From Planctomycetia bacterium (lineage in GTDB: Bacteria > Planctomycetota > Planctomycetia > Pirellulales > UBA1268), in assembly GCA_014192425.1 (NCBI GenBank), contig BJHK01000016.1, positions 1 to 64,000 on the forward strand: a stretch of DNA of 64,000 nt. Direction: 5' to 3'. This document shows, piece after piece, positions 1-64,000 of the stretch. The notes beneath the pieces were generated by a model that saw nothing but the letters and a program-made list of their open reading frames with translations, did no database searches and was not told the DNA's origin. A program made the position numbers and the translations under genes. Each line of letters starts with the position of its first letter. Within the stretch, counting starts at the first letter, position 1.

Positions 1-6
1 GGACTG

Positions 7-42
7 ACGCTCACCCGTGCCCGCACCGGCACGGGTGAGCGT
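7..42 (-). terminator. 15-bp hairpin downstream of the LptF/LptG gene
   Basis: Positions 7-21 and 28-42 are perfect reverse complements (15-bp GC-rich stem, 6-nt loop). The hairpin lies 14 nt beyond the stop of the minus-strand permease gene, where a terminator is expected. There is no T-run on either side, so it may be a Rho-assisted or RNA-stabilising hairpin rather than a classical intrinsic terminator. Confidence 0.45.
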
Positions 43-55
43 GTCGTGACGCGGC

Positions 56-1192
56 TCACTGCCACATCGGCTGGGCCCGCCATGCGGCCAGCGGTCCGAG
101 GATCAGGAGCGGCAGCCAGGCCGCCGCAGCCGGTCCGAGCACGTCGGCTCCGGCGAGGGCGTGGCAGCCCATCAGCACCAGAAAAAACACGATCGTCATC
201 AGCACGCACTGACCGACGGCCACGAAGACGCCGCGGCGAATCGGCCCGAGCACGAGCGGAATGCCCAACAGGGTCAGCGTCATGTCGAGGAACGGGGCCG
301 TGAATCGGGCGTGGATCCGCAGCGGCACCTTCGCTCCCGTGCCGAGGGCCGGGTTGTTGATCGCGGCGATCAGGTCGGGCGTCGCCGAGTAGTGGCTCCA
401 GTTCTCGTCCCTGCAGACCTGCTCGAACGTGACATCGCTGCAGACGAAGCACTGGCGCGGCTCCAGCCAGGCGGCCGTGGCACGGGTGATGACGGCGGGC
501 CGGCCGCCGGACTCGAGCCGCGGCAGGGAGTCGATCTCGGCGGGTTCGCCGACGCCGCTGAGCAGGTAGCCGGCGGGGTGGTCGGGGCCCGCGGGCCGCC
601 AGACGGCCTCGGCGGCGTCGATCTGGTGGCCGTAGTCGCTTCCCTGGAAGTGCTTGGGGAGCAACAGGCTCGGGGACTCGATCCGCATCGGCCCGGCCTG
701 GAAGTGACCGCCGCGGAACAGGATCTCGGTGGCGTTGTCGAACCGCGGCGCGAAGGGACGCCGAGTCTCCCCGGCGAGATCCTGGGCGTTGCGGGCGAAG
801 GACTGCCGCACGGCGGGGATCACGGTCTCGCGGCTGACCGCGGCGGCGATGCTGACGATGGCCGCGAACACCAGCGTCGGGCGGGCGATCCGCCAGCGGG
901 CGATGCCGGCCGCGAGCAACGCCGTCAGCTCGTTGTGTCGCTCCAGCCAGGAAAGCGCGAACATCGCGCTGGCGAGGGTGATGACCGGGCTGGCGGCGTC
1001 GAAGAACCAGATCAGGCGGACGCCGTAGTACGAGCCGAGCACCCTGGCGAGGCCGCCGGCCTGCGCGGCGTATTCGCTGAATTCGTCCATGTTCGTGAAC
1101 GCGTCGAAGACGACGTACAGCCCGGCGAGGCTGACGAACACGACCATGAAGGCGTTCACCTGCGCCCGGGTGATGTAGCGGTCGATCAGCAT
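56..1192 (-). CDS. LptF/LptG family lipopolysaccharide export permease
   Basis: The protein (378 aa) has the LptF/LptG layout: three membrane segments near the N-terminus (roughly residues 10-30, 65-85, 100-120), a large periplasmic domain, and three membrane segments at the C-terminus. Family members form the inner-membrane channel of the LptBFG transporter that extracts LPS and feeds it to LptC/LptA. The start at MLIDRYITRAQ is chosen because this is the usual N-terminus of the family; the reading frame is open further upstream but that stretch overlaps comF antisense and is low complexity. No second permease gene or lptB is nearby, so which of LptF or LptG it represents cannot be told. lpxA elsewhere in the window supports an LPS-making cell. 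Confidence 0.85.
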   Translation of the reverse strand: MLIDRYITRAQVNAFMVVFVSLAGLYVVFDAFTNMDEFSEYAAQAGGLARVLGSYYGVRLIWFFDAASPVITLASAMFALSWLERHNELTALLAAGIARWRIARPTLVFAAIVSIAAAVSRETVIPAVRQSFARNAQDLAGETRRPFAPRFDNATEILFRGGHFQAGPMRIESPSLLLPKHFQGSDYGHQIDAAEAVWRPAGPDHPAGYLLSGVGEPAEIDSLPRLESGGRPAVITRATAAWLEPRQCFVCSDVTFEQVCRDENWSHYSATPDLIAAINNPALGTGAKVPLRIHARFTAPFLDMTLTLLGIPLVLGPIRRGVFVAVGQCVLMTIVFFLVLMGCHALAGADVLGPAAAAWLPLLILGPLAAWRAQPMWQ

Positions 1193-1354
1193 GGGTGCTT
1201 GACGGGACTCGCCGGCAGGGGACGATGGGGGCTCCGGTGCGGGGGGCATGACGCCCCCGGACGGCGGACGGGGCGGCGGAGGGTAGGCGTTCGCGGGACG
1301 AGCGTCAACGGGACCGAGTCCGGGAGTTCGCGGGCGAAGTCCGGAAAAAACGCG

Positions 1355-2116
1355 ATGGCATGGGCCCACATGATGCGCCGGGAGGCGGCACGGCTTGCCG
1401 GCCGGGGGCTCGATCTGCTCTGTCCGGCGCGGTGCGCCGTGTGCGGCGCGGATGTCGCCGCCGGGATCCCCGACGAGTGTCCTCCGGGACCGACCACCTG
1501 CGCCGCCTGCAGGCGCATGCTCGTGGGACCGGATCGTTGCACCCGGTGCGGCGGCTCCTGCGCCGCCGGTACGTGCCGGGCGCGGGCGGAGTGGGACGGC
1601 ATCGTCGTGCTCGGCGGATATGGCGACGACCTCCGGCACGCCGTGCTGCGGGCCAAGCGGCCCGGAGGGGAGCCGCTCGCCGCGGCACTGGGCGGCCTGT
1701 GTGCCCAGCGGCATGCCGCGACGCTGGACGCGTGGCGGATCGACGTGGTCGTGCCGGTGCCGATGCACTGGTGGCGACGCGCACTGCGCGGGGCGACCGC
1801 GGCCGGGGCGATCGCCCGCGGCCTCGCGGCGGCTCTGGGCCGGCCATGCGTGCAGGGGCTGGCCCGCACGCGGCACACGCCACTGCAGAACCGGCTGCCG
1901 TACGAGCAACGGCGCGGGAATGTCCGTGGCGCGTTCCGGGCGCTGGCGCGGATGGCGGATCGGCGGGTGCTGCTGGTGGACGACGTCGTCACGACGGGGG
2001 GCACCTGCGCGGCCTGTCGGGAGGCACTCCGGTCCGTCGGGGTCGGGGCGGTCTTCGTGGCCGCCGTGGCCCGGGCCGAGAGGGACGACGACCCTGCGAA
2101 CGCGGCACACGGGTGA
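1355..2116 (+). CDS. ComF family phosphoribosyltransferase-like protein
   Basis: The protein (253 aa) begins with a zinc-finger region containing paired cysteines (CPARCAVCG, CAACRRML, CTRCGGSC within about residues 20-75) and ends with a type I phosphoribosyltransferase fold whose PRPP-binding motif VLLVDDVVTTGGT lies near residue 205. This is the ComF/GntX architecture. ComF is needed for DNA uptake during transformation in competent bacteria, but the family is widespread and the role here is unproven. The ATG at 1355 is used; a second ATG pair five codons later is an alternative. The gene is divergent from the permease and 55 nt upstream of hemC, so the two plus-strand genes may be cotranscribed. 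Confidence 0.82.
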   Translation: MAWAHMMRREAARLAGRGLDLLCPARCAVCGADVAAGIPDECPPGPTTCAACRRMLVGPDRCTRCGGSCAAGTCRARAEWDGIVVLGGYGDDLRHAVLRAKRPGGEPLAAALGGLCAQRHAATLDAWRIDVVVPVPMHWWRRALRGATAAGAIARGLAAALGRPCVQGLARTRHTPLQNRLPYEQRRGNVRGAFRALARMADRRVLLVDDVVTTGGTCAACREALRSVGVGAVFVAAVARAERDDDPANAAHG

Positions 2117-2171
2117 CCTTCCGGCAACCGATCAATCGACGCCTGGCCGGCGATCCGCGAGAATCCGATCC

Positions 2172-3134
2172 ATGAGTCGCAACGCATCGATCCGCATCGG
2201 CACCCGTGGCAGCCTGCTGGCGAGGACGCAGTCCGAGGGGGTCGCCGCCGCCCTGCGGCAGGCGGGCGTCGCCGTCGAACTGGTCGTCATCGCCACGACC
2301 GGGGATGTCCGAACCGACATCCCGATCGCCGGACTTGTCCGCGCGGGGGGAAGCGACGGCGTGTTCGTGCGCGAGTTGGAGCAGGCACTTCGCGACGGCC
2401 GCATCGACGCGGCAGTCCACAGCTGCAAGGATCTTCCCACCAGCCTGCCGAACGGGCTGGAACTGGCCTGCGTCCCGGGCCGCGCCGAGCCGTTCGACGT
2501 CGTCGTGGGGCGGTCGGCGGGCACCCTTGCCAGCCTTCCACCCCACGCCGTCGTCGGCACTTCGAGTGTGCGGCGCGTCATGCAGGTCCGGGCCCTGCGG
2601 CCCGACGTGGAGGTCCGGCCGGTCCGCGGCAACGTCGATACGCGGCTGCGAAAACTCGACGCCGGCGAGGTGGACTGTCTGATCCTGGCCGGAGCTGGAC
2701 TGGGCCGCCTCGGCCTCGGCCACCGGGTCACCGAGGTGCTTCAGCCGCCGGCGTTCTGGCCGGCCATCGCCCAGGGAGCCCTGGCGATCGAGGTCCGGGC
2801 GGACGACGAGCGCACCCGGACCGTCGTGCGACTGCTCGACTGTCCTGAGACACACGCGGCCGTGCGGGCCGAGCGCAGCTGCCTTGCGTCTCTGGCCGGG
2901 GGATGCCTTGCTCCCATCGGCGGCTGGGCGCGGTCCGAGGGGGGGGGGCTGCGGCTGGGGGCTGTCGTCTTCGGCATGACCGACGGGAATGTCTCCCGGG
3001 TAACTGCGGAGGCGGTTTCCGAATCCGCGGGGGAATCCCCCGAACAACTGGGGCGTCGAGTGGCCGCCAGTCTGGAGGCCGCCGGGGCCGCGGATATGCT
3101 GGCGGCCTTTCGGGCGCAGTCCGCACCCCGTTGA
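2172..3134 (+). CDS. hemC: Hydroxymethylbilane synthase (porphobilinogen deaminase)
   Basis: This cytoplasmic enzyme joins four porphobilinogen molecules into hydroxymethylbilane in heme and siroheme synthesis. The 320-aa length is normal. The N-terminus IRIGTRGSLLARTQ, the region HSCKDLPT, the motif VGTSSVRR and the cofactor-attachment site GGCLAPIG, whose cysteine binds dipyrromethane, are all present, so the enzyme should be active. The ATG at 2172 gives the standard N-terminus. No other tetrapyrrole gene is adjacent. Confidence 0.95.
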   Translation: MSRNASIRIGTRGSLLARTQSEGVAAALRQAGVAVELVVIATTGDVRTDIPIAGLVRAGGSDGVFVRELEQALRDGRIDAAVHSCKDLPTSLPNGLELACVPGRAEPFDVVVGRSAGTLASLPPHAVVGTSSVRRVMQVRALRPDVEVRPVRGNVDTRLRKLDAGEVDCLILAGAGLGRLGLGHRVTEVLQPPAFWPAIAQGALAIEVRADDERTRTVVRLLDCPETHAAVRAERSCLASLAGGCLAPIGGWARSEGGGLRLGAVVFGMTDGNVSRVTAEAVSESAGESPEQLGRRVAASLEAAGAADMLAAFRAQSAPR

Positions 3135-3160
3135 ATCAAAAATATTGATTCGGTAATATT
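3134..3160. promoter_or_regulatory. AT-rich box between hemC and the response regulator gene
   Basis: Within an otherwise GC-rich sequence, the stretch starting at the hemC stop is strongly AT-rich. It contains a small inverted repeat (AATCAA at 3134-3139 with TTGATT at 3145-3150) and two AATATT boxes. It lies about 90-110 bp before the next start codon, so a promoter or operator for the response regulator is plausible. No clear -35/-10 pair can be assigned. Confidence 0.3.
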
Positions 3161-3245
3161 TCACGTCCCTTCCCGCGGCGGAGCCTGCCGTTGGCGGATC
3201 GATCCCCCCTCACCCAGGAACCGCGTGCCCCGCGATCGAGTTACC

Positions 3246-3878
3246 ATGCCGATAAAAGTTGTGATTGCGGATGACCATGAGGTGGTGCGTCGCGGACTCG
3301 CCAGCCTGCTGGCTGGATCCGAGGTCAAGGTCGTGGGCGAGGCGACGAACGGCGACGAGGCTGTCAAACTGACGAAGAAGCTCAAGCCCGACGTCGTGCT
3401 GATCGACATCCGCATGCCGGGGAAGGACGGCCTGGCGGCCCTGGAGAAGATCCGGGCGGACCATCCGGCGGTCCGCTGCGTGATGCTCTCGACCTTCGAC
3501 AACCCGACCTACGTTGCCCGGGCGGTGGCGGCTGGGGCCCACGATTACATGCTCAAGGGCTGCACGCGGAGCGAGTTGATCAACTCGATCACGGGCGCCG
3601 CGGCCGGCCAACTGCCGATGCGGGCCGGCGAACTTCGGCGGGTGGCCACGACGATGGCCAACCGCGTGGCGACCCCCGACCCGGACATTCCGCTCACGCA
3701 GCGCGAGACCCAGGTGCTGCGGCACATGGCGCTCGGCCTGTCCAACAAGGAGATCGCCCAGTCGCTGACGATCAGCGTCGAGACTGTGAAGGAGCACGTG
3801 CAAAACATCCTCCGGAAGATTGCCGTCACCGATCGCACGCAGGCGGCCGTGTGGGCGGTGCGACGCGGTCTGGTGTGA
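3246..3878 (+). CDS. NarL/FixJ-type two-component response regulator
   Basis: The protein (210 aa) has an N-terminal receiver domain with the acidic pocket (IADDHE), the phospho-acceptor aspartate in DIRMPGKDG and the conserved lysine in YMLKG, then a C-terminal LuxR-type helix-turn-helix (LTQRETQVLRHMALGLSNKE, followed by VETVKEHVQNI). It is a DNA-binding transcription regulator activated by phosphorylation. The ATG at 3246 is preferred over one seven codons upstream because it places the first beta strand (IKVVIADD) directly after the start. No histidine kinase gene is adjacent, so it is an orphan here, and the target genes are unknown. Confidence 0.9.
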   Translation: MPIKVVIADDHEVVRRGLASLLAGSEVKVVGEATNGDEAVKLTKKLKPDVVLIDIRMPGKDGLAALEKIRADHPAVRCVMLSTFDNPTYVARAVAAGAHDYMLKGCTRSELINSITGAAAGQLPMRAGELRRVATTMANRVATPDPDIPLTQRETQVLRHMALGLSNKEIAQSLTISVETVKEHVQNILRKIAVTDRTQAAVWAVRRGLV

Positions 3879-3916
3879 GGATGTTGCCGCGGGAGTGATC
3901 TGAGATGGGCGCGGCA

Positions 3917-4506
3917 TGTCGGCTGCGACGGCGCGAATGCCAGCGCGAAGGTCGCCGCGCCCAACCCGCCGTTGGCCGGCAGAACTCTCGTCGCTGAGGC
4001 AGGATAGCCTCACGCTCCTCGAGTTTCTGCCGATCCACCGGCTGCGTTGTCGAGAGCCCGGTGATCGCGCCGGGGTTTATTCCGCTCCGTTATGCCAGGC
4101 ATGCAGCCCGCTGCGCCGGGCGTGAGCCCGGCGCCGGAGCCGGGCATTGCCCGGCGACAGCAAGCCGGAGCAGACGCTGTGTCGGCTGCGACGGCGCGAA
4201 GACAGACGCTGTGTCGGCTGCGACGGCGCGAATGCCAGCGCGAAGGTCGCCGCGCCCAACCCGCCGTTGGCCGGCAGAACTCTCGTCGCTGAGGCAGGAT
4301 AGCCTCACGCTCCTCGAGTTTCTGCCGATCCACCGGCTGCGTTGTCGAGAGCCCGGTGATCGCGCCGGGGTTTATTCCGCTCCGTTATGCCAGGCATGCA
4401 GCCCGCTGCGCCGGGCGTGAGCCCGGCGCCGGAGCCGGGCATTGCCCGGCGACAGCAAGCCGGAGCAGACGCTGTGTCGGCTGCGACGACGCGAAGACAG
4501 ACGCTG
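3917..4506. repeat. Tandem duplication of a 295-bp non-coding, hairpin-rich unit
   Basis: Copy 1 is 3917-4211 and copy 2 is 4212-4506; by eye they differ at one base. The 710-bp stretch 3879-4588 has no convincing gene: every reading frame across it is arginine-rich and repeats with the DNA unit. Each unit contains an imperfect hairpin (3980-4029 in copy 1) and two perfect 7-bp hairpins (4115-4132 with loop GTGA, 4139-4155 with loop ATT). The end of each unit carries 32-bp repeats. The array sits between a response regulator gene and the 3' end of xerC. Confidence 0.85.
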
Positions 4507-4563
4507 TGTCGGCTGCGACGACGCGAAGACAGACGCTGTGTCGGCTGCGACGACGCGAATGCC
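4474..4563. repeat. 32-bp minisatellite at the end of the duplicated unit
   Basis: The unit, starting GTGTCGGCTGCGACG and ending GACAGACGCT, begins at 4474, 4506 and (partial, 26 bp) 4538. The same unit occurs once at 4179-4210 at the junction between the two 295-bp copies, followed by a partial copy from 4211. The units differ by one base between the first junction and the second. There is no spacer between units, so this is a tandem repeat and not a CRISPR array. Confidence 0.85.
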
Positions 4564-4588
4564 GGCGCGACGGCCGTCTGGCCGGTTT

Positions 4589-5554
4589 CTACCGGGCCCG
4601 CGGGTGGGCCTTGTCGAAATCGGCGAGCAGCCGGCTGGTCGTGACGTGGGTGTAGATCTGGGTCGTCACCAGGCTCTTGTGGCCGAGAAGCTCCTGGACG
4701 CTGCGGATGTCGGCACCGGCGTCGAGGAGGTGGGTTGCGAAGCTGTGCCGCAGTGAGTGCGGACTGGCCCGGCCCCCCAGGCCGGCGACGGCGAGGTGCT
4801 TCTCCAGCAGACGGGCCACGCCGCGGACGGACAGCCGCGTGCCGAACTTGTTCGTGAACAACGGCCGGGCACCCGACGCGCCGCCGCCCGCCGCGAGCCG
4901 GCGGGCCGCGAGCCAGGCCCGCAGCGCTGCCTGGGCATGCGAGCCGACGATGCCGAGACGTTCGCGACGGCCCTTGCCGCGGACGCGGATGGTGGCGTTG
5001 CGCAGGTCGAGGTCGCCGTCGTCGAGACTCACCAGCTCACGGACGCGGACGCCCGATGAATACATCAGCTCGAGAATCGCCCGGTCGCGCAGGCCGATGG
5101 ACGACGTGGCGGGTGGCGCCGCCAGAAGGCGGCCGATCTCCTCGCCGGTGAGGAACCGGGGCAGGCTGCGGGCGCGGCGCGGACCGCGGAGCGGCTTGGC
5201 AGGGTTGGCTCTGACCCAGCCCTCGCGCTGGCAGAAGGCGAAGAAGCTGCGGGTGCTGGCCAGCTTGCGGGCCACCGTCGCGGCAGCGTAGCCAGTGGCA
5301 TGCAGGCCGGCCGCGAACCGGCGCAGGATGACGGTCGTCGCCTCCGCCGGCCCGCGACAGCCCGCCCCCAGCAAAAACTCCTCGAGCTGCAGCAGGTCCT
5401 CGCGGTAGCTCTTGATCGTCAGCGGGGAAGCACCGCGCTCGGCGCCGAGTGTGCGCAGGAACCGGGTGATCGCCGTCGTGAAGCTCGCACCGCTGGCCGG
5501 GGAGAGTGTCACTGGAAGCGCCTTGACGCCGACCGGTGGAGCGGCCGGCCTCAC
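4589..5554 (-). CDS. xerC: Tyrosine recombinase XerC/XerD
   Basis: The protein (321 aa) has a SAM-like core-binding domain (about residues 20-110) and a catalytic domain with all expected residues: Arg in SSGVRVREL, Lys in RGKGRRER, HSLRHSFATHLL (His-x-x-Arg), LLGHKSL, and the nucleophilic Tyr in TTQIYTHV. Such enzymes resolve chromosome dimers at dif sites during division. Translation starts at a GTG that overlaps the stop of the upstream small gene (GTGA), so expression is probably coupled. The 3' end borders the tandem repeat array at 3917-4563. No prophage or integrase neighbours are seen, so the housekeeping role is most likely; whether it is XerC or XerD cannot be settled. Confidence 0.88.
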   Translation of the reverse strand: MRPAAPPVGVKALPVTLSPASGASFTTAITRFLRTLGAERGASPLTIKSYREDLLQLEEFLLGAGCRGPAEATTVILRRFAAGLHATGYAAATVARKLASTRSFFAFCQREGWVRANPAKPLRGPRRARSLPRFLTGEEIGRLLAAPPATSSIGLRDRAILELMYSSGVRVRELVSLDDGDLDLRNATIRVRGKGRRERLGIVGSHAQAALRAWLAARRLAAGGGASGARPLFTNKFGTRLSVRGVARLLEKHLAVAGLGGRASPHSLRHSFATHLLDAGADIRSVQELLGHKSLVTTQIYTHVTTSRLLADFDKAHPRAR

Positions 5555-5784
5555 GCCGGACGGTCAGCCCTGGGCACGAAGCCGAAACGCCGCGGCCGGG
5601 CGTTGCTGCGCCGGACCTTCTGCCCGAGCACGGCGGCGTCGTACCAGGAGAACGTCAGGTCGGGGTTGGCCGCATGCCTGGCCATCGACCGCAGGACCTC
5701 CTCCTGGCTCTCGTCGTCGAAGAGAAACACGTACCGCTCGTTGCCCTTGACGAGCGCGATGACGTTGATGTCGCGAGCGGCCAT
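5551..5784 (-). CDS. Small conserved-type protein coupled to xerC
   Basis: A 77-aa protein with a compact alpha/beta-like sequence (INVIALVKGNERYVFLFDD, then an acidic helix EEVLRSMARHAANPDLTF, then a basic tail). It has no signal peptide or membrane segment. The start at 5784 has a good ribosome-binding site (GGGGAA, 6 nt before ATG). Its stop codon overlaps the GTG of xerC, so the two are cotranslated. I do not recognise a characterised family; short proteins of this look occur next to recombinase genes in planctomycetes, but that is only an impression. Confidence 0.6.
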   Translation of the reverse strand: MAARDINVIALVKGNERYVFLFDDESQEEVLRSMARHAANPDLTFSWYDAAVLGQKVRRSNARPRRFGFVPRADRPA

Positions 5785-5969
5785 GACGTTCCCCGGACGA
5801 GCGGCGGCCACGCACTGGCCCCTGCGGTGGGTATCGGCCGGCGGGGACGACGTCCCGTAGCCCCGGTCGGTCGTCCCTCCGGGTTTTCGTCATCGGGCCA
5901 ATCGGTCGGGCCGTGCGGCCGCCAGACGCGGACTTTGGGAAGGCTGTGCCGGCGGGCGTGGCATGGTGA

Positions 5970-6653
5970 TCAGAGGAGGTCGGAAAAGCCGCGCAGGCCG
6001 AGCGGTTCGCGGCTCCAGAAGGGCTCTCCATGCAGAACGCCGATCAGCCCGCCCCACCATGCGTCGGCCGTGGCGACCCGTTCGAGAACGGTCGGCCGGG
6101 CCGCCCCGGTGGGAAACTGGCTGGCATAGCAGGCCAGGCTGGCCCGCTTCGTTTCGCTGGTCGCGGAGATGTCCACCACGAAGGCCGGCCGGCTCACGGT
6201 CTTCAGGTGCACGCATGCGTAGTGATAGATCCGCTGCGGATGCCATGGCTCGCCGGCCAGGTCGCACTTGGTGAGCTTCGCCCAGAACCGTGCGCCGACC
6301 GTGAGCCGGGTGGCGGCGAGATGATCCGGATGGGCGTCGACCCAGTGGGGGGCAAACAGCCAGCGCGGCCGGGTGCGACGGATCACGCCGGCGAGTTGTC
6401 CGCGGGCGGCGAGCGTGGCCCGGAGCCGCCGGTTCGGCAGGCCGAGATTTTCACGCCACGGGACGCCGAGGATCGCTGTGGCCGCGGCCGTCTCCCGGGC
6501 CCGCGTCTCCACCGATCCCAGCGGCGTCGGCTCGCCGTTGGTCAGGTCGAGGATACCGACCCGCATGCCGCGGGCGATCATCAGGGCGATGGTGCCCCCC
6601 ATGCCCAGTTCGGCATCGTCGGGGTGCGGGGCGATGACGAGGGCGTCGAGCAT
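5970..6653 (-). CDS. PIG-L family deacetylase, BshB1-like
   Basis: A 227-aa zinc-dependent N-deacetylase of the LmbE/PIG-L superfamily. The metal motif PHPDDAELGMGG is near the N-terminus and the second histidine motif HWVDAHPDHLAATRL is near residue 115. Length and sequence resemble BshB1, which removes the acetyl group from GlcNAc-malate in bacillithiol synthesis. Starting at 6653 gives the normal N-terminus (MLDALVIAPHPDD); upstream codons in frame look non-coding. bshA and bshC are not in the window, so the thiol-pathway role is inferred from resemblance and the substrate is unproven. Confidence 0.82.
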   Translation of the reverse strand: MLDALVIAPHPDDAELGMGGTIALMIARGMRVGILDLTNGEPTPLGSVETRARETAAATAILGVPWRENLGLPNRRLRATLAARGQLAGVIRRTRPRWLFAPHWVDAHPDHLAATRLTVGARFWAKLTKCDLAGEPWHPQRIYHYACVHLKTVSRPAFVVDISATSETKRASLACYASQFPTGAARPTVLERVATADAWWGGLIGVLHGEPFWSREPLGLRGFSDLL

Positions 6654-6816
6654 GGCGGGCTGGCGGAACCGGGGGCGTGCCGGGGTGGCGATTCCCCGCG
6701 GCGTCGAGCATACTCCGCGGCCGCCTGCCGGGCGCATGTCCGGCCGGGGCGGCGGCACACACCGTCCGGCACATGCCTGGCGGCTCCACTGACCGAGCTA
6801 TCGAAAGCGGGGCACC

Positions 6817-8346
6817 ATGGCGACGGCGGCTGGCAACGACGGGCAGCAGCGATTCGCGGCCGTCTGTCACCATGCCCGGCGGGTGGCGACGCTGGCCTCG
6901 ATCGAGTCGCTGCTCGACTGGGACGAGCAGGCGATGATGCCGGCCGAGGCTGGCCCCCATCGCGCGGAGCAGGCGGCCGTGCTGGCCACGCTCGTGCATC
7001 GGGAGCGGACCGATCCCGCCCAGCGCGAAAGGCTGGCCGCTCTTGCCGAAGGGCCACGTGCCGGGGACGGCACCCCGGCCGAACGGGCCACGATCCGCTT
7101 GCTCGTGAAGGAGGCCGACAAGCAGGCACGGCTGCCTGAACGGCTGGTCGCCGAACTGGCCCGGACCCGCGTCCAGGCCCAGCAGGCCTGGGCGGCCGCC
7201 CGCTCGGCCGCCTGCTGGAAGACGCTCGAGCCATGGCTGGAGCGGATCTTCGCCCTGAAACGCGAGCAGGCCGCCTGCCAGTTCCCTGAACTCGACCCGT
7301 ACGACGCCCTGCTCGATGAGTACGAGCCGGGGGCCCGTTGGCGGCCCGTCGCCGCCCGGTTCGCGCGGCTCCGGGACGAACTCGTCCCCTTTGTGAGAGC
7401 CTGCGTCGAATCCCCCGTTCGGCCCGACGACACCCTGCTGCGGCGCCACTTTCCCCGCGACGCACAGGAACGGTTCGTCCGCGCGATCGCGACGCGGATC
7501 GGGTTCGACTTCGACCGCGGCCGGCTCGACACCACGGCCCATCCATTCTGCTCGACCCTCGGCCCCGATGACTGCCGGATCACGACCCGCTGGGACGAGC
7601 ACTGGCTGCCGACGGCGCTGTATGGCGTCCTCCACGAGGCCGGGCACGGCCTCTACGAGCAGGGGCTGGCACGCGAGTGGCACGGCCTGCCGCCGGGCGA
7701 GGCGACGTCGCTCGGTATCCACGAATCACAGTCGCGGCTCTGGGAGAATCTCGTCGGCAGGTCGCGCGGGTTCTGGGAATGGTGCTTTCCGCTCGCCCGG
7801 GAGGCCTTTCCGGGAACGCTCGCCGCTGCCGATGCGGGACGTTTGCATGCGGCGACGCTCGCCGTCAGGCCGTCGTTCATCCGCGTCGAGGCCGACGAGG
7901 TCACCTACAACCTGCACGTGATGCTGCGGTTCGACCTCGAGCGGGCCCTGATCCATGGCGATCTCGCCGTGGCGGACCTCCCCGGCGCCTGGAACGAGCG
8001 GTTCGCCCGCGACTTCGGCATGCGGCCGGGGAATGACGCCGAGGGGGTGCTGCAGGACATCCACTGGAGCGCCGGGCTCGTCGGCTACTTTCCGACCTAC
8101 ACGCTCGGCAACCTGTTCGCGGCACAACTGATGGCCGCGGCCGAGCGCGGCCTGCCGGACCTCGATGCCCGGATCGCTGCCGGCGAGTTCGCCGGCCTGC
8201 TCGGCTGGCTGCGGCATCATGTTCACGCCGTGGGCCGCCTGCTGGAGTCGGAACCGCTCGTCGAGCAGGCCACGGGGGAGAAGGTGTCCGAGCGGTTTTT
8301 CCTCGACAGCCTGCGGCGCCGCTACGCCCCGGCGCACCGGCTCTGA
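6817..8346 (+). CDS. M32 family metallocarboxypeptidase (carboxypeptidase Taq type)
   Basis: A 509-aa cytoplasmic zinc carboxypeptidase that removes C-terminal residues from peptides. The zinc site HEAGHGLYEQG lies near residue 272, the downstream HESQSRLWEN supplies the third ligand region, and the family motifs AHPFCSTLGPDDCRITTR and GYFPTYTLGNLFAAQL are intact. The length is typical for M32 enzymes. The gene is divergent from the deacetylase gene; the 163-bp gap between them must hold both promoters. Confidence 0.93.
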   Translation: MATAAGNDGQQRFAAVCHHARRVATLASIESLLDWDEQAMMPAEAGPHRAEQAAVLATLVHRERTDPAQRERLAALAEGPRAGDGTPAERATIRLLVKEADKQARLPERLVAELARTRVQAQQAWAAARSAACWKTLEPWLERIFALKREQAACQFPELDPYDALLDEYEPGARWRPVAARFARLRDELVPFVRACVESPVRPDDTLLRRHFPRDAQERFVRAIATRIGFDFDRGRLDTTAHPFCSTLGPDDCRITTRWDEHWLPTALYGVLHEAGHGLYEQGLAREWHGLPPGEATSLGIHESQSRLWENLVGRSRGFWEWCFPLAREAFPGTLAAADAGRLHAATLAVRPSFIRVEADEVTYNLHVMLRFDLERALIHGDLAVADLPGAWNERFARDFGMRPGNDAEGVLQDIHWSAGLVGYFPTYTLGNLFAAQLMAAAERGLPDLDARIAAGEFAGLLGWLRHHVHAVGRLLESEPLVEQATGEKVSERFFLDSLRRRYAPAHRL

Positions 8347-8393
8347 GCCGCGGTCGACGGCCGCGGCCGGGCGTTGGCGACCGGGGAAACGGC

Positions 8394-8410
8394 GGTGGTA
8401 CACTCTTCTC
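8394..8410 (+). promoter_or_regulatory. Putative promoter -10 box (TACACTCTTCTC motif)
   Basis: TACACT at 8399-8404, followed by CTTCTC, lies 66 nt before the start codon at 8470. The identical 12-mer TACACTCTTCTC occurs at 54783-54794 before another plus-strand gene, and TACACT appears at a like distance before the gene at 25983. TACACT resembles a sigma-70 -10 hexamer. The -35 element is not clear. Confidence 0.4.
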
Positions 8411-8469
8411 GGCGGGTCCGGTCCGCCGATCACGGGCAACGGCATCGATAGCGTGAAGGAGTCTCGGCC

Positions 8470-9948
8470 ATGGCAGACGATCGCGACGCGGCGCGAAACG
8501 AAGACCCCGATCCCTGGGCGGACCTCGAGTCGGCGGGCGGTGACGCCGCAGAAGGCGGTTTCGGCATCGATGCGTTCTCGTTCGACGAGGATGCGAAGAA
8601 CCCGGCCGCCGAGGCAGCGACCGGTGAACGTGAGGCCGGTGAACGTGAGGCCGCCGGAGCAGCGGCAGCTGAAGAGGTCGTGCTGCCCGATCCGGCCCTT
8701 GGCGAGATGACGGCCGTGGGCGACACGGACAGCGAGGCGGACATCGGCGAGCATGCGATGATCGGCGGGAGCGCATGGGATGACCACGAGGCGGTCGCGG
8801 AACCGGTGGAGGCGGCAGCCGAGCAGTCAGCCGATTCGTTCGGCCTGGGAGAATTCAGCGAGGCCTCGGCGGACTCGGCCGCCGAGTCGCTCCAGCCCGG
8901 TGTCGCGGCTGTCGTCGCGCCGGCCCGGGCGGCCGCGTCACGCACGAACAGGAAAAAGAAGGCCAGCGGCATCGGCCAGGTGATCGGCATCGTGCTCGGT
9001 GGCGTGATGGCGATCCCGGTGACGCTGGCGATCCTCATCTGGGGCTTCGGCAAGGATCCGTTCGGGACGACGAAGCAGCTGCCCGAGCAACTGGCGTTTC
9101 TCCTGCCAGCGAAGTTCCAGCGCGGCGGCGCGGGCGGCGGCGGCCTCGATCTGGGGCTGCCCGACCCGGACACCATGTCGGTCCGCAGTCCGGCCACCGA
9201 TCCGCAGGCACCGGTGGCGGAGCCGATCGCCCCGGAGGCGGATCCCGTCGTGCCGCAGCCAACCGCCGCCGACCCTTCCGCCGGCGAATCGTCCGCCGGC
9301 GATCAGCGGCCGGCCCGGACGGAGGAATTCGTCGACCCGCTCGACGTGCCGCAGCCCACGCCGTCGGCACCCGTCGCTCCCCCCGCGCCGCCGCCGCCGC
9401 CGCTCGACACGGCGGCGTTGGACGCCGCCCTTGCCGCGGCCGAGGCGGCAGCCGAAGCGTTCCGCAACGTCGGCGACCCGGATGATCCGGCCCGCACGCC
9501 CCTGATGCTCGACTGGTACAAGCGTCTGGCCAGCGTGGCGGAGGAACTGGTGCTGCTCGAGCGCACCGCCGCCGACACAGGGAGGGCCCTCGCCGGTCCG
9601 CCGGAAGGGTTCAAGGCATTGCACGCCGGCATCGCCGGCCACGCGGGGTTGCGGACCGAACTGACCCGGCTGGGGAGGATGTGGCTGACGGCCTCGAAGC
9701 GGAACGGCGACGGCGTGGTGCTGCAGGTGACGTTCGACTCCGCCCGCAGGGTGGGGCCCTACTGGTCGACGCAGGCGACGCTGGAACTGCCAAAAGGAAA
9801 GACGCGGCAGGTCGTCCTCGTGTCGCGAGCGGAGCCGGCCGCCGTGGCGGGTGATCCGATCGTTGTGAGCGGGGTGATTCTCGGCGACGGCGTGATCTGG
9901 GCTGCCGACGTGCGCAGCGCCGCCGCCGACGGGGGCCGGCCGTTTTGA
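8470..9948 (+). CDS. Planctomycete single-pass membrane protein of unknown function
   Basis: A 492-aa protein that I cannot assign to a characterised family. Residues 1-155 are acidic and low complexity, including a tandem GEREAGEREA repeat encoded by a 15-bp duplication near 8623-8652. A basic stretch (RTNRKKK) precedes one strong membrane segment (about 167-195), then comes a proline-rich linker (about 230-320, with VAPPAPPPPP) and a more structured C-terminal domain of about 160 residues. By the positive-inside rule the acidic N-terminus should be cytoplasmic. The ribosome-binding site AAGGAG is well placed. The stop overlaps a possible TTG start of the amidase gene, so the two probably form an operon. 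Confidence 0.7.
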   Translation: MADDRDAARNEDPDPWADLESAGGDAAEGGFGIDAFSFDEDAKNPAAEAATGEREAGEREAAGAAAAEEVVLPDPALGEMTAVGDTDSEADIGEHAMIGGSAWDDHEAVAEPVEAAAEQSADSFGLGEFSEASADSAAESLQPGVAAVVAPARAAASRTNRKKKASGIGQVIGIVLGGVMAIPVTLAILIWGFGKDPFGTTKQLPEQLAFLLPAKFQRGGAGGGGLDLGLPDPDTMSVRSPATDPQAPVAEPIAPEADPVVPQPTAADPSAGESSAGDQRPARTEEFVDPLDVPQPTPSAPVAPPAPPPPPLDTAALDAALAAAEAAAEAFRNVGDPDDPARTPLMLDWYKRLASVAEELVLLERTAADTGRALAGPPEGFKALHAGIAGHAGLRTELTRLGRMWLTASKRNGDGVVLQVTFDSARRVGPYWSTQATLELPKGKTRQVVLVSRAEPAAVAGDPIVVSGVILGDGVIWAADVRSAAADGGRPF

Positions 9949-9959
9949 GCCGCGGGCCG

Positions 9960-11405
9960 ATGACGGTGGTCGACATCGCCGCCGGTGTCGCCGCGAGCCG
10001 GCTGTCCGCCGGCGCCGTCCTCAACCGCTGCGCGGCGCGGCACGCCGAGACGCACGCCGCCCTCAACGCCCTCGTGCAGCCGCGGTTCGCGGCGGCCGCC
10101 GCCGAAGCCGCCGCGATCGATGCCCGGCCGGCCGGCCTGCTCGCCGGCGTGCCGGTGAGCGTCAAGGAGTGCTTTCCCGTGGTCGGGCTGCGGACCACGC
10201 TGGGGATTCCCACCCGCTGCGCTGCAGCCGACACGGCCGACGCGGAGATCGTCGCCCGGCTGCGGCAGGCCGGCGCGGTGATCGTGGGCAAGGCCAACGT
10301 CCCACAGGCGATGTTTCTCCACGAGACCGACAATCCGGTCTGGGGTCGGACCGCGCATCCGACCGCGGCCGACCGCGGGCCGGGTGGGTCGAGCGGCGGA
10401 GACGCGGCCCTGGTCGCGGCCGGAGTCGTGCCGCTGGCCGTGGGAAACGACCTTGCCGGCAGCCTCCGTCAGCCGGCCCATGCCTGTGGAATCGCGGCGC
10501 TCGTGCCCCGGTTCACCGTGCTCGGCACCGCCGGGGCGTTCGACACGCTCCCCGGGCTGACGGCTGTGCGGTCGCGGGCCGGGTTCCTCGCCCGCACGAT
10601 CGCCGATCTCGGCCGCGCGGCGGCGGCCTTGGGGATCGCCGGTGGCCCCGCACCCGGTCGTCTGCGGATCGGCTGGTGGGACGAGGCCGGGCCCGTGGGG
10701 GCGTCGGCTGCCGTGCGTCGGGCTGTCGCCGAGGCGGTCGGCAGCTTGGCGACCGCCGGGGCCGAGGTCGTGCCGCTCGACGGCGGCCTGAGCGTGCAGG
10801 CCGGCTGGCTGCACCTGGCGATCCTCGGCGCCGACGGCGGCGCCGACATCCGCCGGCTGCTTCGCCCGTCGCCGCCGATCCCGGGCGTCGGCCGGCTCCT
10901 CGGCCTGGCTCGGCTCGGGGGCGTGTGGCGGCGCGGCCTTGCCGCCGTGGCCCGGGTCTCGGGCAGCCGCATCGAGGCGGACGCCTTGCTGCGGACCGGT
11001 CCGCGGTCGGCGCGGCAACTGGCGACGCTGGTCGCGGCCCGGGACGACCTGCGGGCCCGGTTCGCCCGCCTCGTCGCCGGCTGCGATGCGGTCATCTGCC
11101 CGGTGTCAGCGCTCCCGGCGCTGCGGCATGGCAGCGCAGCCCGGCTCGTGCTCGCGGCGCTCCCCTGCTTCTTCGCGAATCTGCTCGACCTCGCGGCGGG
11201 CGCGGTACCGGTGACGGCGGTGCGGGCCGACGAGGAGAACCGGCGTCCGCGGTCTCGGGATCCGGTCCTCGTGGCCGCCGCCGACACGGACCGGGGCAGC
11301 CGGGGCCTGCCGGTCGGCGTCCAGGTGGTCGCGGCTCCCGGCGTCGGCGAGGAAGTCGTGCTCGCGACACTGGCGGCTATCGAAGGGGCGACGGCGCGCG
11401 GGTGA
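9960..11405 (+). CDS. Amidase signature family hydrolase
   Basis: A 481-aa amidase of the GatA/FAAH superfamily. The Lys-cisSer-Ser triad is complete: Lys in VSVKECF, the glycine-serine loop GPGGSSGGDAAL, and the nucleophile region GNDLAGSLRQPA. These enzymes hydrolyse carboxamides of diverse substrates. Without a gatB or gatC neighbour, and with a shorter, divergent C-terminal half, it is more likely a general amidase than the tRNA amidotransferase subunit. An in-frame TTG at 9945 overlaps the preceding stop; the ATG at 9960 is used here as the simpler start. The substrate is unknown. Confidence 0.85.
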   Translation: MTVVDIAAGVAASRLSAGAVLNRCAARHAETHAALNALVQPRFAAAAAEAAAIDARPAGLLAGVPVSVKECFPVVGLRTTLGIPTRCAAADTADAEIVARLRQAGAVIVGKANVPQAMFLHETDNPVWGRTAHPTAADRGPGGSSGGDAALVAAGVVPLAVGNDLAGSLRQPAHACGIAALVPRFTVLGTAGAFDTLPGLTAVRSRAGFLARTIADLGRAAAALGIAGGPAPGRLRIGWWDEAGPVGASAAVRRAVAEAVGSLATAGAEVVPLDGGLSVQAGWLHLAILGADGGADIRRLLRPSPPIPGVGRLLGLARLGGVWRRGLAAVARVSGSRIEADALLRTGPRSARQLATLVAARDDLRARFARLVAGCDAVICPVSALPALRHGSAARLVLAALPCFFANLLDLAAGAVPVTAVRADEENRRPRSRDPVLVAAADTDRGSRGLPVGVQVVAAPGVGEEVVLATLAAIEGATARG

Positions 11406-11477
11406 ATCCGTCGTGGTCGACGTCGCAGCCGTGCTCCAACGCCGCGTTCGTAGCCGTCTGGCGCCGTGGCCGGCCGG

Positions 11478-13850
11478 TCACTTGCCGGCGCCTGGCGTGA
11501 GCAGATCGTCGAAGGTGCCGACGTCGTCTTCGCCGTCGGGCTTCTTCACGGGGACGGGCGTGGCCGGGGGCTTGCCAGGCTGGCCGGCATCCGCCGGCGA
11601 GGGCGCGAGCGTGATCCGTGAGTTGGTCGCCGCCGTGACCGTTTCCACCAACGGCTGCAACGCCGAGTTGGGACGGGGCACGCTGCGGGCCGCATCCTGG
11701 GGCGCGGCCCAGGGAACCGGCGGCGGCGCGGCATCGCCGGGCTCCTTCGGCGGCTCCGTCGCGGCCGTGGGATGGATCGGGATCCCCTCCAGGCTCACCG
11801 GCTTCTCCAGGCCGTCGACGAGAAACACGAGGCTTGCGAGCGTGGCGAACGCGGCCCCGTCGGGATGAACCGCACCCGACGGCATGACCTGGGGAAGACG
11901 CAGGGCGAGCAGCAACTCATACGGCAGCGGATCGGGCAGGTTGATCTTGCCCGGGCCGCGGTTGAGCGCGGCGTGCTGATCGTTGGCCGCACGGGCGATG
12001 TTCAGGGCTTCGAGAGCGGACGAGAGGAACTGGTTGCCGGGGCTCGACCACTGGCCGTTCTGGTCCTGGAGCACGACCAGCCGGTAGGCAATCTGGCGGA
12101 ACAGTCCGTCGGCGAGCCGGTCCTTGGCCGTCGTCTTGTCGGTGAACAGGCCGCGGAACCCGGGCACAAGCCGGTACAGGCAGCCGGCCGGTCCCATGGG
12201 GAGGGCATCCACGTCGGCCGCCTTGGCGGGTGCCGGCACCGTCGCCGACTTCTTCAGGTCCGCATGGGACACCGTCGTCGCCTGATAGACCCCCTGCCAG
12301 ACCGGCGCTGTGGGCACGGCCGACTCCGCGAACCAGCGGGCGGCGATCCGTTTGGCCCGCTCGCGTGTCGCCTTCCGCGCCGGGTCGAGAACCTTGACCA
12401 GATCGGGGTCGGCTTCCGCCAGCCATTCGACCGCGGCCTGCGCCGCGACGCTCGTGCTGGCCGTCGCCGCATCGAACAGCGTGGGCGGCGCGTCGTCGGT
12501 GGTCACCAGTGCCACCGGGAAGCCGGTCTTGTCGAGGCTGTTGTTCGCCACCACCTGCACGAGGCCCGTCGGGCATCCGGCCTCGTCGAGGGTCTCGGCG
12601 AGCCGCCTGGCCGCCGCCTTGAGCACGGCATCCGTCTTCGAGGGCGGGTGGACCTTTTTCCCCTTGATGGCGATCCGCTCGGTCTCCGCCGGCAGCATGC
12701 CCGCCCGCTGGGCTTCGGCCAGCGCGAAGGCGGCGGCCTCGGTCGATTCGAGGTCGGTGACGAGCCACTGGAAGGTGTTGAACGGCACCCCCGGTACGGT
12801 GTCGGTCTCGGCGATGCCCAGCGGTCCCTGCAGCTCCTTGAGCCGCATGCCGGCACGAAACACGTCGCGATGGGTTCGTTCGTAGGCGGTGGCGAGGGCA
12901 CGCATCGCCTCGCCGGTGGCGACGATCTGCTTGGCCTGCACGGGATTCGCCGCGGCGAGAAGTTTGGGAATGTTGACGTCGAGTTCCTCACGGACCTTCT
13001 GGTTGACGTTGAAGAGCCGTACGAAATGGACCGTGTTCGCGCAGACGGGACCCCAGAGGCCGTCGATCTTGCCCTCGCGGACCTGGCCGTCGATGAGCTT
13101 CCCGAGGAGCCGCTCCGCGATGGGTGCATGGGGCGACTCGGGGCCGAGGGCCGTGAACCCGACCGCCATCCAGGCGACGTCGAACGTGCTGTCGGGCAGC
13201 CCCTTGAGCAGGTCCGCATGGGACGCCAGTGCAGCGGCATGCTTGACGGTCGCCGGGTGCTTGGCCAGACCGGCCTTCGCGAGGACGTACAGCGCCATGC
13301 CGTTGAGGCCAGGCAGGTTCGGAGCCCAGGCCGCGGGCCCGCCCGGCTCGCGGACCGTCTTGGGCCGCTCGATCGTCTCCGTGCCGTAGGGGTCGGGTAC
13401 GAGCACGGTCCTCGTCGTGGTGCCGACCTGCTTGCTCTTGACGACGACCCGCTGTTTGACCTTCTGGAACCGTCCCGTCGGCTGGCCGCTCTCGATGATC
13501 GGCACGAGTTTCTCCACCTCGCCATACTCGTGCTCCCAGACCGGCTGCTCTTGGGAGACACGTTTGGCCGGAATCTTCTCGATCTCCACGACCCGCGTGA
13601 CCAGCGTCTGGGCCGGCGGAAAAGCGAGCTTGTACGTATTGCCGGGAGCGAGGATCCGGGACACGAGTGCCGCAGCACCATTGGCGACCGCCTGGCGAAC
13701 AGCCGGAGTGAGCACGGTCGGGGGAATCTGGTCCCCGGTGGGGCCGTCGGCCGGTGCCGCGGGGGCCGCCCGGCAGAGGCCGCCGGCGAGGAACGACGCC
13801 GCGGCGAGGACGATCGCGGCCTGGGGTGCGTGGGCGACACGTCGAAGCAT
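11478..13850 (-). CDS. Large secreted protein of unknown function downstream of the Wsp cluster
   Basis: A 790-aa protein with a signal peptide (hydrophobic AAIVLAAASFLAGGLC, residues 12-27, then an Ala-Pro cleavage-like region). The N-terminal 140 residues contain a run of valine-rich beta-strand-like segments. The middle (about 170-650) is helical, with GLNGMALYVLAKAGL and QNGQWSSPGNQFLSSALEALN segments that recall the alpha-alpha repeats of squalene-cyclase-like planctomycete secreted proteins, though I cannot confirm that fold. The tail (about 690-790) is proline-rich. It lies 85 nt behind the wspF-like gene on the same strand, so it may belong to that transcript. Function not recognised. 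Confidence 0.72.
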   Translation of the reverse strand: MLRRVAHAPQAAIVLAAASFLAGGLCRAAPAAPADGPTGDQIPPTVLTPAVRQAVANGAAALVSRILAPGNTYKLAFPPAQTLVTRVVEIEKIPAKRVSQEQPVWEHEYGEVEKLVPIIESGQPTGRFQKVKQRVVVKSKQVGTTTRTVLVPDPYGTETIERPKTVREPGGPAAWAPNLPGLNGMALYVLAKAGLAKHPATVKHAAALASHADLLKGLPDSTFDVAWMAVGFTALGPESPHAPIAERLLGKLIDGQVREGKIDGLWGPVCANTVHFVRLFNVNQKVREELDVNIPKLLAAANPVQAKQIVATGEAMRALATAYERTHRDVFRAGMRLKELQGPLGIAETDTVPGVPFNTFQWLVTDLESTEAAAFALAEAQRAGMLPAETERIAIKGKKVHPPSKTDAVLKAAARRLAETLDEAGCPTGLVQVVANNSLDKTGFPVALVTTDDAPPTLFDAATASTSVAAQAAVEWLAEADPDLVKVLDPARKATRERAKRIAARWFAESAVPTAPVWQGVYQATTVSHADLKKSATVPAPAKAADVDALPMGPAGCLYRLVPGFRGLFTDKTTAKDRLADGLFRQIAYRLVVLQDQNGQWSSPGNQFLSSALEALNIARAANDQHAALNRGPGKINLPDPLPYELLLALRLPQVMPSGAVHPDGAAFATLASLVFLVDGLEKPVSLEGIPIHPTAATEPPKEPGDAAPPPVPWAAPQDAARSVPRPNSALQPLVETVTAATNSRITLAPSPADAGQPGKPPATPVPVKKPDGEDDVGTFDDLLTPGAGK

Positions 13851-13935
13851 GGAGGGAGTCTCGGAGAGAAGGTCAGATCATACGCGATGACCGCGATTCC
13901 CGAAATCGTGGCCCTCGTCAACCGCCTCGTGGCAG

Positions 13936-14940
13936 TCAGGCCCCGAGCCGGGCGGCGAGGACCCGCGCCATCCGGTCGATCGGCAGCACCTCGCAGGCGG
14001 CGCCGGCATCGACGGCGGCCTTCGGCATGCTCCAGACCACGCTCGTGGCCTCGTCCTGCGCGATCGTGTGCCAGCCCCGGCCACGCAGCTTGAGCAGGCC
14101 ACGGGCCCCGTCCCGGCCCATGCCGGTGAGCAGCACCGCCGCTCCGGCCGTGGGCCAGTGCTCCGCTACGCTCTCGAAGAACACGTCGACGCTGGGGCGG
14201 AAGAACACCTCGCGCGGCTCCTCCCGGTACTCGAGGGTTCGCGCCTTCGAGAGCACGAGGTGGTCGTTGGTGCCGGCCACGAGCACGTCGCCGGCGACCG
14301 GCTGCTGGCCATGCTCGGCGACGCGGACGCTCCGGCCTGTCCGATCACCGAGCCACTTGGCCAGCCCTTGGGCGAAGGCGACGTCGACGTGCTGGATGAT
14401 CACGGCGGCCACGTTCCAGTCGCCGGGCAGGGGGAGGAGCAGGTCGGCCACCGCCTTCGGGCCGCCGGTCGAGGCGCCGACGACGAGCAGCCGCGGCGGC
14501 TGCGCCGCGGCCGCCGGCCGCGGCTGGCGCCGCGACTCCGCGCCGGGACAGACGAGCTTGGCGATGACGCCGATCTTCTCGGCGAGGGCGCCGGCCCCGC
14601 TGACTTCGCCCGCCGGCCCGAGCATCGGCGTGTCGACCGCGTCGAGCGCGCCGTAGCCCATGGCGTCGTAGACGAGCGAGATGTTGCCGCTGACGGTGGC
14701 GGTGACGACCAGGATCGCGCACGGCGCCGTCGCCATGATCTGCCGCGTGGCCTGGGCCCCGTCGAGGTGCGGCATGAGCAGGTCCATGAGGATCAGGTCG
14801 GGCCGGTCGCGCTTCGCCATCGCCACCGCCTCGACGCCGTCGGCGGCCGTCCAGGCCACCTCGTGGCCGGGCAGGCTGTCCACCACGCGGCGCAGCGCCT
14901 CGCAGGCGGCCCTCATGTCGTTGACGATGCCGATTCTCAT
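13936..14940 (-). CDS. wspF: WspF-like chemotaxis response regulator protein-glutamate methylesterase (CheB)
   Basis: A 334-aa CheB-type enzyme with an N-terminal receiver domain (phospho-acceptor Asp in LILMDLLMPHLDG) and a C-terminal methylesterase with the catalytic triad Ser (VGASTGGP), His (IIQHVD) and Asp (TGMGRDGA). It demethylates or deamidates receptor glutamates and so resets receptor activity. The N-terminus MRIGIVNDM and the region MGYGALDAVDTP are characteristic of WspF rather than of classical CheB. Its start codon overlaps the stop of the hybrid kinase gene (ATGA). In Pseudomonas, loss of WspF locks the system on. Confidence 0.9.
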   Translation of the reverse strand: MRIGIVNDMRAACEALRRVVDSLPGHEVAWTAADGVEAVAMAKRDRPDLILMDLLMPHLDGAQATRQIMATAPCAILVVTATVSGNISLVYDAMGYGALDAVDTPMLGPAGEVSGAGALAEKIGVIAKLVCPGAESRRQPRPAAAAQPPRLLVVGASTGGPKAVADLLLPLPGDWNVAAVIIQHVDVAFAQGLAKWLGDRTGRSVRVAEHGQQPVAGDVLVAGTNDHLVLSKARTLEYREEPREVFFRPSVDVFFESVAEHWPTAGAAVLLTGMGRDGARGLLKLRGRGWHTIAQDEATSVVWSMPKAAVDAGAACEVLPIDRMARVLAARLGA

Positions 14941-17243
14941 GCCTGGGTCTCCAGCGGATCGCCGATCAGGTCGACGATCGTATCGACGAACGTCTCGTCG
15001 TGGAAACTGCTCTTCGTCAGGTAGCGGTTCGCCCCGGCGTCGAGGCCGCGCAGCCGGTCCTCCTCCCGGTCCTTGTACGAGACGATCACGATCGGCACGT
15101 CGCGGCGGGCGGGGTCGGCCCGCACCAGGCCGACGAGGCCGATGCCGTCCATCCGCGGCATGTCGACGTCGGTGACGACGAGGTCGTAGCGGGCGGAGCG
15201 AATCGCGTTCCAGCCGTCCATGCCGTCCACGGCCACGTCCACGGCGTAGCCCCGCGACTGGAGGAGTTGTCGCTCCAGCTCCCGGACCGTGATCGAGTCG
15301 TCGACCACGAGCACCCGCTTCCGGCGCCGGGCCTCCTCGGCGATCCGCTCGAACTCCACCCGGGTCAGCCGCCGGCCGAGGAGCACGTTGTCGATCGAGC
15401 GCACGAGATCCTCGACGTCCACGATCAGCACCGGGTCGCCGTTCTCGAGGAGCGACGCGCTGTTGACGTCGCGTACCTTGCCCAGCCGCGGGTCGAGCGG
15501 CCGGACCTCGAGGTCGCGCTCCCCCCGGAAGGCGTCGACGATCATTCCGAACTGCTGCCCGCGGTCGCTGATCACCACCACCGGCATCGGGTCGGCCGGC
15601 GGGCCGGCCTCGGTCTCGAGGATCTGGGCGGCGAGGACGAGCCCGATCGAGACGCCGTCGCGATCGAAGTACTGCCGTCCCTCGACGGTGCGGATGGCGG
15701 CATGGGGGCAGAACAGGATCTGGTCGATCCGCGTCAGCGGGAAGGCGTACGGCTCCCCGCCGACGTCCACCAGCAGGGCCCGGATCACCGACATGGTGAT
15801 CGGCAGCTGGAGCGTGAACACGGTCTGCCGGCCCGGCTGCGACGCGATCCGGACGCTGCCCCCAACCGCCTTGACCATGCTCTGCACGACGTCGAGCCCG
15901 ACGCCGCGGCCGGAGATCTCCGTCACCTGGTCCTTGGTGGAGAAGCCGGGGAGGAAGAGAAACTCCAGGAGCTCGAGTTCGGAGAGCTGGTCGGCCACCT
16001 GGCGGGCCACCAGCCCGCGGCCCACGGCCCGGGCCCGGAGCCGCTCCGTGTCGATGCCGCGGCCGTCGTCGCTGAGCGCGATGTGGAGCATGCCGGCCCG
16101 GTGGCGGGCCTCGAGGCGGATCGTGCCCTGCGCCGGCTTGCCCGCCGCGGTGCGATCCTGCGCGGACTCGATGCCATGATCGACGGCGTTGCGGATGAGG
16201 TGCGAGAGCGGGGCCTCGAGCTTGTCGAGGATGTCACGATCGACGCCGGTCTGCTCGCCGTGAACCTCGAACCGCACCTGGCGGCCGAGCGTGCGGGCGA
16301 GGTCGCGGACGAGCCGGGGAAATCCCCGGATGCCGTCAGCCAGCGGCCGCATCCGGCTGACGATCACCTCGTGATGCAGCCGGTTGGAGAGGTCCTCGTT
16401 GCGGCGGGCGAAGGCCTCGAAGTCCTCGAAGTAATCGCCGATCCGGGCGAGGCCGGCCGCGGCCCGTTCACGAATGCCCGTCAGCATGGCGGCGAGCGGT
16501 GCGGGGACCGCGATCTCCGCTGCCTTGAGCTTCTCGTCGAGGCCGCCGATGGCGTCGCACAGGTCGGCCTCCGCGCCGCGGATCTGGAGGAGCGCGTCGA
16601 CGAAGGGACGGAGCTGACGGGTCTCGACGAGCGCTTCGCCGGCGAGGCCGACGAGCCGCGTGAGGCTGTCGGCGGAGACACGCACCACGCGGTCGGTCTG
16701 CTCGAGGGAACGCTCCGGCCGTTCGCGGGCATCCCCGGCCGGGGCGTCGTCCACGGCGGGGATCGCGGTGGCAGGCTGGGGCGCGGCAGGCTGGGGCGCG
16801 GCAGGTGTCGGGACCGTCGCCGCGGGCGCGGCTGCGGCCGTTCCCCCTTCCGGCAACGGTGCGAGCCGGGCGACGATCGCGTCGGCCCGTGGCCCCCATG
16901 GTCCGTCGGCGGCGAGAGCGTTCTCCGCGTGGGCGATCGAGGCGAGGAAGTCGATCGCCTCGAGGAGCAGGTCCGCATGTTCCGGCCGGACGTGAAACCG
17001 CCCCTTGCCGGCCGCCACGAACACGTCCTCGAGCGCATGCGCCACGCGGACGGCGGCGTCGAGGCCGACGATCCGGGCGGCGCCCTTGAGTGAATGGGCG
17101 GCCCGCATCAGGGCGTCGATCGTCTTCGGGGAGCGCTGCAGCTCCTCGATCGCCAGCACGCCTCCGGACAGGACTGCCGTCTGTCCCTCCGCCTCGAGGC
17201 GAAACAGTTCCAGCATCGAGAGATTGCTCAGGTCTTCGCCCAT
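14937..17243 (-). CDS. wspE: WspE-like hybrid chemotaxis histidine kinase (CheA-REC)
   Basis: A 768-aa hybrid kinase. It has an HPt domain with the phosphorylated His in AAHSLKGAAR near residue 50, a low-complexity linker (about 120-170), a dimerisation region, an ATP-binding domain (NAVDHGIE, DDGRGID, GRGVGLDVV), a CheW-like coupling domain, and a C-terminal receiver (VLVVDDSITVRELE, Asp in VVTDVDMPRMDG, Lys in YLTKSSF). This is the WspE architecture. The ATG at 17243 is chosen over a GTG one codon earlier because it has the better spacing to AAGGGG. It is 28 nt behind the wspD-like gene and overlaps the wspF-like gene by 4 nt. The receiver is the only recognisable output module in the cluster. 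Confidence 0.92.
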   Translation of the reverse strand: MGEDLSNLSMLELFRLEAEGQTAVLSGGVLAIEELQRSPKTIDALMRAAHSLKGAARIVGLDAAVRVAHALEDVFVAAGKGRFHVRPEHADLLLEAIDFLASIAHAENALAADGPWGPRADAIVARLAPLPEGGTAAAAPAATVPTPAAPQPAAPQPATAIPAVDDAPAGDARERPERSLEQTDRVVRVSADSLTRLVGLAGEALVETRQLRPFVDALLQIRGAEADLCDAIGGLDEKLKAAEIAVPAPLAAMLTGIRERAAAGLARIGDYFEDFEAFARRNEDLSNRLHHEVIVSRMRPLADGIRGFPRLVRDLARTLGRQVRFEVHGEQTGVDRDILDKLEAPLSHLIRNAVDHGIESAQDRTAAGKPAQGTIRLEARHRAGMLHIALSDDGRGIDTERLRARAVGRGLVARQVADQLSELELLEFLFLPGFSTKDQVTEISGRGVGLDVVQSMVKAVGGSVRIASQPGRQTVFTLQLPITMSVIRALLVDVGGEPYAFPLTRIDQILFCPHAAIRTVEGRQYFDRDGVSIGLVLAAQILETEAGPPADPMPVVVISDRGQQFGMIVDAFRGERDLEVRPLDPRLGKVRDVNSASLLENGDPVLIVDVEDLVRSIDNVLLGRRLTRVEFERIAEEARRRKRVLVVDDSITVRELERQLLQSRGYAVDVAVDGMDGWNAIRSARYDLVVTDVDMPRMDGIGLVGLVRADPARRDVPIVIVSYKDREEDRLRGLDAGANRYLTKSSFHDETFVDTIVDLIGDPLETQA

Positions 17244-17271
17244 CACACGCCCCTTCCCCGCGCCTTGTCCT

Positions 17272-18000
17272 TCATTCCGCCACGGCGGCCCGCAACGCGT
17301 CGAACAGCCTCGGCTCGTCGATCAGGGCGACGGTCCTGTCCTGCCAGTCAAAGAGCGCCGACGAGCAGCGGGATCCGGCGTGCCCCACGGTGCTCGGGAC
17401 CTGCCGCAGGGCGTCCCGCGGGATCCGCTGCACGCCGGCGACCTCGTCCACGCCCAGCACCCAGCGTTCCGCGGTCGCCGCGGCCCGCTCGACGACGAGC
17501 AGCCGGGCCGTCGAAGCGTCGGCCTCGCCGGTGCCGGAGCGGGCCGGCCCGCCGGCGAGCCCGAGGAGGCCGTGCAGCGAGCCGCAGAGCTGGATCTGGC
17601 CGCGGATGTTGACCAGTCCGGCGAGCACGGTGGCGGACCGGTGGGGCAGTCGATGGAGGGCCCGGCCGGTGGTCACCTCGACGAGCACCGGCGTCGACAG
17701 GGCCAGCCATTCACCCCCCACCCGGAACACCAGCACGCTCAGGGCGTCGCTGGCGGCCGGCGCGGCCGGCTCCTCGAGGATCGCCCGCCAGCCATCGAGG
17801 TAGCCGGGGGGGGCGGTGCGCTCGAAGAACGTCCGGGCGGCCTCGGTGAGAACCGGGCAGTTGCGGCAGTGGATCACCGTCGCCAGTTCCGGGCAGGTGC
17901 GGTCGCCGGACACGCCGACGATCCGCCAGCATTCGGGCATCGGCTGCCGCACCTCGTCGGCAAGGCGGCGCGGCGCCGGATCGGGCAGCGGCAGCGTCAT
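17272..18000 (-). CDS. wspD: WspD-like CheW coupling protein with N-terminal cysteine motif
   Basis: A 242-aa scaffold protein. The C-terminal two thirds is a CheW domain (VLVFRVGGEWLALST through GLVNIRGQIQLCGSLHGLLG). The N-terminal extension carries the WspD hallmark CWRIVGVSGDRTCPEL followed by HCRNCPV, four cysteines that could bind a metal or be redox-active. It would link the receptor to the hybrid kinase. The start overlaps the stop of the CheR gene (ATGA), so the genes are translationally coupled. Two different CheW proteins in one cluster is the normal Wsp arrangement. Confidence 0.9.
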   Translation of the reverse strand: MTLPLPDPAPRRLADEVRQPMPECWRIVGVSGDRTCPELATVIHCRNCPVLTEAARTFFERTAPPGYLDGWRAILEEPAAPAASDALSVLVFRVGGEWLALSTPVLVEVTTGRALHRLPHRSATVLAGLVNIRGQIQLCGSLHGLLGLAGGPARSGTGEADASTARLLVVERAAATAERWVLGVDEVAGVQRIPRDALRQVPSTVGHAGSRCSSALFDWQDRTVALIDEPRLFDALRAAVAE

Positions 18001-19310
18001 GGCCCGGCCTTCCTGGCGAGCACCCGGCCGGCCGACTGCCGGTAGGTCTCGGCCATGCGCGGGTCACCGCGCTGCGCGGCGAGGAGCGCCAGCGCGAGGA
18101 ACGCTTCCTCGTGGTTCGCGTCGAGATACAGGGTCTTGTGCAGGCAGCTCTCCGCGCTGTCGAGGGCGCCGACGGCCTGATGGAGCATGCCGAGGAGGAA
18201 GAACAGGTCGGCCGACGGCGGGAGCCGGGTCCGGGCCTCCTCGCAGTATGCGATCGACTCCGCATGCCGGCCCGCGTTGGCGATTTCACCGGCCCGACGA
18301 AGCACCGTCGGCAGGTCGTCGGGCTGCGCGTCCGCCGCCGTGGCCCCGACCGGTGCGCCCGGTGGCGGGCCGCTCGGACGAATGGCCGCGGCAGGCGGAC
18401 GCTGTCCGGCCACGCGGGACGAACCGGCTGCCGGCGGCGCCGCCGCGGGAGCCGGCGCTGGCGCGGCTGCCGGCCGCGGGCCGCGCCGCAGTGCGAACAC
18501 CGAGGCCGCGCCGGCCGGCAGCCAGGCGCCGCGGAGGATCGGGGGCTCCGCCGCGCCGAGGACGAGGATGCCGTCCGCGACGAGCAGCCGGTCGACGGTC
18601 TCCTCTACCCGGCGCCGGGCCTCCGCGGTCAGGTAGATGAGCAGGTTGCGGCAGAAGATGATGTCGTAGGCCGGCCGGCCGGCACAGAAATCGGGCTCCA
18701 AGACGTTGCCCCACGACAAGGCGACGCAGCCGCGGATCCGGTCGGCGACGACGCTGCGGGTCGCGCCGACCGTGAACCAGCGGTCGCGAAAGGAGAGGTC
18801 GGCGTTGCGGAACGCGTTGAGCGAGTAGCTGCCGCGGGCCGCCCGGATCAGCGCCGCGTGGCTCACGTCGACGGCATCGATGACGAACTGGCAAGGCTCG
18901 AGGCCCGCGTCGAGTAAGGCCATGGCCACGGAGTAGGGCTCCTCGCCACCGGCGCAGGGTATGCAGAGGATGCGGACCGGCCCGCGGCCCGGAACCGCGG
19001 CCCGCGCCGTGGCGGAACCGGCCACGTACTCGAACACCTGCGGGTCGCGGAAGAACCAGCTTTCCCCGACCACAACCTCCTCGACCAGCAGGTCGCGCTC
19101 CGCCGGGGAGCGGGCGACCAGGTCGGCGTAGGCGGCGGCATCGGCCTGGCCGACGGCGGCCATGCGCGACTCCGCGGCGCGACGCAGCGACGGCAGCCCG
19201 ATCGCCTGCGCGTCGAGTCCGAGCCAGCGCCGCAGGATCGGCTCGACCGCGGCGCCGGGATCGGCCGCGCCGGGGGCCGACGCGGGAAGATTCCGCGGCC
19301 TGGCCATCAT
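17997..19310 (-). CDS. wspC: WspC-like CheR methyltransferase with C-terminal TPR domain
   Basis: A 437-aa SAM-dependent methyltransferase that methylates receptor glutamates. The SAM-binding region CIPCAGGEEPYSVAMAL and the downstream IIFCRNLLIYL motif are typical for CheR. After an Ala/Pro-rich linker (about 270-330) come TPR-like helices (GEIANAGRHAESIAYCEEA, then GMLHQAVGALDSAESCLHK), the C-terminal addition that distinguishes WspC from plain CheR. The start is the first of two adjacent ATG codons and overlaps the stop of the wspB-like gene. Confidence 0.9.
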   Translation of the reverse strand: MMARPRNLPASAPGAADPGAAVEPILRRWLGLDAQAIGLPSLRRAAESRMAAVGQADAAAYADLVARSPAERDLLVEEVVVGESWFFRDPQVFEYVAGSATARAAVPGRGPVRILCIPCAGGEEPYSVAMALLDAGLEPCQFVIDAVDVSHAALIRAARGSYSLNAFRNADLSFRDRWFTVGATRSVVADRIRGCVALSWGNVLEPDFCAGRPAYDIIFCRNLLIYLTAEARRRVEETVDRLLVADGILVLGAAEPPILRGAWLPAGAASVFALRRGPRPAAAPAPAPAAAPPAAGSSRVAGQRPPAAAIRPSGPPPGAPVGATAADAQPDDLPTVLRRAGEIANAGRHAESIAYCEEARTRLPPSADLFFLLGMLHQAVGALDSAESCLHKTLYLDANHEEAFLALALLAAQRGDPRMAETYRQSAGRVLARKAGP

Positions 19311-19786
19311 GACGCGGGCTCCGCCGTGGGCGCGGGAAACAGCCCCGCGGCGAGCGTCGCCGGCAGCAGCTGGTCGGCTTCGATCACCTGGATCGTGCGG
19401 CCGCGGATGCGGAGCAGCCTGCCGAGGAAGCCGGCGTCCGGGATGGCGAACGCCGGGGCGACCACGTCGGCCTGCTCGCTCGAGCAGATCGAAACCACGT
19501 GCTCCGCCACGAGGCCAAGCAGGGCCGGAGGAGAAGCCGGGGCTGCGGCGGGGTGATAGTGGACGACGATCACCCGGGTGCTGAGCCGCTCGACGGGGGC
19601 CGCATCCGCGAGCCGCAGCCCGAGATCGATGAGCGGCACCAGCCGGCCCCGGTACGTGAAGATGCCGCGGACGAAGTGGGGCGTGCGCGGGATCGGCCGG
19701 GCGGGCACGAGGGGGAGCACCTCCACCACCCGGCGCGACTCGATCGCGTAGGTCTGACCGGCGACGGTGAAGGTGAGGAGTTGCAT
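19307..19786 (-). CDS. wspB: WspB-like CheW coupling protein
   Basis: A 159-aa single-domain CheW protein that joins receptor signalling tips to the kinase. The sequence starts LLTFTVAGQTYAIESRRV and contains VRGIFTYRGRLVPLIDLGLRL, the typical CheW central motif. The ATG at 19786 gives the standard N-terminus; codons further upstream are arginine/proline-rich and unlikely to be translated. It overlaps the CheR gene by 4 nt but is separated from the upstream receptor gene by 184 nt of hairpin-rich DNA. Confidence 0.88.
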   Translation of the reverse strand: MQLLTFTVAGQTYAIESRRVVEVLPLVPARPIPRTPHFVRGIFTYRGRLVPLIDLGLRLADAAPVERLSTRVIVVHYHPAAAPASPPALLGLVAEHVVSICSSEQADVVAPAFAIPDAGFLGRLLRIRGRTIQVIEADQLLPATLAAGLFPAPTAEPAS

Positions 19787-19852
19787 GGGTTTGGGCGAGC
19801 GGATGCGCGGCCTGCGGGGCTGCCGGCGCGTCTGTCCGACACGGCCCCCTAG

Positions 19853-19964
19853 CAGACTGTGGAACACGTCTGCCGCCGCACGATGCGGCGACCGTCGACC
19901 CAGGAAACCCTCGGCGTTTCCTGCGGGCGACCAAGTGGAAAAATGCCATGGATGGCTTTTCCAC
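19853..19964 (-). promoter_or_regulatory. Four consecutive hairpins in the receptor-wspB spacer
   Basis: In the 184-nt gap inside an otherwise tightly packed operon, four inverted repeats follow each other: 19853-19872 (CAGAC/GTCTG with an inner GTG/CAC), 19874-19890 (7-bp CGCCGCA/TGCGGCG), 19902-19922 (7-bp AGGAAAC/GTTTCCT) and 19935-19964 (8-bp GTGGAAAA/TTTTCCAC with an inner short stem). The last is only 6 nt beyond the receptor stop in transcription order and could act as a terminator or attenuator, lowering wspB-F relative to the receptor. Function is inferred from position. Confidence 0.5.
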
Positions 19965-19970
19965 GGATAG

Positions 19971-22007
19971 CTATATCGTGAACCGCGACACCTCCTCCTT
20001 GAGGTCGCCGACCGCCTCGCGCAGGTGCACGGTCGCCGAGTTGAAATCGTCGAGCGACGATGCCGTGCGCGAGGCTCCCTCGGCGAGCCTGATCATCGCC
20101 TCGCGGATCTGCTCCGCCCCCTGGGACTGGGCCCGCATCCCTTCGGTCACCTGGCCGAAGCGGCCCGAGATCCCCTGGACGGCGGCGATGATCTCCACGA
20201 GCTTGGTCGACACCGCGCCGATCTCACGGACGCCGGTCCGCACCTGCTCGGCAAACTTGTCCATCTCCATCACCCCCGCGGAGACGCTGTACTGCATTTC
20301 CTTGACCATCCGCTCGATGTCGAGCGAGGCCACCGCGGTCTGGTCGGCGAGCCGCCGGATCTCCCGGGCCACGACGAGGAACCCGAGGCCGTATTCCCCG
20401 GCCTTCTCCGCCTCGATCGCCGCGTTGATCGAAAGCAGGTTGGTCTGGTCGGCGACCTTCGTGATCGTGGTCACGGCGAGGTTGATGTTCGCGGCCCGCT
20501 CGCTGATGACGGCGAGCTTGGCCCCGAACGACGACGTGCTGTCGGCGAGCTGCCGCATCGTGCCATCCATCGCCTGGAGGTTGCCCCGGCCGTCGGCGGC
20601 CATCCGGCCGGTGTGGCCCGCCATGTCGTTGACTTCGGTCATCGTCCGCAGCAGCTCCTGGCTGGTCACGGAGATCTGCTTGACGGCCGCCACCGCCTGG
20701 CTCGTCGAGGCGCCGTAGTCGGCGATCACCTGCTGCTGCTCGCTGGCCGTCGCCTGGATCGCCGTGGCGGTGGAGATCAGGGCCACGCTCGACCGCTGGA
20801 TGCGGCCGATCAGGCCGCGCAGGTCCTCGGTCATGCGCCGGATGGCGTCGAGGAGGGCGCCGGTCTCGTCGTCGCTCGTCGCCCGGACCTCGGCCCGCAG
20901 GTCGCCGCCGGCAACCTGCTTGGCGACCGCGACGGCGGTGCGGATCGGCGTGGAGATCGTCCGCGCCACCGCCAGCGCGGCGAGGGTCACGCCGACGATC
21001 GTGGCCAGGGACAGGCCGATGATCGCCCAGCGCTGGAACCGCACCAGCCCGAACGCCTCCCGGGCGTCCTGTTTGGCGTTCAGCCCCCAGCGCAGGCTGG
21101 GAAGGTAGCACCAGGCGGCGACGACCTCGTGATCGCGGTAGTCGCGGACGGTGCCGTAGCCGCGCTCGCCGCTCGCCGCGAGTTGCGTCCCCCCGCCCTG
21201 CGACTGGCCGAGGGGAATCCGCAGCCGAAAGGCCGCGTCGGGCTTGTAGCGCAGCGGGCAGGTGACGAGCACGTCGTCCCCCTGCAGTTGGCCGGCCACG
21301 AACTCCCCCGTCTCGCCGAGTCCGCTCGAGTCGGCAAGCGTCTGCCAGATCCAGTCCGGGCCGATGCCCAGCGCGAGGACGCCGACGACGCGGCCGCCGT
21401 CGATGATCGGGCTGGTGGCGAAGGCCAGCAGCCGGCTGGAACGGCCATAGCCCTGGAACGCCGAGAGGTCGGCCTGCATGAGTGTCCGCGCCCGCTCGCA
21501 GCCCGCGGCCAGTTCCGAATCGGCCAGGCTGCCGGCGCGGACCGACTCGCCGACCGGGATCGACTCGTCGAGGGAGAGCAGGACGCGGCCCTTGTCGTCG
21601 ATGACCAGCAGCTGCGCGTATCCGTAGGCCTTGGCGACGTAGTTGAAGTAGGTGCGGAACTCCCCACCCGCGTTCGTGAGGCGGTCGCGGATGGCGGTCG
21701 CGCCGCCACCGGCGCCGGCTGCGGCCGTGGACAGGTCGCGAACCGCCCGCACGAAGGTCGGGCCGCGCGAGAGCACGGCCGCGTCGCGAACCCGTTCGGC
21801 AGCGTAGGCCTCGATGGTTCCCGCCTTGACGGCGGCGGCCTGTACGAGATTGTCGCGGACCGACTGCTCGAGGGCCGTGACCGCGATCCGGGCCGTGATC
21901 GCGGTCAGGATCGCGCAGGGGATGAGCGCGATGACGAGAAACCAGAACAGCAGCCGGCCGGCGATCGACCGCTGCGTTTCATTCGCGGCCGGCGTGGTCG
22001 TGGTCAT
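19971..22007 (-). CDS. wspA: WspA-like methyl-accepting chemotaxis protein
   Basis: A 678-aa transmembrane receptor. Membrane segment 1 is about residues 20-45. A periplasmic domain of roughly 290 residues follows, with double-Cache-like features (YGYAQLLVIDDKGRVLLSLD and PIIDGGRVVGVLALGIGPDW). Membrane segment 2 (WAIIGLSLATIVGVTLAALA) leads into a HAMP domain and a long helical signalling domain whose tip reads EYGLGFLVVAREIRRLADQT, the Wsp-class signature. No C-terminal NWETF-like tether is seen. The start at 22007 overlaps the stop of the binding-protein gene (ATGA) and has a GGAGGAG ribosome-binding site. It would relay periplasmic or surface signals to the hybrid kinase. Confidence 0.9.
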   Translation of the reverse strand: MTTTTPAANETQRSIAGRLLFWFLVIALIPCAILTAITARIAVTALEQSVRDNLVQAAAVKAGTIEAYAAERVRDAAVLSRGPTFVRAVRDLSTAAAGAGGGATAIRDRLTNAGGEFRTYFNYVAKAYGYAQLLVIDDKGRVLLSLDESIPVGESVRAGSLADSELAAGCERARTLMQADLSAFQGYGRSSRLLAFATSPIIDGGRVVGVLALGIGPDWIWQTLADSSGLGETGEFVAGQLQGDDVLVTCPLRYKPDAAFRLRIPLGQSQGGGTQLAASGERGYGTVRDYRDHEVVAAWCYLPSLRWGLNAKQDAREAFGLVRFQRWAIIGLSLATIVGVTLAALAVARTISTPIRTAVAVAKQVAGGDLRAEVRATSDDETGALLDAIRRMTEDLRGLIGRIQRSSVALISTATAIQATASEQQQVIADYGASTSQAVAAVKQISVTSQELLRTMTEVNDMAGHTGRMAADGRGNLQAMDGTMRQLADSTSSFGAKLAVISERAANINLAVTTITKVADQTNLLSINAAIEAEKAGEYGLGFLVVAREIRRLADQTAVASLDIERMVKEMQYSVSAGVMEMDKFAEQVRTGVREIGAVSTKLVEIIAAVQGISGRFGQVTEGMRAQSQGAEQIREAMIRLAEGASRTASSLDDFNSATVHLREAVGDLKEEVSRFTI

Positions 22008-23389
22008 CGCGACGCTCCTCCACCGGGCGGCGGCACGCCGCCGGTGGCCGGGTTGGCCCAGCGTCCTCCCCACGTCTGGTGCAGATCGGCCACGAACCGT
22101 TCCCATTCCGACCGCGACCGCGAGATCGGAAACGGCACCGGGCGGATCGCGGCCGCCCGCGCGGCGTTGGTCGTCGGCCAGACGATGTCGAACTGGCCGT
22201 CGGCGCGGATCCGGCCGATGAACACCGGCCGCCAGGCATGCCGCGTCTCGGGGTCGATGGCGATGATTCCCTCGGCGGCGTCGAGGCTCTGGTGCCGGAG
22301 GGCGTTGCGAACCTGACGCACCTCGTCCGTCCCCGCCTCGCGAACCGCCTGGGCCCAGAGCTGCACGCTGGTGTAGGCGGTCGCGATCACGTCGGAGGTC
22401 ACACGGTCGCCGGAATAGCGGGCCTTGAAGCGGCGTACGAACTCCTGGTTCTTCGCCCGGTCGAGCGACTGGAAGTAGCACCAGGCGGCGTAATGCCCCG
22501 CCATGTCCGGGGCCAGGCCGTGCCGCAGTTCGTCCTCGGCCATCGAGAAGGTCACGAGCGGGGTGCGGTCGGGGCGGATCCCGGCCGCCCGCAGGGAACG
22601 GGCCAGGGCGGCCGCGGAATCGCCGACGACCGAACTCAGGATCACGTCCGGCTTCGCGGCGACGATGCGTTGGACGACCTCGTCGACCTGCCGGGCGAGG
22701 ACATCCTGCGGCAGGCTCCCGAACGGGACGTAGTCCTCGCCCACCACCTCGGCGCCGAAGCCGCGGATCTGGTCGGTCGCGATGGCGTTGACGCAATGGG
22801 GCCAGATGTAGTCCGACCCGACGAGGAAGAAGCGGCGGGCGTCGAGGGTGTCGTGGCACCACTGCACGGCGGGAGTGATCTGCTGGTTCGGCGCCGCCCC
22901 TGTGTAGACCACGTTCGGCGACTGTTCCATCCCCTCGTAGGCCATCGGGTAGACGAGCAGGTGGCCGGCCGACTCGACGACGGGAAGCACGCTCTTGCGG
23001 CTGGCGCTCGTCCAGCAGCCGAAGATCACCGACACGCCCGCGTCGCGGATCAGCCGCTCCGCCTCACGGGCGAAGGTCGGGCCGTCGGAGCCGCCGTCGG
23101 CGACGACCCACGTGACCGGACGGCCGAGGAGGCCGCCGGCGGCGTTGATCTCCTCCAGGGCCATGATCTCGGCGTCGATCATCGATAGCTCGCTGACGGC
23201 CATCGAACCGGTCTGCGAATGCAGCAGCCCGACCACGATCGGCCGCCGGTCGAGGATGCACCACTCGACGAGCAGCCAGCCGAGCCCGATGGCAGCCGCG
23301 CAGGCGCCGAGAATCAGCCAGCGGTTGCGGGCCGCGTCCGGCAGCGCGGCCGGCGCGAGGTCAGCGGTGGTGGGAGCCGGAGCGTGCAT
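22004..23389 (-). CDS. Membrane-anchored UrtA/AmiC-like substrate-binding protein leading the Wsp operon
   Basis: A 461-aa protein of the type I periplasmic binding protein fold (Peripla_BP_6 group). After a short N-terminal region, one hydrophobic segment (WLILGACAAAIGLGWLLVEW, about 32-51) acts as an uncleaved anchor or signal. The mature domain begins IVVGLLHSQTGSMAVSE, very like urea or short-chain-amide binding proteins (UrtA, AmiC), and continues with EEINAAGGLLGRPV and GCWTSASRKSVLPV. No ABC permease or ATPase genes are near; the next gene is the chemoreceptor, overlapped by 4 nt. This suggests a ligand-sensing partner of the receptor instead of a transporter component. Ligand unknown. 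Confidence 0.82.
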   Translation of the reverse strand: MHAPAPTTADLAPAALPDAARNRWLILGACAAAIGLGWLLVEWCILDRRPIVVGLLHSQTGSMAVSELSMIDAEIMALEEINAAGGLLGRPVTWVVADGGSDGPTFAREAERLIRDAGVSVIFGCWTSASRKSVLPVVESAGHLLVYPMAYEGMEQSPNVVYTGAAPNQQITPAVQWCHDTLDARRFFLVGSDYIWPHCVNAIATDQIRGFGAEVVGEDYVPFGSLPQDVLARQVDEVVQRIVAAKPDVILSSVVGDSAAALARSLRAAGIRPDRTPLVTFSMAEDELRHGLAPDMAGHYAAWCYFQSLDRAKNQEFVRRFKARYSGDRVTSDVIATAYTSVQLWAQAVREAGTDEVRQVRNALRHQSLDAAEGIIAIDPETRHAWRPVFIGRIRADGQFDIVWPTTNAARAAAIRPVPFPISRSRSEWERFVADLHQTWGGRWANPATGGVPPPGGGASR

Positions 23390-23694
23390 GGCAGGACTGG
23401 GAACGGGGCCGGCGACCGAAGCGCGGGTTGGTGACGGCGCAGTGCCGGACACCGCAATCTTTGCCCATCTTTCCCGTCCGGGCGACCGGCCCGGACCGGA
23501 AAAACCGGAACACCGCCACTCCCGGTCCCATGCAGACCGACTCCGGAACGGTGAAAAAAGTGGTTTTCCATCGCCTTTTTTTCCGGTCTGGGGTATATGG
23601 TTAGGGCTTCCGGCGATGTGTTTCGGGCTGTGCGAACGGTCGGGGGCCCCCGTATGGTCGGGGTCGGCGCACGGCGTGGTAGGGACGGCCGACA
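23390..23694. other. Divergent promoter region between the Wsp operon and the sigma-54 activator gene
   Basis: This 305-bp gap must carry the promoters of both divergent transcripts. It contains an 8-bp hairpin (23476-23496, GTCCGGGC/GCCCGGAC) and an AT-rich patch around 23550-23605 with homopolymeric A and T runs and TATAT at about 23596, a possible plus-strand -10. On the minus strand a GG/GC doublet pair resembling a sigma-54 site (about 23452-23468) is one base too closely spaced, so it is not called. Confidence 0.5.
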
Positions 23695-24837
23695 ATGACT
23701 CTCGTGGCACGACCGCCAAGCGGGGAAACGGCGATCCAGCGGATCGGCGGAGTCTCCCCGTGGGCCGAGCAGGTCCGCCGGTCGATCGAACTGGTCGCCA
23801 CGCGCAATTCCAGCGTCCTCGTCATGGGGCCGAGCGGCACCGGCAAGGAACTGATCGCCAGGGCGATCCACGCCTGCAGCGGCCGGTCGTCCAAGCCCTT
23901 CATCCCGGTCGATTGCGCCGTCACCACCGGGACGCTGTTCGCGAGTCACATGTTCGGCCACGTCAAGGGCTCGTTCACCGGCGCGACCTCATCGACGCTC
24001 GGCTGCTTCCGGGCCGCCGACGGCGGCACGATCTTCCTCGACGAGATCGGGGAGATGGAATTGGAGTTGCAGGCCAAACTGCTGCGCGTCCTCCAGCAGC
24101 GGACCGTGGTGCCGGTCGGCAGCCACCAGGAGATTTCCGTCGATGTCCGGGTCCTGGCGGCGACGAATCGTGATCTCGGTCGGGAGGTCGCGGCGGGGCG
24201 ATTCCGCGAGGACCTGTTCTACCGGCTGAACGTCGTCGCCATCCAGACGCAGCCACTCCGGGATCGGCCGGAGGACATCCCCGTGCTGGCGGGCCGGTAT
24301 CTGGCCGAACTCGCCGCCCGGCATGGGATGCCGCTGTGCGGCCTGTCACCCGCGGCGATCGGCATCCTCCTGTCCTACCACTGGCCGGGCAACGTCCGCG
24401 AACTCGAAAACGTCCTCGAGCGGGCCGTGATGTTCTCGTCCGGCGACGAGATCGACCCCGACTCGCTAACGGGGCTGATGGGGGACGGGCTCGGCGCCCG
24501 GCCGGCGTTGTCCGCGCCGCTCGTGGAGGCGGCGCAGCGCGGCGTCATTTCGCCGACCGCGCTGCCGGGCGTCTACCGGGTCGAACCCAACGTCCAGTCG
24601 CCGCGGCCAGTCCAGGCCGATCCGGCGGGGCGGCCCGCGGCCGGCGACGCTCCCCAGACCTGGCCCACGCTCGCCGACGTGGAGCGGGTGCACCTGGAGA
24701 AGACGCTGGCCGCGACCATGCACAACAAGTCGCTGGCGGCGAAGATCCTGGGCATCGACCGGTCCGTGCTGCGCCGAAAACTGCAACGCTACGGACTCGA
24801 TGGCAGCCCCGCCCGCGGCGACGACGCCGAGGAGTGA
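23695..24837 (+). CDS. Sigma-54-dependent transcriptional activator without receiver domain
   Basis: A 380-aa bacterial enhancer-binding protein. The AAA+ domain begins almost at once: Walker A GPSGTGKE near residue 45, the sigma-54 contact loop as GSFTGA (an alanine-to-serine change from the usual GAFTGA), Walker B GGTIFLDEIGE, and the sensor regions AATNRDL and YHWPGNVRELEN. A Fis-type helix-turn-helix lies at the C-terminus (KTLAATMHNKSLAAKILGI, then VLRRKLQRYGL). With only about 20 residues before the AAA+ fold there is no sensory or receiver domain, so activity must be set by expression or by a partner protein. It is divergent from the Wsp-like operon and may control it; that is inference. 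Confidence 0.9.
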   Translation: MTLVARPPSGETAIQRIGGVSPWAEQVRRSIELVATRNSSVLVMGPSGTGKELIARAIHACSGRSSKPFIPVDCAVTTGTLFASHMFGHVKGSFTGATSSTLGCFRAADGGTIFLDEIGEMELELQAKLLRVLQQRTVVPVGSHQEISVDVRVLAATNRDLGREVAAGRFREDLFYRLNVVAIQTQPLRDRPEDIPVLAGRYLAELAARHGMPLCGLSPAAIGILLSYHWPGNVRELENVLERAVMFSSGDEIDPDSLTGLMGDGLGARPALSAPLVEAAQRGVISPTALPGVYRVEPNVQSPRPVQADPAGRPAAGDAPQTWPTLADVERVHLEKTLAATMHNKSLAAKILGIDRSVLRRKLQRYGLDGSPARGDDAEE

Positions 24838-24843
24838 CGCCGC

Positions 24844-25698
24844 TCAGCCGGCCCGGGCCCGCAGCGCGGGTACGGCCTGTTCCTCGTCCGGCACCCGCAG
24901 CCTGAGTGTGGCGGCCGGCGGCGCCCGGCGCTCCTGCGCGAATCCGCGGCTGCCCCCGGAGAGGAATGCGCGCAGATGGGCCACGGTGGGCGCGGAGAAC
25001 TCGGCCTGCAGGGCGTCGAGGACCTCGCGCCACGGCAGGCCGCGGCGGTAGATGACACGATAGGCGGCCTTCAGGTCGGCCACCTCCCCGGCGCTATGCC
25101 CCGAGCGCCGCAGCCCGACCACGTTGAGCCCGACGATGCAGCCGCTTTGCCCGTCGAGCAGCATGAACGGCGGCACGTCCTGCACCACCCGAGCGTGTCC
25201 GCCGACCATGGCCAGCCGGCCGATGCGGCAGAACTGGTGGATTGCCACCGCGCCGGAGACGAAGGCCCGATCCTCCACCGTCACGTGGCCGCCGAGGAGG
25301 GCCGCGTTGGCGAAGATGCAGTTGCTGCCGACCGTGGAATCGTGTCCGAAGTGGCTCGCCGCCATGGCGTAGTTGTGGGACCCGATCGTCGTCGTCGTGC
25401 CCGGCTTGAGGGCGCGATGCACCGTGACGTGCTCCCGGAAGCAGTTGTGGTCGCCGATCACCACGCGACCGACGTCGCGCGGCCGGGCGACATGCTGCGG
25501 CGCACCGCCGATCACCGCGTGCTCGCCGAATTCGTTGTGACACCCGGCCGTGACCCCGGACTTGATCGTCGCCCCGCTGGCGACGGTGCAGAAGTCGCCG
25601 AGCACGACGTCCGCCTCGATCGTGGCGAACGGACCGACCGTCACACCGACGCCGAGCCGCGCCCCGGGACTGACTGCCGCCAACGCGTGGATGCTCAC
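24844..25698 (-). CDS. lpxA: Acyl-ACP--UDP-N-acetylglucosamine O-acyltransferase
   Basis: A 284-aa left-handed beta-helix protein catalysing the first step of lipid A synthesis. The hexapeptide-repeat region runs from about residue 8 to 185. The catalytic histidine motif is HFGHDSTVGSNCIFAN and is followed by the expected GGHVTVEDRAFVSGAVAIHQ and VQDVPPFMLLDG. The length exceeds the E. coli enzyme by about 20 residues because of a C-terminal tail. A GTG start at 25698 gives the canonical N-terminus (SIHALAAVSPGARLG). It is convergent with the activator gene, 6 nt away. lpxC, lpxD and fabZ are not in the window. Confidence 0.9.
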   Translation of the reverse strand: MSIHALAAVSPGARLGVGVTVGPFATIEADVVLGDFCTVASGATIKSGVTAGCHNEFGEHAVIGGAPQHVARPRDVGRVVIGDHNCFREHVTVHRALKPGTTTTIGSHNYAMAASHFGHDSTVGSNCIFANAALLGGHVTVEDRAFVSGAVAIHQFCRIGRLAMVGGHARVVQDVPPFMLLDGQSGCIVGLNVVGLRRSGHSAGEVADLKAAYRVIYRRGLPWREVLDALQAEFSAPTVAHLRAFLSGGSRGFAQERRAPPAATLRLRVPDEEQAVPALRARAG

Positions 25699-25909
25699 GA
25701 AAGTGCCTTTCCGGGGAGGGGGCGGTGGCCGAATGGGGGAGTTATCGGCTCCAGCGTGGCCGCGATTCAATCCCACTTCCGGCCCCGGTGGAGACTCGCC
25801 GCGGCCTGTGCGGCCTCCCGGGACGAGGCATCTTTCCCGCCTTGCCAGGCCGTCAGCGCCGAACCGCCGGGTGCCCGGGGAATCCGCGGACGCTGCCGGT
25901 TCGAGCGGG

Positions 25910-25920
25910 GCGGCTACACT
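25910..25920 (+). promoter_or_regulatory. Putative -10 box upstream of the small TPR gene
   Basis: GGCTACACT at 25912-25920 lies 63 nt before the start codon at 25983, matching the TACACT boxes before the genes at 8470 and 54860 in both sequence and distance. The -35 element is not evident. Confidence 0.35.
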
Positions 25921-25982
25921 CCCTGGAGTCAGGCTTCGGATCAGGCGCCGGAGCGCGGGTTCCTCGGCGGGGAGACAACGAC

Positions 25983-26300
25983 ATGCAGACACGTGAAGAG
26001 TGGTACGAGCGGGCCGAAGCGTTGAAGAACGACGGCCGGCTGCCGGAGGCAGTTGCCGAACTCGAGCGGCTGATCGCCGACCATGCCGACTTCGCACTCG
26101 CTCATTCCGCACTCGCCGCCTGGTGCACGCGGCTGGAGCGGCACGACGAGGCGGTGCAACATGCCCGGCGGGTCTGCGAACTCGCCCCAGGCGATCCGTT
26201 CAGCTTCACCGCCCTGAGCGTGGCCTGCATGCGCGGCGGGCGCATCGCCGAGGCCGAGGACGCCCTGGCGCGGTCCCGGATGCTGCAGGCCGGTGGCTGA
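25983..26300 (+). CDS. Small TPR-repeat protein
   Basis: A 105-aa soluble protein made of about three tetratricopeptide repeats: EEWYERAEALKNDGRLPEAV, then AHSALAAWCTRLERHDEAVQ and FTALSVACMRGGRIAEAEDA. TPR proteins act as protein-binding adaptors; the partner here is unknown. The ATG at 25983 follows a GGGGAGA ribosome-binding site. The gene is convergent with the giant TPR gene, with only 3 nt between the stop codons. Confidence 0.7.
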   Translation: MQTREEWYERAEALKNDGRLPEAVAELERLIADHADFALAHSALAAWCTRLERHDEAVQHARRVCELAPGDPFSFTALSVACMRGGRIAEAEDALARSRMLQAGG

Positions 26301-26303
26301 CGC

Positions 26304-29300
26304 TCAGGCCGCTGCCCCGTCGGCCAGCGCGGCCGTCAGTTTCTGCAGCCTCTCCCGATCCGAGCCGACCAGCCGCGAGTTCGCGATCCGCTTCTTGCGG
26401 GCCCGCTCCAGCGTCCGGCGGGCGGCGTCGGCATCGCCGGCCGCGAGTTCGGCGCAGGCCAGGTGCAGGAGTTTGCCGGGCGTAGCCTCGAGCGCCGCCT
26501 CGCGCAGGTCCTCGAGGGCGCGCGTCGTGTCGCCGGCGGCGAGGTGGACGAGACCGCGGGTGTCGAGCAGGTCGGGCTGCGGGCCGAGTTCCTCGATCGC
26601 CGCCTCGATGAGCCGGCGGGCCTCGGACGCGGTGGCCGGCTGGGCGAGGTGGAAGGCGAGATTGTTGGACAAGACGGCCAGCAACTGCGGCGGCACGTCC
26701 TTGCGGGCCAGCACCTCGCGGTAGATCTTCTCGACCTCCTCGGGCCGGCCCTCGATCTCGCGGAGTTCCGCCAGCGTCAAGGCCAGCATCACCGAATCGG
26801 GATCCTCGCGCCGGGCCTTGCCCAGCCAGTCGCCGAGCCGGGTCGTGTGCGCGCCGGGCGTGTCCTGGTCGCGGACGACTTCGAACCCGGCCTGGAGGAT
26901 GCGCTGGAGCGAAACATCATTCCAGTGCTTTTCCAGCAGATCGAGCGCCTCCGCGGGCCGCTTTTGCCGCCCGAGAAATCCGACCGTGGCGAGGATCACC
27001 TCGGGCGAGTCGGCCGGGAGCCGGGAGAGGATCCTGTCCGCGGCCTTGGCGAAGCCCAGGTCCTCCAGCAGCCTCGCCATTCCGACGGCCTGGTCGCGCG
27101 GCAGGCCCTCGGCCTCGGCAGCGGGCAGCAGGTGGCGGGCCGCGGCCACCGCCGCCTCGCGGTCGTTCTGGGCGAGGGCGACGCGGGCCTCCAGGGCGTG
27201 GGTCGCCGCCGAATCCGGAAGCTTTTTCTTCAGCAATCGCATCCACGTGCGGGCCGCTGCGACCTCGTCGTGGGCGACCAGTTTTTCCACCAGCATGGCG
27301 AGGAACGCCGGGGGCGCATTGGGGGCGGAGCAGATCGTGATCAGGCCGTTGCGGGCGTCGTCCCAGCGACCGCTCTTCTCCTGAAGGTTCGCGAGTTGCA
27401 ACTGCTCCTGAATCGTCAGCGGACGTTGCCCGGCGATGGCACCGAGAAGATCGATCGCCTGCCTCCAGCAGGACGGCTCGCCCCGGCGAGAGAGCAGCCG
27501 CACCTGGACCGCCATGTCCTCGGGGGGCAGCCTCCCGGAGACGTCGAGGTTCTCGCCGACCAGGGCGACCGCCCGCTGCAACGTGCGGAAGTTGCCCTGC
27601 TCGGCGAGCAGATCGGCGAGCGCCCGCCGTGCCCAGACCTTCGTCGGCTGTCCGTCGGCCGCGAGATCGATGATCTGCTCGAGGGCCGCGCGGGCCTCGT
27701 TGATCTGGCCACGGCGCAGCAGATATGCAGCCAGGTTTCGTCGCGTCTCGATGTCCTGCGGCGCCGCCGCGACGCCCTCGCGGTAGCACCGCTCGGCATC
27801 CGCCTGGCGGCCGAGCATCTCGTTGCCTTGCGCCAGACAGGCGGTGCGCGTGGGATCGGAGAGCGCGGCGGCAGCCCGATCGAGCGTCACCTCCGCGGCC
27901 GTGCGGGCCCCGGTCGCCACCTGGAAGTTGAGCAGGGAGAGCCAGGTCTCCGCGCGATCCGGCCCGACCTCGACCGCCTGTTCGAACCACCGGCCTGCCT
28001 GATCCCGTCGGCCCGCCCGTTCGAGGAGCTGGCCGAGCCAGAGCAGTTCCTGGGGATTCCGCGAATCGGCAGTGACGCTCCGTTCGGCCAGGGAGACCGC
28101 CTCGTCGAGACGCCCCGACCGAAGCTCCATCTCCGCCGACAGCCGCTCGTAGCCCGAGGCTTCCTCGGCTCCCAGCGAGGACAGCACCTGCTGCGCCTCG
28201 TCGATGCGATTGAGGCCGTAGAGGAGGGACACCAGCTGCCTGACGACCCGGGGGCTGACGGTGCCGAGCTGCATCGCCCGGCGCAGGCGTTCGATCGCCT
28301 CAGGCAGGTCGTTCTTCATTCCGGCGATCTCGGCGAACAGGATCTGCACCTTGTTCCAGCCGGGCCGCTCGTTCTCCGCCTCGATCAGCAGGGTCTGGGC
28401 CTCCGCCAGCGACTTGATCTCCTCCGCCGTCAGGGACGCGGCCCGTTCCGTCTCCCGCTGGCGCCGTTCCAGGCCGGCCCGCACCCGCATGACCGTGATG
28501 GCGGCCTGTGCAAAGCGGGCCTGGGCCGATGTTGCCCCTCCCAGCCGGATGATCGGCTCGAGGGCTTCCTCCGCCCGGGCGAGGTCGCCCGCCTCCAGGG
28601 CGGCGTCGAACCGCGTCGTGTGGAGGCGCGGGTCGGCCGGGGTTTTGGCGACGGCAAGTTTCCAGAGCCGCTCGGCCTCCTCCAGGCCGCCACTCGATCG
28701 GCGCAGCGAGGCGAGCGTGGCGAGCACCCGGGCTGCCTCCTCGTCGGAAAGCTTTTCGGCGCGTTCCTCGATTCGCATGAACGACGCGTCGGTCGCCGCC
28801 GGGCCTTCGGCGAGCGCCACCGAGGCCTCGAGCAGAAGGATGCCGGCAGCCCCGGCGAACTCCTCGGGCACGCGGTCGAGCACGGCGCGGGCCGCCGCCG
28901 CCCCCTGGTCGCGGAGCTGGAGGGCGGCCAATGCCATCCAGAGTTGCGGCGTCTTGGAGTCGCTCGCCAGCGCCCGCTCGAGCGTCTCCACGGCGGCCGC
29001 AGTCTCCCCCTTGTGCACGAGCACGTCGGCCCGCAGCATCGCGATCTGCGTGGGGGTTATGGAGGCGGCTGTCCGCAGGCTGTCGAGGAGGCCGTCGATT
29101 CGCGACCAGTCCCGCTTCTCGCGCGGCAGCTGCCGCTGCGCCGACATCCGCAGCTGCAGCAGTGGATGCCAGATCTGCGGATTGGCGGCGAGCAGGCCGG
29201 GGGCGAGCATCGCGGCGATCGTCTCGAATTCCGCCAGCGCCTCGGCGGATCGCCCGGCGGCCGCCAGCGCCGCCGCGGCGCTGACGCGCGGCTCGATGGC

Positions 29301-30662
29301 CAAGGGCGACTGCACGAGGACGCGCTGGTGGGCGGCCAGTTGGGCATCGTGCTCGCCGAGATGCTCGTAGCAGCGGCCGAGATGGAAGTCGATCTTCGGC
29401 ACGATCACCGGGTTGTCACCGAGCCGGCCCCGCGCCTCCTCGAGCAACTTCTTGGCCGGGAGCCATTTTCGCTCCGCCATCAGCCGTTGACCGTCGATCA
29501 GCAGGAGCATCGGATGGGATGGTTCGAGCACCTCGCGTAACCGGTCGATGGCCAGCGACGCTTCCTCCAGGTCCTGCTGCATGAGGGAGGCCTCGGCCAG
29601 CATGAGCAGCATCGTCGGCCGGCCGGGGGCCGCGGCCAGCCCCTCGCGCAGCACCTTCGCCGCCTCGGCCGGCCGATTCTGCTCGAAGTGGATGGTCGCC
29701 AGCTGGCGGTAACTCCGCTCGTCGTTGGGAAACAACTCGCGGCAGCGGTTCGCCGTGTCGATGGCCTTGGCGACGTCCCGGTTGGCCAGTTGCAGGTCGA
29801 GGAGCGCGAACAGCGACGTCCGGTTTTCCGGGTCGATTTCCAGGGCCCGGTCGATGGCCTTGCCCGCCGCGGGGATGTCGTTCAGCTCGCGATGCCAGTT
29901 CGACAGAGCCAGCCAGGCTTCGGGCTCCTGTCCGTGGGCCTCGACCATCTTGTCGATGACGAGGCCGGCAGTTTTCTTGTCGTCGAGCTTGTCGAGCAGG
30001 AGCTGCGCGAGCATGGTGAAGCCATCGGTCGGGCCGATCCGAGTGCGGTCCTCGTCGAACTTCCGCGCTTCGCGATCGAAGCCGATGAGCGCAGCGGCCT
30101 TGTCGGCCGCGTTCTCGTACTCGCCCATGGCCGTCAGGGCACCGACGAGCATCAACTGAATCGAGAACGGATGCGTGAAGTCCTCGCGGTCCCACTCGGC
30201 GGGCGCCGGGGAGCCCGCGGCGGGGGCGTCCGGCAGGGGGTGCTTGGCGGCGAGGACGTCGAGGTGCTCCCGGGCGGTGGCGGGCTGGCCGACGAGCATC
30301 TGAAACCGGGCCAGGCGGCCGCGCAGCGCGTCGTTGTCGGGGTTGCGGCGGACCGCGGCCTCGGCCAGGCCGTACGCTTGCGCGACGTCCTGTCGGCCGA
30401 GCTCGCCGGTGCGGGACCGCTGGAGCGTGAGATCGGCGAGTTCCGCCACGACCGCGTCGTCGCCCGGCCGTATGGCGAGGTACCGCTGGAGCATGGCAAT
30501 CGCCTCCAGCGGACGATTGGCCTCCGTCGCCTGATGGGCGAGCGCGACCAGGCTGCCAGCGTTCCGCCAGCGCTGGAACCGCCAGACGGCGAAGACCCCG
30601 GCCAGCCCGACGACGCCCGTCACGACCAGCGCCAGCAGGAGGCGAAGATTGACGCGTTTCAC
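26304..30662 (-). CDS. Giant membrane-anchored TPR-repeat protein
   Basis: A 1452-aa protein with one N-terminal membrane segment (LLLALVVTGVVGLAGVFAVW, about residues 7-26) and then almost nothing but tetratricopeptide-type helical repeats, for example ANRPLEAIAMLQRYLAIRPG, ALEIDPENRTSLFALLDLQL and ATRALEDLREAALEATPG. The N-in topology would place the repeats in the periplasm or paryphoplasm, giving a large binding scaffold. The GTG at 30662 (encoding MKRVNLRLL) puts a short basic segment right before the membrane span and is preferred; an ATG at 30737 is possible. TPR proteins this long occur with exopolysaccharide or PEP-CTERM export systems, but no such gene is adjacent. Partner and role unknown. 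Confidence 0.8.
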   Translation of the reverse strand: MKRVNLRLLLALVVTGVVGLAGVFAVWRFQRWRNAGSLVALAHQATEANRPLEAIAMLQRYLAIRPGDDAVVAELADLTLQRSRTGELGRQDVAQAYGLAEAAVRRNPDNDALRGRLARFQMLVGQPATAREHLDVLAAKHPLPDAPAAGSPAPAEWDREDFTHPFSIQLMLVGALTAMGEYENAADKAAALIGFDREARKFDEDRTRIGPTDGFTMLAQLLLDKLDDKKTAGLVIDKMVEAHGQEPEAWLALSNWHRELNDIPAAGKAIDRALEIDPENRTSLFALLDLQLANRDVAKAIDTANRCRELFPNDERSYRQLATIHFEQNRPAEAAKVLREGLAAAPGRPTMLLMLAEASLMQQDLEEASLAIDRLREVLEPSHPMLLLIDGQRLMAERKWLPAKKLLEEARGRLGDNPVIVPKIDFHLGRCYEHLGEHDAQLAAHQRVLVQSPLAIEPRVSAAAALAAAGRSAEALAEFETIAAMLAPGLLAANPQIWHPLLQLRMSAQRQLPREKRDWSRIDGLLDSLRTAASITPTQIAMLRADVLVHKGETAAAVETLERALASDSKTPQLWMALAALQLRDQGAAAARAVLDRVPEEFAGAAGILLLEASVALAEGPAATDASFMRIEERAEKLSDEEAARVLATLASLRRSSGGLEEAERLWKLAVAKTPADPRLHTTRFDAALEAGDLARAEEALEPIIRLGGATSAQARFAQAAITVMRVRAGLERRQRETERAASLTAEEIKSLAEAQTLLIEAENERPGWNKVQILFAEIAGMKNDLPEAIERLRRAMQLGTVSPRVVRQLVSLLYGLNRIDEAQQVLSSLGAEEASGYERLSAEMELRSGRLDEAVSLAERSVTADSRNPQELLWLGQLLERAGRRDQAGRWFEQAVEVGPDRAETWLSLLNFQVATGARTAAEVTLDRAAAALSDPTRTACLAQGNEMLGRQADAERCYREGVAAAPQDIETRRNLAAYLLRRGQINEARAALEQIIDLAADGQPTKVWARRALADLLAEQGNFRTLQRAVALVGENLDVSGRLPPEDMAVQVRLLSRRGEPSCWRQAIDLLGAIAGQRPLTIQEQLQLANLQEKSGRWDDARNGLITICSAPNAPPAFLAMLVEKLVAHDEVAAARTWMRLLKKKLPDSAATHALEARVALAQNDREAAVAAARHLLPAAEAEGLPRDQAVGMARLLEDLGFAKAADRILSRLPADSPEVILATVGFLGRQKRPAEALDLLEKHWNDVSLQRILQAGFEVVRDQDTPGAHTTRLGDWLGKARREDPDSVMLALTLAELREIEGRPEEVEKIYREVLARKDVPPQLLAVLSNNLAFHLAQPATASEARRLIEAAIEELGPQPDLLDTRGLVHLAAGDTTRALEDLREAALEATPGKLLHLACAELAAGDADAARRTLERARKKRIANSRLVGSDRERLQKLTAALADGAAA

Positions 30663-30895
30663 GGCGAGAACACTCCCGGCCCGGCCATCGAACAGAGGTC
30701 GCTCGACCTCCCCACCTCCGCATTCTACCAGTCGCATCTGCCCCGGCGTCGAAAGTGGTCGTTCCCGCAAAAGATTGGGGGATTGCGCGGACGATACCTG
30801 TCGGGACGGTCGTTCCTTTCCTGACGGTCGTGACGCCGCCAGGATGTCCGCCGCAGCGGGACGCAGCGAACCAACTTTTTTCACGAGGGCAGCGG

Positions 30896-31792
30896 ATGTC
30901 GAGCGGAAATGCCATGCCACGATTAGGCGTGCGTCGACAGGGAGTGGCGGCCGTCGCGCTGGCGATCGCCGTGGTCTCACCCGCCGTGCCGCAGACCGCG
31001 CTGGCCGAGGCCCCCAGGCCGGCGGCGTCCCGCACCATCGTCGATCCGGCGCTGGTGCAAGCGGGCGGATGCCGCGGCTGCAATGCGCCATCCTGTCGCA
31101 CATGTCAGGGCCGTCACGGCGGCCATCATCCGGTCTGCCGGGACGGGAAGTGCCATCCGCACTGCCCCGTCAGGCCCCAGGAGTTCGGCTTCTATGGCAC
31201 CCAGTGGCGCCGCTGGCCGGACAGGCAGGTCGTGCCCGTCGCGCACGAGCGCGAGGGCACCCCGGCGTTGCCGCCGCGGTCGCAGGTTCCACGCGGCGAG
31301 GAGGAGGCGCGCCGGGCAACCGACGACGTGGCTGCGCCGCAGTCCGAACAGGCCGCGGACGATGCCGGCACCAGTCCGAACCGGGGTCTGGAGGACGAGC
31401 CCCCGCGACGTCGACCGCAGCCACCGCAGGCAGACGAGGATCCGGTCCTGCCGCCCGAGGCGTCGGGAGGGCTGCAGCCGCGGCTCCTGCCGCAGGCGCT
31501 GCATGGTGACGACGGCCCCGAACCGGACCAGCCCCGTTCGCTGGCCGATCAGCGCCGGACTTCCGCATCGCGACGGAGCTCCGCGACGCAGCGGCCGGAC
31601 GTGCCCCGGCACGAGTCACTGCCCATGGCGCCGGAGCCGACGGCCAGTCATGCCGTGGTGACGACGGCCGCGGAGGCCGACGAAGGGATCGACGAGTCAA
31701 CGCTCGGTCCGGCCCGCCGCAAGTTTGTCGCCCGCCGGCCTTCCCTGGAGGGGGCCGGCAGCGTGGCGCCGGCTCCGTCGGCCATCCCATGA
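30896..31792 (+). CDS. Secreted Cys/His-rich protein with FGFYGTQWRRWP motif
   Basis: A 298-aa protein with a signal peptide (VRRQGVAAVALAIAVVSPAV, cleavage-like site near QTALA-EA). Residues about 50-90 form a Cys/His cluster (CRGCNAPSCRTCQG, then CRDGKCHPHCPV) that could bind metal or form disulfides, directly followed by EFGFYGTQWRRWPDRQ, a motif I associate with planctomycete secreted proteins of unknown function. The remaining 190 residues are disordered and rich in Pro, Glu and Arg. It is divergent from the giant TPR gene. No function is assigned. Confidence 0.72.
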   Translation: MSSGNAMPRLGVRRQGVAAVALAIAVVSPAVPQTALAEAPRPAASRTIVDPALVQAGGCRGCNAPSCRTCQGRHGGHHPVCRDGKCHPHCPVRPQEFGFYGTQWRRWPDRQVVPVAHEREGTPALPPRSQVPRGEEEARRATDDVAAPQSEQAADDAGTSPNRGLEDEPPRRRPQPPQADEDPVLPPEASGGLQPRLLPQALHGDDGPEPDQPRSLADQRRTSASRRSSATQRPDVPRHESLPMAPEPTASHAVVTTAAEADEGIDESTLGPARRKFVARRPSLEGAGSVAPAPSAIP

Positions 31793-31836
31793 GACGGTGC
31801 AGAGAACACTCTGCCGACGGCGGCATGCCGCGGCAC

Positions 31837-31920
31837 CATGCGAGAGGCGGGATTCGAACCCGCACGCCTTGCGGCACTGGAACCTAAATCCAGCGCGTCT
31901 GCCAGTTTCGCCACTCTCGC
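31837..31920 (-). tRNA. tRNA-Leu (anticodon TAG)
   Basis: The minus strand folds as an 84-nt tRNA. The 7-bp acceptor stem pairs GCGAGAG with CTCTCGC, followed by discriminator A; the anticodon stem is CTGGA/TCCAG with loop TTTAGGT (anticodon TAG), the long variable arm is typical of leucine tRNAs, and the T-arm contains GGTTCGAATCC. CCA is not encoded. It reads CUA/CUG-type leucine codons. It lies 20 nt downstream of the HTTM gene on the same strand and may be processed from its transcript. Confidence 0.95.
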
Positions 31921-31940
31921 GACGGCCGCTGCGACTGATT

Positions 31941-33491
31941 CTAGCGTGCGGCTGCCGGGCCGCTCCCCGCGTCGTCGAGGAATCGGTCGAGGTTTCCTCT
32001 CCCCTCCGTGCCGCGGTCGGGCCATGTGGCCAGCAGCTGCTCGTGCCGCTGTCCGGCGTGCGCCGCGATGCCCTCGACGACGAAGCGAATTTCCAGCGAC
32101 TCGACGCGGGAGTCGGCGCCGTGCCGCGCATTCCAGTCGCGGGCCAGCGCCGCGGCGACGTGGGGCGCCAGGAGGCGGAACCGCGGCCGCGGCAGCAGCC
32201 ATGCCAGCTTGTGCCAGCGATGGTGGGGCAGCGAGCCGAATCCACCCCCGGGGCGGTCCGCGCCGACGGGCGCGCCGTTGCGCAGCAGATCGACCCGGCG
32301 GCCGTCGCTGAGCAGGGCGGGCGCCTGGATCCACTGCTCGGTCGGAGAGACGACGCCGAACATGCCCCACTCCTGAACGAGTCCGCAGAGGGCCAGCGGC
32401 ACGCCGACGACCGCGGGCAGCGGCCGCGACTGCCAGGGGGTTACGCCATGCAGGAAACCGATCGACGCGCAGCCGAGCAGGAGGCCGCAGGCCGCGGCGG
32501 CCAGCGGGGGCAGCCGGCCCGGATCGGGGTCCGCGTCCGCCGCTGCCGGTGTCTGCCAGACGGCGCCGGGGAGCAGCGCCAGCCAGGCCGTGATGCCGAT
32601 GGCCGCGAACAGGCCCACCGACATGGTGGCCTGGATGGCGAGGTGAAAGAGGATGAAGCAGCAGGCGACCGCCACGCGCAGGCGGGGCCGGGGGAAGAGC
32701 AGGTACAGCGCCGGCAGCAGGAGCTCGATTCCGAGCACGCCCCAGGTGAGGGGTCGCAGCAGCCAGCCGGCGCCGGCCAGCCACGTGCCGAAGGACGTGC
32801 CGTGGTCGTGGATGGAGAGCGCGCGGCCGATCGCCTCCCCCGTCAGCCAGGTGTCGTTGAGCTTGGCGAGACCCGCGGCGAGGTACACGACGAGCACTTG
32901 GAGGACGAGCGCGATCGAGGCGCTGGAGAACGTTCGCGACCCCGCGCGACCGGCCGCGCCGCGGCGAGCTGCGTCGGCCGACCAGACCGCGCCCAGTGGC
33001 AGGAACATCGACCAGAAGAGCAGCGTCCCCAGCCAGGCATCGCCGGCGTTCGTCGCGGGCAGCGTCCGGCGCATCACGCTGAGCTGGGCCGCCCAGGCCA
33101 CGATCGTCGCCGCCCGCGTCCGCCAGCCGCAGGCCAGGCACAGGCCGGCGAGCCCCTGCACCGCGAGGACGAGGCCGCCGCACCAGGCGTGATCGACGAG
33201 AAAGGCCAGCGACCAGACCGCCGGATCCGCGCCCCACGTCTGCCGCAGGGGTGCGAGAGGAAAGATGCCGTCCGTCGTGAACATGAGCGGGAAGTCGCGG
33301 ACGCGCAGCAGGGCGTCGACGACGAGGATGGTGCCGGCGGCGATGCGAAAAGCGGCCAGGCTCCGCAGGTCGACCGCGAACCGGCGGCGCAGCCACGCGG
33401 CGCACCGAATCCGGCGGCGCAGCCACGCGCCGCCCTGGGCGGCCGGTGCGATCGGGCACGATCCGTCGGGGTGGCGCCGGGCGACTTTCAC
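31941..33491 (-). CDS. HTTM-domain membrane protein (vitamin K-dependent gamma-carboxylase-like)
   Basis: A 516-aa polytopic protein. After a basic start it has the HTTM hallmark region SLAAFRIAAGTILVVDALL, then FPLMFTTDGIFPLAPL, and about eight to ten membrane segments to residue 370, followed by a soluble C-terminal part of about 140 residues. HTTM proteins share the membrane core of gamma-glutamyl carboxylase but most bacterial members have unknown chemistry. The basic N-terminus is encoded partly by an internal duplication (19-bp identical stretches at 33381-33399 and 33411-33429) giving two WLRRR segments. Carboxylase activity should not be assumed. Confidence 0.78.
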   Translation of the reverse strand: MKVARRHPDGSCPIAPAAQGGAWLRRRIRCAAWLRRRFAVDLRSLAAFRIAAGTILVVDALLRVRDFPLMFTTDGIFPLAPLRQTWGADPAVWSLAFLVDHAWCGGLVLAVQGLAGLCLACGWRTRAATIVAWAAQLSVMRRTLPATNAGDAWLGTLLFWSMFLPLGAVWSADAARRGAAGRAGSRTFSSASIALVLQVLVVYLAAGLAKLNDTWLTGEAIGRALSIHDHGTSFGTWLAGAGWLLRPLTWGVLGIELLLPALYLLFPRPRLRVAVACCFILFHLAIQATMSVGLFAAIGITAWLALLPGAVWQTPAAADADPDPGRLPPLAAAACGLLLGCASIGFLHGVTPWQSRPLPAVVGVPLALCGLVQEWGMFGVVSPTEQWIQAPALLSDGRRVDLLRNGAPVGADRPGGGFGSLPHHRWHKLAWLLPRPRFRLLAPHVAAALARDWNARHGADSRVESLEIRFVVEGIAAHAGQRHEQLLATWPDRGTEGRGNLDRFLDDAGSGPAAAR

Positions 33492-33608
33492 GGGCGGCTC
33501 CGGGACGTTTCTTGAAGGAACCGGCGAAGAAATCTACAACACGGGGCTCCGGCCCGCCTCCCCGAGATTGTTCCAGGTCAGGCCGCGGCCGGCACAGGAG
33601 TCGAATTG

Positions 33609-35036
33609 ATGCACGTTCCCCTGGTGGTGCTCGGTGGCGGTCCGGGTGGCTATGCGGCCGCGTTCCTCGCGGCCGATCTCGGCATGCAGGTCGCGATCGT
33701 CGAACGGGACGAACGCCTGGGAGGCACCTGCCTGCTGCGCGGCTGCATCCCCTCGAAGGCCCTGCTGCACGTCGGACGGGTGCTGGCGGAGGCCCGCGAA
33801 CTGAGCGACTGGGGGCTGGAGTTCGGCAAACCCGCCCTGCGCCTCGACGCCCTGCGGGCCCGCAAGGACAAGGTCATCGGGACGCTCACGGGGGGGCTGG
33901 CCACGCTGGCCCGGCGCCGCAATGTGACGGTCGTCCGCGGCAACGCCCGGTTCACCGGCTCGAGCGCGGTCGAGGTGGCCCCCGCCGAACCCGGCGGCGC
34001 CTCCCAGACGATCACCTTCGACCACTGCATCCTCGCCAGCGGATCGCGGCCAACGCGGATCCCGGCCTTCGACATCGGCAGCGAACGCGTGATGGACTCG
34101 ACGGCGGCGCTCGAGCTTCGCGACATCCCCGAGTCGCTCCTCGTGGTGGGCGGGGGCTACATCGGCCTGGAGATGGGCACCGTGTACGCCGAGTTGGGAT
34201 CGCGGGTCTCGGTCGTCGAGCTCACCGACGCCCTCCTGCCCGGCGCCGATCGCGACCTCGTCAAGCCGCTCCACCAGCGGCTCGAGAAGCTGTTCGAAAA
34301 GATTCACCTGCGCACCAAGGTCGTGAAGCTCGAGGACGTCGGCGCGGCGGTCCGCGTCCACTTCGAGGGCCCCGAGGGGGCGACGGCGCGGGAGTTCTCC
34401 CGCGTCCTCGTGGCGGTCGGCCGCCGGCCGAACTCCGATGGCATAGGCCTGGAGAACACCGCCGTGCAGGTCAGCGCCAAGGGGTTCGTCGAGGTGGACG
34501 GGCAGCAGCGGACGGCCGATCCGCGAATCCTCGCCATCGGCGACGTGTGCGGCGAGCCGATGCTGGCCCATCGGGCGAGCCACCAGGGAAAGGTGGCGGT
34601 GGAGGTGCTGCACGGCGAACCGGCGTTGTTCGCCCCGCGGGCGATCCCGGCCGTCGTCTTCACCGATCCGGAGATCGCCTGGGCGGGGCTCACCGAGCAG
34701 GAGGCCACGGCCAGCGGCCGCACGGTCGAAATCAGCCGCTACCCGTGGGTGGCCAGCGGCCGCGCCCAGGCGCTGGGCCGCACCGACGGGCTGACGAAGC
34801 TCCTCGTCGACCCGGAAACGGACGCGGTCCTCGGCGTCGGGATCGTCGGTGCCGGCGCCGGCGAACTTGTCGCCGAAGGCGTCCTGGCCATCGAGATGGG
34901 CTGCTCGGCCCGCGACCTCATGGAGTCGATCCATCCCCACCCCACGCTCGGGGAAACCGTGGCGTTTTCCGCCGAGAATTACTTCGGCCTGGCGACGGAA
35001 ATCTACCGGCCGCGTGCGGACGCCGGGAAGTCGTGA
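33609..35036 (+). CDS. lpd: Dihydrolipoyl dehydrogenase (E3), first copy
   Basis: A 475-aa FAD-dependent disulfide oxidoreductase that reoxidises dihydrolipoamide with NAD+. It has the N-terminal FAD motif VVLGGGPGGYAAA, the redox cysteines in GGTCLLRGCIPSKAL, the NAD motif VVGGGYIGLEMG, the second FAD segment AIGDVCGEPMLAH and the C-terminal His-Glu motif in HPHPTLGE. The ATG at 33609 follows AGGAG with 8-nt spacing; a TTG one codon earlier is less likely. It heads the dehydrogenase cluster, next to aceE, so it probably serves pyruvate dehydrogenase. A second lpd ends the cluster; the two differ clearly and are not a recent duplication. Confidence 0.94.
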   Translation: MHVPLVVLGGGPGGYAAAFLAADLGMQVAIVERDERLGGTCLLRGCIPSKALLHVGRVLAEARELSDWGLEFGKPALRLDALRARKDKVIGTLTGGLATLARRRNVTVVRGNARFTGSSAVEVAPAEPGGASQTITFDHCILASGSRPTRIPAFDIGSERVMDSTAALELRDIPESLLVVGGGYIGLEMGTVYAELGSRVSVVELTDALLPGADRDLVKPLHQRLEKLFEKIHLRTKVVKLEDVGAAVRVHFEGPEGATAREFSRVLVAVGRRPNSDGIGLENTAVQVSAKGFVEVDGQQRTADPRILAIGDVCGEPMLAHRASHQGKVAVEVLHGEPALFAPRAIPAVVFTDPEIAWAGLTEQEATASGRTVEISRYPWVASGRAQALGRTDGLTKLLVDPETDAVLGVGIVGAGAGELVAEGVLAIEMGCSARDLMESIHPHPTLGETVAFSAENYFGLATEIYRPRADAGKS

Positions 35037-35138
35037 ACGGGTGGGCATCGGCGTGCAACACGCTGCAGACCGGCCTTTACGGGGTCCTGACGCGGCGGAA
35101 TAATGGGTCTTGTTCGCCCGCCCCCCCCGGAGCCCGCC

Positions 35139-37964
35139 ATGGCCAGTTCTGACATCGACCACACCGGCAGCGTGCCCCTCGACCAGACCGTCCCAGCAGG
35201 GGCGGGCCTGCCGCGCGGGGCCCATGCGCCGCGGGCCATCGGGCAGATGTCGGCGGAGTCGTCGGGCCAGCCGGAGGTCGTGGATGGGGTCGCAGCGATC
35301 GACGCCGATCCGACGGAGACCCGCGAGTGGCTCGATTCGCTGCGCTACGTGATCAACAGCCGGGGGGGCGATCGGGCCGCCTACCTGCTGCAGGCGATCG
35401 AGCAGGAGGCCTACCGTCTCGGCGTGCCGATCCCGTTCTCGGCGACAACGCCGTACATCAACACGATCCCCACCGACCGGCAGCCGCCGTTCCCCGGCAA
35501 CCGGGAACTGGAACGGCGTATCAAGAGCATCATCCGCTGGAACGCGATGGCGATGGTGGTGCGGGCCAACCGCGAGGACAAGAGCATCGGCGGCCACATC
35601 TCGACCTTCGCTTCGTCGGCGACGCTCGTCGAGGTGGCGATGAACCACTTCATCCGCGGCCGCGGCAATGACTACTCCGGTGACCAGGTCTTCTTTCAGG
35701 GCCATGCCTCTCCGGGCATCTACGCCCGCGCGTTCCTCGAGGGGCGGCTCAGCGAGCGGCACCTGGAGAACTTCCGGCGCGAACTGGCTGTGGGGGGCGG
35801 GTTGTCAAGCTACCCGCATCCCTGGCTGATGCCGGGGTTCTGGGAGTTTCCCACCGTGTCGATGGGGCTCGGTCCGCTGATGGCGATCTACGCCGCCCGG
35901 TTCAACAAGTATCTCCAGGACCGGGGCATCAAGGACACGAGCCGGCAGCACGTCTGGTGCTTCATCGGCGACGGCGAATGCGACGAGCCGGAGACGCTGG
36001 GGGCGATCTCGCTCGCGGCCCGGGAGAAGCTCGACAACCTGGTGTTCGTCATCAACTGCAACCTGCAGCGGCTCGACGGGCCGGTGCGCGGCAACGGCAA
36101 GATAATCCAGGAACTGGAGGGGGTGTTCCGCGGCGCCGGCTGGAACGTGATCAAGGTCATCTGGGGCGATGAGTGGGATCCGCTGCTGGCCCGCGACGAC
36201 CAGGGGCTGCTCGTCAAGCGGATGAACGAGGTCATCGACGGCCAGTACCAGAAGTACGTCGTCATGCCCGGCGGTTACATCCGCGAGCACTTCTTCGGCG
36301 CCCACCCCGAGCTCCTCGACATGGTGGCCCACCTGTCCGACGAAAAATTGAAGAAGCTGAGGCGCGGCGGGCACGATCCGGAGAAGGTGTTCGCCGCCTA
36401 CGACGCGGCGATGAAGTGCCACGGCAAGCCGACCGTCGTGCTCGCCAAGACGATCAAGGGCTACGGCCTCGGCGAGGTCGGGGAGGGACGGAACGTCACC
36501 CACCAGCAGAAGAAGCTCAACGAGGAGGAACTGCGGGCCTTCCGTTCGCGGTTCGGCATCCCGATCTCGGACGACGAGGTCGCCAAGGCGCCGTTCTACC
36601 GGCCGGCGGAGGATTCGCCCGAGATGCGCTACCTGCGTGAGCGGCGCGAGGCGCTCGGCGGCTACGTTCCCAGCCGGCCGCTGCAGGGCCCAACGTTGAA
36701 GACGCCGTCGCTCGCCGACTATGCGGGCTTCATCGAGAAGAGCGCCGGCCGCGAGGTCTCCACGACCACGGGCGTGGTCACGCTCATGGCCTCGTTGCTC
36801 AAGGACAAGGAGATCGGCCGGTACATCGTGCCCATCGTCCCCGACGAGTCACGGACGTTCGGCATGGACCCGCTCTTCAAGCAGTGCGGCATCTACGCCC
36901 ACGCCGGCCAGCTCTACGAGCCCGTCGACTCCGACCAGCTGCTCTACTACCGCGAGGCCAAGGACGGGCAGATCCTCAACGAGGGGATCACGGAGGCCGG
37001 AAGCATCTCCAGCTTCATCGCGGCGGGCACGGCCTACGCCAGCCACGGCGTGCCGATGATCCCGATCTTCATCTACTACTCGATGTTCGGCTTCCAGCGG
37101 ATCGGCGACCAGATCTGGGCGGCCGGCGACTGCCGGGCCCGCGGCTTCCTCCTCGGCGGCACCGCCGGGCGGACGACGCTCAACGGCGAGGGGCTGCAGC
37201 ACCAGGATGGCAACAGCCAGATGTTCGCCATCGCCTATCCCACGGTTCGCGCCTACGATCCGGCATTCGTCTACGAGGCGACGGTCATCATGCTCGACGG
37301 CATGGAGCGGATGTATGGCAAGGGCGAGGACTGGATCTACTACCTGACGGTCTACAACGAGAATTACGAGATGCCGCCGATGCCGCCGGGCTGTGCGGAG
37401 GGCATCCTCAAGGGGATGTACCGGCTGCGGGAGGTGGAAGCGTCGGCCGCGAAGCGGACGAAGCAGCTGCCGCCCGTGAACCTGCTCGGGTCGGGGGCGA
37501 TCCTGCGCGAGGTGATCCGGGCCGCCGAGTTGCTCGCCGACCGTTGGGGCGTGGCGAGCAGCGTATGGAGCGTGACCAGTTGGAAAGAGTTGCGTCGCGA
37601 GGCCCAGGAGTGCCGGCGCTGGAACATGCTGCATCCGGAGTCGCCGCCGCGCCGCAGCTACCTGGAGAGCCAGGTTGGCGATGCCGGCGGCGTGTTCGTG
37701 GCGGCCAGCGACCACGTTCGGGCCGTGCCCGAGCAACTCGATCCATGGATTCCCGGGGGCCTGTTCGCACTCGGCACCGACGGCTTCGGCCGCAGCGAGA
37801 CCCGGGGGCCGCTGCGGCGGCACTTCGAGGTCGATGCCGAGTGCATCGCCATCGCCACGCTCTCGCGGCTGGCGGCGGCGGGGGCGATCGGCGCCCAGGT
37901 CGTGTCCGAGGCGATTCGGGAACTGGGGGTCGATCCGGAAAAGATCGACGCCGCCTCGGCCTGA
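35139..37964 (+). CDS. aceE: Pyruvate dehydrogenase E1 component, homodimeric type
   Basis: A 941-aa thiamine-diphosphate enzyme that decarboxylates pyruvate and acetylates the lipoyl group of E2. The length matches the single-chain AceE type instead of the alpha/beta type. Clear motifs are GGHISTFASSATLVEVAMNH, SYPHPWLMPGFWEFPTVSMG and the TPP motif GDGECDEPETLG ending in NLVFVINCNLQRLDGPV. The ATG at 35139 is chosen because of GGAG seven nt upstream; an in-frame ATG at 35103 would add 12 residues. The downstream aceF is 87 nt away. Confidence 0.95.
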   Translation: MASSDIDHTGSVPLDQTVPAGAGLPRGAHAPRAIGQMSAESSGQPEVVDGVAAIDADPTETREWLDSLRYVINSRGGDRAAYLLQAIEQEAYRLGVPIPFSATTPYINTIPTDRQPPFPGNRELERRIKSIIRWNAMAMVVRANREDKSIGGHISTFASSATLVEVAMNHFIRGRGNDYSGDQVFFQGHASPGIYARAFLEGRLSERHLENFRRELAVGGGLSSYPHPWLMPGFWEFPTVSMGLGPLMAIYAARFNKYLQDRGIKDTSRQHVWCFIGDGECDEPETLGAISLAAREKLDNLVFVINCNLQRLDGPVRGNGKIIQELEGVFRGAGWNVIKVIWGDEWDPLLARDDQGLLVKRMNEVIDGQYQKYVVMPGGYIREHFFGAHPELLDMVAHLSDEKLKKLRRGGHDPEKVFAAYDAAMKCHGKPTVVLAKTIKGYGLGEVGEGRNVTHQQKKLNEEELRAFRSRFGIPISDDEVAKAPFYRPAEDSPEMRYLRERREALGGYVPSRPLQGPTLKTPSLADYAGFIEKSAGREVSTTTGVVTLMASLLKDKEIGRYIVPIVPDESRTFGMDPLFKQCGIYAHAGQLYEPVDSDQLLYYREAKDGQILNEGITEAGSISSFIAAGTAYASHGVPMIPIFIYYSMFGFQRIGDQIWAAGDCRARGFLLGGTAGRTTLNGEGLQHQDGNSQMFAIAYPTVRAYDPAFVYEATVIMLDGMERMYGKGEDWIYYLTVYNENYEMPPMPPGCAEGILKGMYRLREVEASAAKRTKQLPPVNLLGSGAILREVIRAAELLADRWGVASSVWSVTSWKELRREAQECRRWNMLHPESPPRRSYLESQVGDAGGVFVAASDHVRAVPEQLDPWIPGGLFALGTDGFGRSETRGPLRRHFEVDAECIAIATLSRLAAAGAIGAQVVSEAIRELGVDPEKIDAASA

Positions 37965-38051
37965 TGGCCGGCGGCGGGGCCGGCCCGTGGTGCACGAGCC
38001 GGCCGGTGTGGAGAAGTGTGGCAACGCATTCACCGTGACGAAAGCGAGCAG

Positions 38052-39383
38052 ATGGCAACAGAATTCAAGCTCCCCGACCTCGGCGAGAACATCGCCTCCG
38101 GCGACGTCGTCAGCGTGTTCGTCTCCGAGGGGGACGTCGTCAAGCCCGGGCAGGCGCTGCTCGAAGTCGAGACCGACAAGGCCGTGATCGAGGTCCCCTG
38201 TCCGCCGGGGGGCCGGATCGCCAAGGTGCTCGTCAAGAAGGGGGACACGGTCGCGGTGGGGCAGGCCCTTGTCCTCCTCGAGGCCTCGGGCACGGCGCCG
38301 GCCCCGGCAGCCCCCGCTCCGGCACAGAAGCCGGCAGCGGCGACTCCGCCACCGGTCCAGTCCGCACCGGCCCCGGCCCCCGCGCCAACGCCGGTCGCCG
38401 CGGCCCGTCCTGCCCCGGCGGCACAGCCTGCGCTGCCGCCGGTCGCACCGGTCGCCAGTGCCGCCTCCGCCGAACCGGCCGTGGCCACCGTCGAGCCGGC
38501 GGGGCCGTCCGTGCGTCGGCTGGCCCGCGAATTGGGCGTCGATCTGGCCCGTGTGCGCGGCACCGGTTCTGCCGGACGGATCGTCCGTGAGGACGTCATC
38601 GCCGCTGTTCGCCAGGCCAGCGCCGCGCCCCCATCCGGACGGGGGCGTCCGGAATCAACGGCAACCGAGCGGGACGACTGGGGACCGATCCGCCGCGAGC
38701 AGATGTCGCGGATGCGCAAGACGATCGCAGCCAACATGGCCCGCAGCGTGGCCACGATCCCGCACCTCACCAATTTTGACGACGCCGACGTGACGGAACT
38801 CGAGCACTTGCGCAAGGCCAGCGCCGCGGAGTATGCCAAGAGCAACGTGAAGCTGACGGCTTTGTCGTTCGTGATCAAGGCGGTGAGCCTGTCCCTCAAG
38901 CAGCACCCCGGCGTCAACGCGTCGGTCGACATGGAGAAGGGAGAGATCGTCTACAAGGATTACGTGAACGTCGGGCTCGCGGTCGACACCCCCCGCGGCC
39001 TCGTCGTGCCCGTGCTGCGAGACTGCGATCAGCTCTCCATTCCGCAGATCGCGCAGGCGATCGCCGAAACGGCCGACAAGGCCAAGAACGCCCAGTACGG
39101 CATCGAGGACCTGCGCGGCGGCACCTTCACGATCAGCAACCTCGGGGCGGTCGGTGGTGCCTATTCCACGCCGATCATCAACTGGCCCGAGGTCGCGATC
39201 CTCCTCGTGGGCCGCTCGCGCCGCATGCCGGTCGTCCACGAGGACCGGATCGAGCCGCGGCTGATGATGCCGCTCTCGCTCTCCTATGACCACCGGGTCA
39301 TCGACGGGGCGATGGCCGCCAGATTCCTCAACGAGGTGATCGGGTTCCTCGAGAGCCCGGGCCGGCTGCTGCTGGCAATGTAG
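38052..39383 (+). CDS. aceF: Dihydrolipoyllysine acetyltransferase (E2 of pyruvate dehydrogenase)
   Basis: A 443-aa core protein that transfers the acetyl group to CoA. A single lipoyl domain (lipoylated Lys in [10 protein letters not shown], near residue 42) is followed by a long Ala/Pro linker (about 80-155), a peripheral-subunit binding domain ([19 protein letters not shown]) and the catalytic domain ending in [16 protein letters not shown] with the active-site His and Asp. Many AceF proteins carry two or three lipoyl domains; one is the simple form. The position between aceE and sucA and the close similarity to the aceF-type core support the PDH assignment. Confidence 0.93.
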
Positions 39384-39432
39384 CCCCCGTCGAAACACCC
39401 CTCCGCCTCCGCCTCCGCCTGGACAGAACTCC

Positions 39433-42339
<2,907 letters not shown>

Positions 42340-42393
42340 CGTGGCAGGACACCGGTTTCCGTTTCACACTCCCCCGGAATCTTTGGCACATCC

Positions 42394-43602
42394 ATGGCAC
42401 TCGAACTCAAGGTCCCCGAAGTCGGCGAATCGATCACCGAGGTGGTGATCGGCGCCTGGAAGAAGCGCGAGGGCGACGCCGTCGCCCTGGACGAGGCGAT
42501 CGTCGAGATCGAGAGCGACAAGGCGACGGTCGAGCTCCCGGCTCCGGTGGCGGGCCAGGTGACGCGGGTGCTCAAGGCAGCCGGCGAGAAGGCGCTGGTC
42601 GGCGAGGTGATCGGCTACATGGAGCCGGCGGCCGCGGGTGCCACGACGGCTCCGGCACCGACGAAGCCACCGGCTCCCGCCGCGGCGCCGGCCCAGCCGA
42701 CGGGAGACCCGCGGGTCATGCCGGCGGCCGCCCGCGTCCTCGCCGAGGCGGGCGTTCCGGCCGCGACGTTGGCTGGCACGGGACCGGGCGGACGGATCAC
42801 CAAGGCCGACGCCACCCAGGCCGTGCAGCGGCCGGAGCCGGCCGCGCCGCCGGCCGTGAAGCCGGCGGTACCCGCCGCCGTGGCGGCCGACCGGTCCGGA
42901 ACCCGTGAGGAGCGGCTCGTGCTCATCAGCCCGATCCGGCGTCGGATCGCGGAACGGCTCGTGGAGGCCCAGCAGCAGGCGGCCCTACTCACGACCTTCA
43001 ACGAGTGCGACATGTCCGCCGTGATGGCCCTGCGCGGCAAGTTCAAGGACGTGTTCCAGGAGCGGTACGGCGTCAAGCTCGGCTTCATGTCGTTCTTCGT
43101 GCGGGCGGCGGTGGAGGCGCTGCGGGCCGTGCCCCAGGTGAACGCGGAGTACCGCGATCCACATATCGTGTTTCGCGACTATTACGACATCGGGATCGCG
43201 GTGGGCGGGGGCAAGGGTCTGGTGGTGCCCGTGCTGCGCAATGCGGAACTCCTCTCCTTCGCCCAGGTCGAGCAGACGATCGGCGACTTCGCGCGGCGGG
43301 CGGCCGAGAACCGGCTCCGGCTCGATGAGCTCCAGGGGGGCACGTTCACGATCTCCAACGGCGGCGTCTATGGATCGCTGCTCTCAACGCCGATCATCAA
43401 CCCGCCGCAGAGCGGGATCCTCGGGCTGCACTCGATCCAGGACCGGCCGATGGCCGTCAACGGCCAGGTCGTGATCCGGCCGATGATGTACCTGGCGCTG
43501 ACCTACGATCATCGCCTCGTGGACGGCCGCGAGGCGGTGACGTTCCTGAAGCGAATCAAGGACACGATCGAGGATCCGAGCCGGCTGATGCTGGAGGTGT
43601 GA
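42394..43602 (+). CDS. sucB: Dihydrolipoyllysine succinyltransferase (E2 of 2-oxoglutarate dehydrogenase)
   Basis: A 402-aa E2 protein passing succinyl from lipoate to CoA. It has one lipoyl domain ([17 protein letters not shown]), a PSBD ([21 protein letters not shown]) and a catalytic domain whose family signature reads [20 protein letters not shown] and ends [17 protein letters not shown]. The motifs are of the SucB type and distinguish it from the AceF just upstream. The ATG at 42394 gives the usual [16 protein letters not shown] start. Confidence 0.95.
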
Positions 43603-43650
43603 CTGTCGTGCGAGCGGGCCCTGCGGGGCCTTGTTGGCCCGCGGCGGCGC

Positions 43651-43700
43651 TGGGGAAGCCGGAGTTTTCCCCCGTCGCAGGCGTCGCGTCCGGCGACGCC
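43651..43700 (+). other. Two hairpins in the sucB-lpd spacer
   Basis: Within the 128-nt gap before the last lpd, GGGGAA/TTCCCC arms (43652-43672) and an 8-bp GGCGTCGC/GCGACGCC stem (43680-43700) follow each other. They may partially separate transcription of sucB from lpd or stabilise the upstream message. No T-run follows, so a full terminator is not claimed. Confidence 0.4.
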
Positions 43701-43730
43701 CATGTTTGACTCCATCCCTGGGGTGCGTTC

Positions 43731-45116
43731 ATGAACCATGACCTGATCGTGATTGGCGGTGGACCGGGGGGCTACGTGGCGGCGATCCGCGCCGCCCAGC
43801 GCGGGCTGCACGCCGCCGTCGTCGAGCGCGAGCCGCAGCTCGGCGGCACCTGCCTCCGGGTCGGCTGCATCCCTTCCAAGGCGCTGCTGGAATCGAGCCA
43901 CAAGCTGGAGATCGCCCGGCACGAGCTGGCCGTGCACGGCATCCGGGTCGGTGCGGTCGACCTCGACCTGGCGACGATGATGAAGCGGAAGACCGACGTC
44001 GTCGGCACGCTCGCCAAGGGCATCGATGCGCTGCTCGCCAAGAATAAAGTCGCCCGCTACCGGGGCACGGGGCGGCTCGCCGGCCCGAACGCAGTGCAGG
44101 TCAGCGTGGCCGACGGCACGACGACCCGCCTCGAGGCGCCGCGGATCGTGCTCGCCGTCGGCAGCCGGAGCGTGGTCCTGCCCGGGGTGGAGGTGGACGG
44201 CGACCGCGTCGGCACGAGCACGGAAGCGCTGGCGTATGCGCAGGTTCCCGGGCACCTCGTGGTGATCGGCGGCGGCTACATCGGCCTGGAACTGGGGAGC
44301 GTCTGGCGCCGGCTCGGATCGAAGGTCACGGTCCTCGAATACGCTGACCGGATCCTGACCGGCATCGACGCCGACATCGCGTCGGAGGCGCTGGCGCTGT
44401 TTCGCAAGCAGGGGCTCGACATCCGGCTCGGCACCAAGGTGACGTCGGCCAGGGCGGCAGGGAACGGCTGCGTGGTGGAATGCGCCGGCATGGAGCCGAT
44501 CCGCTGCGACCGGGTGCTCGCGGCCACCGGCCGCCGGCCGGCCACCGACGACCTCGGGCTGGAAACGGTGGGCCTGGCGCCGGACGCCCGGGGCTTCATC
44601 CCGGTCGACGGTCAGTTCAGGACGCAGGCGGCCGGCGTCTGGGCGATCGGCGACTGCATCCCCGGCCCGATGCTCGCCCACCGGGCGGAGGAGGACGGCG
44701 TCGCCTGCGTCGACGGGATGACTGGGGGCTGGTGCCACGTCGATTACGACCTCGTGCCGGCCGTGGTGTTCACGCACCCGGAGATTGCCACCGTCGGAAA
44801 GACCGAGGAGCAGCTCATGGCGGCCGGAGTGGCCTACACCAAGGGCGTGTTCCCCTTCCGGGCCAACGGCCGGGCGCGGACGATCAACGACACCACCGGC
44901 AAGGTGAAGATCCTCGCCGATGCCGCCAGCGACCGGATCCTCGGCATTCACATCATTGGACCCGCAGCCGGTGACCTGATCGGCGAGGCGGCGGCGGCGA
45001 TGAATTTCGGGGCCAGCGCCGAGGACATCGCCCGGGTCTGCCATGCCCATCCGACGCTGCCGGAGGCCCTCAAGGAGGCGGCCCTCGCCGTCGCCGGCCG
45101 GGCGATCCACGCCTGA
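43731..45116 (+). CDS. lpd: Dihydrolipoyl dehydrogenase (E3), second copy
   Basis: A 461-aa E3 enzyme with the FAD motif VIGGGPGGYVAAIRAA, redox cysteines in GGTCLRVGCIPSKALL, NAD motif VIGGGYIGLELGSV, segment AIGDCIPGPMLAHRAEEDG and active-site HAHPTLPE. Its sequence is closer to the 2-oxoglutarate dehydrogenase type of E3 than the copy at 33609, and it sits directly after sucB, so it probably serves that complex. The hairpin-rich 128-nt gap before it leaves room for a separate promoter. Confidence 0.94.
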   Translation: MNHDLIVIGGGPGGYVAAIRAAQRGLHAAVVEREPQLGGTCLRVGCIPSKALLESSHKLEIARHELAVHGIRVGAVDLDLATMMKRKTDVVGTLAKGIDALLAKNKVARYRGTGRLAGPNAVQVSVADGTTTRLEAPRIVLAVGSRSVVLPGVEVDGDRVGTSTEALAYAQVPGHLVVIGGGYIGLELGSVWRRLGSKVTVLEYADRILTGIDADIASEALALFRKQGLDIRLGTKVTSARAAGNGCVVECAGMEPIRCDRVLAATGRRPATDDLGLETVGLAPDARGFIPVDGQFRTQAAGVWAIGDCIPGPMLAHRAEEDGVACVDGMTGGWCHVDYDLVPAVVFTHPEIATVGKTEEQLMAAGVAYTKGVFPFRANGRARTINDTTGKVKILADAASDRILGIHIIGPAAGDLIGEAAAAMNFGASAEDIARVCHAHPTLPEALKEAALAVAGRAIHA

Positions 45117-45124
45117 GCTGCTAC

Positions 45125-45146
45125 GGCCCCGGCATGACCGGGGGCC
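45125..45146. terminator. GC-rich hairpin between convergent genes
   Basis: GGCCCCGG (45125-45132) pairs with CCGGGGGCC (45138-45146, one bulged G) around a 5-nt loop, 9 nt after the stop of the second lpd. The next gene is convergent, so the hairpin may end both transcripts. No T-run follows. Confidence 0.4.
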
Positions 45147-45205
45147 CGTTCTGGGCTGCCCGGACGTGGTGGGCGGCGGCCGCGATGGCGTCCGGCAGGA
45201 TGCGA

Positions 45206-45748
45206 CTACGGCGCGAGGTCGGCGGGTTGGTCGGCCCGTGATGGCGGACTCGGTTGCTCGGCGGGGGCGCGGAAGGTCCGCGGGCTCGGGGCGGTCTTCA
45301 GCCATTCCTCCGGTCGCTGCCAGCGGCCCGCGGCGAACAGCCGCACCTCCTTCGTGGCTCGGTCGATGATGCAGGGCGTGGAGGTCGTTGCGACGCCGAT
45401 GATCGTCACGTGGACCGTGGCCAGCAGCAGGTTGCCCGGCAGGCCCACCTCCGCGGCGGCGACGTCCACTGCGGCCGTGATCGACGGCACCGGGCGGTCG
45501 ATGACCCGCGCCCGCGAGTAGGGGGAGACCGCCGCCTGCCCGTATTCCTGCCAGGGGCGCACGTAGTCGGAGGCGAGCGCCTGGAGGGTTGCGCGCACGT
45601 CGTCGGGGACGGCGTCCAGTTCAGTGATCGCCTGCGGTGCTGCATCCCGCGTTGCTTCTCCCTCCGCAGCAGCACGGTGGAAGATGGCGAAAAGCCCGCT
45701 GAATGCCAGCGCACTGCCGACGGCAGGTATGACGAGGGCACGATTCAT
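45206..45748 (-). CDS. Secreted protein of unknown function
   Basis: A 180-aa protein with a signal peptide or N-terminal anchor (LVIPAVGSALAFSGLFAIF, about 4-22). The mature part has a mixed sequence with segment LLLATVHVTIIGVATTSTPC and a disordered Pro-rich tail. It has one cysteine and no recognised motif. The start overlaps the stop of the membrane-protein gene upstream (4 nt), so the two are translationally coupled and probably work together. Confidence 0.6.
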   Translation of the reverse strand: MNRALVIPAVGSALAFSGLFAIFHRAAAEGEATRDAAPQAITELDAVPDDVRATLQALASDYVRPWQEYGQAAVSPYSRARVIDRPVPSITAAVDVAAAEVGLPGNLLLATVHVTIIGVATTSTPCIIDRATKEVRLFAAGRWQRPEEWLKTAPSPRTFRAPAEQPSPPSRADQPADLAP

Positions 45749-46413
45749 GACGGTTCTCCTGGAAGTACCGGACAGGGGATGAACGACGGGTGACGGACGT
45801 GCGCTGCGCAGGTCTCCCCGAGCACGACGCTGACGGCGACGCTCGTCCATAGCGAGACGAGATAGACGACGTCATCCGGCAGTGAGCCGAGGGAGAGGGC
45901 GATCTGTATCAGGCGAAAAGCGGGGGCCGACAGGGCGAACGCGAAGGAACGGGCCATGGCGGCGATGTGTGTCGGCAGGTCGGTGCGGCGGATGGCCCGA
46001 TAGCCCGACCAGGTCGCGTGCCACCAGAGCACACTTGCCAGGCCGAAGCCCAGCGTGCCGAGCAGGCCGCCGGTGGCCGTCAGGGCCAGGAGAAAGCCCG
46101 TCGGTGCGGCCAGCCAGAGGACGGCGTTGACGTAGGCGTAGCCGAACAGTCGATGCCACGCCGGGTGCCGCCTCGTCCAGGCTGGAACCATCAGGGGAAT
46201 CCCGATGAGAAGGCTGAGCGATGCAGCGACGACGTGGCAGTAGAACGTCGCCAGCCACCACGGCTGATCGGCCCAGTGGCCTTTGTCCAGAAGGAATCGC
46301 GGCGTCGCGTCGGAGGTGAAATACAGCATGCTGCTGAGCGGGATGCCGGCGGCACCCATGATCGTGACGACCGTGCAGATGCGTTCGCCACGCCAGGGTG
46401 AAAAGAGCAGCAC
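45745..46413 (-). CDS. DUF2306-like membrane protein
   Basis: A 222-aa polytopic membrane protein with about six membrane segments (for example SLLIGIPLMVPAW, AVLWLAAPTGFLLALTATGG, GFGLASVLWWHATW). The segment RHPAWHRLFGYAYV with paired histidines, and the later PTHIAAMARSFAFAL, match the DUF2306 type, whose members may bind heme; that is family-level knowledge and unproven here. A GTG start at 46413 is supported by GGGAGA upstream. It overlaps the following secreted-protein gene by 4 nt. Confidence 0.65.
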   Translation of the reverse strand: MLLFSPWRGERICTVVTIMGAAGIPLSSMLYFTSDATPRFLLDKGHWADQPWWLATFYCHVVAASLSLLIGIPLMVPAWTRRHPAWHRLFGYAYVNAVLWLAAPTGFLLALTATGGLLGTLGFGLASVLWWHATWSGYRAIRRTDLPTHIAAMARSFAFALSAPAFRLIQIALSLGSLPDDVVYLVSLWTSVAVSVVLGETCAAHVRHPSFIPCPVLPGEPS

Positions 46414-46514
46414 GAGATGTCTCCCGCGGAGATCGTACGGGCACGACCGGCGTTGCCGGGTCACGGTCGTGTAACGACCACTTCTCCCGGTCGGCGGGTC
46501 GGCGCCGGCTGCGG

Positions 46515-47327
46515 TCACCAGCGCCAGCCGAGGCCGGCGTCGGAGAAGAAGGGTGCCGCATCGCCCCCCAGGCCCCAGCCGACGCGCAGGCCGATTTCCA
46601 TGTTTCGGCCAACAAGATAGTGCGTGCCGGGGCTGAAGAAGGGCTGGCTGCGCGGCGGGGTCAGCCCGGCCGAGTACGACCCGAACCACTCGGCGTGGAC
46701 CTCCCATCGTTCCGTGACCGGAATGCGGAGCACGGCCGAGGGCGTCCAGCGGCTGAACCAGCCGGCGTGCCCCTCGGCGTAGGCATACCGCAGGGCGGTG
46801 TCCAGCCGCCAGCCGCCGGGAAGTTCCCAGCCGGCGACGCCCGTGGCGACCGGCACCGTGCCGAACGAGTCGCCGAAGGCGGGCGTCGAGCCCTCCATGA
46901 TGAACGCCGACTCCGGCAGCCAGCCCGCCTGTCGCGAGGCCTGCAGCTTGAAGCCGTAGAGGATGCTCGTCTCGTACAACCGGCTGCCGTCGAGGGTTCC
47001 CTCTCCGACCTCGACGCTCGTCACGATCGTCCCCTGGGAGCCGATGCCATAGTTGACGCCGAACCGCCACTCCAGCCACTCCGTGCCCCCGACCCGCAGC
47101 AGCCACTCCGGATAGTTGTTCGTCGGCAGCCCGGCCGGGTTGTCGATGAAGACGTACGACGCCTCGTGCAGCAGGCTGCCGGGCTCGACGACGTGCGTCG
47201 AGGGCGTGAAGGCGTCCCGGTCGGTGCCGAGATCGGCGGCGGCCGCCTGCCCGGCCGCGAACGCCGCGAGCAGCACGCAGAAGGGGCGGGGGCCGGGGCG
47301 GCGGCTTTGACTTCGAGACGGTTCCAC
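46515..47327 (-). CDS. Outer-membrane beta-barrel protein (phenol-degradation MetA-like family)
   Basis: A 270-aa exported protein. A basic N-terminus and hydrophobic run (FCVLLAAFAAGQAAAA) form a signal peptide. The mature chain has alternating amphipathic beta strands such as EWLEWRFGVNYGIGSQGT and RWEVHAEWFGSYSAG, and ends in an aromatic residue (GLGWRW), as expected of an outer-membrane barrel. The opening DRDAFTPSTHVVEPGSLLHE resembles the PF13557-type transporter-like family of unknown substrate. A GTG at 47327 with CGGAG upstream is used; a GTG six codons earlier is possible. Confidence 0.68.
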   Translation of the reverse strand: MEPSRSQSRRPGPRPFCVLLAAFAAGQAAAADLGTDRDAFTPSTHVVEPGSLLHEASYVFIDNPAGLPTNNYPEWLLRVGGTEWLEWRFGVNYGIGSQGTIVTSVEVGEGTLDGSRLYETSILYGFKLQASRQAGWLPESAFIMEGSTPAFGDSFGTVPVATGVAGWELPGGWRLDTALRYAYAEGHAGWFSRWTPSAVLRIPVTERWEVHAEWFGSYSAGLTPPRSQPFFSPGTHYLVGRNMEIGLRVGWGLGGDAAPFFSDAGLGWRW

Positions 47328-47888
47328 GTCGATGCTCCGCGGCACTTCTGCCTTGGCCTTTGTCGGACCGGAGGGCCGCCGAGGAGCGTGTTTCCAGCTG
47401 GGAACGCACGGCCCTCCCAGGTTGCCGCGGCCCCCGGCGGGGGAAGGCCGGGGGCGAAGATGGTGTCGTCGGGAACGGGTCGGGGTGCGGGGAGGCGACG
47501 GCCGAGGGGGCATCACTCGGACGGTGAGCGGCTCACCGCGACGGTGAATCCGGCGAAAACATCGGAAAAAAGGGCCTGGTTGCGGGCTGGGAATGCCCGC
47601 GGGGCGTCGGTCGCCCCACCACTTCGGTGAATCGTGATCGGGTCGCCGGGAGGGTGACCTGAGCGGCATCGGCCCGCAAAGAAGCCCCGTTTTCCCGCTG
47701 TATTCAGCGATCTTTCGTGCCTGCCGCGAGTTTGGCACGCGGCGTGCTTTTCCTTCCTGTGTCGCCGGCGATGACGCGAAGCCCAAACGGCTCGCCAGTC
47801 GCCGGTGACGCGACCTCCGACCGGCGGTCGCGTCTTCGCAGATCGGCATCCCACGAGTCGCGGTTCGCCGCACAAGCAGAGGTGACAC
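47328..47888. other. 561-bp intergenic region between divergent genes
   Basis: No protein-coding gene is supported here. The first part (47400-47470) contains a GC-rich REP-like stretch whose translation would read RPRPSPAGGRG, a known signature of intergenic repeats misread as protein. An imperfect inverted region lies near 47510-47545. The sigma-54-type promoter at 47733-47748 reads toward the gene at 47889. Confidence 0.6.
47733..47748 (+). promoter_or_regulatory. Near-consensus sigma-54 (-24/-12) promoter
   Basis: The sequence TGGCACGCGGCGTGCT matches the sigma-54 consensus TGGCACG-N4-TTGCW at all but one position, with the invariant GG and GC exactly 10 nt apart, followed by a T-rich run. 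Transcription would start near 47760 and reach the receiver-like gene at 47889 and probably the PEP-CTERM gene behind it. Sigma-54 control is known for PEP-CTERM gene sets in some bacteria. Confidence 0.65.
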
Positions 47889-48389
47889 ATGATGGTCGTT
47901 GCAGTGGGTATCACGTCGGATGAGGTGCGGGCCCTGTCAGGTCAGATGTCGCCCCGCACGGCACGTGCGCCCGGTGTGCTGAAGTGCCTGGTTGTTTCCG
48001 GTGACGGCGGCCTGCGGAAGCGGCTTGACGCCGTCTCGGATCTCAGCGGCTGGAGCGCGTGCGAGGCACCGGCCGATGCCGCCGAGCTCTCGGCTGCGGT
48101 CGACAGCGACTATCAGCTGGTGGTCGTCGACGTGGCCAATCCGCTCGGTGAGCGGGTCAGCGACTCGATCGAGGCTGCCGAGGAATTCGCCTCCCGTCCG
48201 GGCACGCTGCTCGTGGTCTGCGGGGCCGAGGAGAGCGTCGACGAGGAGATCTGGGCCCGGCAACTCGGTGCATGGGTCTACCTGCCCGGTGCGACGGGCG
48301 GCGACGCCCTGGTCTCCCTGTTCGCCGAGGCCCGACGGGTCGCGGAACGGCGCGGGGTCAATCGCATGGGATCGATGGTCGGAGTCTGA
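47889..48389 (+). CDS. Degenerate CheY-like receiver protein
   Basis: A 166-aa soluble protein whose pattern of strands (CLVVSGDGGLRKRL, QLVVVDVANPLGE, TLLVVCGAEESVD, AWVYLPGATGGDAL) fits the CheY fold. An aspartate is kept at the phospho-site position (VVVDVAN), but the acidic pocket is reduced to SGDGG, the switch Thr/Ser after strand 4 is Cys, and the conserved Lys after strand 5 is replaced by LPG. It is therefore likely a pseudo-receiver that binds a partner. It lies 130 nt downstream of the predicted sigma-54 promoter and 120 nt ahead of the PEP-CTERM gene. The ATG-ATG start at 47889 is preceded by AGAGG. Confidence 0.6.
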   Translation: MMVVAVGITSDEVRALSGQMSPRTARAPGVLKCLVVSGDGGLRKRLDAVSDLSGWSACEAPADAAELSAAVDSDYQLVVVDVANPLGERVSDSIEAAEEFASRPGTLLVVCGAEESVDEEIWARQLGAWVYLPGATGGDALVSLFAEARRVAERRGVNRMGSMVGV

Positions 48390-48509
48390 GTTCGTGGTTT
48401 GAAGCGGCTGGTTCCGGTCGTGTGACCGGCAGTCGAAGTCGATGGTCGAACGGTTCTGGTAGTCGGTTTTTTCAACGTCCTGCGGGACATTTCACAAAGG
48501 AGCAGTCTC

Positions 48510-49730
48510 ATGAACGCAGTCGTAGGTTTTTATCGTGACGAGATGGACATCGAAGTTGATTCTGCAGTCAATCAGCGCCGGGACCGGATGACGCTCGCGC
48601 ACCGCAGCCGCCGTCCCGAGCACCGCCGGAATTCCGCTCCGGCCAGCGTGAACGGCATCCACCGCCGGCGCAACAAGCGCTGGACGTGGGGATCGGGCCG
48701 GGGTTCCAAGATGATGAACCTGCGTGCCATGGCTTCCGGCCTGGCCTTGGCCCTCGCCTCGATTTCCGGAGCGGCCCTCGGCAACGGCGTGACGATCGAC
48801 TACGCGACGGTTGGAAACCCGGGCAACGTGGCCCTCACCTCTGGCACGTTCGGATCGCGGGGATCGGTTGCCAACGCGTTCAACATCGCGAAGTACGAGA
48901 CGTCGAATGCCGATTACGTGAAGTTCCTCAACACCGTCGATCCCTCCGGCACCAATCCGAACTTGATCTACAATTCATCGATGACCTCCGACACGATCAA
49001 CGGTGGCATCCTCAATACCGGGACGGTCAACGGGTCGCGGTACTCGGTGCGGTCCGGGTTCGACCTGAAGCCGGTGACGTATGTCTCCTGGTTCTCCGCA
49101 GCTCGGTTCGCTAACTGGCTCAACAACGGTCAGACGTCGGGCACAGCGGGGACCGAGACGGGAGCCTACACGCTGAACGGGGTCACCTCCGGAACTCCGG
49201 TGGCCCGCAACTCCGGTGCCCAGGTCTACCTGCCGAACCTCGATGAGTTCACCAAGGCTGCCTACTTCGATCCGACGCTGAGCTCCGGTGCGGGCGGCTA
49301 CTACAGCTACGCCACCAAGTCCAATTCGGCTCCCACGGCTGCCACCTCCGGAGTCGGCACGAACCTGGCCAACTACGGTGGTTCCAACGGCCCGGCCCTG
49401 ACCACCGGCGTCGTGGACGGAACTGCCCTGCCGAACGCTGCCTCCTACTACGGCCTCTTCAACGCCTACGGAAACGTGATCGAGTACACCGACACGATCG
49501 TCGGGGCAGGGGTTGCCAACGGTGGTGCCAGCTGGAGGCTCAACACCGCGAACGCTGCCAACTGGAATTCGTCCGCCGTTCGGACGATCAATCTGGTGCC
49601 CTCCGACTCCTTTGGATTCCGCGTCGCCGCGGTGCCCGAGCCGGGTGCGATCGTCCTCGCCCTCGCCGGCCTCGGCGGAGCCTTCGGTGGCGAGTATGTC
49701 CGCCGCCGCCGCAAGGCAAAGGCCTGCTGA
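48510..49730 (+). CDS. PEP-CTERM-anchored SUMF1/formylglycine-generating-fold protein
   Basis: A 406-aa exported protein. The C-terminus is a PEP-CTERM sorting signal: VPEPGAIVLALAGLGGA, a hydrophobic helix and a basic RRRRKAKA tail, cut and anchored by an exosortase in known systems. The central 280 residues look like the SUMF1/FGE-sulfatase fold (NIAKYETSNADYVKFLNTVD, KPVTYVSWFSAARFANWLNN, AYGNVIEYTDT, DSFGFRVA); conserved catalytic residues were not verified. A basic leader of about 67 residues with NGIHRRRNKRWTW precedes the hydrophobic segment MASGLALALASISGAALG. The ATG at 48510 has a strong AAAGGAG site; an internal ATG at 48711 has none. No exosortase gene is in the window. Confidence 0.85.
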   Translation: MNAVVGFYRDEMDIEVDSAVNQRRDRMTLAHRSRRPEHRRNSAPASVNGIHRRRNKRWTWGSGRGSKMMNLRAMASGLALALASISGAALGNGVTIDYATVGNPGNVALTSGTFGSRGSVANAFNIAKYETSNADYVKFLNTVDPSGTNPNLIYNSSMTSDTINGGILNTGTVNGSRYSVRSGFDLKPVTYVSWFSAARFANWLNNGQTSGTAGTETGAYTLNGVTSGTPVARNSGAQVYLPNLDEFTKAAYFDPTLSSGAGGYYSYATKSNSAPTAATSGVGTNLANYGGSNGPALTTGVVDGTALPNAASYYGLFNAYGNVIEYTDTIVGAGVANGGASWRLNTANAANWNSSAVRTINLVPSDSFGFRVAAVPEPGAIVLALAGLGGAFGGEYVRRRRKAKAC

Positions 49731-49758
49731 GCCACGGGTTACACGCTCACGCCAGGAA

Positions 49759-49800
49759 ACGCCGTCCAGCGGGAAACCGCTGGACGGCGTCCTGCTTTTT
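49759..49800 (+). terminator. Intrinsic terminator after the PEP-CTERM gene
   Basis: A perfect 14-bp stem (49759-49772 with 49777-49790) around a GAAA tetraloop is followed by CCTGCTTTTT. It begins 29 nt after the stop codon of the PEP-CTERM gene. This is the clearest Rho-independent terminator in the window. Confidence 0.9.
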
Positions 49801-49824
49801 CTGGACAGCACCTGGGGCGGCGTC

Positions 49825-50808
49825 ATGAGAATCCTGCTGGCGAACGAGACCGGCGCCGTGCCGCACCTCGGCTGCCGCGCGGTTGCCGACGCCCATGCCC
49901 GGCTGCTCGGCCGGGCCGGGCACCGGGTGGTGGACCGGCTGTTCCTCAATGCGTTGCGCGGCCACGAGGAGGGAAGCGACAAGGACGTCGTGGCCGCGAT
50001 CGAGCGGGACGGTCCCCTGATGGCCCGCCTGGCCGACGTGGACGCCGTGGTCGTCAATGGCGAGGGCACGATCCACCACGGGGCGGGCCGCAGCTGGCTG
50101 GGGCTGCTCCAGGTGGCCCAGGGGCTGGGAAAGATCACGCTCCTCGTCAACGCCGTCCTCGAGGAGACGAACGGCTTCGAATCGATGTGGCCGCGGCTGA
50201 CCGACTGCACCGTCCGCGAGCCACGGTCGTGGGATGCCGCCCGGCGGCTGGGGGCACGGCCGCGGGTGGTGGCCGATTCCTACCTCGCCGCGGGTTTCGC
50301 GTCGACTGGCACGCCGCTCGCTGGAGACATCGTCACCGACTGGCATGGACAGTGCGCGGCGAGCGGCGCGATTCTCGAATGGTACCTGCGGCACGAAGGG
50401 GGAACGTTCCTGCCCTTGCGGACGCCGCAGGCCGCGGACGAGTGGGCCGGCCTGCCGCACCGGCTCGGGGCCGCCCGCGTCGTGATCACCGGCCGCCACC
50501 ACGGCGTCTATGCGGCAATCGTGGCCGGACGTCCGTTCGTGGCGTTGGCGTCGAACACCTACAAGATCGAGGCGACGCTGGAGGCCGTCGGGCTCGCGCG
50601 ACTCGTCGTCGCGACGCCGCAGGAAGCGGTCGCGCAGCGGGACTGGGCGCTGGAGAATCCCGGCGTGTTCCGGGCCCTCGCGGCCCGGCTGGCCGGTGGG
50701 CGGCCGTTGCCGACGTTCGCCGCACTCGGCAGCGGCGGCCCCGATCGGGAGGAGGAGGAGGTCGCCGCTCTCGCGGCGGACGTGGCCCGGCACATCGTCG
50801 CCGGCTGA
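49825..50808 (+). CDS. Polysaccharide pyruvyl transferase family protein
   Basis: A 327-aa cytoplasmic enzyme-like protein. VVNGEGTIHHGAGRSWLGLL near the first third, and VVITGRHHGVYAAIVAGRPF with FVALASNTYKIEATLE in the C-terminal third, match the CsaB/WcaK (PF04230) pattern, where members transfer pyruvate ketals to surface polysaccharide sugars. The start at 49825 gives MRILLANETGA directly. The gene lies beyond a strong terminator, so it needs its own promoter in the short gap or within the preceding gene. The exact acceptor is unknown. Confidence 0.75.
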   Translation: MRILLANETGAVPHLGCRAVADAHARLLGRAGHRVVDRLFLNALRGHEEGSDKDVVAAIERDGPLMARLADVDAVVVNGEGTIHHGAGRSWLGLLQVAQGLGKITLLVNAVLEETNGFESMWPRLTDCTVREPRSWDAARRLGARPRVVADSYLAAGFASTGTPLAGDIVTDWHGQCAASGAILEWYLRHEGGTFLPLRTPQAADEWAGLPHRLGAARVVITGRHHGVYAAIVAGRPFVALASNTYKIEATLEAVGLARLVVATPQEAVAQRDWALENPGVFRALAARLAGGRPLPTFAALGSGGPDREEEEVAALAADVARHIVAG

Positions 50809-50868
50809 GATCGGATCGGTCCCCTGCGCGGCCCTCCTGCGGGGCTATCGGCCGGTCGGTCGGGTAGC

Positions 50869-52092
50869 ATGTTGATTGACAGAACGCGGTACGGCGACCG
50901 CGGTGCCGACGAGGTGCAGGCAATGGGTGAGACGGGCAGCACGCACGGGGAACAGCGATCCATCTCCGGCCTCGCCGGGGGGGATGCCGAGCCGATGGCC
51001 ATCGGCACTGCCGGTCAGCCGCCGCACGCCCCCGCCTCGACCGCGGAGATCGGGGCGGCTCTGGAGGGGCGGACGCTCGGGCACTACCAACTGCGGCAGT
51101 TCGTCGGCGGCGGCGGGATGGGGGCGGTGTTCCGGGCGCTCGATACCACGCTCGACAGGATCGTGGCAGTCAAGGTCCTGTCGCGGCAGCATTCGGCCGA
51201 CGCCGAGATGCTGCGCCGGTTCCGTAACGAGGCCCAGTCGGCGGCCCGGCTCGACCACGAGAACATCGGCCGCGTGCACGCGGTGGGCAGCGACGAAGGC
51301 TGGCACTACATCGTCTTCGAGTTCATCGAGGGGCGAAATCTGCGCGACCTCGTCCGTGAGCAGGGGCCGTTCGACGTCCCGCGGACGATCGGCATCGCCC
51401 TGGAGCTCGCCGACGCACTCGAGCACGCGGCCGACCGCGACGTGGTGCATCGCGACATCAAGCCCTCCAACATCGTGATCACCCCGGCCGGCAGGCCGCG
51501 GATCGTCGACATGGGGCTGGCCCGGCTGCCCCCCGCCGCCGGCGTCAACGACCTGACGGTGAGCGGGATGACCCTCGGCACCTTCGACTACATCTCCCCG
51601 GAACAGGCCCGCGACCCGCGGGCGGCCGACACCCGCAGCGACCTGTACTCGCTCGGCTGCACGCTGTTCTTCGTGCTCGTGGGGCGGCCGCCGTTCGCCG
51701 ACGGCACGCTGGTGCAGAAGCTGCTCCAGCATCAGCAGGAACCCCCGCCGGCGGTCGAGGCGCTGCGGCCCGACGTGCCGGCGCCGCTGGCGGCGATCAT
51801 CGCCCGGCTGATGGCCAAGGACCCGAACGATCGGTACCAGCGGCCGGCGGCCCTCGCGGCCGACCTCGTGTCGTGCGCGGAGGCCTGCGGCATCGACGTC
51901 GCCCTTCCCAGGCCCGTGGTCGTCGCGGCACCGGTCGCCGACAGTCGCCGCCGCGCCAGCCTGCCGTGGCTGGTTCCGCTGATCGGTTTCGCCCTGCTCG
52001 TCGCGACGCTCTGGATCCGGGCGATCGCGGACCGGCGGGACACGGACAGGGAAGCCGCCCCCGACCCGCCGGCCGCGGCACCGAACGATTGA
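50869..52092 (+). CDS. Hanks-type Ser/Thr protein kinase with C-terminal membrane anchor
   Basis: A 407-aa kinase. The glycine loop FVGGGGMGAVFRA is near residue 77, the ATP lysine is in IVAVKVL, the catalytic loop is VVHRDIKPSNIVI and the activation segment starts with DMG instead of DFG. APE is replaced by SPEQA as usual for the PknB group. One membrane segment (WLVPLIGFALLVATLWI, about 364-380) is followed by only about 25 residues, so there is no extracytoplasmic sensor domain. The first ATG is used, but the 65-residue leader is low complexity and a start at 50923 is possible. Confidence 0.88.
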   Translation: MLIDRTRYGDRGADEVQAMGETGSTHGEQRSISGLAGGDAEPMAIGTAGQPPHAPASTAEIGAALEGRTLGHYQLRQFVGGGGMGAVFRALDTTLDRIVAVKVLSRQHSADAEMLRRFRNEAQSAARLDHENIGRVHAVGSDEGWHYIVFEFIEGRNLRDLVREQGPFDVPRTIGIALELADALEHAADRDVVHRDIKPSNIVITPAGRPRIVDMGLARLPPAAGVNDLTVSGMTLGTFDYISPEQARDPRAADTRSDLYSLGCTLFFVLVGRPPFADGTLVQKLLQHQQEPPPAVEALRPDVPAPLAAIIARLMAKDPNDRYQRPAALAADLVSCAEACGIDVALPRPVVVAAPVADSRRRASLPWLVPLIGFALLVATLWIRAIADRRDTDREAAPDPPAAAPND

Positions 52093-52173
52093 CTTCGCCC
52101 GTCTCGACATCGTACGATTTTCTTCGCGCTGACCGGGATGGTCGACGTATCACACCCTTCGGAGCGGCTCTCC

Positions 52174-52554
52174 ATGAAGTTCAGCAGGCATGCGGTTCTG
52201 GTGGTGGCGGTCGTGGTGGCTGGTGCTGCGGTCGTGCAACGGCCCGCGCAGGCGTACAAGGAGTTTCTCGACGAGTTCAAGAAGGTCTACACGCCCGACG
52301 AGAGCAAGCCCTTCTTCAAGGAAGTCGAGACGGCCAAGTGCCTCGTCTGCCACGGGGAGAAGTCGAAGAAGGAGCGGAACGCCTACGGGAGCGCCCTCGA
52401 CAAACTGCTGACGAAGGAAGACAAGAAAGACACCGACAAGATCCGCAAGGCGCTCGAGGAGGTCGCGGCCTTGCCGAGCGATCCGGAAAAGAGCGACGCG
52501 CCGACCTTCGGTGCGCTGCTCGGGGAAGGCAAGCTGCCGGGTGCGGCGAAGTAG
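52174..52554 (+). CDS. Small secreted protein with one CxxCH motif
   Basis: A 126-aa protein with a signal peptide (VLVVAVVVAGAAVVQRPAQA) and a lysine/glutamate-rich mature chain. The single motif CLVCHGE in ETAKCLVCHGEKSKK fits covalent heme attachment as in c-type cytochromes, but no distal methionine motif of a classical class I fold is clear. The ATG at 52174 places the signal peptide normally. It lies 82 nt after the kinase gene. A role in electron transfer is possible but unproven. Confidence 0.68.
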   Translation: MKFSRHAVLVVAVVVAGAAVVQRPAQAYKEFLDEFKKVYTPDESKPFFKEVETAKCLVCHGEKSKKERNAYGSALDKLLTKEDKKDTDKIRKALEEVAALPSDPEKSDAPTFGALLGEGKLPGAAK

Positions 52555-52598
52555 GCTTCGGCCGGGCAGAAAGCGGCTGACGGTGGGGTGGCGCGGCG

Positions 52599-53960
52599 TC
52601 AGGCCGGCGCCGTGGAGGCGGCCTCGAGCAGCATCTGGTCCAAGTCCGCGCAGCCGGCGACGGCTGCCGCAGTGTCCGGCTCGGCGAAGATCCGCACCCG
52701 CTTGACGATGTCGTCGAACTGCTCGCGGGCCAGGCTGCGCACGACCGGGGAGAGGTCGTCGAGACGGCGCCACGCGGGTCTGGCATCGGGCCGGGCCCGC
52801 GCCGGCCGCTCGCGGACCTGGATCCTGAACTCGACCTCCCGGTCGGCGGGGGGCGCGTCGACGAGCAGCAGGGCGGGATCGACGGCGATGCCGGCCCGCT
52901 CACGGAGCAGGTCCGCGAGCCGGCTGGAGACCGCCACCGCGCCGGCGTAGGTCCGGCCGGCACAGGCCCGGTGCACGTCCGGATGGCGGACGGCGTCGAA
53001 CGTGGCCGCCCGCTTGAAGAGCCGGCGCCGGTCGCCAAACAGTCCGTCCGCCAGCCGGGCGGCGGGCGTGCCGGCCGTCGTCGCCCGGAACCAGGGGGCG
53101 AAGTCGGCGTCGCTCATGCCCCGCAGACGCTGCGGGTCGACCCGGTCGCGAACCAGCCACATTCCGCGCTGCAGCATGGCCGTCGCCGCCCGCACCGCAT
53201 GGTGCCAGTAGACCTCGCTGAACATGACATAGCGGGCGAAGACCATCAGTTCCGCGGCCGTCCGCCCCTTGTCGCTGATGGCTAGTGCCGTGCCCGCCTC
53301 GTCGAGGCACAGGCTGGAGAGCAGCCGCTCCTCGTCGAAGTGCCGTCCGTAGGGCACCCCCGCATGCAGGCTGTCGCGGGCCAGGTAATCCATCTTGTCG
53401 ACGTCGATCGGGCCGGAGAGGAGCGACTGCACGATCCGGCCCGCGGGATCGGTGGCCGTCCCGCAGATGACGGCCGCGACCCGTTCCGGATCCAGTCCCC
53501 AGGCGGAGCGAAGGATTTCCCCCAGCTGGCCCCGGGCGAGGATCTCGGCGACGAGCCGCTCGTGCCGCGGCAGCTCGGCGAGCCCCATGTCCTCGATCGG
53601 ATGGCAGTAGGGCCAGTGGCCGACGTCGTGGAGCAGGGCGGCGACGACGAACGTGGCCGCGTCGGCGGGGCGGACCGTCGCCATGAACCGCTCGTCATGC
53701 TCGAGCCGGGCGAGGAATTCGAGCGCCAGCCGGTAGGCCCCCAGCGAGTGCTCCAGCCGGGAGTGGACGGCGCCCGGGTAGACCAGCGACACCAGGCCCA
53801 GCTGGCTGATGCCGGCAAGGCGGCGCACCTCGACCGTGTCGACGAGGGCCCGGACCCGCGGCGTCAGCGGCACGGTCACGCCGGGGGGGATCCGCACGCC
53901 GTCGGCAGCGACGCGGGCGTCGAGTTCGGGGAGCAGGCGACGCGACGGCGCGACGGTCAT
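52599..53960 (-). CDS. HD-domain phosphohydrolase (dGTPase/SAMHD1-like)
   Basis: A 453-aa protein whose N-terminal half is an HD domain: the first metal histidine is in HSRLEHSLGAYRL, the HD pair is LLHDVGHWPYCHPIED, and the last aspartate is in PIDVDKMDYLARD. The sequence VRRLAGISQLGLVSLVYPGA is typical of the YdhJ/dGTPase-like group, which hydrolyses deoxynucleotides or related phosphoesters. The C-terminal 150 residues are less conserved. The gene is convergent with the CxxCH gene. The substrate is unknown. Confidence 0.85.
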   Translation of the reverse strand: MTVAPSRRLLPELDARVAADGVRIPPGVTVPLTPRVRALVDTVEVRRLAGISQLGLVSLVYPGAVHSRLEHSLGAYRLALEFLARLEHDERFMATVRPADAATFVVAALLHDVGHWPYCHPIEDMGLAELPRHERLVAEILARGQLGEILRSAWGLDPERVAAVICGTATDPAGRIVQSLLSGPIDVDKMDYLARDSLHAGVPYGRHFDEERLLSSLCLDEAGTALAISDKGRTAAELMVFARYVMFSEVYWHHAVRAATAMLQRGMWLVRDRVDPQRLRGMSDADFAPWFRATTAGTPAARLADGLFGDRRRLFKRAATFDAVRHPDVHRACAGRTYAGAVAVSSRLADLLRERAGIAVDPALLLVDAPPADREVEFRIQVRERPARARPDARPAWRRLDDLSPVVRSLAREQFDDIVKRVRIFAEPDTAAAVAGCADLDQMLLEAASTAPA

Positions 53961-53982
53961 GGCGGATTGCCGGGGGATCGAA

Positions 53983-54645
53983 TCACAGCGGCGGCAGCCC
54001 CATGACCGCGCGAAGCAGCGACGTCAACAGGACGTACAGGGAGAAGTGGCCCACGGCGGGTCCCCAGTCGAGCTCCAGCGTGGCCAGGGCGGCGAGGGCA
54101 CCGGGCAGCAGGAAGATCGGGCCGAGAAACAGCCATTGCCACATGTCGGCGGTGGCCTCGGCCGGCAGCATCCCCTTGACGCACCACAGGCCGGCGTAGA
54201 CCGCGGCGCAGATCAGCCCGCGCACGACGAGGCTGCCGCCCTTGAGCGGCTCCAACTCCCGGTCGCGGATGACCGCGTAGCCGAGGAGCACGCAGGGAAC
54301 GGCGATCACGAACGCGCCGCCGACAAGCAGCCAGACGGGCGGCGCCGCCGGCCGGAAGACGAAGCCGATCAGCCAGGCCATCATGATCGTCAGCACCACC
54401 CCCGCTCCGGCGGCGGCGAAGGCCATCACCGGGGCCGGCTCCACGAGCCGGGGCACGGAGATGATGGCCGGCCGCCCCGTGGCGGCCTTCGCCGGGCTCT
54501 CGGGCTCGTGGATCGTCACCGCCTTGACGAGCGCCGGCACGGTGATCGGCTTCTTGCACTTGGGGCAGGGCCCGGTCTGCCCGGCGAACTTGTCGCTGAC
54601 GTTGAACCGTGACGAGCACGCTGGGCAGATGACGGGGATGGGCAT
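53983..54645 (-). CDS. Zinc-ribbon protein with five membrane segments
   Basis: A 220-aa protein starting with a zinc ribbon (CPACSSRF and CPKCKKPITV, four cysteines in the first 35 residues), a planctomycete-typical element of unknown purpose. After a short linker come about five hydrophobic segments (for example LTIMMAWLIGFVF, LLVGGAFVIAVPCVLLGYAV, WLFLGPIFLLPGALAAL). The ribbon would face the cytoplasm. It lies 22 nt behind the HD gene in the same direction of transcription order reversed (it is upstream), so the two may be cotranscribed. Function unknown. Confidence 0.7.
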   Translation of the reverse strand: MPIPVICPACSSRFNVSDKFAGQTGPCPKCKKPITVPALVKAVTIHEPESPAKAATGRPAIISVPRLVEPAPVMAFAAAGAGVVLTIMMAWLIGFVFRPAAPPVWLLVGGAFVIAVPCVLLGYAVIRDRELEPLKGGSLVVRGLICAAVYAGLWCVKGMLPAEATADMWQWLFLGPIFLLPGALAALATLELDWGPAVGHFSLYVLLTSLLRAVMGLPPL

Positions 54646-54782
54646 GTGAGTGGGGCGCCGGCGGAGGGCATCGGTCGGGATCGGGCGGCCGCGGTCGGGG
54701 CGGGCGGCTTCCGGGCAGTTTCCGACGACGGCTGAAGGACGTCAAGCCGCGGGGGGGTGGCACGGAGGTTCCACATGGGGGT

Positions 54783-54794
54783 TACACTCTTCTC
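54783..54794 (+). promoter_or_regulatory. Putative promoter -10 box (TACACTCTTCTC motif)
   Basis: The 12-mer TACACTCTTCTC is identical to that at 8399-8410. TACACT ends 72 nt before the start at 54860. Just upstream (54758-54773) a TGGCACG-N4-TTCC string resembles a sigma-54 site but lacks the essential GC at -12, so the sigma-70-like reading is preferred. Confidence 0.4.
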
Positions 54795-54859
54795 AACAGA
54801 AGTTCTGCGCCGGACCCGCCGCGAGGCGGCCGGCAGGGTAGGCGGAGAGGACGCACGAC

Positions 54860-55576
54860 ATGGCGGATAAGACCCCGCAACCTTCGGCGGCGAAGCGACC
54901 GGCCGGCCCGCACCCCGCGCCGCGGCGGGTGGGCGAGCAGATCATCTTCTACTGCCCCAACGGCGACAGGATCGTCGTGGCCGCGGCGCTCGGCGGGAAA
55001 ACGGGGCTGTGCACCAAATGCCACGTGCAGGTCTCGATTCCGGCGATCGAGCCGGCAACGGCAACGGCAACGGCTGAACCCGCTCCGGCCGACATGCAGG
55101 CCGGATTCCCCCGCTCCGTTCCCGACGAGGCGCCGGCCCCGGCCAGCGACGTGGGACCGCTGCTTCCCGACGCCCAGCCGCGGGACGCAGCGCCCGCGGC
55201 GGCGCCCGTCGACTGGGATCTCGTTGCCGGGCAGTCCGTGGCGGCCGTGATTCCCGAGTTGGCCAACCTCGACGCGACGGCTCCCGGAGAGCCGTTCATC
55301 GGCCCCGCCCCCGTACCCGGCGACCATCATCCCGCCGCGCGTCTGGTGGCCCGGCTCTGGCAGGAGCGCGCCCACGGGGGCATCATCGAGCTGCACATGG
55401 CGGGTGGCAGCGTGATCCTGCCGGAGTGGTACGAGGTGAACTGGTCCCGCGGGACGCACGGGCTGTTCGCCAGCCAGGCGGCCGACGGCACGGTGACGAT
55501 GACCGCCGTCGCCTGGGAGACCCTGGAAAAAATCGTCGTCCGCCAGGTCCGTGACCTGCCCCAGGGCTTCGAGTGA
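54860..55576 (+). CDS. Zinc-ribbon-remnant protein of unknown function
   Basis: A 238-aa soluble protein. Residues about 28-60 (IIFYCPNGDRIVVAA, then GLCTKCHVQVSIP) look like the planctomycete zinc ribbon but with only three cysteines, so metal binding may be lost or use the histidine. A disordered Ala/Pro linker (65-145) leads to a C-terminal domain of about 80 residues (ARLVARLWQERAHGGIIELH, ILPEWYEVNWSRGTHGLF) which I do not recognise. It is divergent from the zinc-ribbon membrane gene, suggesting related use. Confidence 0.62.
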   Translation: MADKTPQPSAAKRPAGPHPAPRRVGEQIIFYCPNGDRIVVAAALGGKTGLCTKCHVQVSIPAIEPATATATAEPAPADMQAGFPRSVPDEAPAPASDVGPLLPDAQPRDAAPAAAPVDWDLVAGQSVAAVIPELANLDATAPGEPFIGPAPVPGDHHPAARLVARLWQERAHGGIIELHMAGGSVILPEWYEVNWSRGTHGLFASQAADGTVTMTAVAWETLEKIVVRQVRDLPQGFE

Positions 55577-55588
55577 CGGCGGAGACAC

Positions 55589-56080
55589 TCATTCGTCCGC
55601 GTCCAGATCCCCCTCGGTGATCATGTTGAACCCCTTGTTGCCCAGGGTTTCCAGGCCGATCCCCGTGTTGTCCACCATCAAGGCGACCGCGGGCCTTCCC
55701 CGGGGACGGAGCAGGATCGGATAGGCCTGGATGATGTTCACCTCGGCCTGCAAGAGCGCGGTGCAGATGCGCAGCAGGGGTTGGTGGTCCTCCGGCAACT
55801 CGACGCCGATCAGGTCGCTTTCGATGATCGCGAGCCCGGCCCGTTCGAGGATCTCACGGCCCTGCTCCGGGTGGCTGAGCAGGAAGCGGGCGAAGGCGCA
55901 CTCCCCGGAATCGTTGATCGAGAGGGCAACGATCCTGACCCGCGAGCCCTCGAATCGGCGCACCACCTCGAGAAGCTGCCCGGGCCGGTTCTCGAGAAAC
56001 ACCGTGAATTGGCGAAGCGTCGGCCAGCTGCGCCCGCGGGCGGTCGCAAACCCCACGCCCCCCGTGCCTGCATCGCCCAT
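55589..56080 (-). CDS. ACT-domain protein
   Basis: A 163-aa protein with an N-terminal ACT domain: LRQFTVFLENRPGQLLEVVR followed by VRIVALSINDSGECAFARFL. A second ACT-like half follows (QPLLRICTALLQAEVNIIQA and PAVALMVDNTGIGLETL). Paired ACT domains bind amino acids or regulate enzymes such as acetolactate synthase; the target here is unknown. The ATG at 56080 places the ACT fold about 20 residues from the start. It is convergent with the gene at 54860. Confidence 0.78.
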   Translation of the reverse strand: MGDAGTGGVGFATARGRSWPTLRQFTVFLENRPGQLLEVVRRFEGSRVRIVALSINDSGECAFARFLLSHPEQGREILERAGLAIIESDLIGVELPEDHQPLLRICTALLQAEVNIIQAYPILLRPRGRPAVALMVDNTGIGLETLGNKGFNMITEGDLDADE

Positions 56081-56265
56081 GCCCACGTCGTGTCTCCCGA
56101 CGAACCTGCTCACCAAACCTGTGCACCAAACCTGCACCAGCGCCGCGGACGACCCTTTGCCTGTCCGCTGCCCGGAAGGATAGAGTCTCGGGCCGGGCCG
56201 GGTCAACGAAGCCCGATCGCGTGGCTGGCGGGCCGTCCGGTCGCCACGGTCGCCAGGAACAGCTC

Positions 56266-56655
56266 ATGTCAGACGCGCACGAGATCGCAATCCGCGTCCG
56301 CTACCAGGAGACCGACGGCCAACGCCGGGTGCATCACGCCAACTTCATCACCTACTTCGAGATCGGCAGGACGGAGATGCTCCGGTCGCAGGGGCTCACC
56401 TATCGGGAGTTCGAGACCGCTGGTCTGTTCCTCGTGGTCGCCGACATCTCCTGCCGGTACGTCGCCGCGGCGGAATACGACGACCTGCTGCTCCTGCGCA
56501 CGCGGGTGGAGAAGGTGGGTGCCGCCCACGTCTGCCATGCCTATGAGCTGCACCGCGGCTCCATGCTGATCGCCACGGGGACGAGCACCGTGGTCTGCGT
56601 CGATCGCGAGGGGCGGGTGCGGCGCCTCCCCGCCTGGATGCCGGAGCGTCGCTGA
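56266..56655 (+). CDS. Acyl-CoA thioesterase, 4HBT/YbgC type
   Basis: A 129-aa hotdog-fold protein. The N-terminal motif RYQETDGQRRVHHANFITYF contains the catalytic aspartate and the HHANF segment of the 4-hydroxybenzoyl-CoA thioesterase group, and the C-terminal TGTSTVVCVDREGR completes the fold. YbgC-like enzymes hydrolyse short acyl-CoA thioesters, often near the envelope Tol-Pal genes, which are not seen here. It is divergent from the ACT gene, with a 185-nt gap. Confidence 0.85.
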   Translation: MSDAHEIAIRVRYQETDGQRRVHHANFITYFEIGRTEMLRSQGLTYREFETAGLFLVVADISCRYVAAAEYDDLLLLRTRVEKVGAAHVCHAYELHRGSMLIATGTSTVVCVDREGRVRRLPAWMPERR

Positions 56656-56664
56656 CACGTCCGC

Positions 56665-57414
56665 TCAGTGCAGCGGCTCGAACATGAACCGCTGCTCGCC
56701 GCACAGAAACTGCGAAGGCACGGTCATGGCAACGGCCGCTTCAATTCGCACCCAGAGCCCGTTCATGCCGGCATTTTCGATCCTCCACCCGTGGTGCGAG
56801 CGGAGCACCGTCGCGTGGACAGGGCTGACGAAAGGATCATCGAGCCCGATGCCGGCGTTGGTACCGGCCCGGCCGATCGTCGTCGTCGGAGCGTGGCACT
56901 CGTGCCGTGTCCCATCACCACTGGCGTGCATCTCGACGAACACCCCTGCCGTGAGGTCGAGCGTCTGGAAGCGGAGTCGCGTGGAGCCGATCTGGAGCAC
57001 CGTGCCCGGCCGGAGCCGGGCGCTGGCGGCCCGCACGAACGTGCCGCCGACGCTGCCGAGGTCGGAGAGTCGCCAGCCGGCGTTGCCGACCCGCTCGATG
57101 ACGGCATGCCGTGGGGACATCGAGATGTCGTGGGGGATGACGATCTCCCCCTCACTGCGGCCTATCACAAGCCGGTCGCCCCGCATCCGCACCAACTCGC
57201 CATCCTCGCCGATGTCGTCGAGCACCTTCACGAGGGCCATCCGGGCCCGGACCGTCGGCCGGTAGGCCGCAACCTCCTCTGCTGCAGAATGGGTGGCGGC
57301 TGGCATGTGGGTGGCGGCTGGCGGGCGCAGGACCCGGGCCCAGGCATCGAAACTCTCCGGCGGACGGCCGTCCTTCGCGGCCGGCGACACGATCCGTCCT
57401 TTGGCAACGTTCAT
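56665..57414 (-). CDS. Protein with two FHA domains
   Basis: A 249-aa soluble protein. The first FHA domain (about 60-150) contains RLVIGRSEGEIVIPHDISMS, SPRHAVIERV and LGSVGGTFVRAA, which keep the Arg, Ser, His and Asn/Gly-type pattern for phosphothreonine recognition. A second, divergent FHA-like half follows (TTTIGRAGTNAGIGLDDPFV with SPVHATVLR). FHA proteins dock to phosphorylated threonines made by Hanks kinases; a kinase gene lies 5 kb away at 50869. The start at 57414 is used because the upstream region is a hairpin-rich non-coding stretch. Confidence 0.82.
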   Translation of the reverse strand: MNVAKGRIVSPAAKDGRPPESFDAWARVLRPPAATHMPAATHSAAEEVAAYRPTVRARMALVKVLDDIGEDGELVRMRGDRLVIGRSEGEIVIPHDISMSPRHAVIERVGNAGWRLSDLGSVGGTFVRAASARLRPGTVLQIGSTRLRFQTLDLTAGVFVEMHASGDGTRHECHAPTTTIGRAGTNAGIGLDDPFVSPVHATVLRSHHGWRIENAGMNGLWVRIEAAVAMTVPSQFLCGEQRFMFEPLH

Positions 57415-57436
57415 CGGATTCTCCGTTCGGGCGCCC

Positions 57437-57466
57437 CTGGCGGGCAGGCCGCGGCCTGCCCGCCAG
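57437..57466. repeat. Perfect 30-bp palindrome
   Basis: CTGGCGGGCAGGCCG is followed without gap by its reverse complement, centred between 57451 and 57452. A 7-bp hairpin (57509-57529, GGCGGGC/GCCCGCC) lies close by, with shorter inverted repeats up to about 57650. The palindrome sits 23 bp upstream of the FHA start codon and could be a regulator-binding site, a REP-type element or a cruciform-forming site. Confidence 0.8.
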
Positions 57467-57663
57467 AATATTCGCGGCCAGAGTGTCCGCTTATTCCCGC
57501 GGGGCTCCGGCGGGCTGCGTTTGCCCGCCCCAACGCGGCCGCCGACACTGGCAACGGGATCCGCAGGCAGGTGGTCACCGTGCTCCACGGCCGGATTCCC
57601 TTATCCCACGCCGGCGGCCTGCCTGTGCATGCCTCCGGGCATGCCTCCCCGGAGACTAGACCC

Positions 57664-57915
57664 ATGTCACTCGCCGCCGAACGCGAATTCACCCACATCG
57701 GGGAGACGTCGGGCTGCTCGGACCACGACCACGATCTGATCCACGAATTGAGCCGTCGGCTCGACGCCCTGTGGCGGTACGACCAGTACATCGCCAACGC
57801 CGAGTGGCGCGAAGACCTGCGGCAGTTCTGGATGGACGCCAAGGCGGTCGAGAAGCAGGGCATCCAGCGGCTCAGGGAACTCATCGCCCAGGAGGTGCGC
57901 AACGGCTGCTTCTGA
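57664..57915 (+). CDS. Small helical His-rich protein
   Basis: An 83-aa soluble protein. After HIGETSGCSDHDHDLIHELS it is almost entirely helical (RLDALWRYDQYIANAEWRED and WMDAKAVEKQGIQRLREL), which could form a helical hairpin. The histidine/aspartate cluster CSDHDHD and the terminal cysteine might bind metal. The ATG at 57664 follows CCGGAGA. I do not know a named family. It is convergent with the amidohydrolase gene. Confidence 0.6.
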   Translation: MSLAAEREFTHIGETSGCSDHDHDLIHELSRRLDALWRYDQYIANAEWREDLRQFWMDAKAVEKQGIQRLRELIAQEVRNGCF

Positions 57916-57951
57916 GGGACGTCGGCGTTGGGCGGCGAGCCGTGGCAGACC

Positions 57952-59214
57952 TTACCGCGGCTCGCTGCTCGCCACCCGGCCGTTGATGACCACCGCCGTG
58001 CAGTGGGTCGTGTACTCGAAAGGGTCGCCGTCGAAGACGGCGACGTCCCCGTCGCGGCCCGGCTGCAGCGAGCCGACCCGGTCGTCGACACCGATGATTC
58101 GTGCCGCGTCGATCGTGATCGACGCCAGCGCCTCCTCGAACTCCAGGCCGTTGGCGGCGGCGATGCCGGCCTCGAAGAGGGCGACTCGGGTCTTGGGCAC
58201 GTAGCCCTCGTAGCCGCTCTGCAGGGCGACCGGGATTCCGGCCTTCCGCAGTTTCGCCGCCGTCTCGAAGCTCAGGTTTTCCGTCTCCCCCATGCCGGCC
58301 CGGCGCATGCTGGGGTGGAGGATGACCGGGACGCCGGCCGCCTTGATACGGTCGGTGACGAGATACGCTTCGGCGGCCGAATCGAGCACGAGGCGCAGCT
58401 TGAACTCGGCCGCCACCCGCAGGGCGGCGTCGATGTCGGTGGCCCGGTCGGCGGTCACGAGGAGCGGGAGTTTCCCGGCGAGCACCTCGGCGAAGGCCTC
58501 GCGGCGCAGGTCGCGGGCTGGCCGCTTGTCCGCGTCGGCAAGCTGCTGCTTGCGGACGTAGTCGAGCGTCTTGACGAACTCGGCCCGCAGCATGGCGACC
58601 GCCTTGCTCCGCGTGCCGGGGGATTTCTTGTCGGCATCGTCCGCCGGCCGGGCCCGATCGCCAAGCGTGACGGCGATCATCGCCGCCGGGCGGACGACGG
58701 CCTCGTCCACACTGTCCCCGAGCGTCTTCGCCACCATCGTCTGGCCGCTCACAAGGGCCCCCGGGGCGTGCCCGGTGTGGATCGTGGTCACGCCGAAGCC
58801 CCGGATCCACTCGATGAGCCGTTCGCGCGGGTTGTAGGAATCGATCGCCCGCAGTTCGGGCTGCAGCGGGTCTCCGCGGTCGAGCTGGTCCTGGTCCTGC
58901 TCCTGGTTGAGGTAGCCGGTGAGGCCGACCACGGTGTGGGCATCGACGAGCCCCGGCGTCACCACCTTGCCGCGGAGCTCGCGGGCGCCGGGGGGCACGG
59001 CCGCCTCGCGGGCTGGGGCGACCTGCCGGATCCGCCCGTCGACGATCACGACCACGCCGTCCTTGATCGCCGGCCCGGCCATCGTGTGGACCACGTCGCC
59101 GTAGATCGCCAGCGGGGCCGGCGGATCGGCAGCCGCCGCCGGCGCGACAGGGGACGCGAGCCAGACGGCGACGAGGAACGCGACGAGCGCTGGCGGGCAG
59201 GTGCGGCGACTCAT
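57952..59214 (-). CDS. Secreted amidohydrolase-like protein lacking metal ligands
   Basis: A 420-aa protein with a signal peptide (LVAFLVAVWLASPVAPAAAA). The composite amidohydrolase fold is plain (VVVIVDGRIRQVAP, VVTPGLVDAHTVVG, ITIDAARIIGVDDRVGSL). But the first metal motif reads DAHTVVG instead of the usual HxH, and the active-site aspartate region reads ALQSGYEGYV where its partner has HTDDP, so catalysis is doubtful. It is coupled by an ATGA overlap to the intact paralogue upstream. The two may form a complex in which this member is structural. Confidence 0.8.
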   Translation of the reverse strand: MSRRTCPPALVAFLVAVWLASPVAPAAAADPPAPLAIYGDVVHTMAGPAIKDGVVVIVDGRIRQVAPAREAAVPPGARELRGKVVTPGLVDAHTVVGLTGYLNQEQDQDQLDRGDPLQPELRAIDSYNPRERLIEWIRGFGVTTIHTGHAPGALVSGQTMVAKTLGDSVDEAVVRPAAMIAVTLGDRARPADDADKKSPGTRSKAVAMLRAEFVKTLDYVRKQQLADADKRPARDLRREAFAEVLAGKLPLLVTADRATDIDAALRVAAEFKLRLVLDSAAEAYLVTDRIKAAGVPVILHPSMRRAGMGETENLSFETAAKLRKAGIPVALQSGYEGYVPKTRVALFEAGIAAANGLEFEEALASITIDAARIIGVDDRVGSLQPGRDGDVAVFDGDPFEYTTHCTAVVINGRVASSEPR

Positions 59215-60539
59215 TTGGCGGTCTCCGCGAGGCGGCCGTCGGTGCAGCAGGCGTGCGCCGTCTGATCGCGGCTGGCGCCATACCCGCCCACGGCGAACAG
59301 CCGGTCCTCGGGGTCGTCGCGATCAAAGACCCGGCGGCCCTCGACCCAGGTCTGGAGCACCTTGGTGCGGACGGCGAGCGGGTCGCCGGACAGGATAACG
59401 AGATCGGCGTCCTTCCCTTGGTCGAGCGACCCGATGCGGTCCTCGAGCCCGAGCATCCGGGCGCCGGCCAGCGTCAGCGCCTCCAGCGCCTTGCCCCGGG
59501 ACATGCCGGCCCGGACGGCGAGGCCGGCGGTGCGGAGGAAGAGCCGGGAATCGGTGACGGGGTCGTCGGTGTGGAAGGCGCAGGGCACGCCCTCCTTCTC
59601 CAGCACCGCGCCCGTGGCCAGCGACATGTCCATGGCCTCGATCTTGCCCCCCGGGCTGTCGACGACGATCACCGAGCAGGCGGCCTGGGCACGGGCCAGG
59701 GCCCCCGCCACCTTCCAGGCCTCGCTGACGTGGTGGAGCACGACCTTGAAGCCGAACTCCTCGCGCAGCCTGAGCACCGTGAGGATGTCGTCGGCGCGGT
59801 GGGCATGGTGGTGGACGATGACGCGGCCGTCGAGGACGTCGAGCAGCCCCTCCATCTCCAGGTTGCGGTCGGGCCGCTTCGCCGGATCGTCGCCGGCGGC
59901 GCCGAGTTTCCGCCGGTACTCGAGGGCGTCGACGAACTTCTGGCGGACGATGGCCGCCGACTTCGACCGCGTTCCCGGGAATGGCGGGTCGCGCTGCGAG
60001 TTGGTGCCATTGGCCATCTTCATGCCGCCGATCATCCGGCCGTCGGCGGTCCGGTAGAGGAGATCGTCGATCGTTTGTGCCGGCCGCAGCTTGGCGTACA
60101 CGGTCTGGCCGCTGAGCAGGTGACCGGAGCCGGGCATGATGTTGAGCGTGGTCAGGCCCCCGGCCCGGCACTTGCGGAAGCCCGAGTCACGGACGTTGAT
60201 CGAGTCGAGGATCCGGACGTCGGGCTGGACGGGGGCCGAGGCATCGCCTCCCCAGCCGCCGCCGACGTGGCTGTGGGTGTCGACGAGTCCCGGCATGATC
60301 ACCCGGCCCTTGCAGTCGATCCGCTCGGCGTCGGCGGGAATGGGCGTGGTGGCCGCCGGTCCGACGGCGACGATCCGGCCCCCCACCGCCACGAGCACGC
60401 CGTCGGGGATCGCCGGCCCGGAGATCGGCAGCAGCTCGGCGCCGACGAAGGCGATCGGCCGCTGCTGGCCGCGGGCGGACGCGGCCAAGAGCAGCAGCGC
60501 GAACAGGCAGGCCCTGGCGAACGTTGCAAGGCAGGTCAT
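59211..60539 (-). CDS. Secreted amidohydrolase, metal site intact
   Basis: A 442-aa exported metal-dependent hydrolase (signal peptide FARACLFALLLLAASARG). The HxH motif is present in PGLVDTHSHVGG, further histidines occur in VIVHHHAHRADDI and VVLHHVSEAW, and the catalytic aspartate in AFHTDDPVTDSR. It resembles imidazolonepropionase-like periplasmic amidohydrolases of unknown substrate. The C-terminal TLAGARMLGLEDRIGSLDQG is typical. It precedes, and overlaps by 4 nt, a paralogue lacking those residues. tRNA-Val lies 23 nt upstream. Confidence 0.86.
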   Translation of the reverse strand: MTCLATFARACLFALLLLAASARGQQRPIAFVGAELLPISGPAIPDGVLVAVGGRIVAVGPAATTPIPADAERIDCKGRVIMPGLVDTHSHVGGGWGGDASAPVQPDVRILDSINVRDSGFRKCRAGGLTTLNIMPGSGHLLSGQTVYAKLRPAQTIDDLLYRTADGRMIGGMKMANGTNSQRDPPFPGTRSKSAAIVRQKFVDALEYRRKLGAAGDDPAKRPDRNLEMEGLLDVLDGRVIVHHHAHRADDILTVLRLREEFGFKVVLHHVSEAWKVAGALARAQAACSVIVVDSPGGKIEAMDMSLATGAVLEKEGVPCAFHTDDPVTDSRLFLRTAGLAVRAGMSRGKALEALTLAGARMLGLEDRIGSLDQGKDADLVILSGDPLAVRTKVLQTWVEGRRVFDRDDPEDRLFAVGGYGASRDQTAHACCTDGRLAETAK

Positions 60540-60562
60540 GGTGTCTCTGGGTCCTGTGTCGA

Positions 60563-60636
60563 TGGGCGACGAGGGACTCGAACCCCCAACCCCCTCGGTG
60601 TAAACGAGGTGCTCTGACCAATTGAGCTAGTCGCCC
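60563..60636 (-). tRNA. tRNA-Val (anticodon TAC)
   Basis: The minus strand folds as a 74-nt tRNA: acceptor GGGCGAC/GTCGCCC plus discriminator A, D-arm TAGCTCAATTGGTCAGAGCA, anticodon stem CCTCG/CGAGG with loop TTTACAC (anticodon TAC), and T-arm GGGGGTTCGAGTCCCTC. CCA is not encoded. It lies between aspS and the amidohydrolase pair. Confidence 0.95.
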
Positions 60637-60692
60637 GGTGGGCTGGCAGGCGGCGAGTTCACCGGGGGCAATTCACCGCCGCCGATCCGAGT

Positions 60693-62486
60693 CTACCCTC
60701 CCGGCTTCCGGGCGTCGGGCTGCGGGGGCACGACCGTGCGAATCCCCAGTTCCACGAGCTGCTTCGTCTCCACCGGCGCCGGCGCACCGGTCATCAGGTC
60801 GCTGGCTTTCTGCGTCTTCGGGAAGGCGATCACGTCACGGATGTTGTCGAGCTTGCCGAAGAGCATCACCCACCGGTCGATGCCGAGCGCGATCCCGCCG
60901 TGCGGCGGCGCGCCGCTGCCCAGGGCGTCGAGCAGGAAACCGAACCGGTCGCGGGCCACCTCCGCCGTGATGCCGAGCAGCTTGAAGACCTTCTCCTGGG
61001 TTGCGCCGTCGTGGATCCTGATCGTCCCGCCGCCCGCCTCCGAGCCGTTGATCACGAGGTCGTAGGCGACGGCGCGGCAGGCCGCCGGGTCGGATTCCAA
61101 GAGGTCGCGGTCGGCGGGCCGCGGGGCGGTGAACGGATGGTGCATCGACGCCCAGCCGCCGGTCTCTGTGTCGCGGGCGAACATTGGGAAGTCGACGACC
61201 CACGAGAAGTGCATGTGAGCGGGATCGTAGAGGCCGAGCCTGGCCCCGAGCCGTTTCCGCAGCATGTGCAGCGCCTTGCAGGTGACCTCGAACGAGTCGG
61301 CCACGATCAACGCCAGATCTCCCGGCTCGCAGCCGAGCCGCTCCCGGAGCGGCGCGGCGACCGAGCCGATGTTCTTGGCCACCGGCCCCGACCACGAGCC
61401 GTCGGGCTCGACCTTCAGCCAGACGAGCCCCTTCGCCCCTCCCTCGACGGCCACGCCGGTCAGTTCGTCGAGGTCCTTCCGCGAGAACTGCGCGGCCGCC
61501 CCCGGCACGCGGATGCCGCGGACCCGGCCGCCCCCCTCGACGGCGCCGCGGAAAACGCGAAAGTCGCTCTCACCGGCCACGGGCGTGAGATCGACGATCT
61601 CCAGGCCGAACCGCAGGTCGGGGGCGTCGTGGCCGAACCGCTCCATGCACTCGTCCCAGGTGAGCCTGGGCAGGGGGAGGGGGACGTCGAGGCCGAGGAT
61701 CTCGCGGGCCGTGCGTTGCACGAGGCCCTCGATCACCCCCATCACGTCGTCCGCCTCCACGAACGACATCTCCACGTCGAGCTGGGTGAACTCGGGCTGC
61801 CGGTCGGCCCGCAGGTCCTCGTCGCGGAAGCACTTCGCGACCTGCACGTAGCGGTCGAAGCCCGCCATCATCAGGAGCTGCTTGTAGAGCTGCGGCGACT
61901 GCGGCAGGGCGAAGAACGAGCCGTGGTCGAGCCGGCTGGGGACGAGGTAGTCGCGGGCCCCCTCGGGCGTGCTCTTGCCGAGCATCGGCGTCTCCACGTC
62001 GACGAAGCCGAGCTCGTCGAAGTGGTCGCGCATGATCTTGACGATCCGGCTGCGCAGGAAGAGGTTCTCCTGCATCGCCGGCCGGCGCAGGTCGAGCCAG
62101 CGGTTCGCGAGCCGCAGCTCTTCGCCGGGAAGCTCCGCGGCGCCGGGCTGGAAGACCGGCGTGGCGGCCTCGTTGAGCACCTCCAGCCGCCGGCAGGCGA
62201 GCTCGATCGCCCCGGTGGCGAGCCGGGGATTGGTCGTCCCCTCGGGCCGCGCGCCGACGACGCCGTGGACGAGGATCACCCACTCCGGCCGCACCGCCCG
62301 GGCCGCGGCCAGCGCGGCCGGCGGGCTGTCGGGACCGATCACGACCTGCGTTTTCCCCCAGCGGTCGCGGAGATCGACGAAGATCACCCCCTTGTGGTCG
62401 CGGATCCGGTCGACCCAGCCGCAGAGCGTGGCCTCCCCGCCGAGGTGTTCGGGACGCAGTTCGCCGCAGGTGTGGGTTCTGAGCAC
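60693..62486 (-). CDS. aspS: Aspartate--tRNA ligase
   Basis: A 597-aa class II aminoacyl-tRNA synthetase of the bacterial type. An N-terminal OB-fold (LCGWVDRIRDHKGVIFVDLR) precedes motif 1 and 2 regions (FVDVETPMLGKSTPEGARDY, then CFRDEDLRADRQPEFTQLD), a GAD insertion (about 290-420) and motif 3 (HGGIALGIDRWVMLF). Length and domains are complete. Whether it is discriminating or also charges tRNA-Asn cannot be read from this window. Confidence 0.95.
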   Translation of the reverse strand: MLRTHTCGELRPEHLGGEATLCGWVDRIRDHKGVIFVDLRDRWGKTQVVIGPDSPPAALAAARAVRPEWVILVHGVVGARPEGTTNPRLATGAIELACRRLEVLNEAATPVFQPGAAELPGEELRLANRWLDLRRPAMQENLFLRSRIVKIMRDHFDELGFVDVETPMLGKSTPEGARDYLVPSRLDHGSFFALPQSPQLYKQLLMMAGFDRYVQVAKCFRDEDLRADRQPEFTQLDVEMSFVEADDVMGVIEGLVQRTAREILGLDVPLPLPRLTWDECMERFGHDAPDLRFGLEIVDLTPVAGESDFRVFRGAVEGGGRVRGIRVPGAAAQFSRKDLDELTGVAVEGGAKGLVWLKVEPDGSWSGPVAKNIGSVAAPLRERLGCEPGDLALIVADSFEVTCKALHMLRKRLGARLGLYDPAHMHFSWVVDFPMFARDTETGGWASMHHPFTAPRPADRDLLESDPAACRAVAYDLVINGSEAGGGTIRIHDGATQEKVFKLLGITAEVARDRFGFLLDALGSGAPPHGGIALGIDRWVMLFGKLDNIRDVIAFPKTQKASDLMTGAPAPVETKQLVELGIRTVVPPQPDARKPGG

Positions 62487-62550
62487 GGTGGGAATGCCTG
62501 GAGGGAAACGGAAAAACGACGGAGATCGCGGCCCCGGCCGGCGGAAAGGC

Positions 62551-62757
62551 CTAGCCCTTCGCCTGGAAGGCCGACACGACCAGCAGGACGAGGGCCAGCA
62601 GCAGCGACAGGCCGAGGGCCGGGATCGCTCCCCAGAAGAACAGCCTCTTTGCCATCTCGGGTCCGAGCGAATCCCAGGCGAACACGCCGGTCAGCCCGAG
62701 CCCCACGAACACCAGGGACAGGCCTAACGCGATCCAGGCGAGGAGTTTGACGAGCAT
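62551..62757 (-). CDS. Small two-span membrane protein
   Basis: A 68-aa protein that is two hydrophobic helices (LLAWIALGLSLVFVGLGLTG and GLSLLLALVLLVVSAF) joined by a short polar loop (DSLGPEMAKRL). No motif is recognised. It lies between dcd and aspS, 6 nt after the dcd stop, and is probably cotranscribed with both. Confidence 0.62.
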   Translation of the reverse strand: MLVKLLAWIALGLSLVFVGLGLTGVFAWDSLGPEMAKRLFFWGAIPALGLSLLLALVLLVVSAFQAKG

Positions 62758-62763
62758 GTCCGG

Positions 62764-63372
62764 CTACCTCGCGGGGCGGGCCGCGAACAGCTCCGCGGCG
62801 GCGGCCTGCTCGGCCGCGAACTCGAGTTGCAGCTGCTGGCCCGCGTCGTCGTCGGGGGCCAGCTCGCGAAACAGCAGGCTCGGCTGGATGTCGCGGTTGT
62901 GCTGGTACTTGTCGCTGACGTACTCGGTAATCTCGCCGGCGATCTGGTGGAAGAAGATCTGGCAGATCGGCACGCCGGGATAGATCTTCACCGGCTGCAC
63001 GGCGAACATCTCCAGCGTCCAAAAACCGCAGAAGCCGACGTCACCGAAGCCGGCGGTGACGTGGACGAACAGGCCGAGGCGGCCGATGGAACTCCGCCCC
63101 TCGATCATCGGCACGAGGTTGTGGGTTTCCGTGCGCTCGACGGTGCGGCCCAGGTACAGCTGGTTGGGAGTGAGCACGAGACCGTCGGCCGGGATGCGGA
63201 TCCGCTCCACGCGGTTGCTCTTCCGCATGTCGAGCACCACCTCCTCGTAGACGAGCAGTTCGTCGTGGAGCGAGAGGTTGTAGCTGTTGGGGTTGAGCCG
63301 GGCCTCGGCGAACGGTTCGATCAAGATGTTGCGGCCGAGCTGCTGCTTGATCTCGTTCCCGGAGAGGATCAT
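62764..63372 (-). CDS. dcd: dCTP deaminase
   Basis: A 202-aa trimeric enzyme converting dCTP to dUTP (or directly to dUMP in bifunctional members). The motifs EGRSSIGRLGL and HVTAGFGDVGFCGFWTLEM, with the catalytic glutamate, and the C-terminal ICQIFFHQIAGEITEYV, are diagnostic. Starting at 63372 gives MILSGNEIKQ, the normal N-terminus; codons upstream are not conserved-looking. It is the first gene of a probable dcd-small protein-aspS group. Confidence 0.9.
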   Translation of the reverse strand: MILSGNEIKQQLGRNILIEPFAEARLNPNSYNLSLHDELLVYEEVVLDMRKSNRVERIRIPADGLVLTPNQLYLGRTVERTETHNLVPMIEGRSSIGRLGLFVHVTAGFGDVGFCGFWTLEMFAVQPVKIYPGVPICQIFFHQIAGEITEYVSDKYQHNRDIQPSLLFRELAPDDDAGQQLQLEFAAEQAAAAELFAARPAR

Positions 63373-63477
63373 GAAAAGTTCCCGTTCGCTGGCGGCGGGC
63401 GTACGGCACGATCGGGCCACGGCTGCGTCGGCGGATTGTAAGCGGGCGCGGCCAAGTCTGACAGCCTCCCATGCCAG

Positions 63478-64000
63478 TCAGCCGCGCACGCCCACCCGCG
63501 GGCAGAGATCGGCCAGCGGGCAGCCGGCGCAGCGGGGCCGGCGGGCCAGACAGACGGCCCGGCCAAGTTCGATCAGCCGGTGGCTGAAGGCGATCCACTG
63601 GTCGGATTCGAGGAGGGCGACCAGATCCCGTTCGGCCCGCACCGCGTCGGCCCGGCGGGTGAGGCCGAGGCGGCGGGAAATCCGCCCCACGTGGGTGTCC
63701 ACCACGACGCCCGTGGCGTCGCCGAACGCGGCGCCCATCACCACGTTGGCCGTCTTTCGCCCGACCCCGGGAAGCCGCACGAGGTCGGCGAACGACCTCG
63801 GGACGGCGCTGCCGTGCCGTTCGACGAGTGCCCGGCTGCAGCCGAGCAGGCTCCGGGCCTTGGCCCGGAAGAAGCCCGTGCTGCGGATCACTCCCTCGAC
63901 TTCTTCCTGGCGGGCCGCGGCGAGCGCGGCGGCGTCGGGCCAGCGCTCGAAGAGTCCCGGCGTGACGGCGTTGACCCGCTTGTCGGTGCACTGCGCGGAG
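63478..64000 (-). CDS. nth: Endonuclease III (partial, N-terminus cut by window edge)
   Basis: The right window edge cuts the 5' end; about 173 residues are visible, starting SAQCTDKRVNAVTPGLFERW. The helix-hairpin-helix LPGVGRKTANVVMG contains the catalytic lysine, VVDTHVGRISRRLGL contains the catalytic aspartate, and the C-terminus binds a 4Fe-4S cluster (CLARRPRCAGCPLADLC, spacing C-x6-C-x2-C-x5-C). This DNA glycosylase/AP lyase removes oxidised pyrimidines in base excision repair. The Lys is present, so it is Nth and not MutY. Confidence 0.92.
   Translation of the reverse strand, partial: SAQCTDKRVNAVTPGLFERWPDAAALAAARQEEVEGVIRSTGFFRAKARSLLGCSRALVERHGSAVPRSFADLVRLPGVGRKTANVVMGAAFGDATGVVVDTHVGRISRRLGLTRRADAVRAERDLVALLESDQWIAFSHRLIELGRAVCLARRPRCAGCPLADLCPRVGVRG

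Follow-up and report, generated by a model that had tools for sequence, protein, structure and literature searches.

In Proteobacteria, PEP-CTERM genes are controlled by PrsK/PrsR and a sigma-54 motif that was reported there only, and the control of PEP-CTERM genes outside the Proteobacteria was left open (Haft et al., 2006; PMC1569441). RpoN-dependent expression of a PEP-CTERM gene (pepA) was shown in Aquincola (PMC9850573), a precedent that confirms an earlier, sequence-only reading of this DNA in its statement that sigma-54 control of PEP-CTERM genes is reported for floc formers. A 2025 survey of sigma-54 regulons mentions neither PEP-CTERM nor exosortase in its main text (PMC12316311). Among other sigma-54 systems, NtrC has the published site TGCACC-N5-GGTGCA (PMC4987338), and in the pairs PspF/PspA and HrpS/HrpV the activator is controlled in trans (PMC3791423, PMC4145663).

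The window (i.e., the whole 64,000-nucleotide stretch of planctomycete DNA analysed) contained at 47513-49790 a region that is read here, with considerable confidence, as an enhancer-dependent sigma-54 operon run through upstream palindromes by an activator encoded at contig C6 of the same genome (G000) (Table 1). This reading was built by comparison and draws on the conservation of promoter and palindromes, their fixed spacing, an activator that co-occurs with the operon and lies beside it in relatives, and operon order. Genome-wide statements on the window's own genome come from searches by pattern, family and model.

Table 1. Predicted features of the operon region (window positions).
Feature	Positions	Strand	Remarks
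Enhancer-like palindrome UAS1 TCACTCGGACGGTGA	47513..47527	+	1 mismatch to TCACC-N5-GGTGA; 220 bp upstream of -24 TGG; position conserved in orthologues
Enhancer-like palindrome UAS2 TCACCGCGACGGTGA	47533..47547	+	exact TCACC-N5-GGTGA; 200 bp upstream of -24 TGG
Enhancer-like palindrome UAS3 CCACCACTTCGGTGA	47616..47630	+	1 mismatch; 117 bp upstream of -24 TGG; position conserved in orthologues
Possible fourth, weaker palindrome TCGCCGGGAGGGTGA	47643..47657	+	1 mismatch to TCACC-N5-GGTGA; none at this position in aligned orthologues
Sigma-54 -24/-12 promoter TTGGCACGCGGCGTGCT	47732..47748	+	conserved in orthologous loci; predicted transcription start near 47759
Ribosome-binding site AGAGGTG	47878..47884	+	aligned position AGGAGGTG conserved in orthologues
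Stand-alone pseudo-receiver, 166 aa	47889..48389	+	receiver fold plus long last helix, residues 31-166
PEP-CTERM protein with SUMF1/FGE-like domain, 406 aa	48510..49730	+	PF03781 E 1e-12; PF07589 E 2.5e-5
N-terminal basic domain of PEP-CTERM protein	48510..48689	+	free-standing ~60-aa protein in relatives (..NGIHRRRNKRWTW)
PEP-CTERM sorting signal	49629..49712	+	PF07589 29.9 bits, cut-off 20.7
Intrinsic terminator	49759..49790	+	14-pair stem, then T run

The sequence-only reading had proposed a sigma-54 promoter driving a degenerate receiver gene and a PEP-CTERM gene of SUMF1 fold, closed by a terminator. Each of these parts was recovered: the promoter match, TGGCACGCGGCGTGCT at 47733-47748, has GG at -24 and GC at -12 with 10 bp between them and one mismatch against TGGCACG-N4-TTGCW; the first gene encodes a receiver-fold protein with an altered active site; the second matched the Pfam FGE-sulfatase and PEP-CTERM families; and a stem followed by a T run ends the unit. 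That reading caught the promoter and overlooked three things: the array of enhancers, the activator candidate and the small basic protein fused to the PEP-CTERM protein.

The promoter match lies in an intergenic gap of about 560 bp between an opposite-strand gene and the pseudo-receiver gene. As a pattern the motif was no more frequent in the genome than its control: the one-mismatch form gave 34 matches vs 43 for the reversed pattern, and the exact form, TGGCACG-N5-TGC, gave 16 vs 39. The motif alone is thus not special, and the site stands above chance because it is conserved in orthologous loci. In an alignment of the upstream regions of 15 loci, TTGGCACG-N5-TGCA recurred, slightly varied, at 73-216 bp ahead of the start codon. 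A second, named set of 22 close orthologous pseudo-receiver loci, overlapping the first, carried the motif exactly, no more than 300 bp upstream, in 20 cases, vs 1 of 4,209 random stretches from the same loci. RpoN is encoded in the genome (PF04552, E 4.4e-60). The window promoter is very probably real and part of a conserved planctomycete control circuit.

The palindromes upstream, TCACC-N5-GGTGA, look like enhancers. At least two were present in 19 of 22 close loci (control 2.6%) and in 13 of 23 distant loci (control 6.3%), and one close orthologue (L137) had no clear palindromes. Their distances to the -24 TGG stayed near 220, 200 and 117 bp in most close loci, with a few shifted by about 10 or 20 bp, close to one or two turns of the helix. 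Families elsewhere in the Pirellulales have the promoter at a greater distance from the receiver gene but keep palindrome distances near 206/187/115 or 195/176/105 bp. Symmetric 15-bp palindromes are typical of dimeric repressor sites too, and several distant loci (e.g., L171, L172, L173, L175 and L180) have palindromes with no sigma-54 site that passed the filter, as would be expected if an ordinary repressor or activator used the palindromes as its operator at a different promoter, with the -24/-12 match being secondary. We consider this quite unlikely: the region yielded no sigma-70-type promoter, every letter of the sigma-54 site is conserved and its distance from the palindromes hardly varies, a sigma-54 activator co-occurs with the operon and adjoins it in relatives, and sites 105-220 bp upstream fit enhancers better than operators.

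A model of the UAS1-UAS2 pair, run against the window's own genome, scored the window best (E 2.2e-6) and a locus on contig C7 second (E 5.9e-6), with the next listed locus in the noise (E 0.09). Both of these loci were among the training sequences, so the informative part of this search is that no third locus scored. Confident tandem pairs were confined to two loci in this genome, both of which lie near PEP-CTERM genes and sigma-54 sites. A genome scan for the motif before other PEP-CTERM genes, which the sequence-only reading had proposed as a check, found a sigma-54 site before just 2 of 11. Sigma-54 control of the pseudo-receiver and PEP-CTERM unit was upheld, while sigma-54 control as a general rule for PEP-CTERM genes in this genome was rejected. 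Two other sites in the genome were recorded: an exact sigma-54 motif before a receiver-like gene with a hydrophobic C-terminus, where TCACC-N5-GGTGA palindromes were absent (C32:7510-8137, L081), and an array of six 15-bp units in tandem, TGGCCCGCACCTTGC, every unit differing from the sigma-54 consensus at one position (C12:103301-103391, minus strand).

The genome encodes 12 strong enhancer-binding proteins. Choosing among them by co-occurrence within the family alone was dropped, most candidates being universal there. At the level of the order, an orthologue (63-77% identity) of the sigma-54 enhancer-binding protein at C6:76870-77988 (372 aa) was found in all 12 of the operon-bearing genomes vs 1 of 12 without the operon (Fisher P 1e-5, uncorrected for kinship, with order-level genomes drawn from different families); the best match in the remaining operon-free genomes reached at most 48% identity. 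Outside the family, identity was about 67% or less. The C6 type was also present in three genomes in which no operon was found (G024, G008 and G012). Directly upstream of the operon and in the same direction, an activator with the same helix-turn-helix was encoded at six named loci and in G037 and G042; these activator-adjacent loci, at least eight and all outside the window, include the cultured Lacipirellula limnantheis. The C6 protein has no recognisable N-terminal regulatory or sensory domain. Its helix-turn-helix, GHKxxAAKLLGVHANTxTRLL, has a recognition helix that we take to resemble that of NtrC, and the NtrC site and the window palindromes have half-site and spacing in common.

The window itself encodes another sigma-54 activator without a sensory domain (23695-24837, plus strand), 24 kb from the operon. 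With twelve strong candidates in the genome, and with a family distribution for this protein similar to that of the C6 protein, a different enhancer-binding protein such as this one could be the activator. This is unlikely, since the C6 type alone was found beside the operon in other families; the 23695-24837 protein stays a candidate because the order-wide co-occurrence test covered the C6 type only. The C6 protein is the best activator candidate and is predicted to bind the palindromes.

Relatives of the pseudo-receiver were found in 33 of 60 related genomes. The AlphaFold2 model (pLDDT 83) has the (beta-alpha)5 receiver fold, with a match to NtrC1 (4l4u) at Z 17.1 and rmsd 2.2 over 136 residues; the best structural matches were NtrC1 and NtrX receivers with their linker, and other receivers with a long last helix, e.g., PleD, were nearly as close. 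Residues 1-30 were mostly disordered in the model, and the start, MMVVAVGITSEEV, was conserved. The phospho-accepting Asp (D81) was kept in 39 of 41 sequences, while the rest of the receiver active site was changed: the acidic pair was SG or SW, the Thr/Ser was mostly Cys, and the Lys was Pro or Gly. The stretch E(L/I)WARQLG was invariant in the 41-sequence alignment, partly a selection effect because this peptide was the scan pattern; in an alignment made without that scan, its E, R and G were still invariant. The window protein had no Pfam match at E 0.01. Three of the 41 sequences matched PF20161 (VpsR) at E 0.01 or near it, the window protein not among them, and one distant relative scored 27.2 bits vs the cut-off of 23.7. 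A receiver paralogue at C2:241626 was set aside as an ordinary response regulator. The pseudo-receiver is the conserved member of the unit, and its linkage is not incidental.

The PEP-CTERM protein ends in a PEP motif, a membrane segment and a basic tail, and PF07589 scored over its cut-off. The FGE-sulfatase domain lacks the active-site cysteines of formylglycine-generating enzyme; the sole cysteine of the protein is its last residue. The structure model was unusable (pLDDT 35). In the window's genus the N-terminus carries a fused basic protein, ahead of the signal peptide; this basic protein is free-standing in Lacipirellula and at other loci, follows the receiver as a protein of its own in G017, G032 and G035, and had no Pfam or NCBIfam match. 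In each of two regions, G043:C1:20692-22745 and G051:C76:106122-119378, its gene was present in several copies. An Rfam search of 47300-50000 gave no match. Directly past the terminator lies a gene matching polysaccharide pyruvyl transferase (PF04230; 49826-50808, plus strand); a Ser/Thr kinase gene comes next, at 50869.

Lacipirellula limnantheis and G042 share one order: activator, palindromes, sigma-54 site, basic protein of about 59 aa, pseudo-receiver, second basic protein of about 60 aa, and PEP-CTERM protein. The arrangement in the cultured strain, Lacipirellula limnantheis I41, looks ancestral. A second locus type, represented by the C7 locus and several relatives, had a sigma-54 site, a short open frame, palindromes and a PEP-CTERM gene, so that the palindromes were downstream of the first promoter; the short frame resembled the first residues of the pseudo-receiver (e.g., MMVVAHGITSEEVVWTRR, then a stop). 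The C7 locus itself (C7:47416-48801, L071) had two sigma-54 sites around its palindromes and a 24-aa frame, MVTVAVALTSELVLPSPDQRPSQR, like the pseudo-receiver start. Conserved frames of 17-18 aa (e.g., MKVAVGITSEEVRPTGK) followed the sigma-54 site at L118, L119, L121, L123, L124 and L127 and matched the first pseudo-receiver residues; they may be a leader peptide or a remnant. At L128 (G026:C129:1-4000) two sigma-54 sites flank about eight TCACC-N5-GGTGA-like palindromes that together span about 210 bp.

We infer that the C6 activator, its own sensory domain absent, would bind the palindromes and, by DNA looping, contact RpoN-polymerase waiting at the promoter. Transcription would then run from the predicted start through the pseudo-receiver gene and, assuming co-transcription across a 120-bp gap, the PEP-CTERM gene to the terminator. 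The PEP-CTERM protein would be exported and then processed by the exosortase encoded at C2:44882 (PF09721, E 9.8e-56; TIGR02602, 121.7 bits vs a cut-off of 105.55). Promoter, enhancer, activator and targets would together give a complete and testable candidate circuit for the Planctomycetota. More tentatively, in a reading that is less likely than not, the activator may have lost its regulatory domain and be controlled in trans by the degenerate receiver-plus-linker module that the operon encodes, as PspF is by PspA. If true, this split circuit would form a feedback loop on surface-protein expression across the Pirellulales, and might exemplify a sigma-54 activator with its receiver-like partner working as a protein of its own.

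The planctomycete circuit differs from the Proteobacterial PrsK/PrsR one; its novelty, judged on the open-licence literature, is provisional. The two share a -24/-12 promoter, upstream activator sites before PEP-CTERM genes and an exosortase in the genome, and by this common logic (PMC1569441) the PrsK/PrsR regulon could simply extend to this planctomycete. Such an extension is very improbable. Of the six (among 12) strong enhancer-binding proteins scored on TIGR02915 (PrsR), none reached its cut-off of 502.6 bits, the best scoring 367 bits. The published motif 1, reported in Proteobacteria only (Haft et al., PMC1569441), ends in TTTACA about 63 bp from the sigma-54 site; no conserved TTTACA element was present in the aligned upstream regions, which instead had TCACC-N5-GGTGA at about 105-220 bp. 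In addition, the candidate activator of the planctomycete operon lacks a receiver domain, the operon includes small basic proteins along with a pseudo-receiver that stands alone, and the site precedes 2 of 11 PEP-CTERM genes.

The circuit resembles NtrC in its GGTG/CACC half-site, 5-bp spacer and presumably similar helix-turn-helix, and differs in the outer bases, in the candidate activator without a receiver domain and in a target that is a surface-protein operon. One pseudo-receiver relative exceeds the Pfam cut-off for the VpsR regulatory domain (PF20161), whereas the window protein has no such match and lacks a fused ATPase. As in PspF/PspA and HrpS/HrpV, the candidate activator has no N-terminal regulatory domain and could be controlled by a protein encoded at its target; unlike in those systems, the putative partner is a receiver-fold protein.
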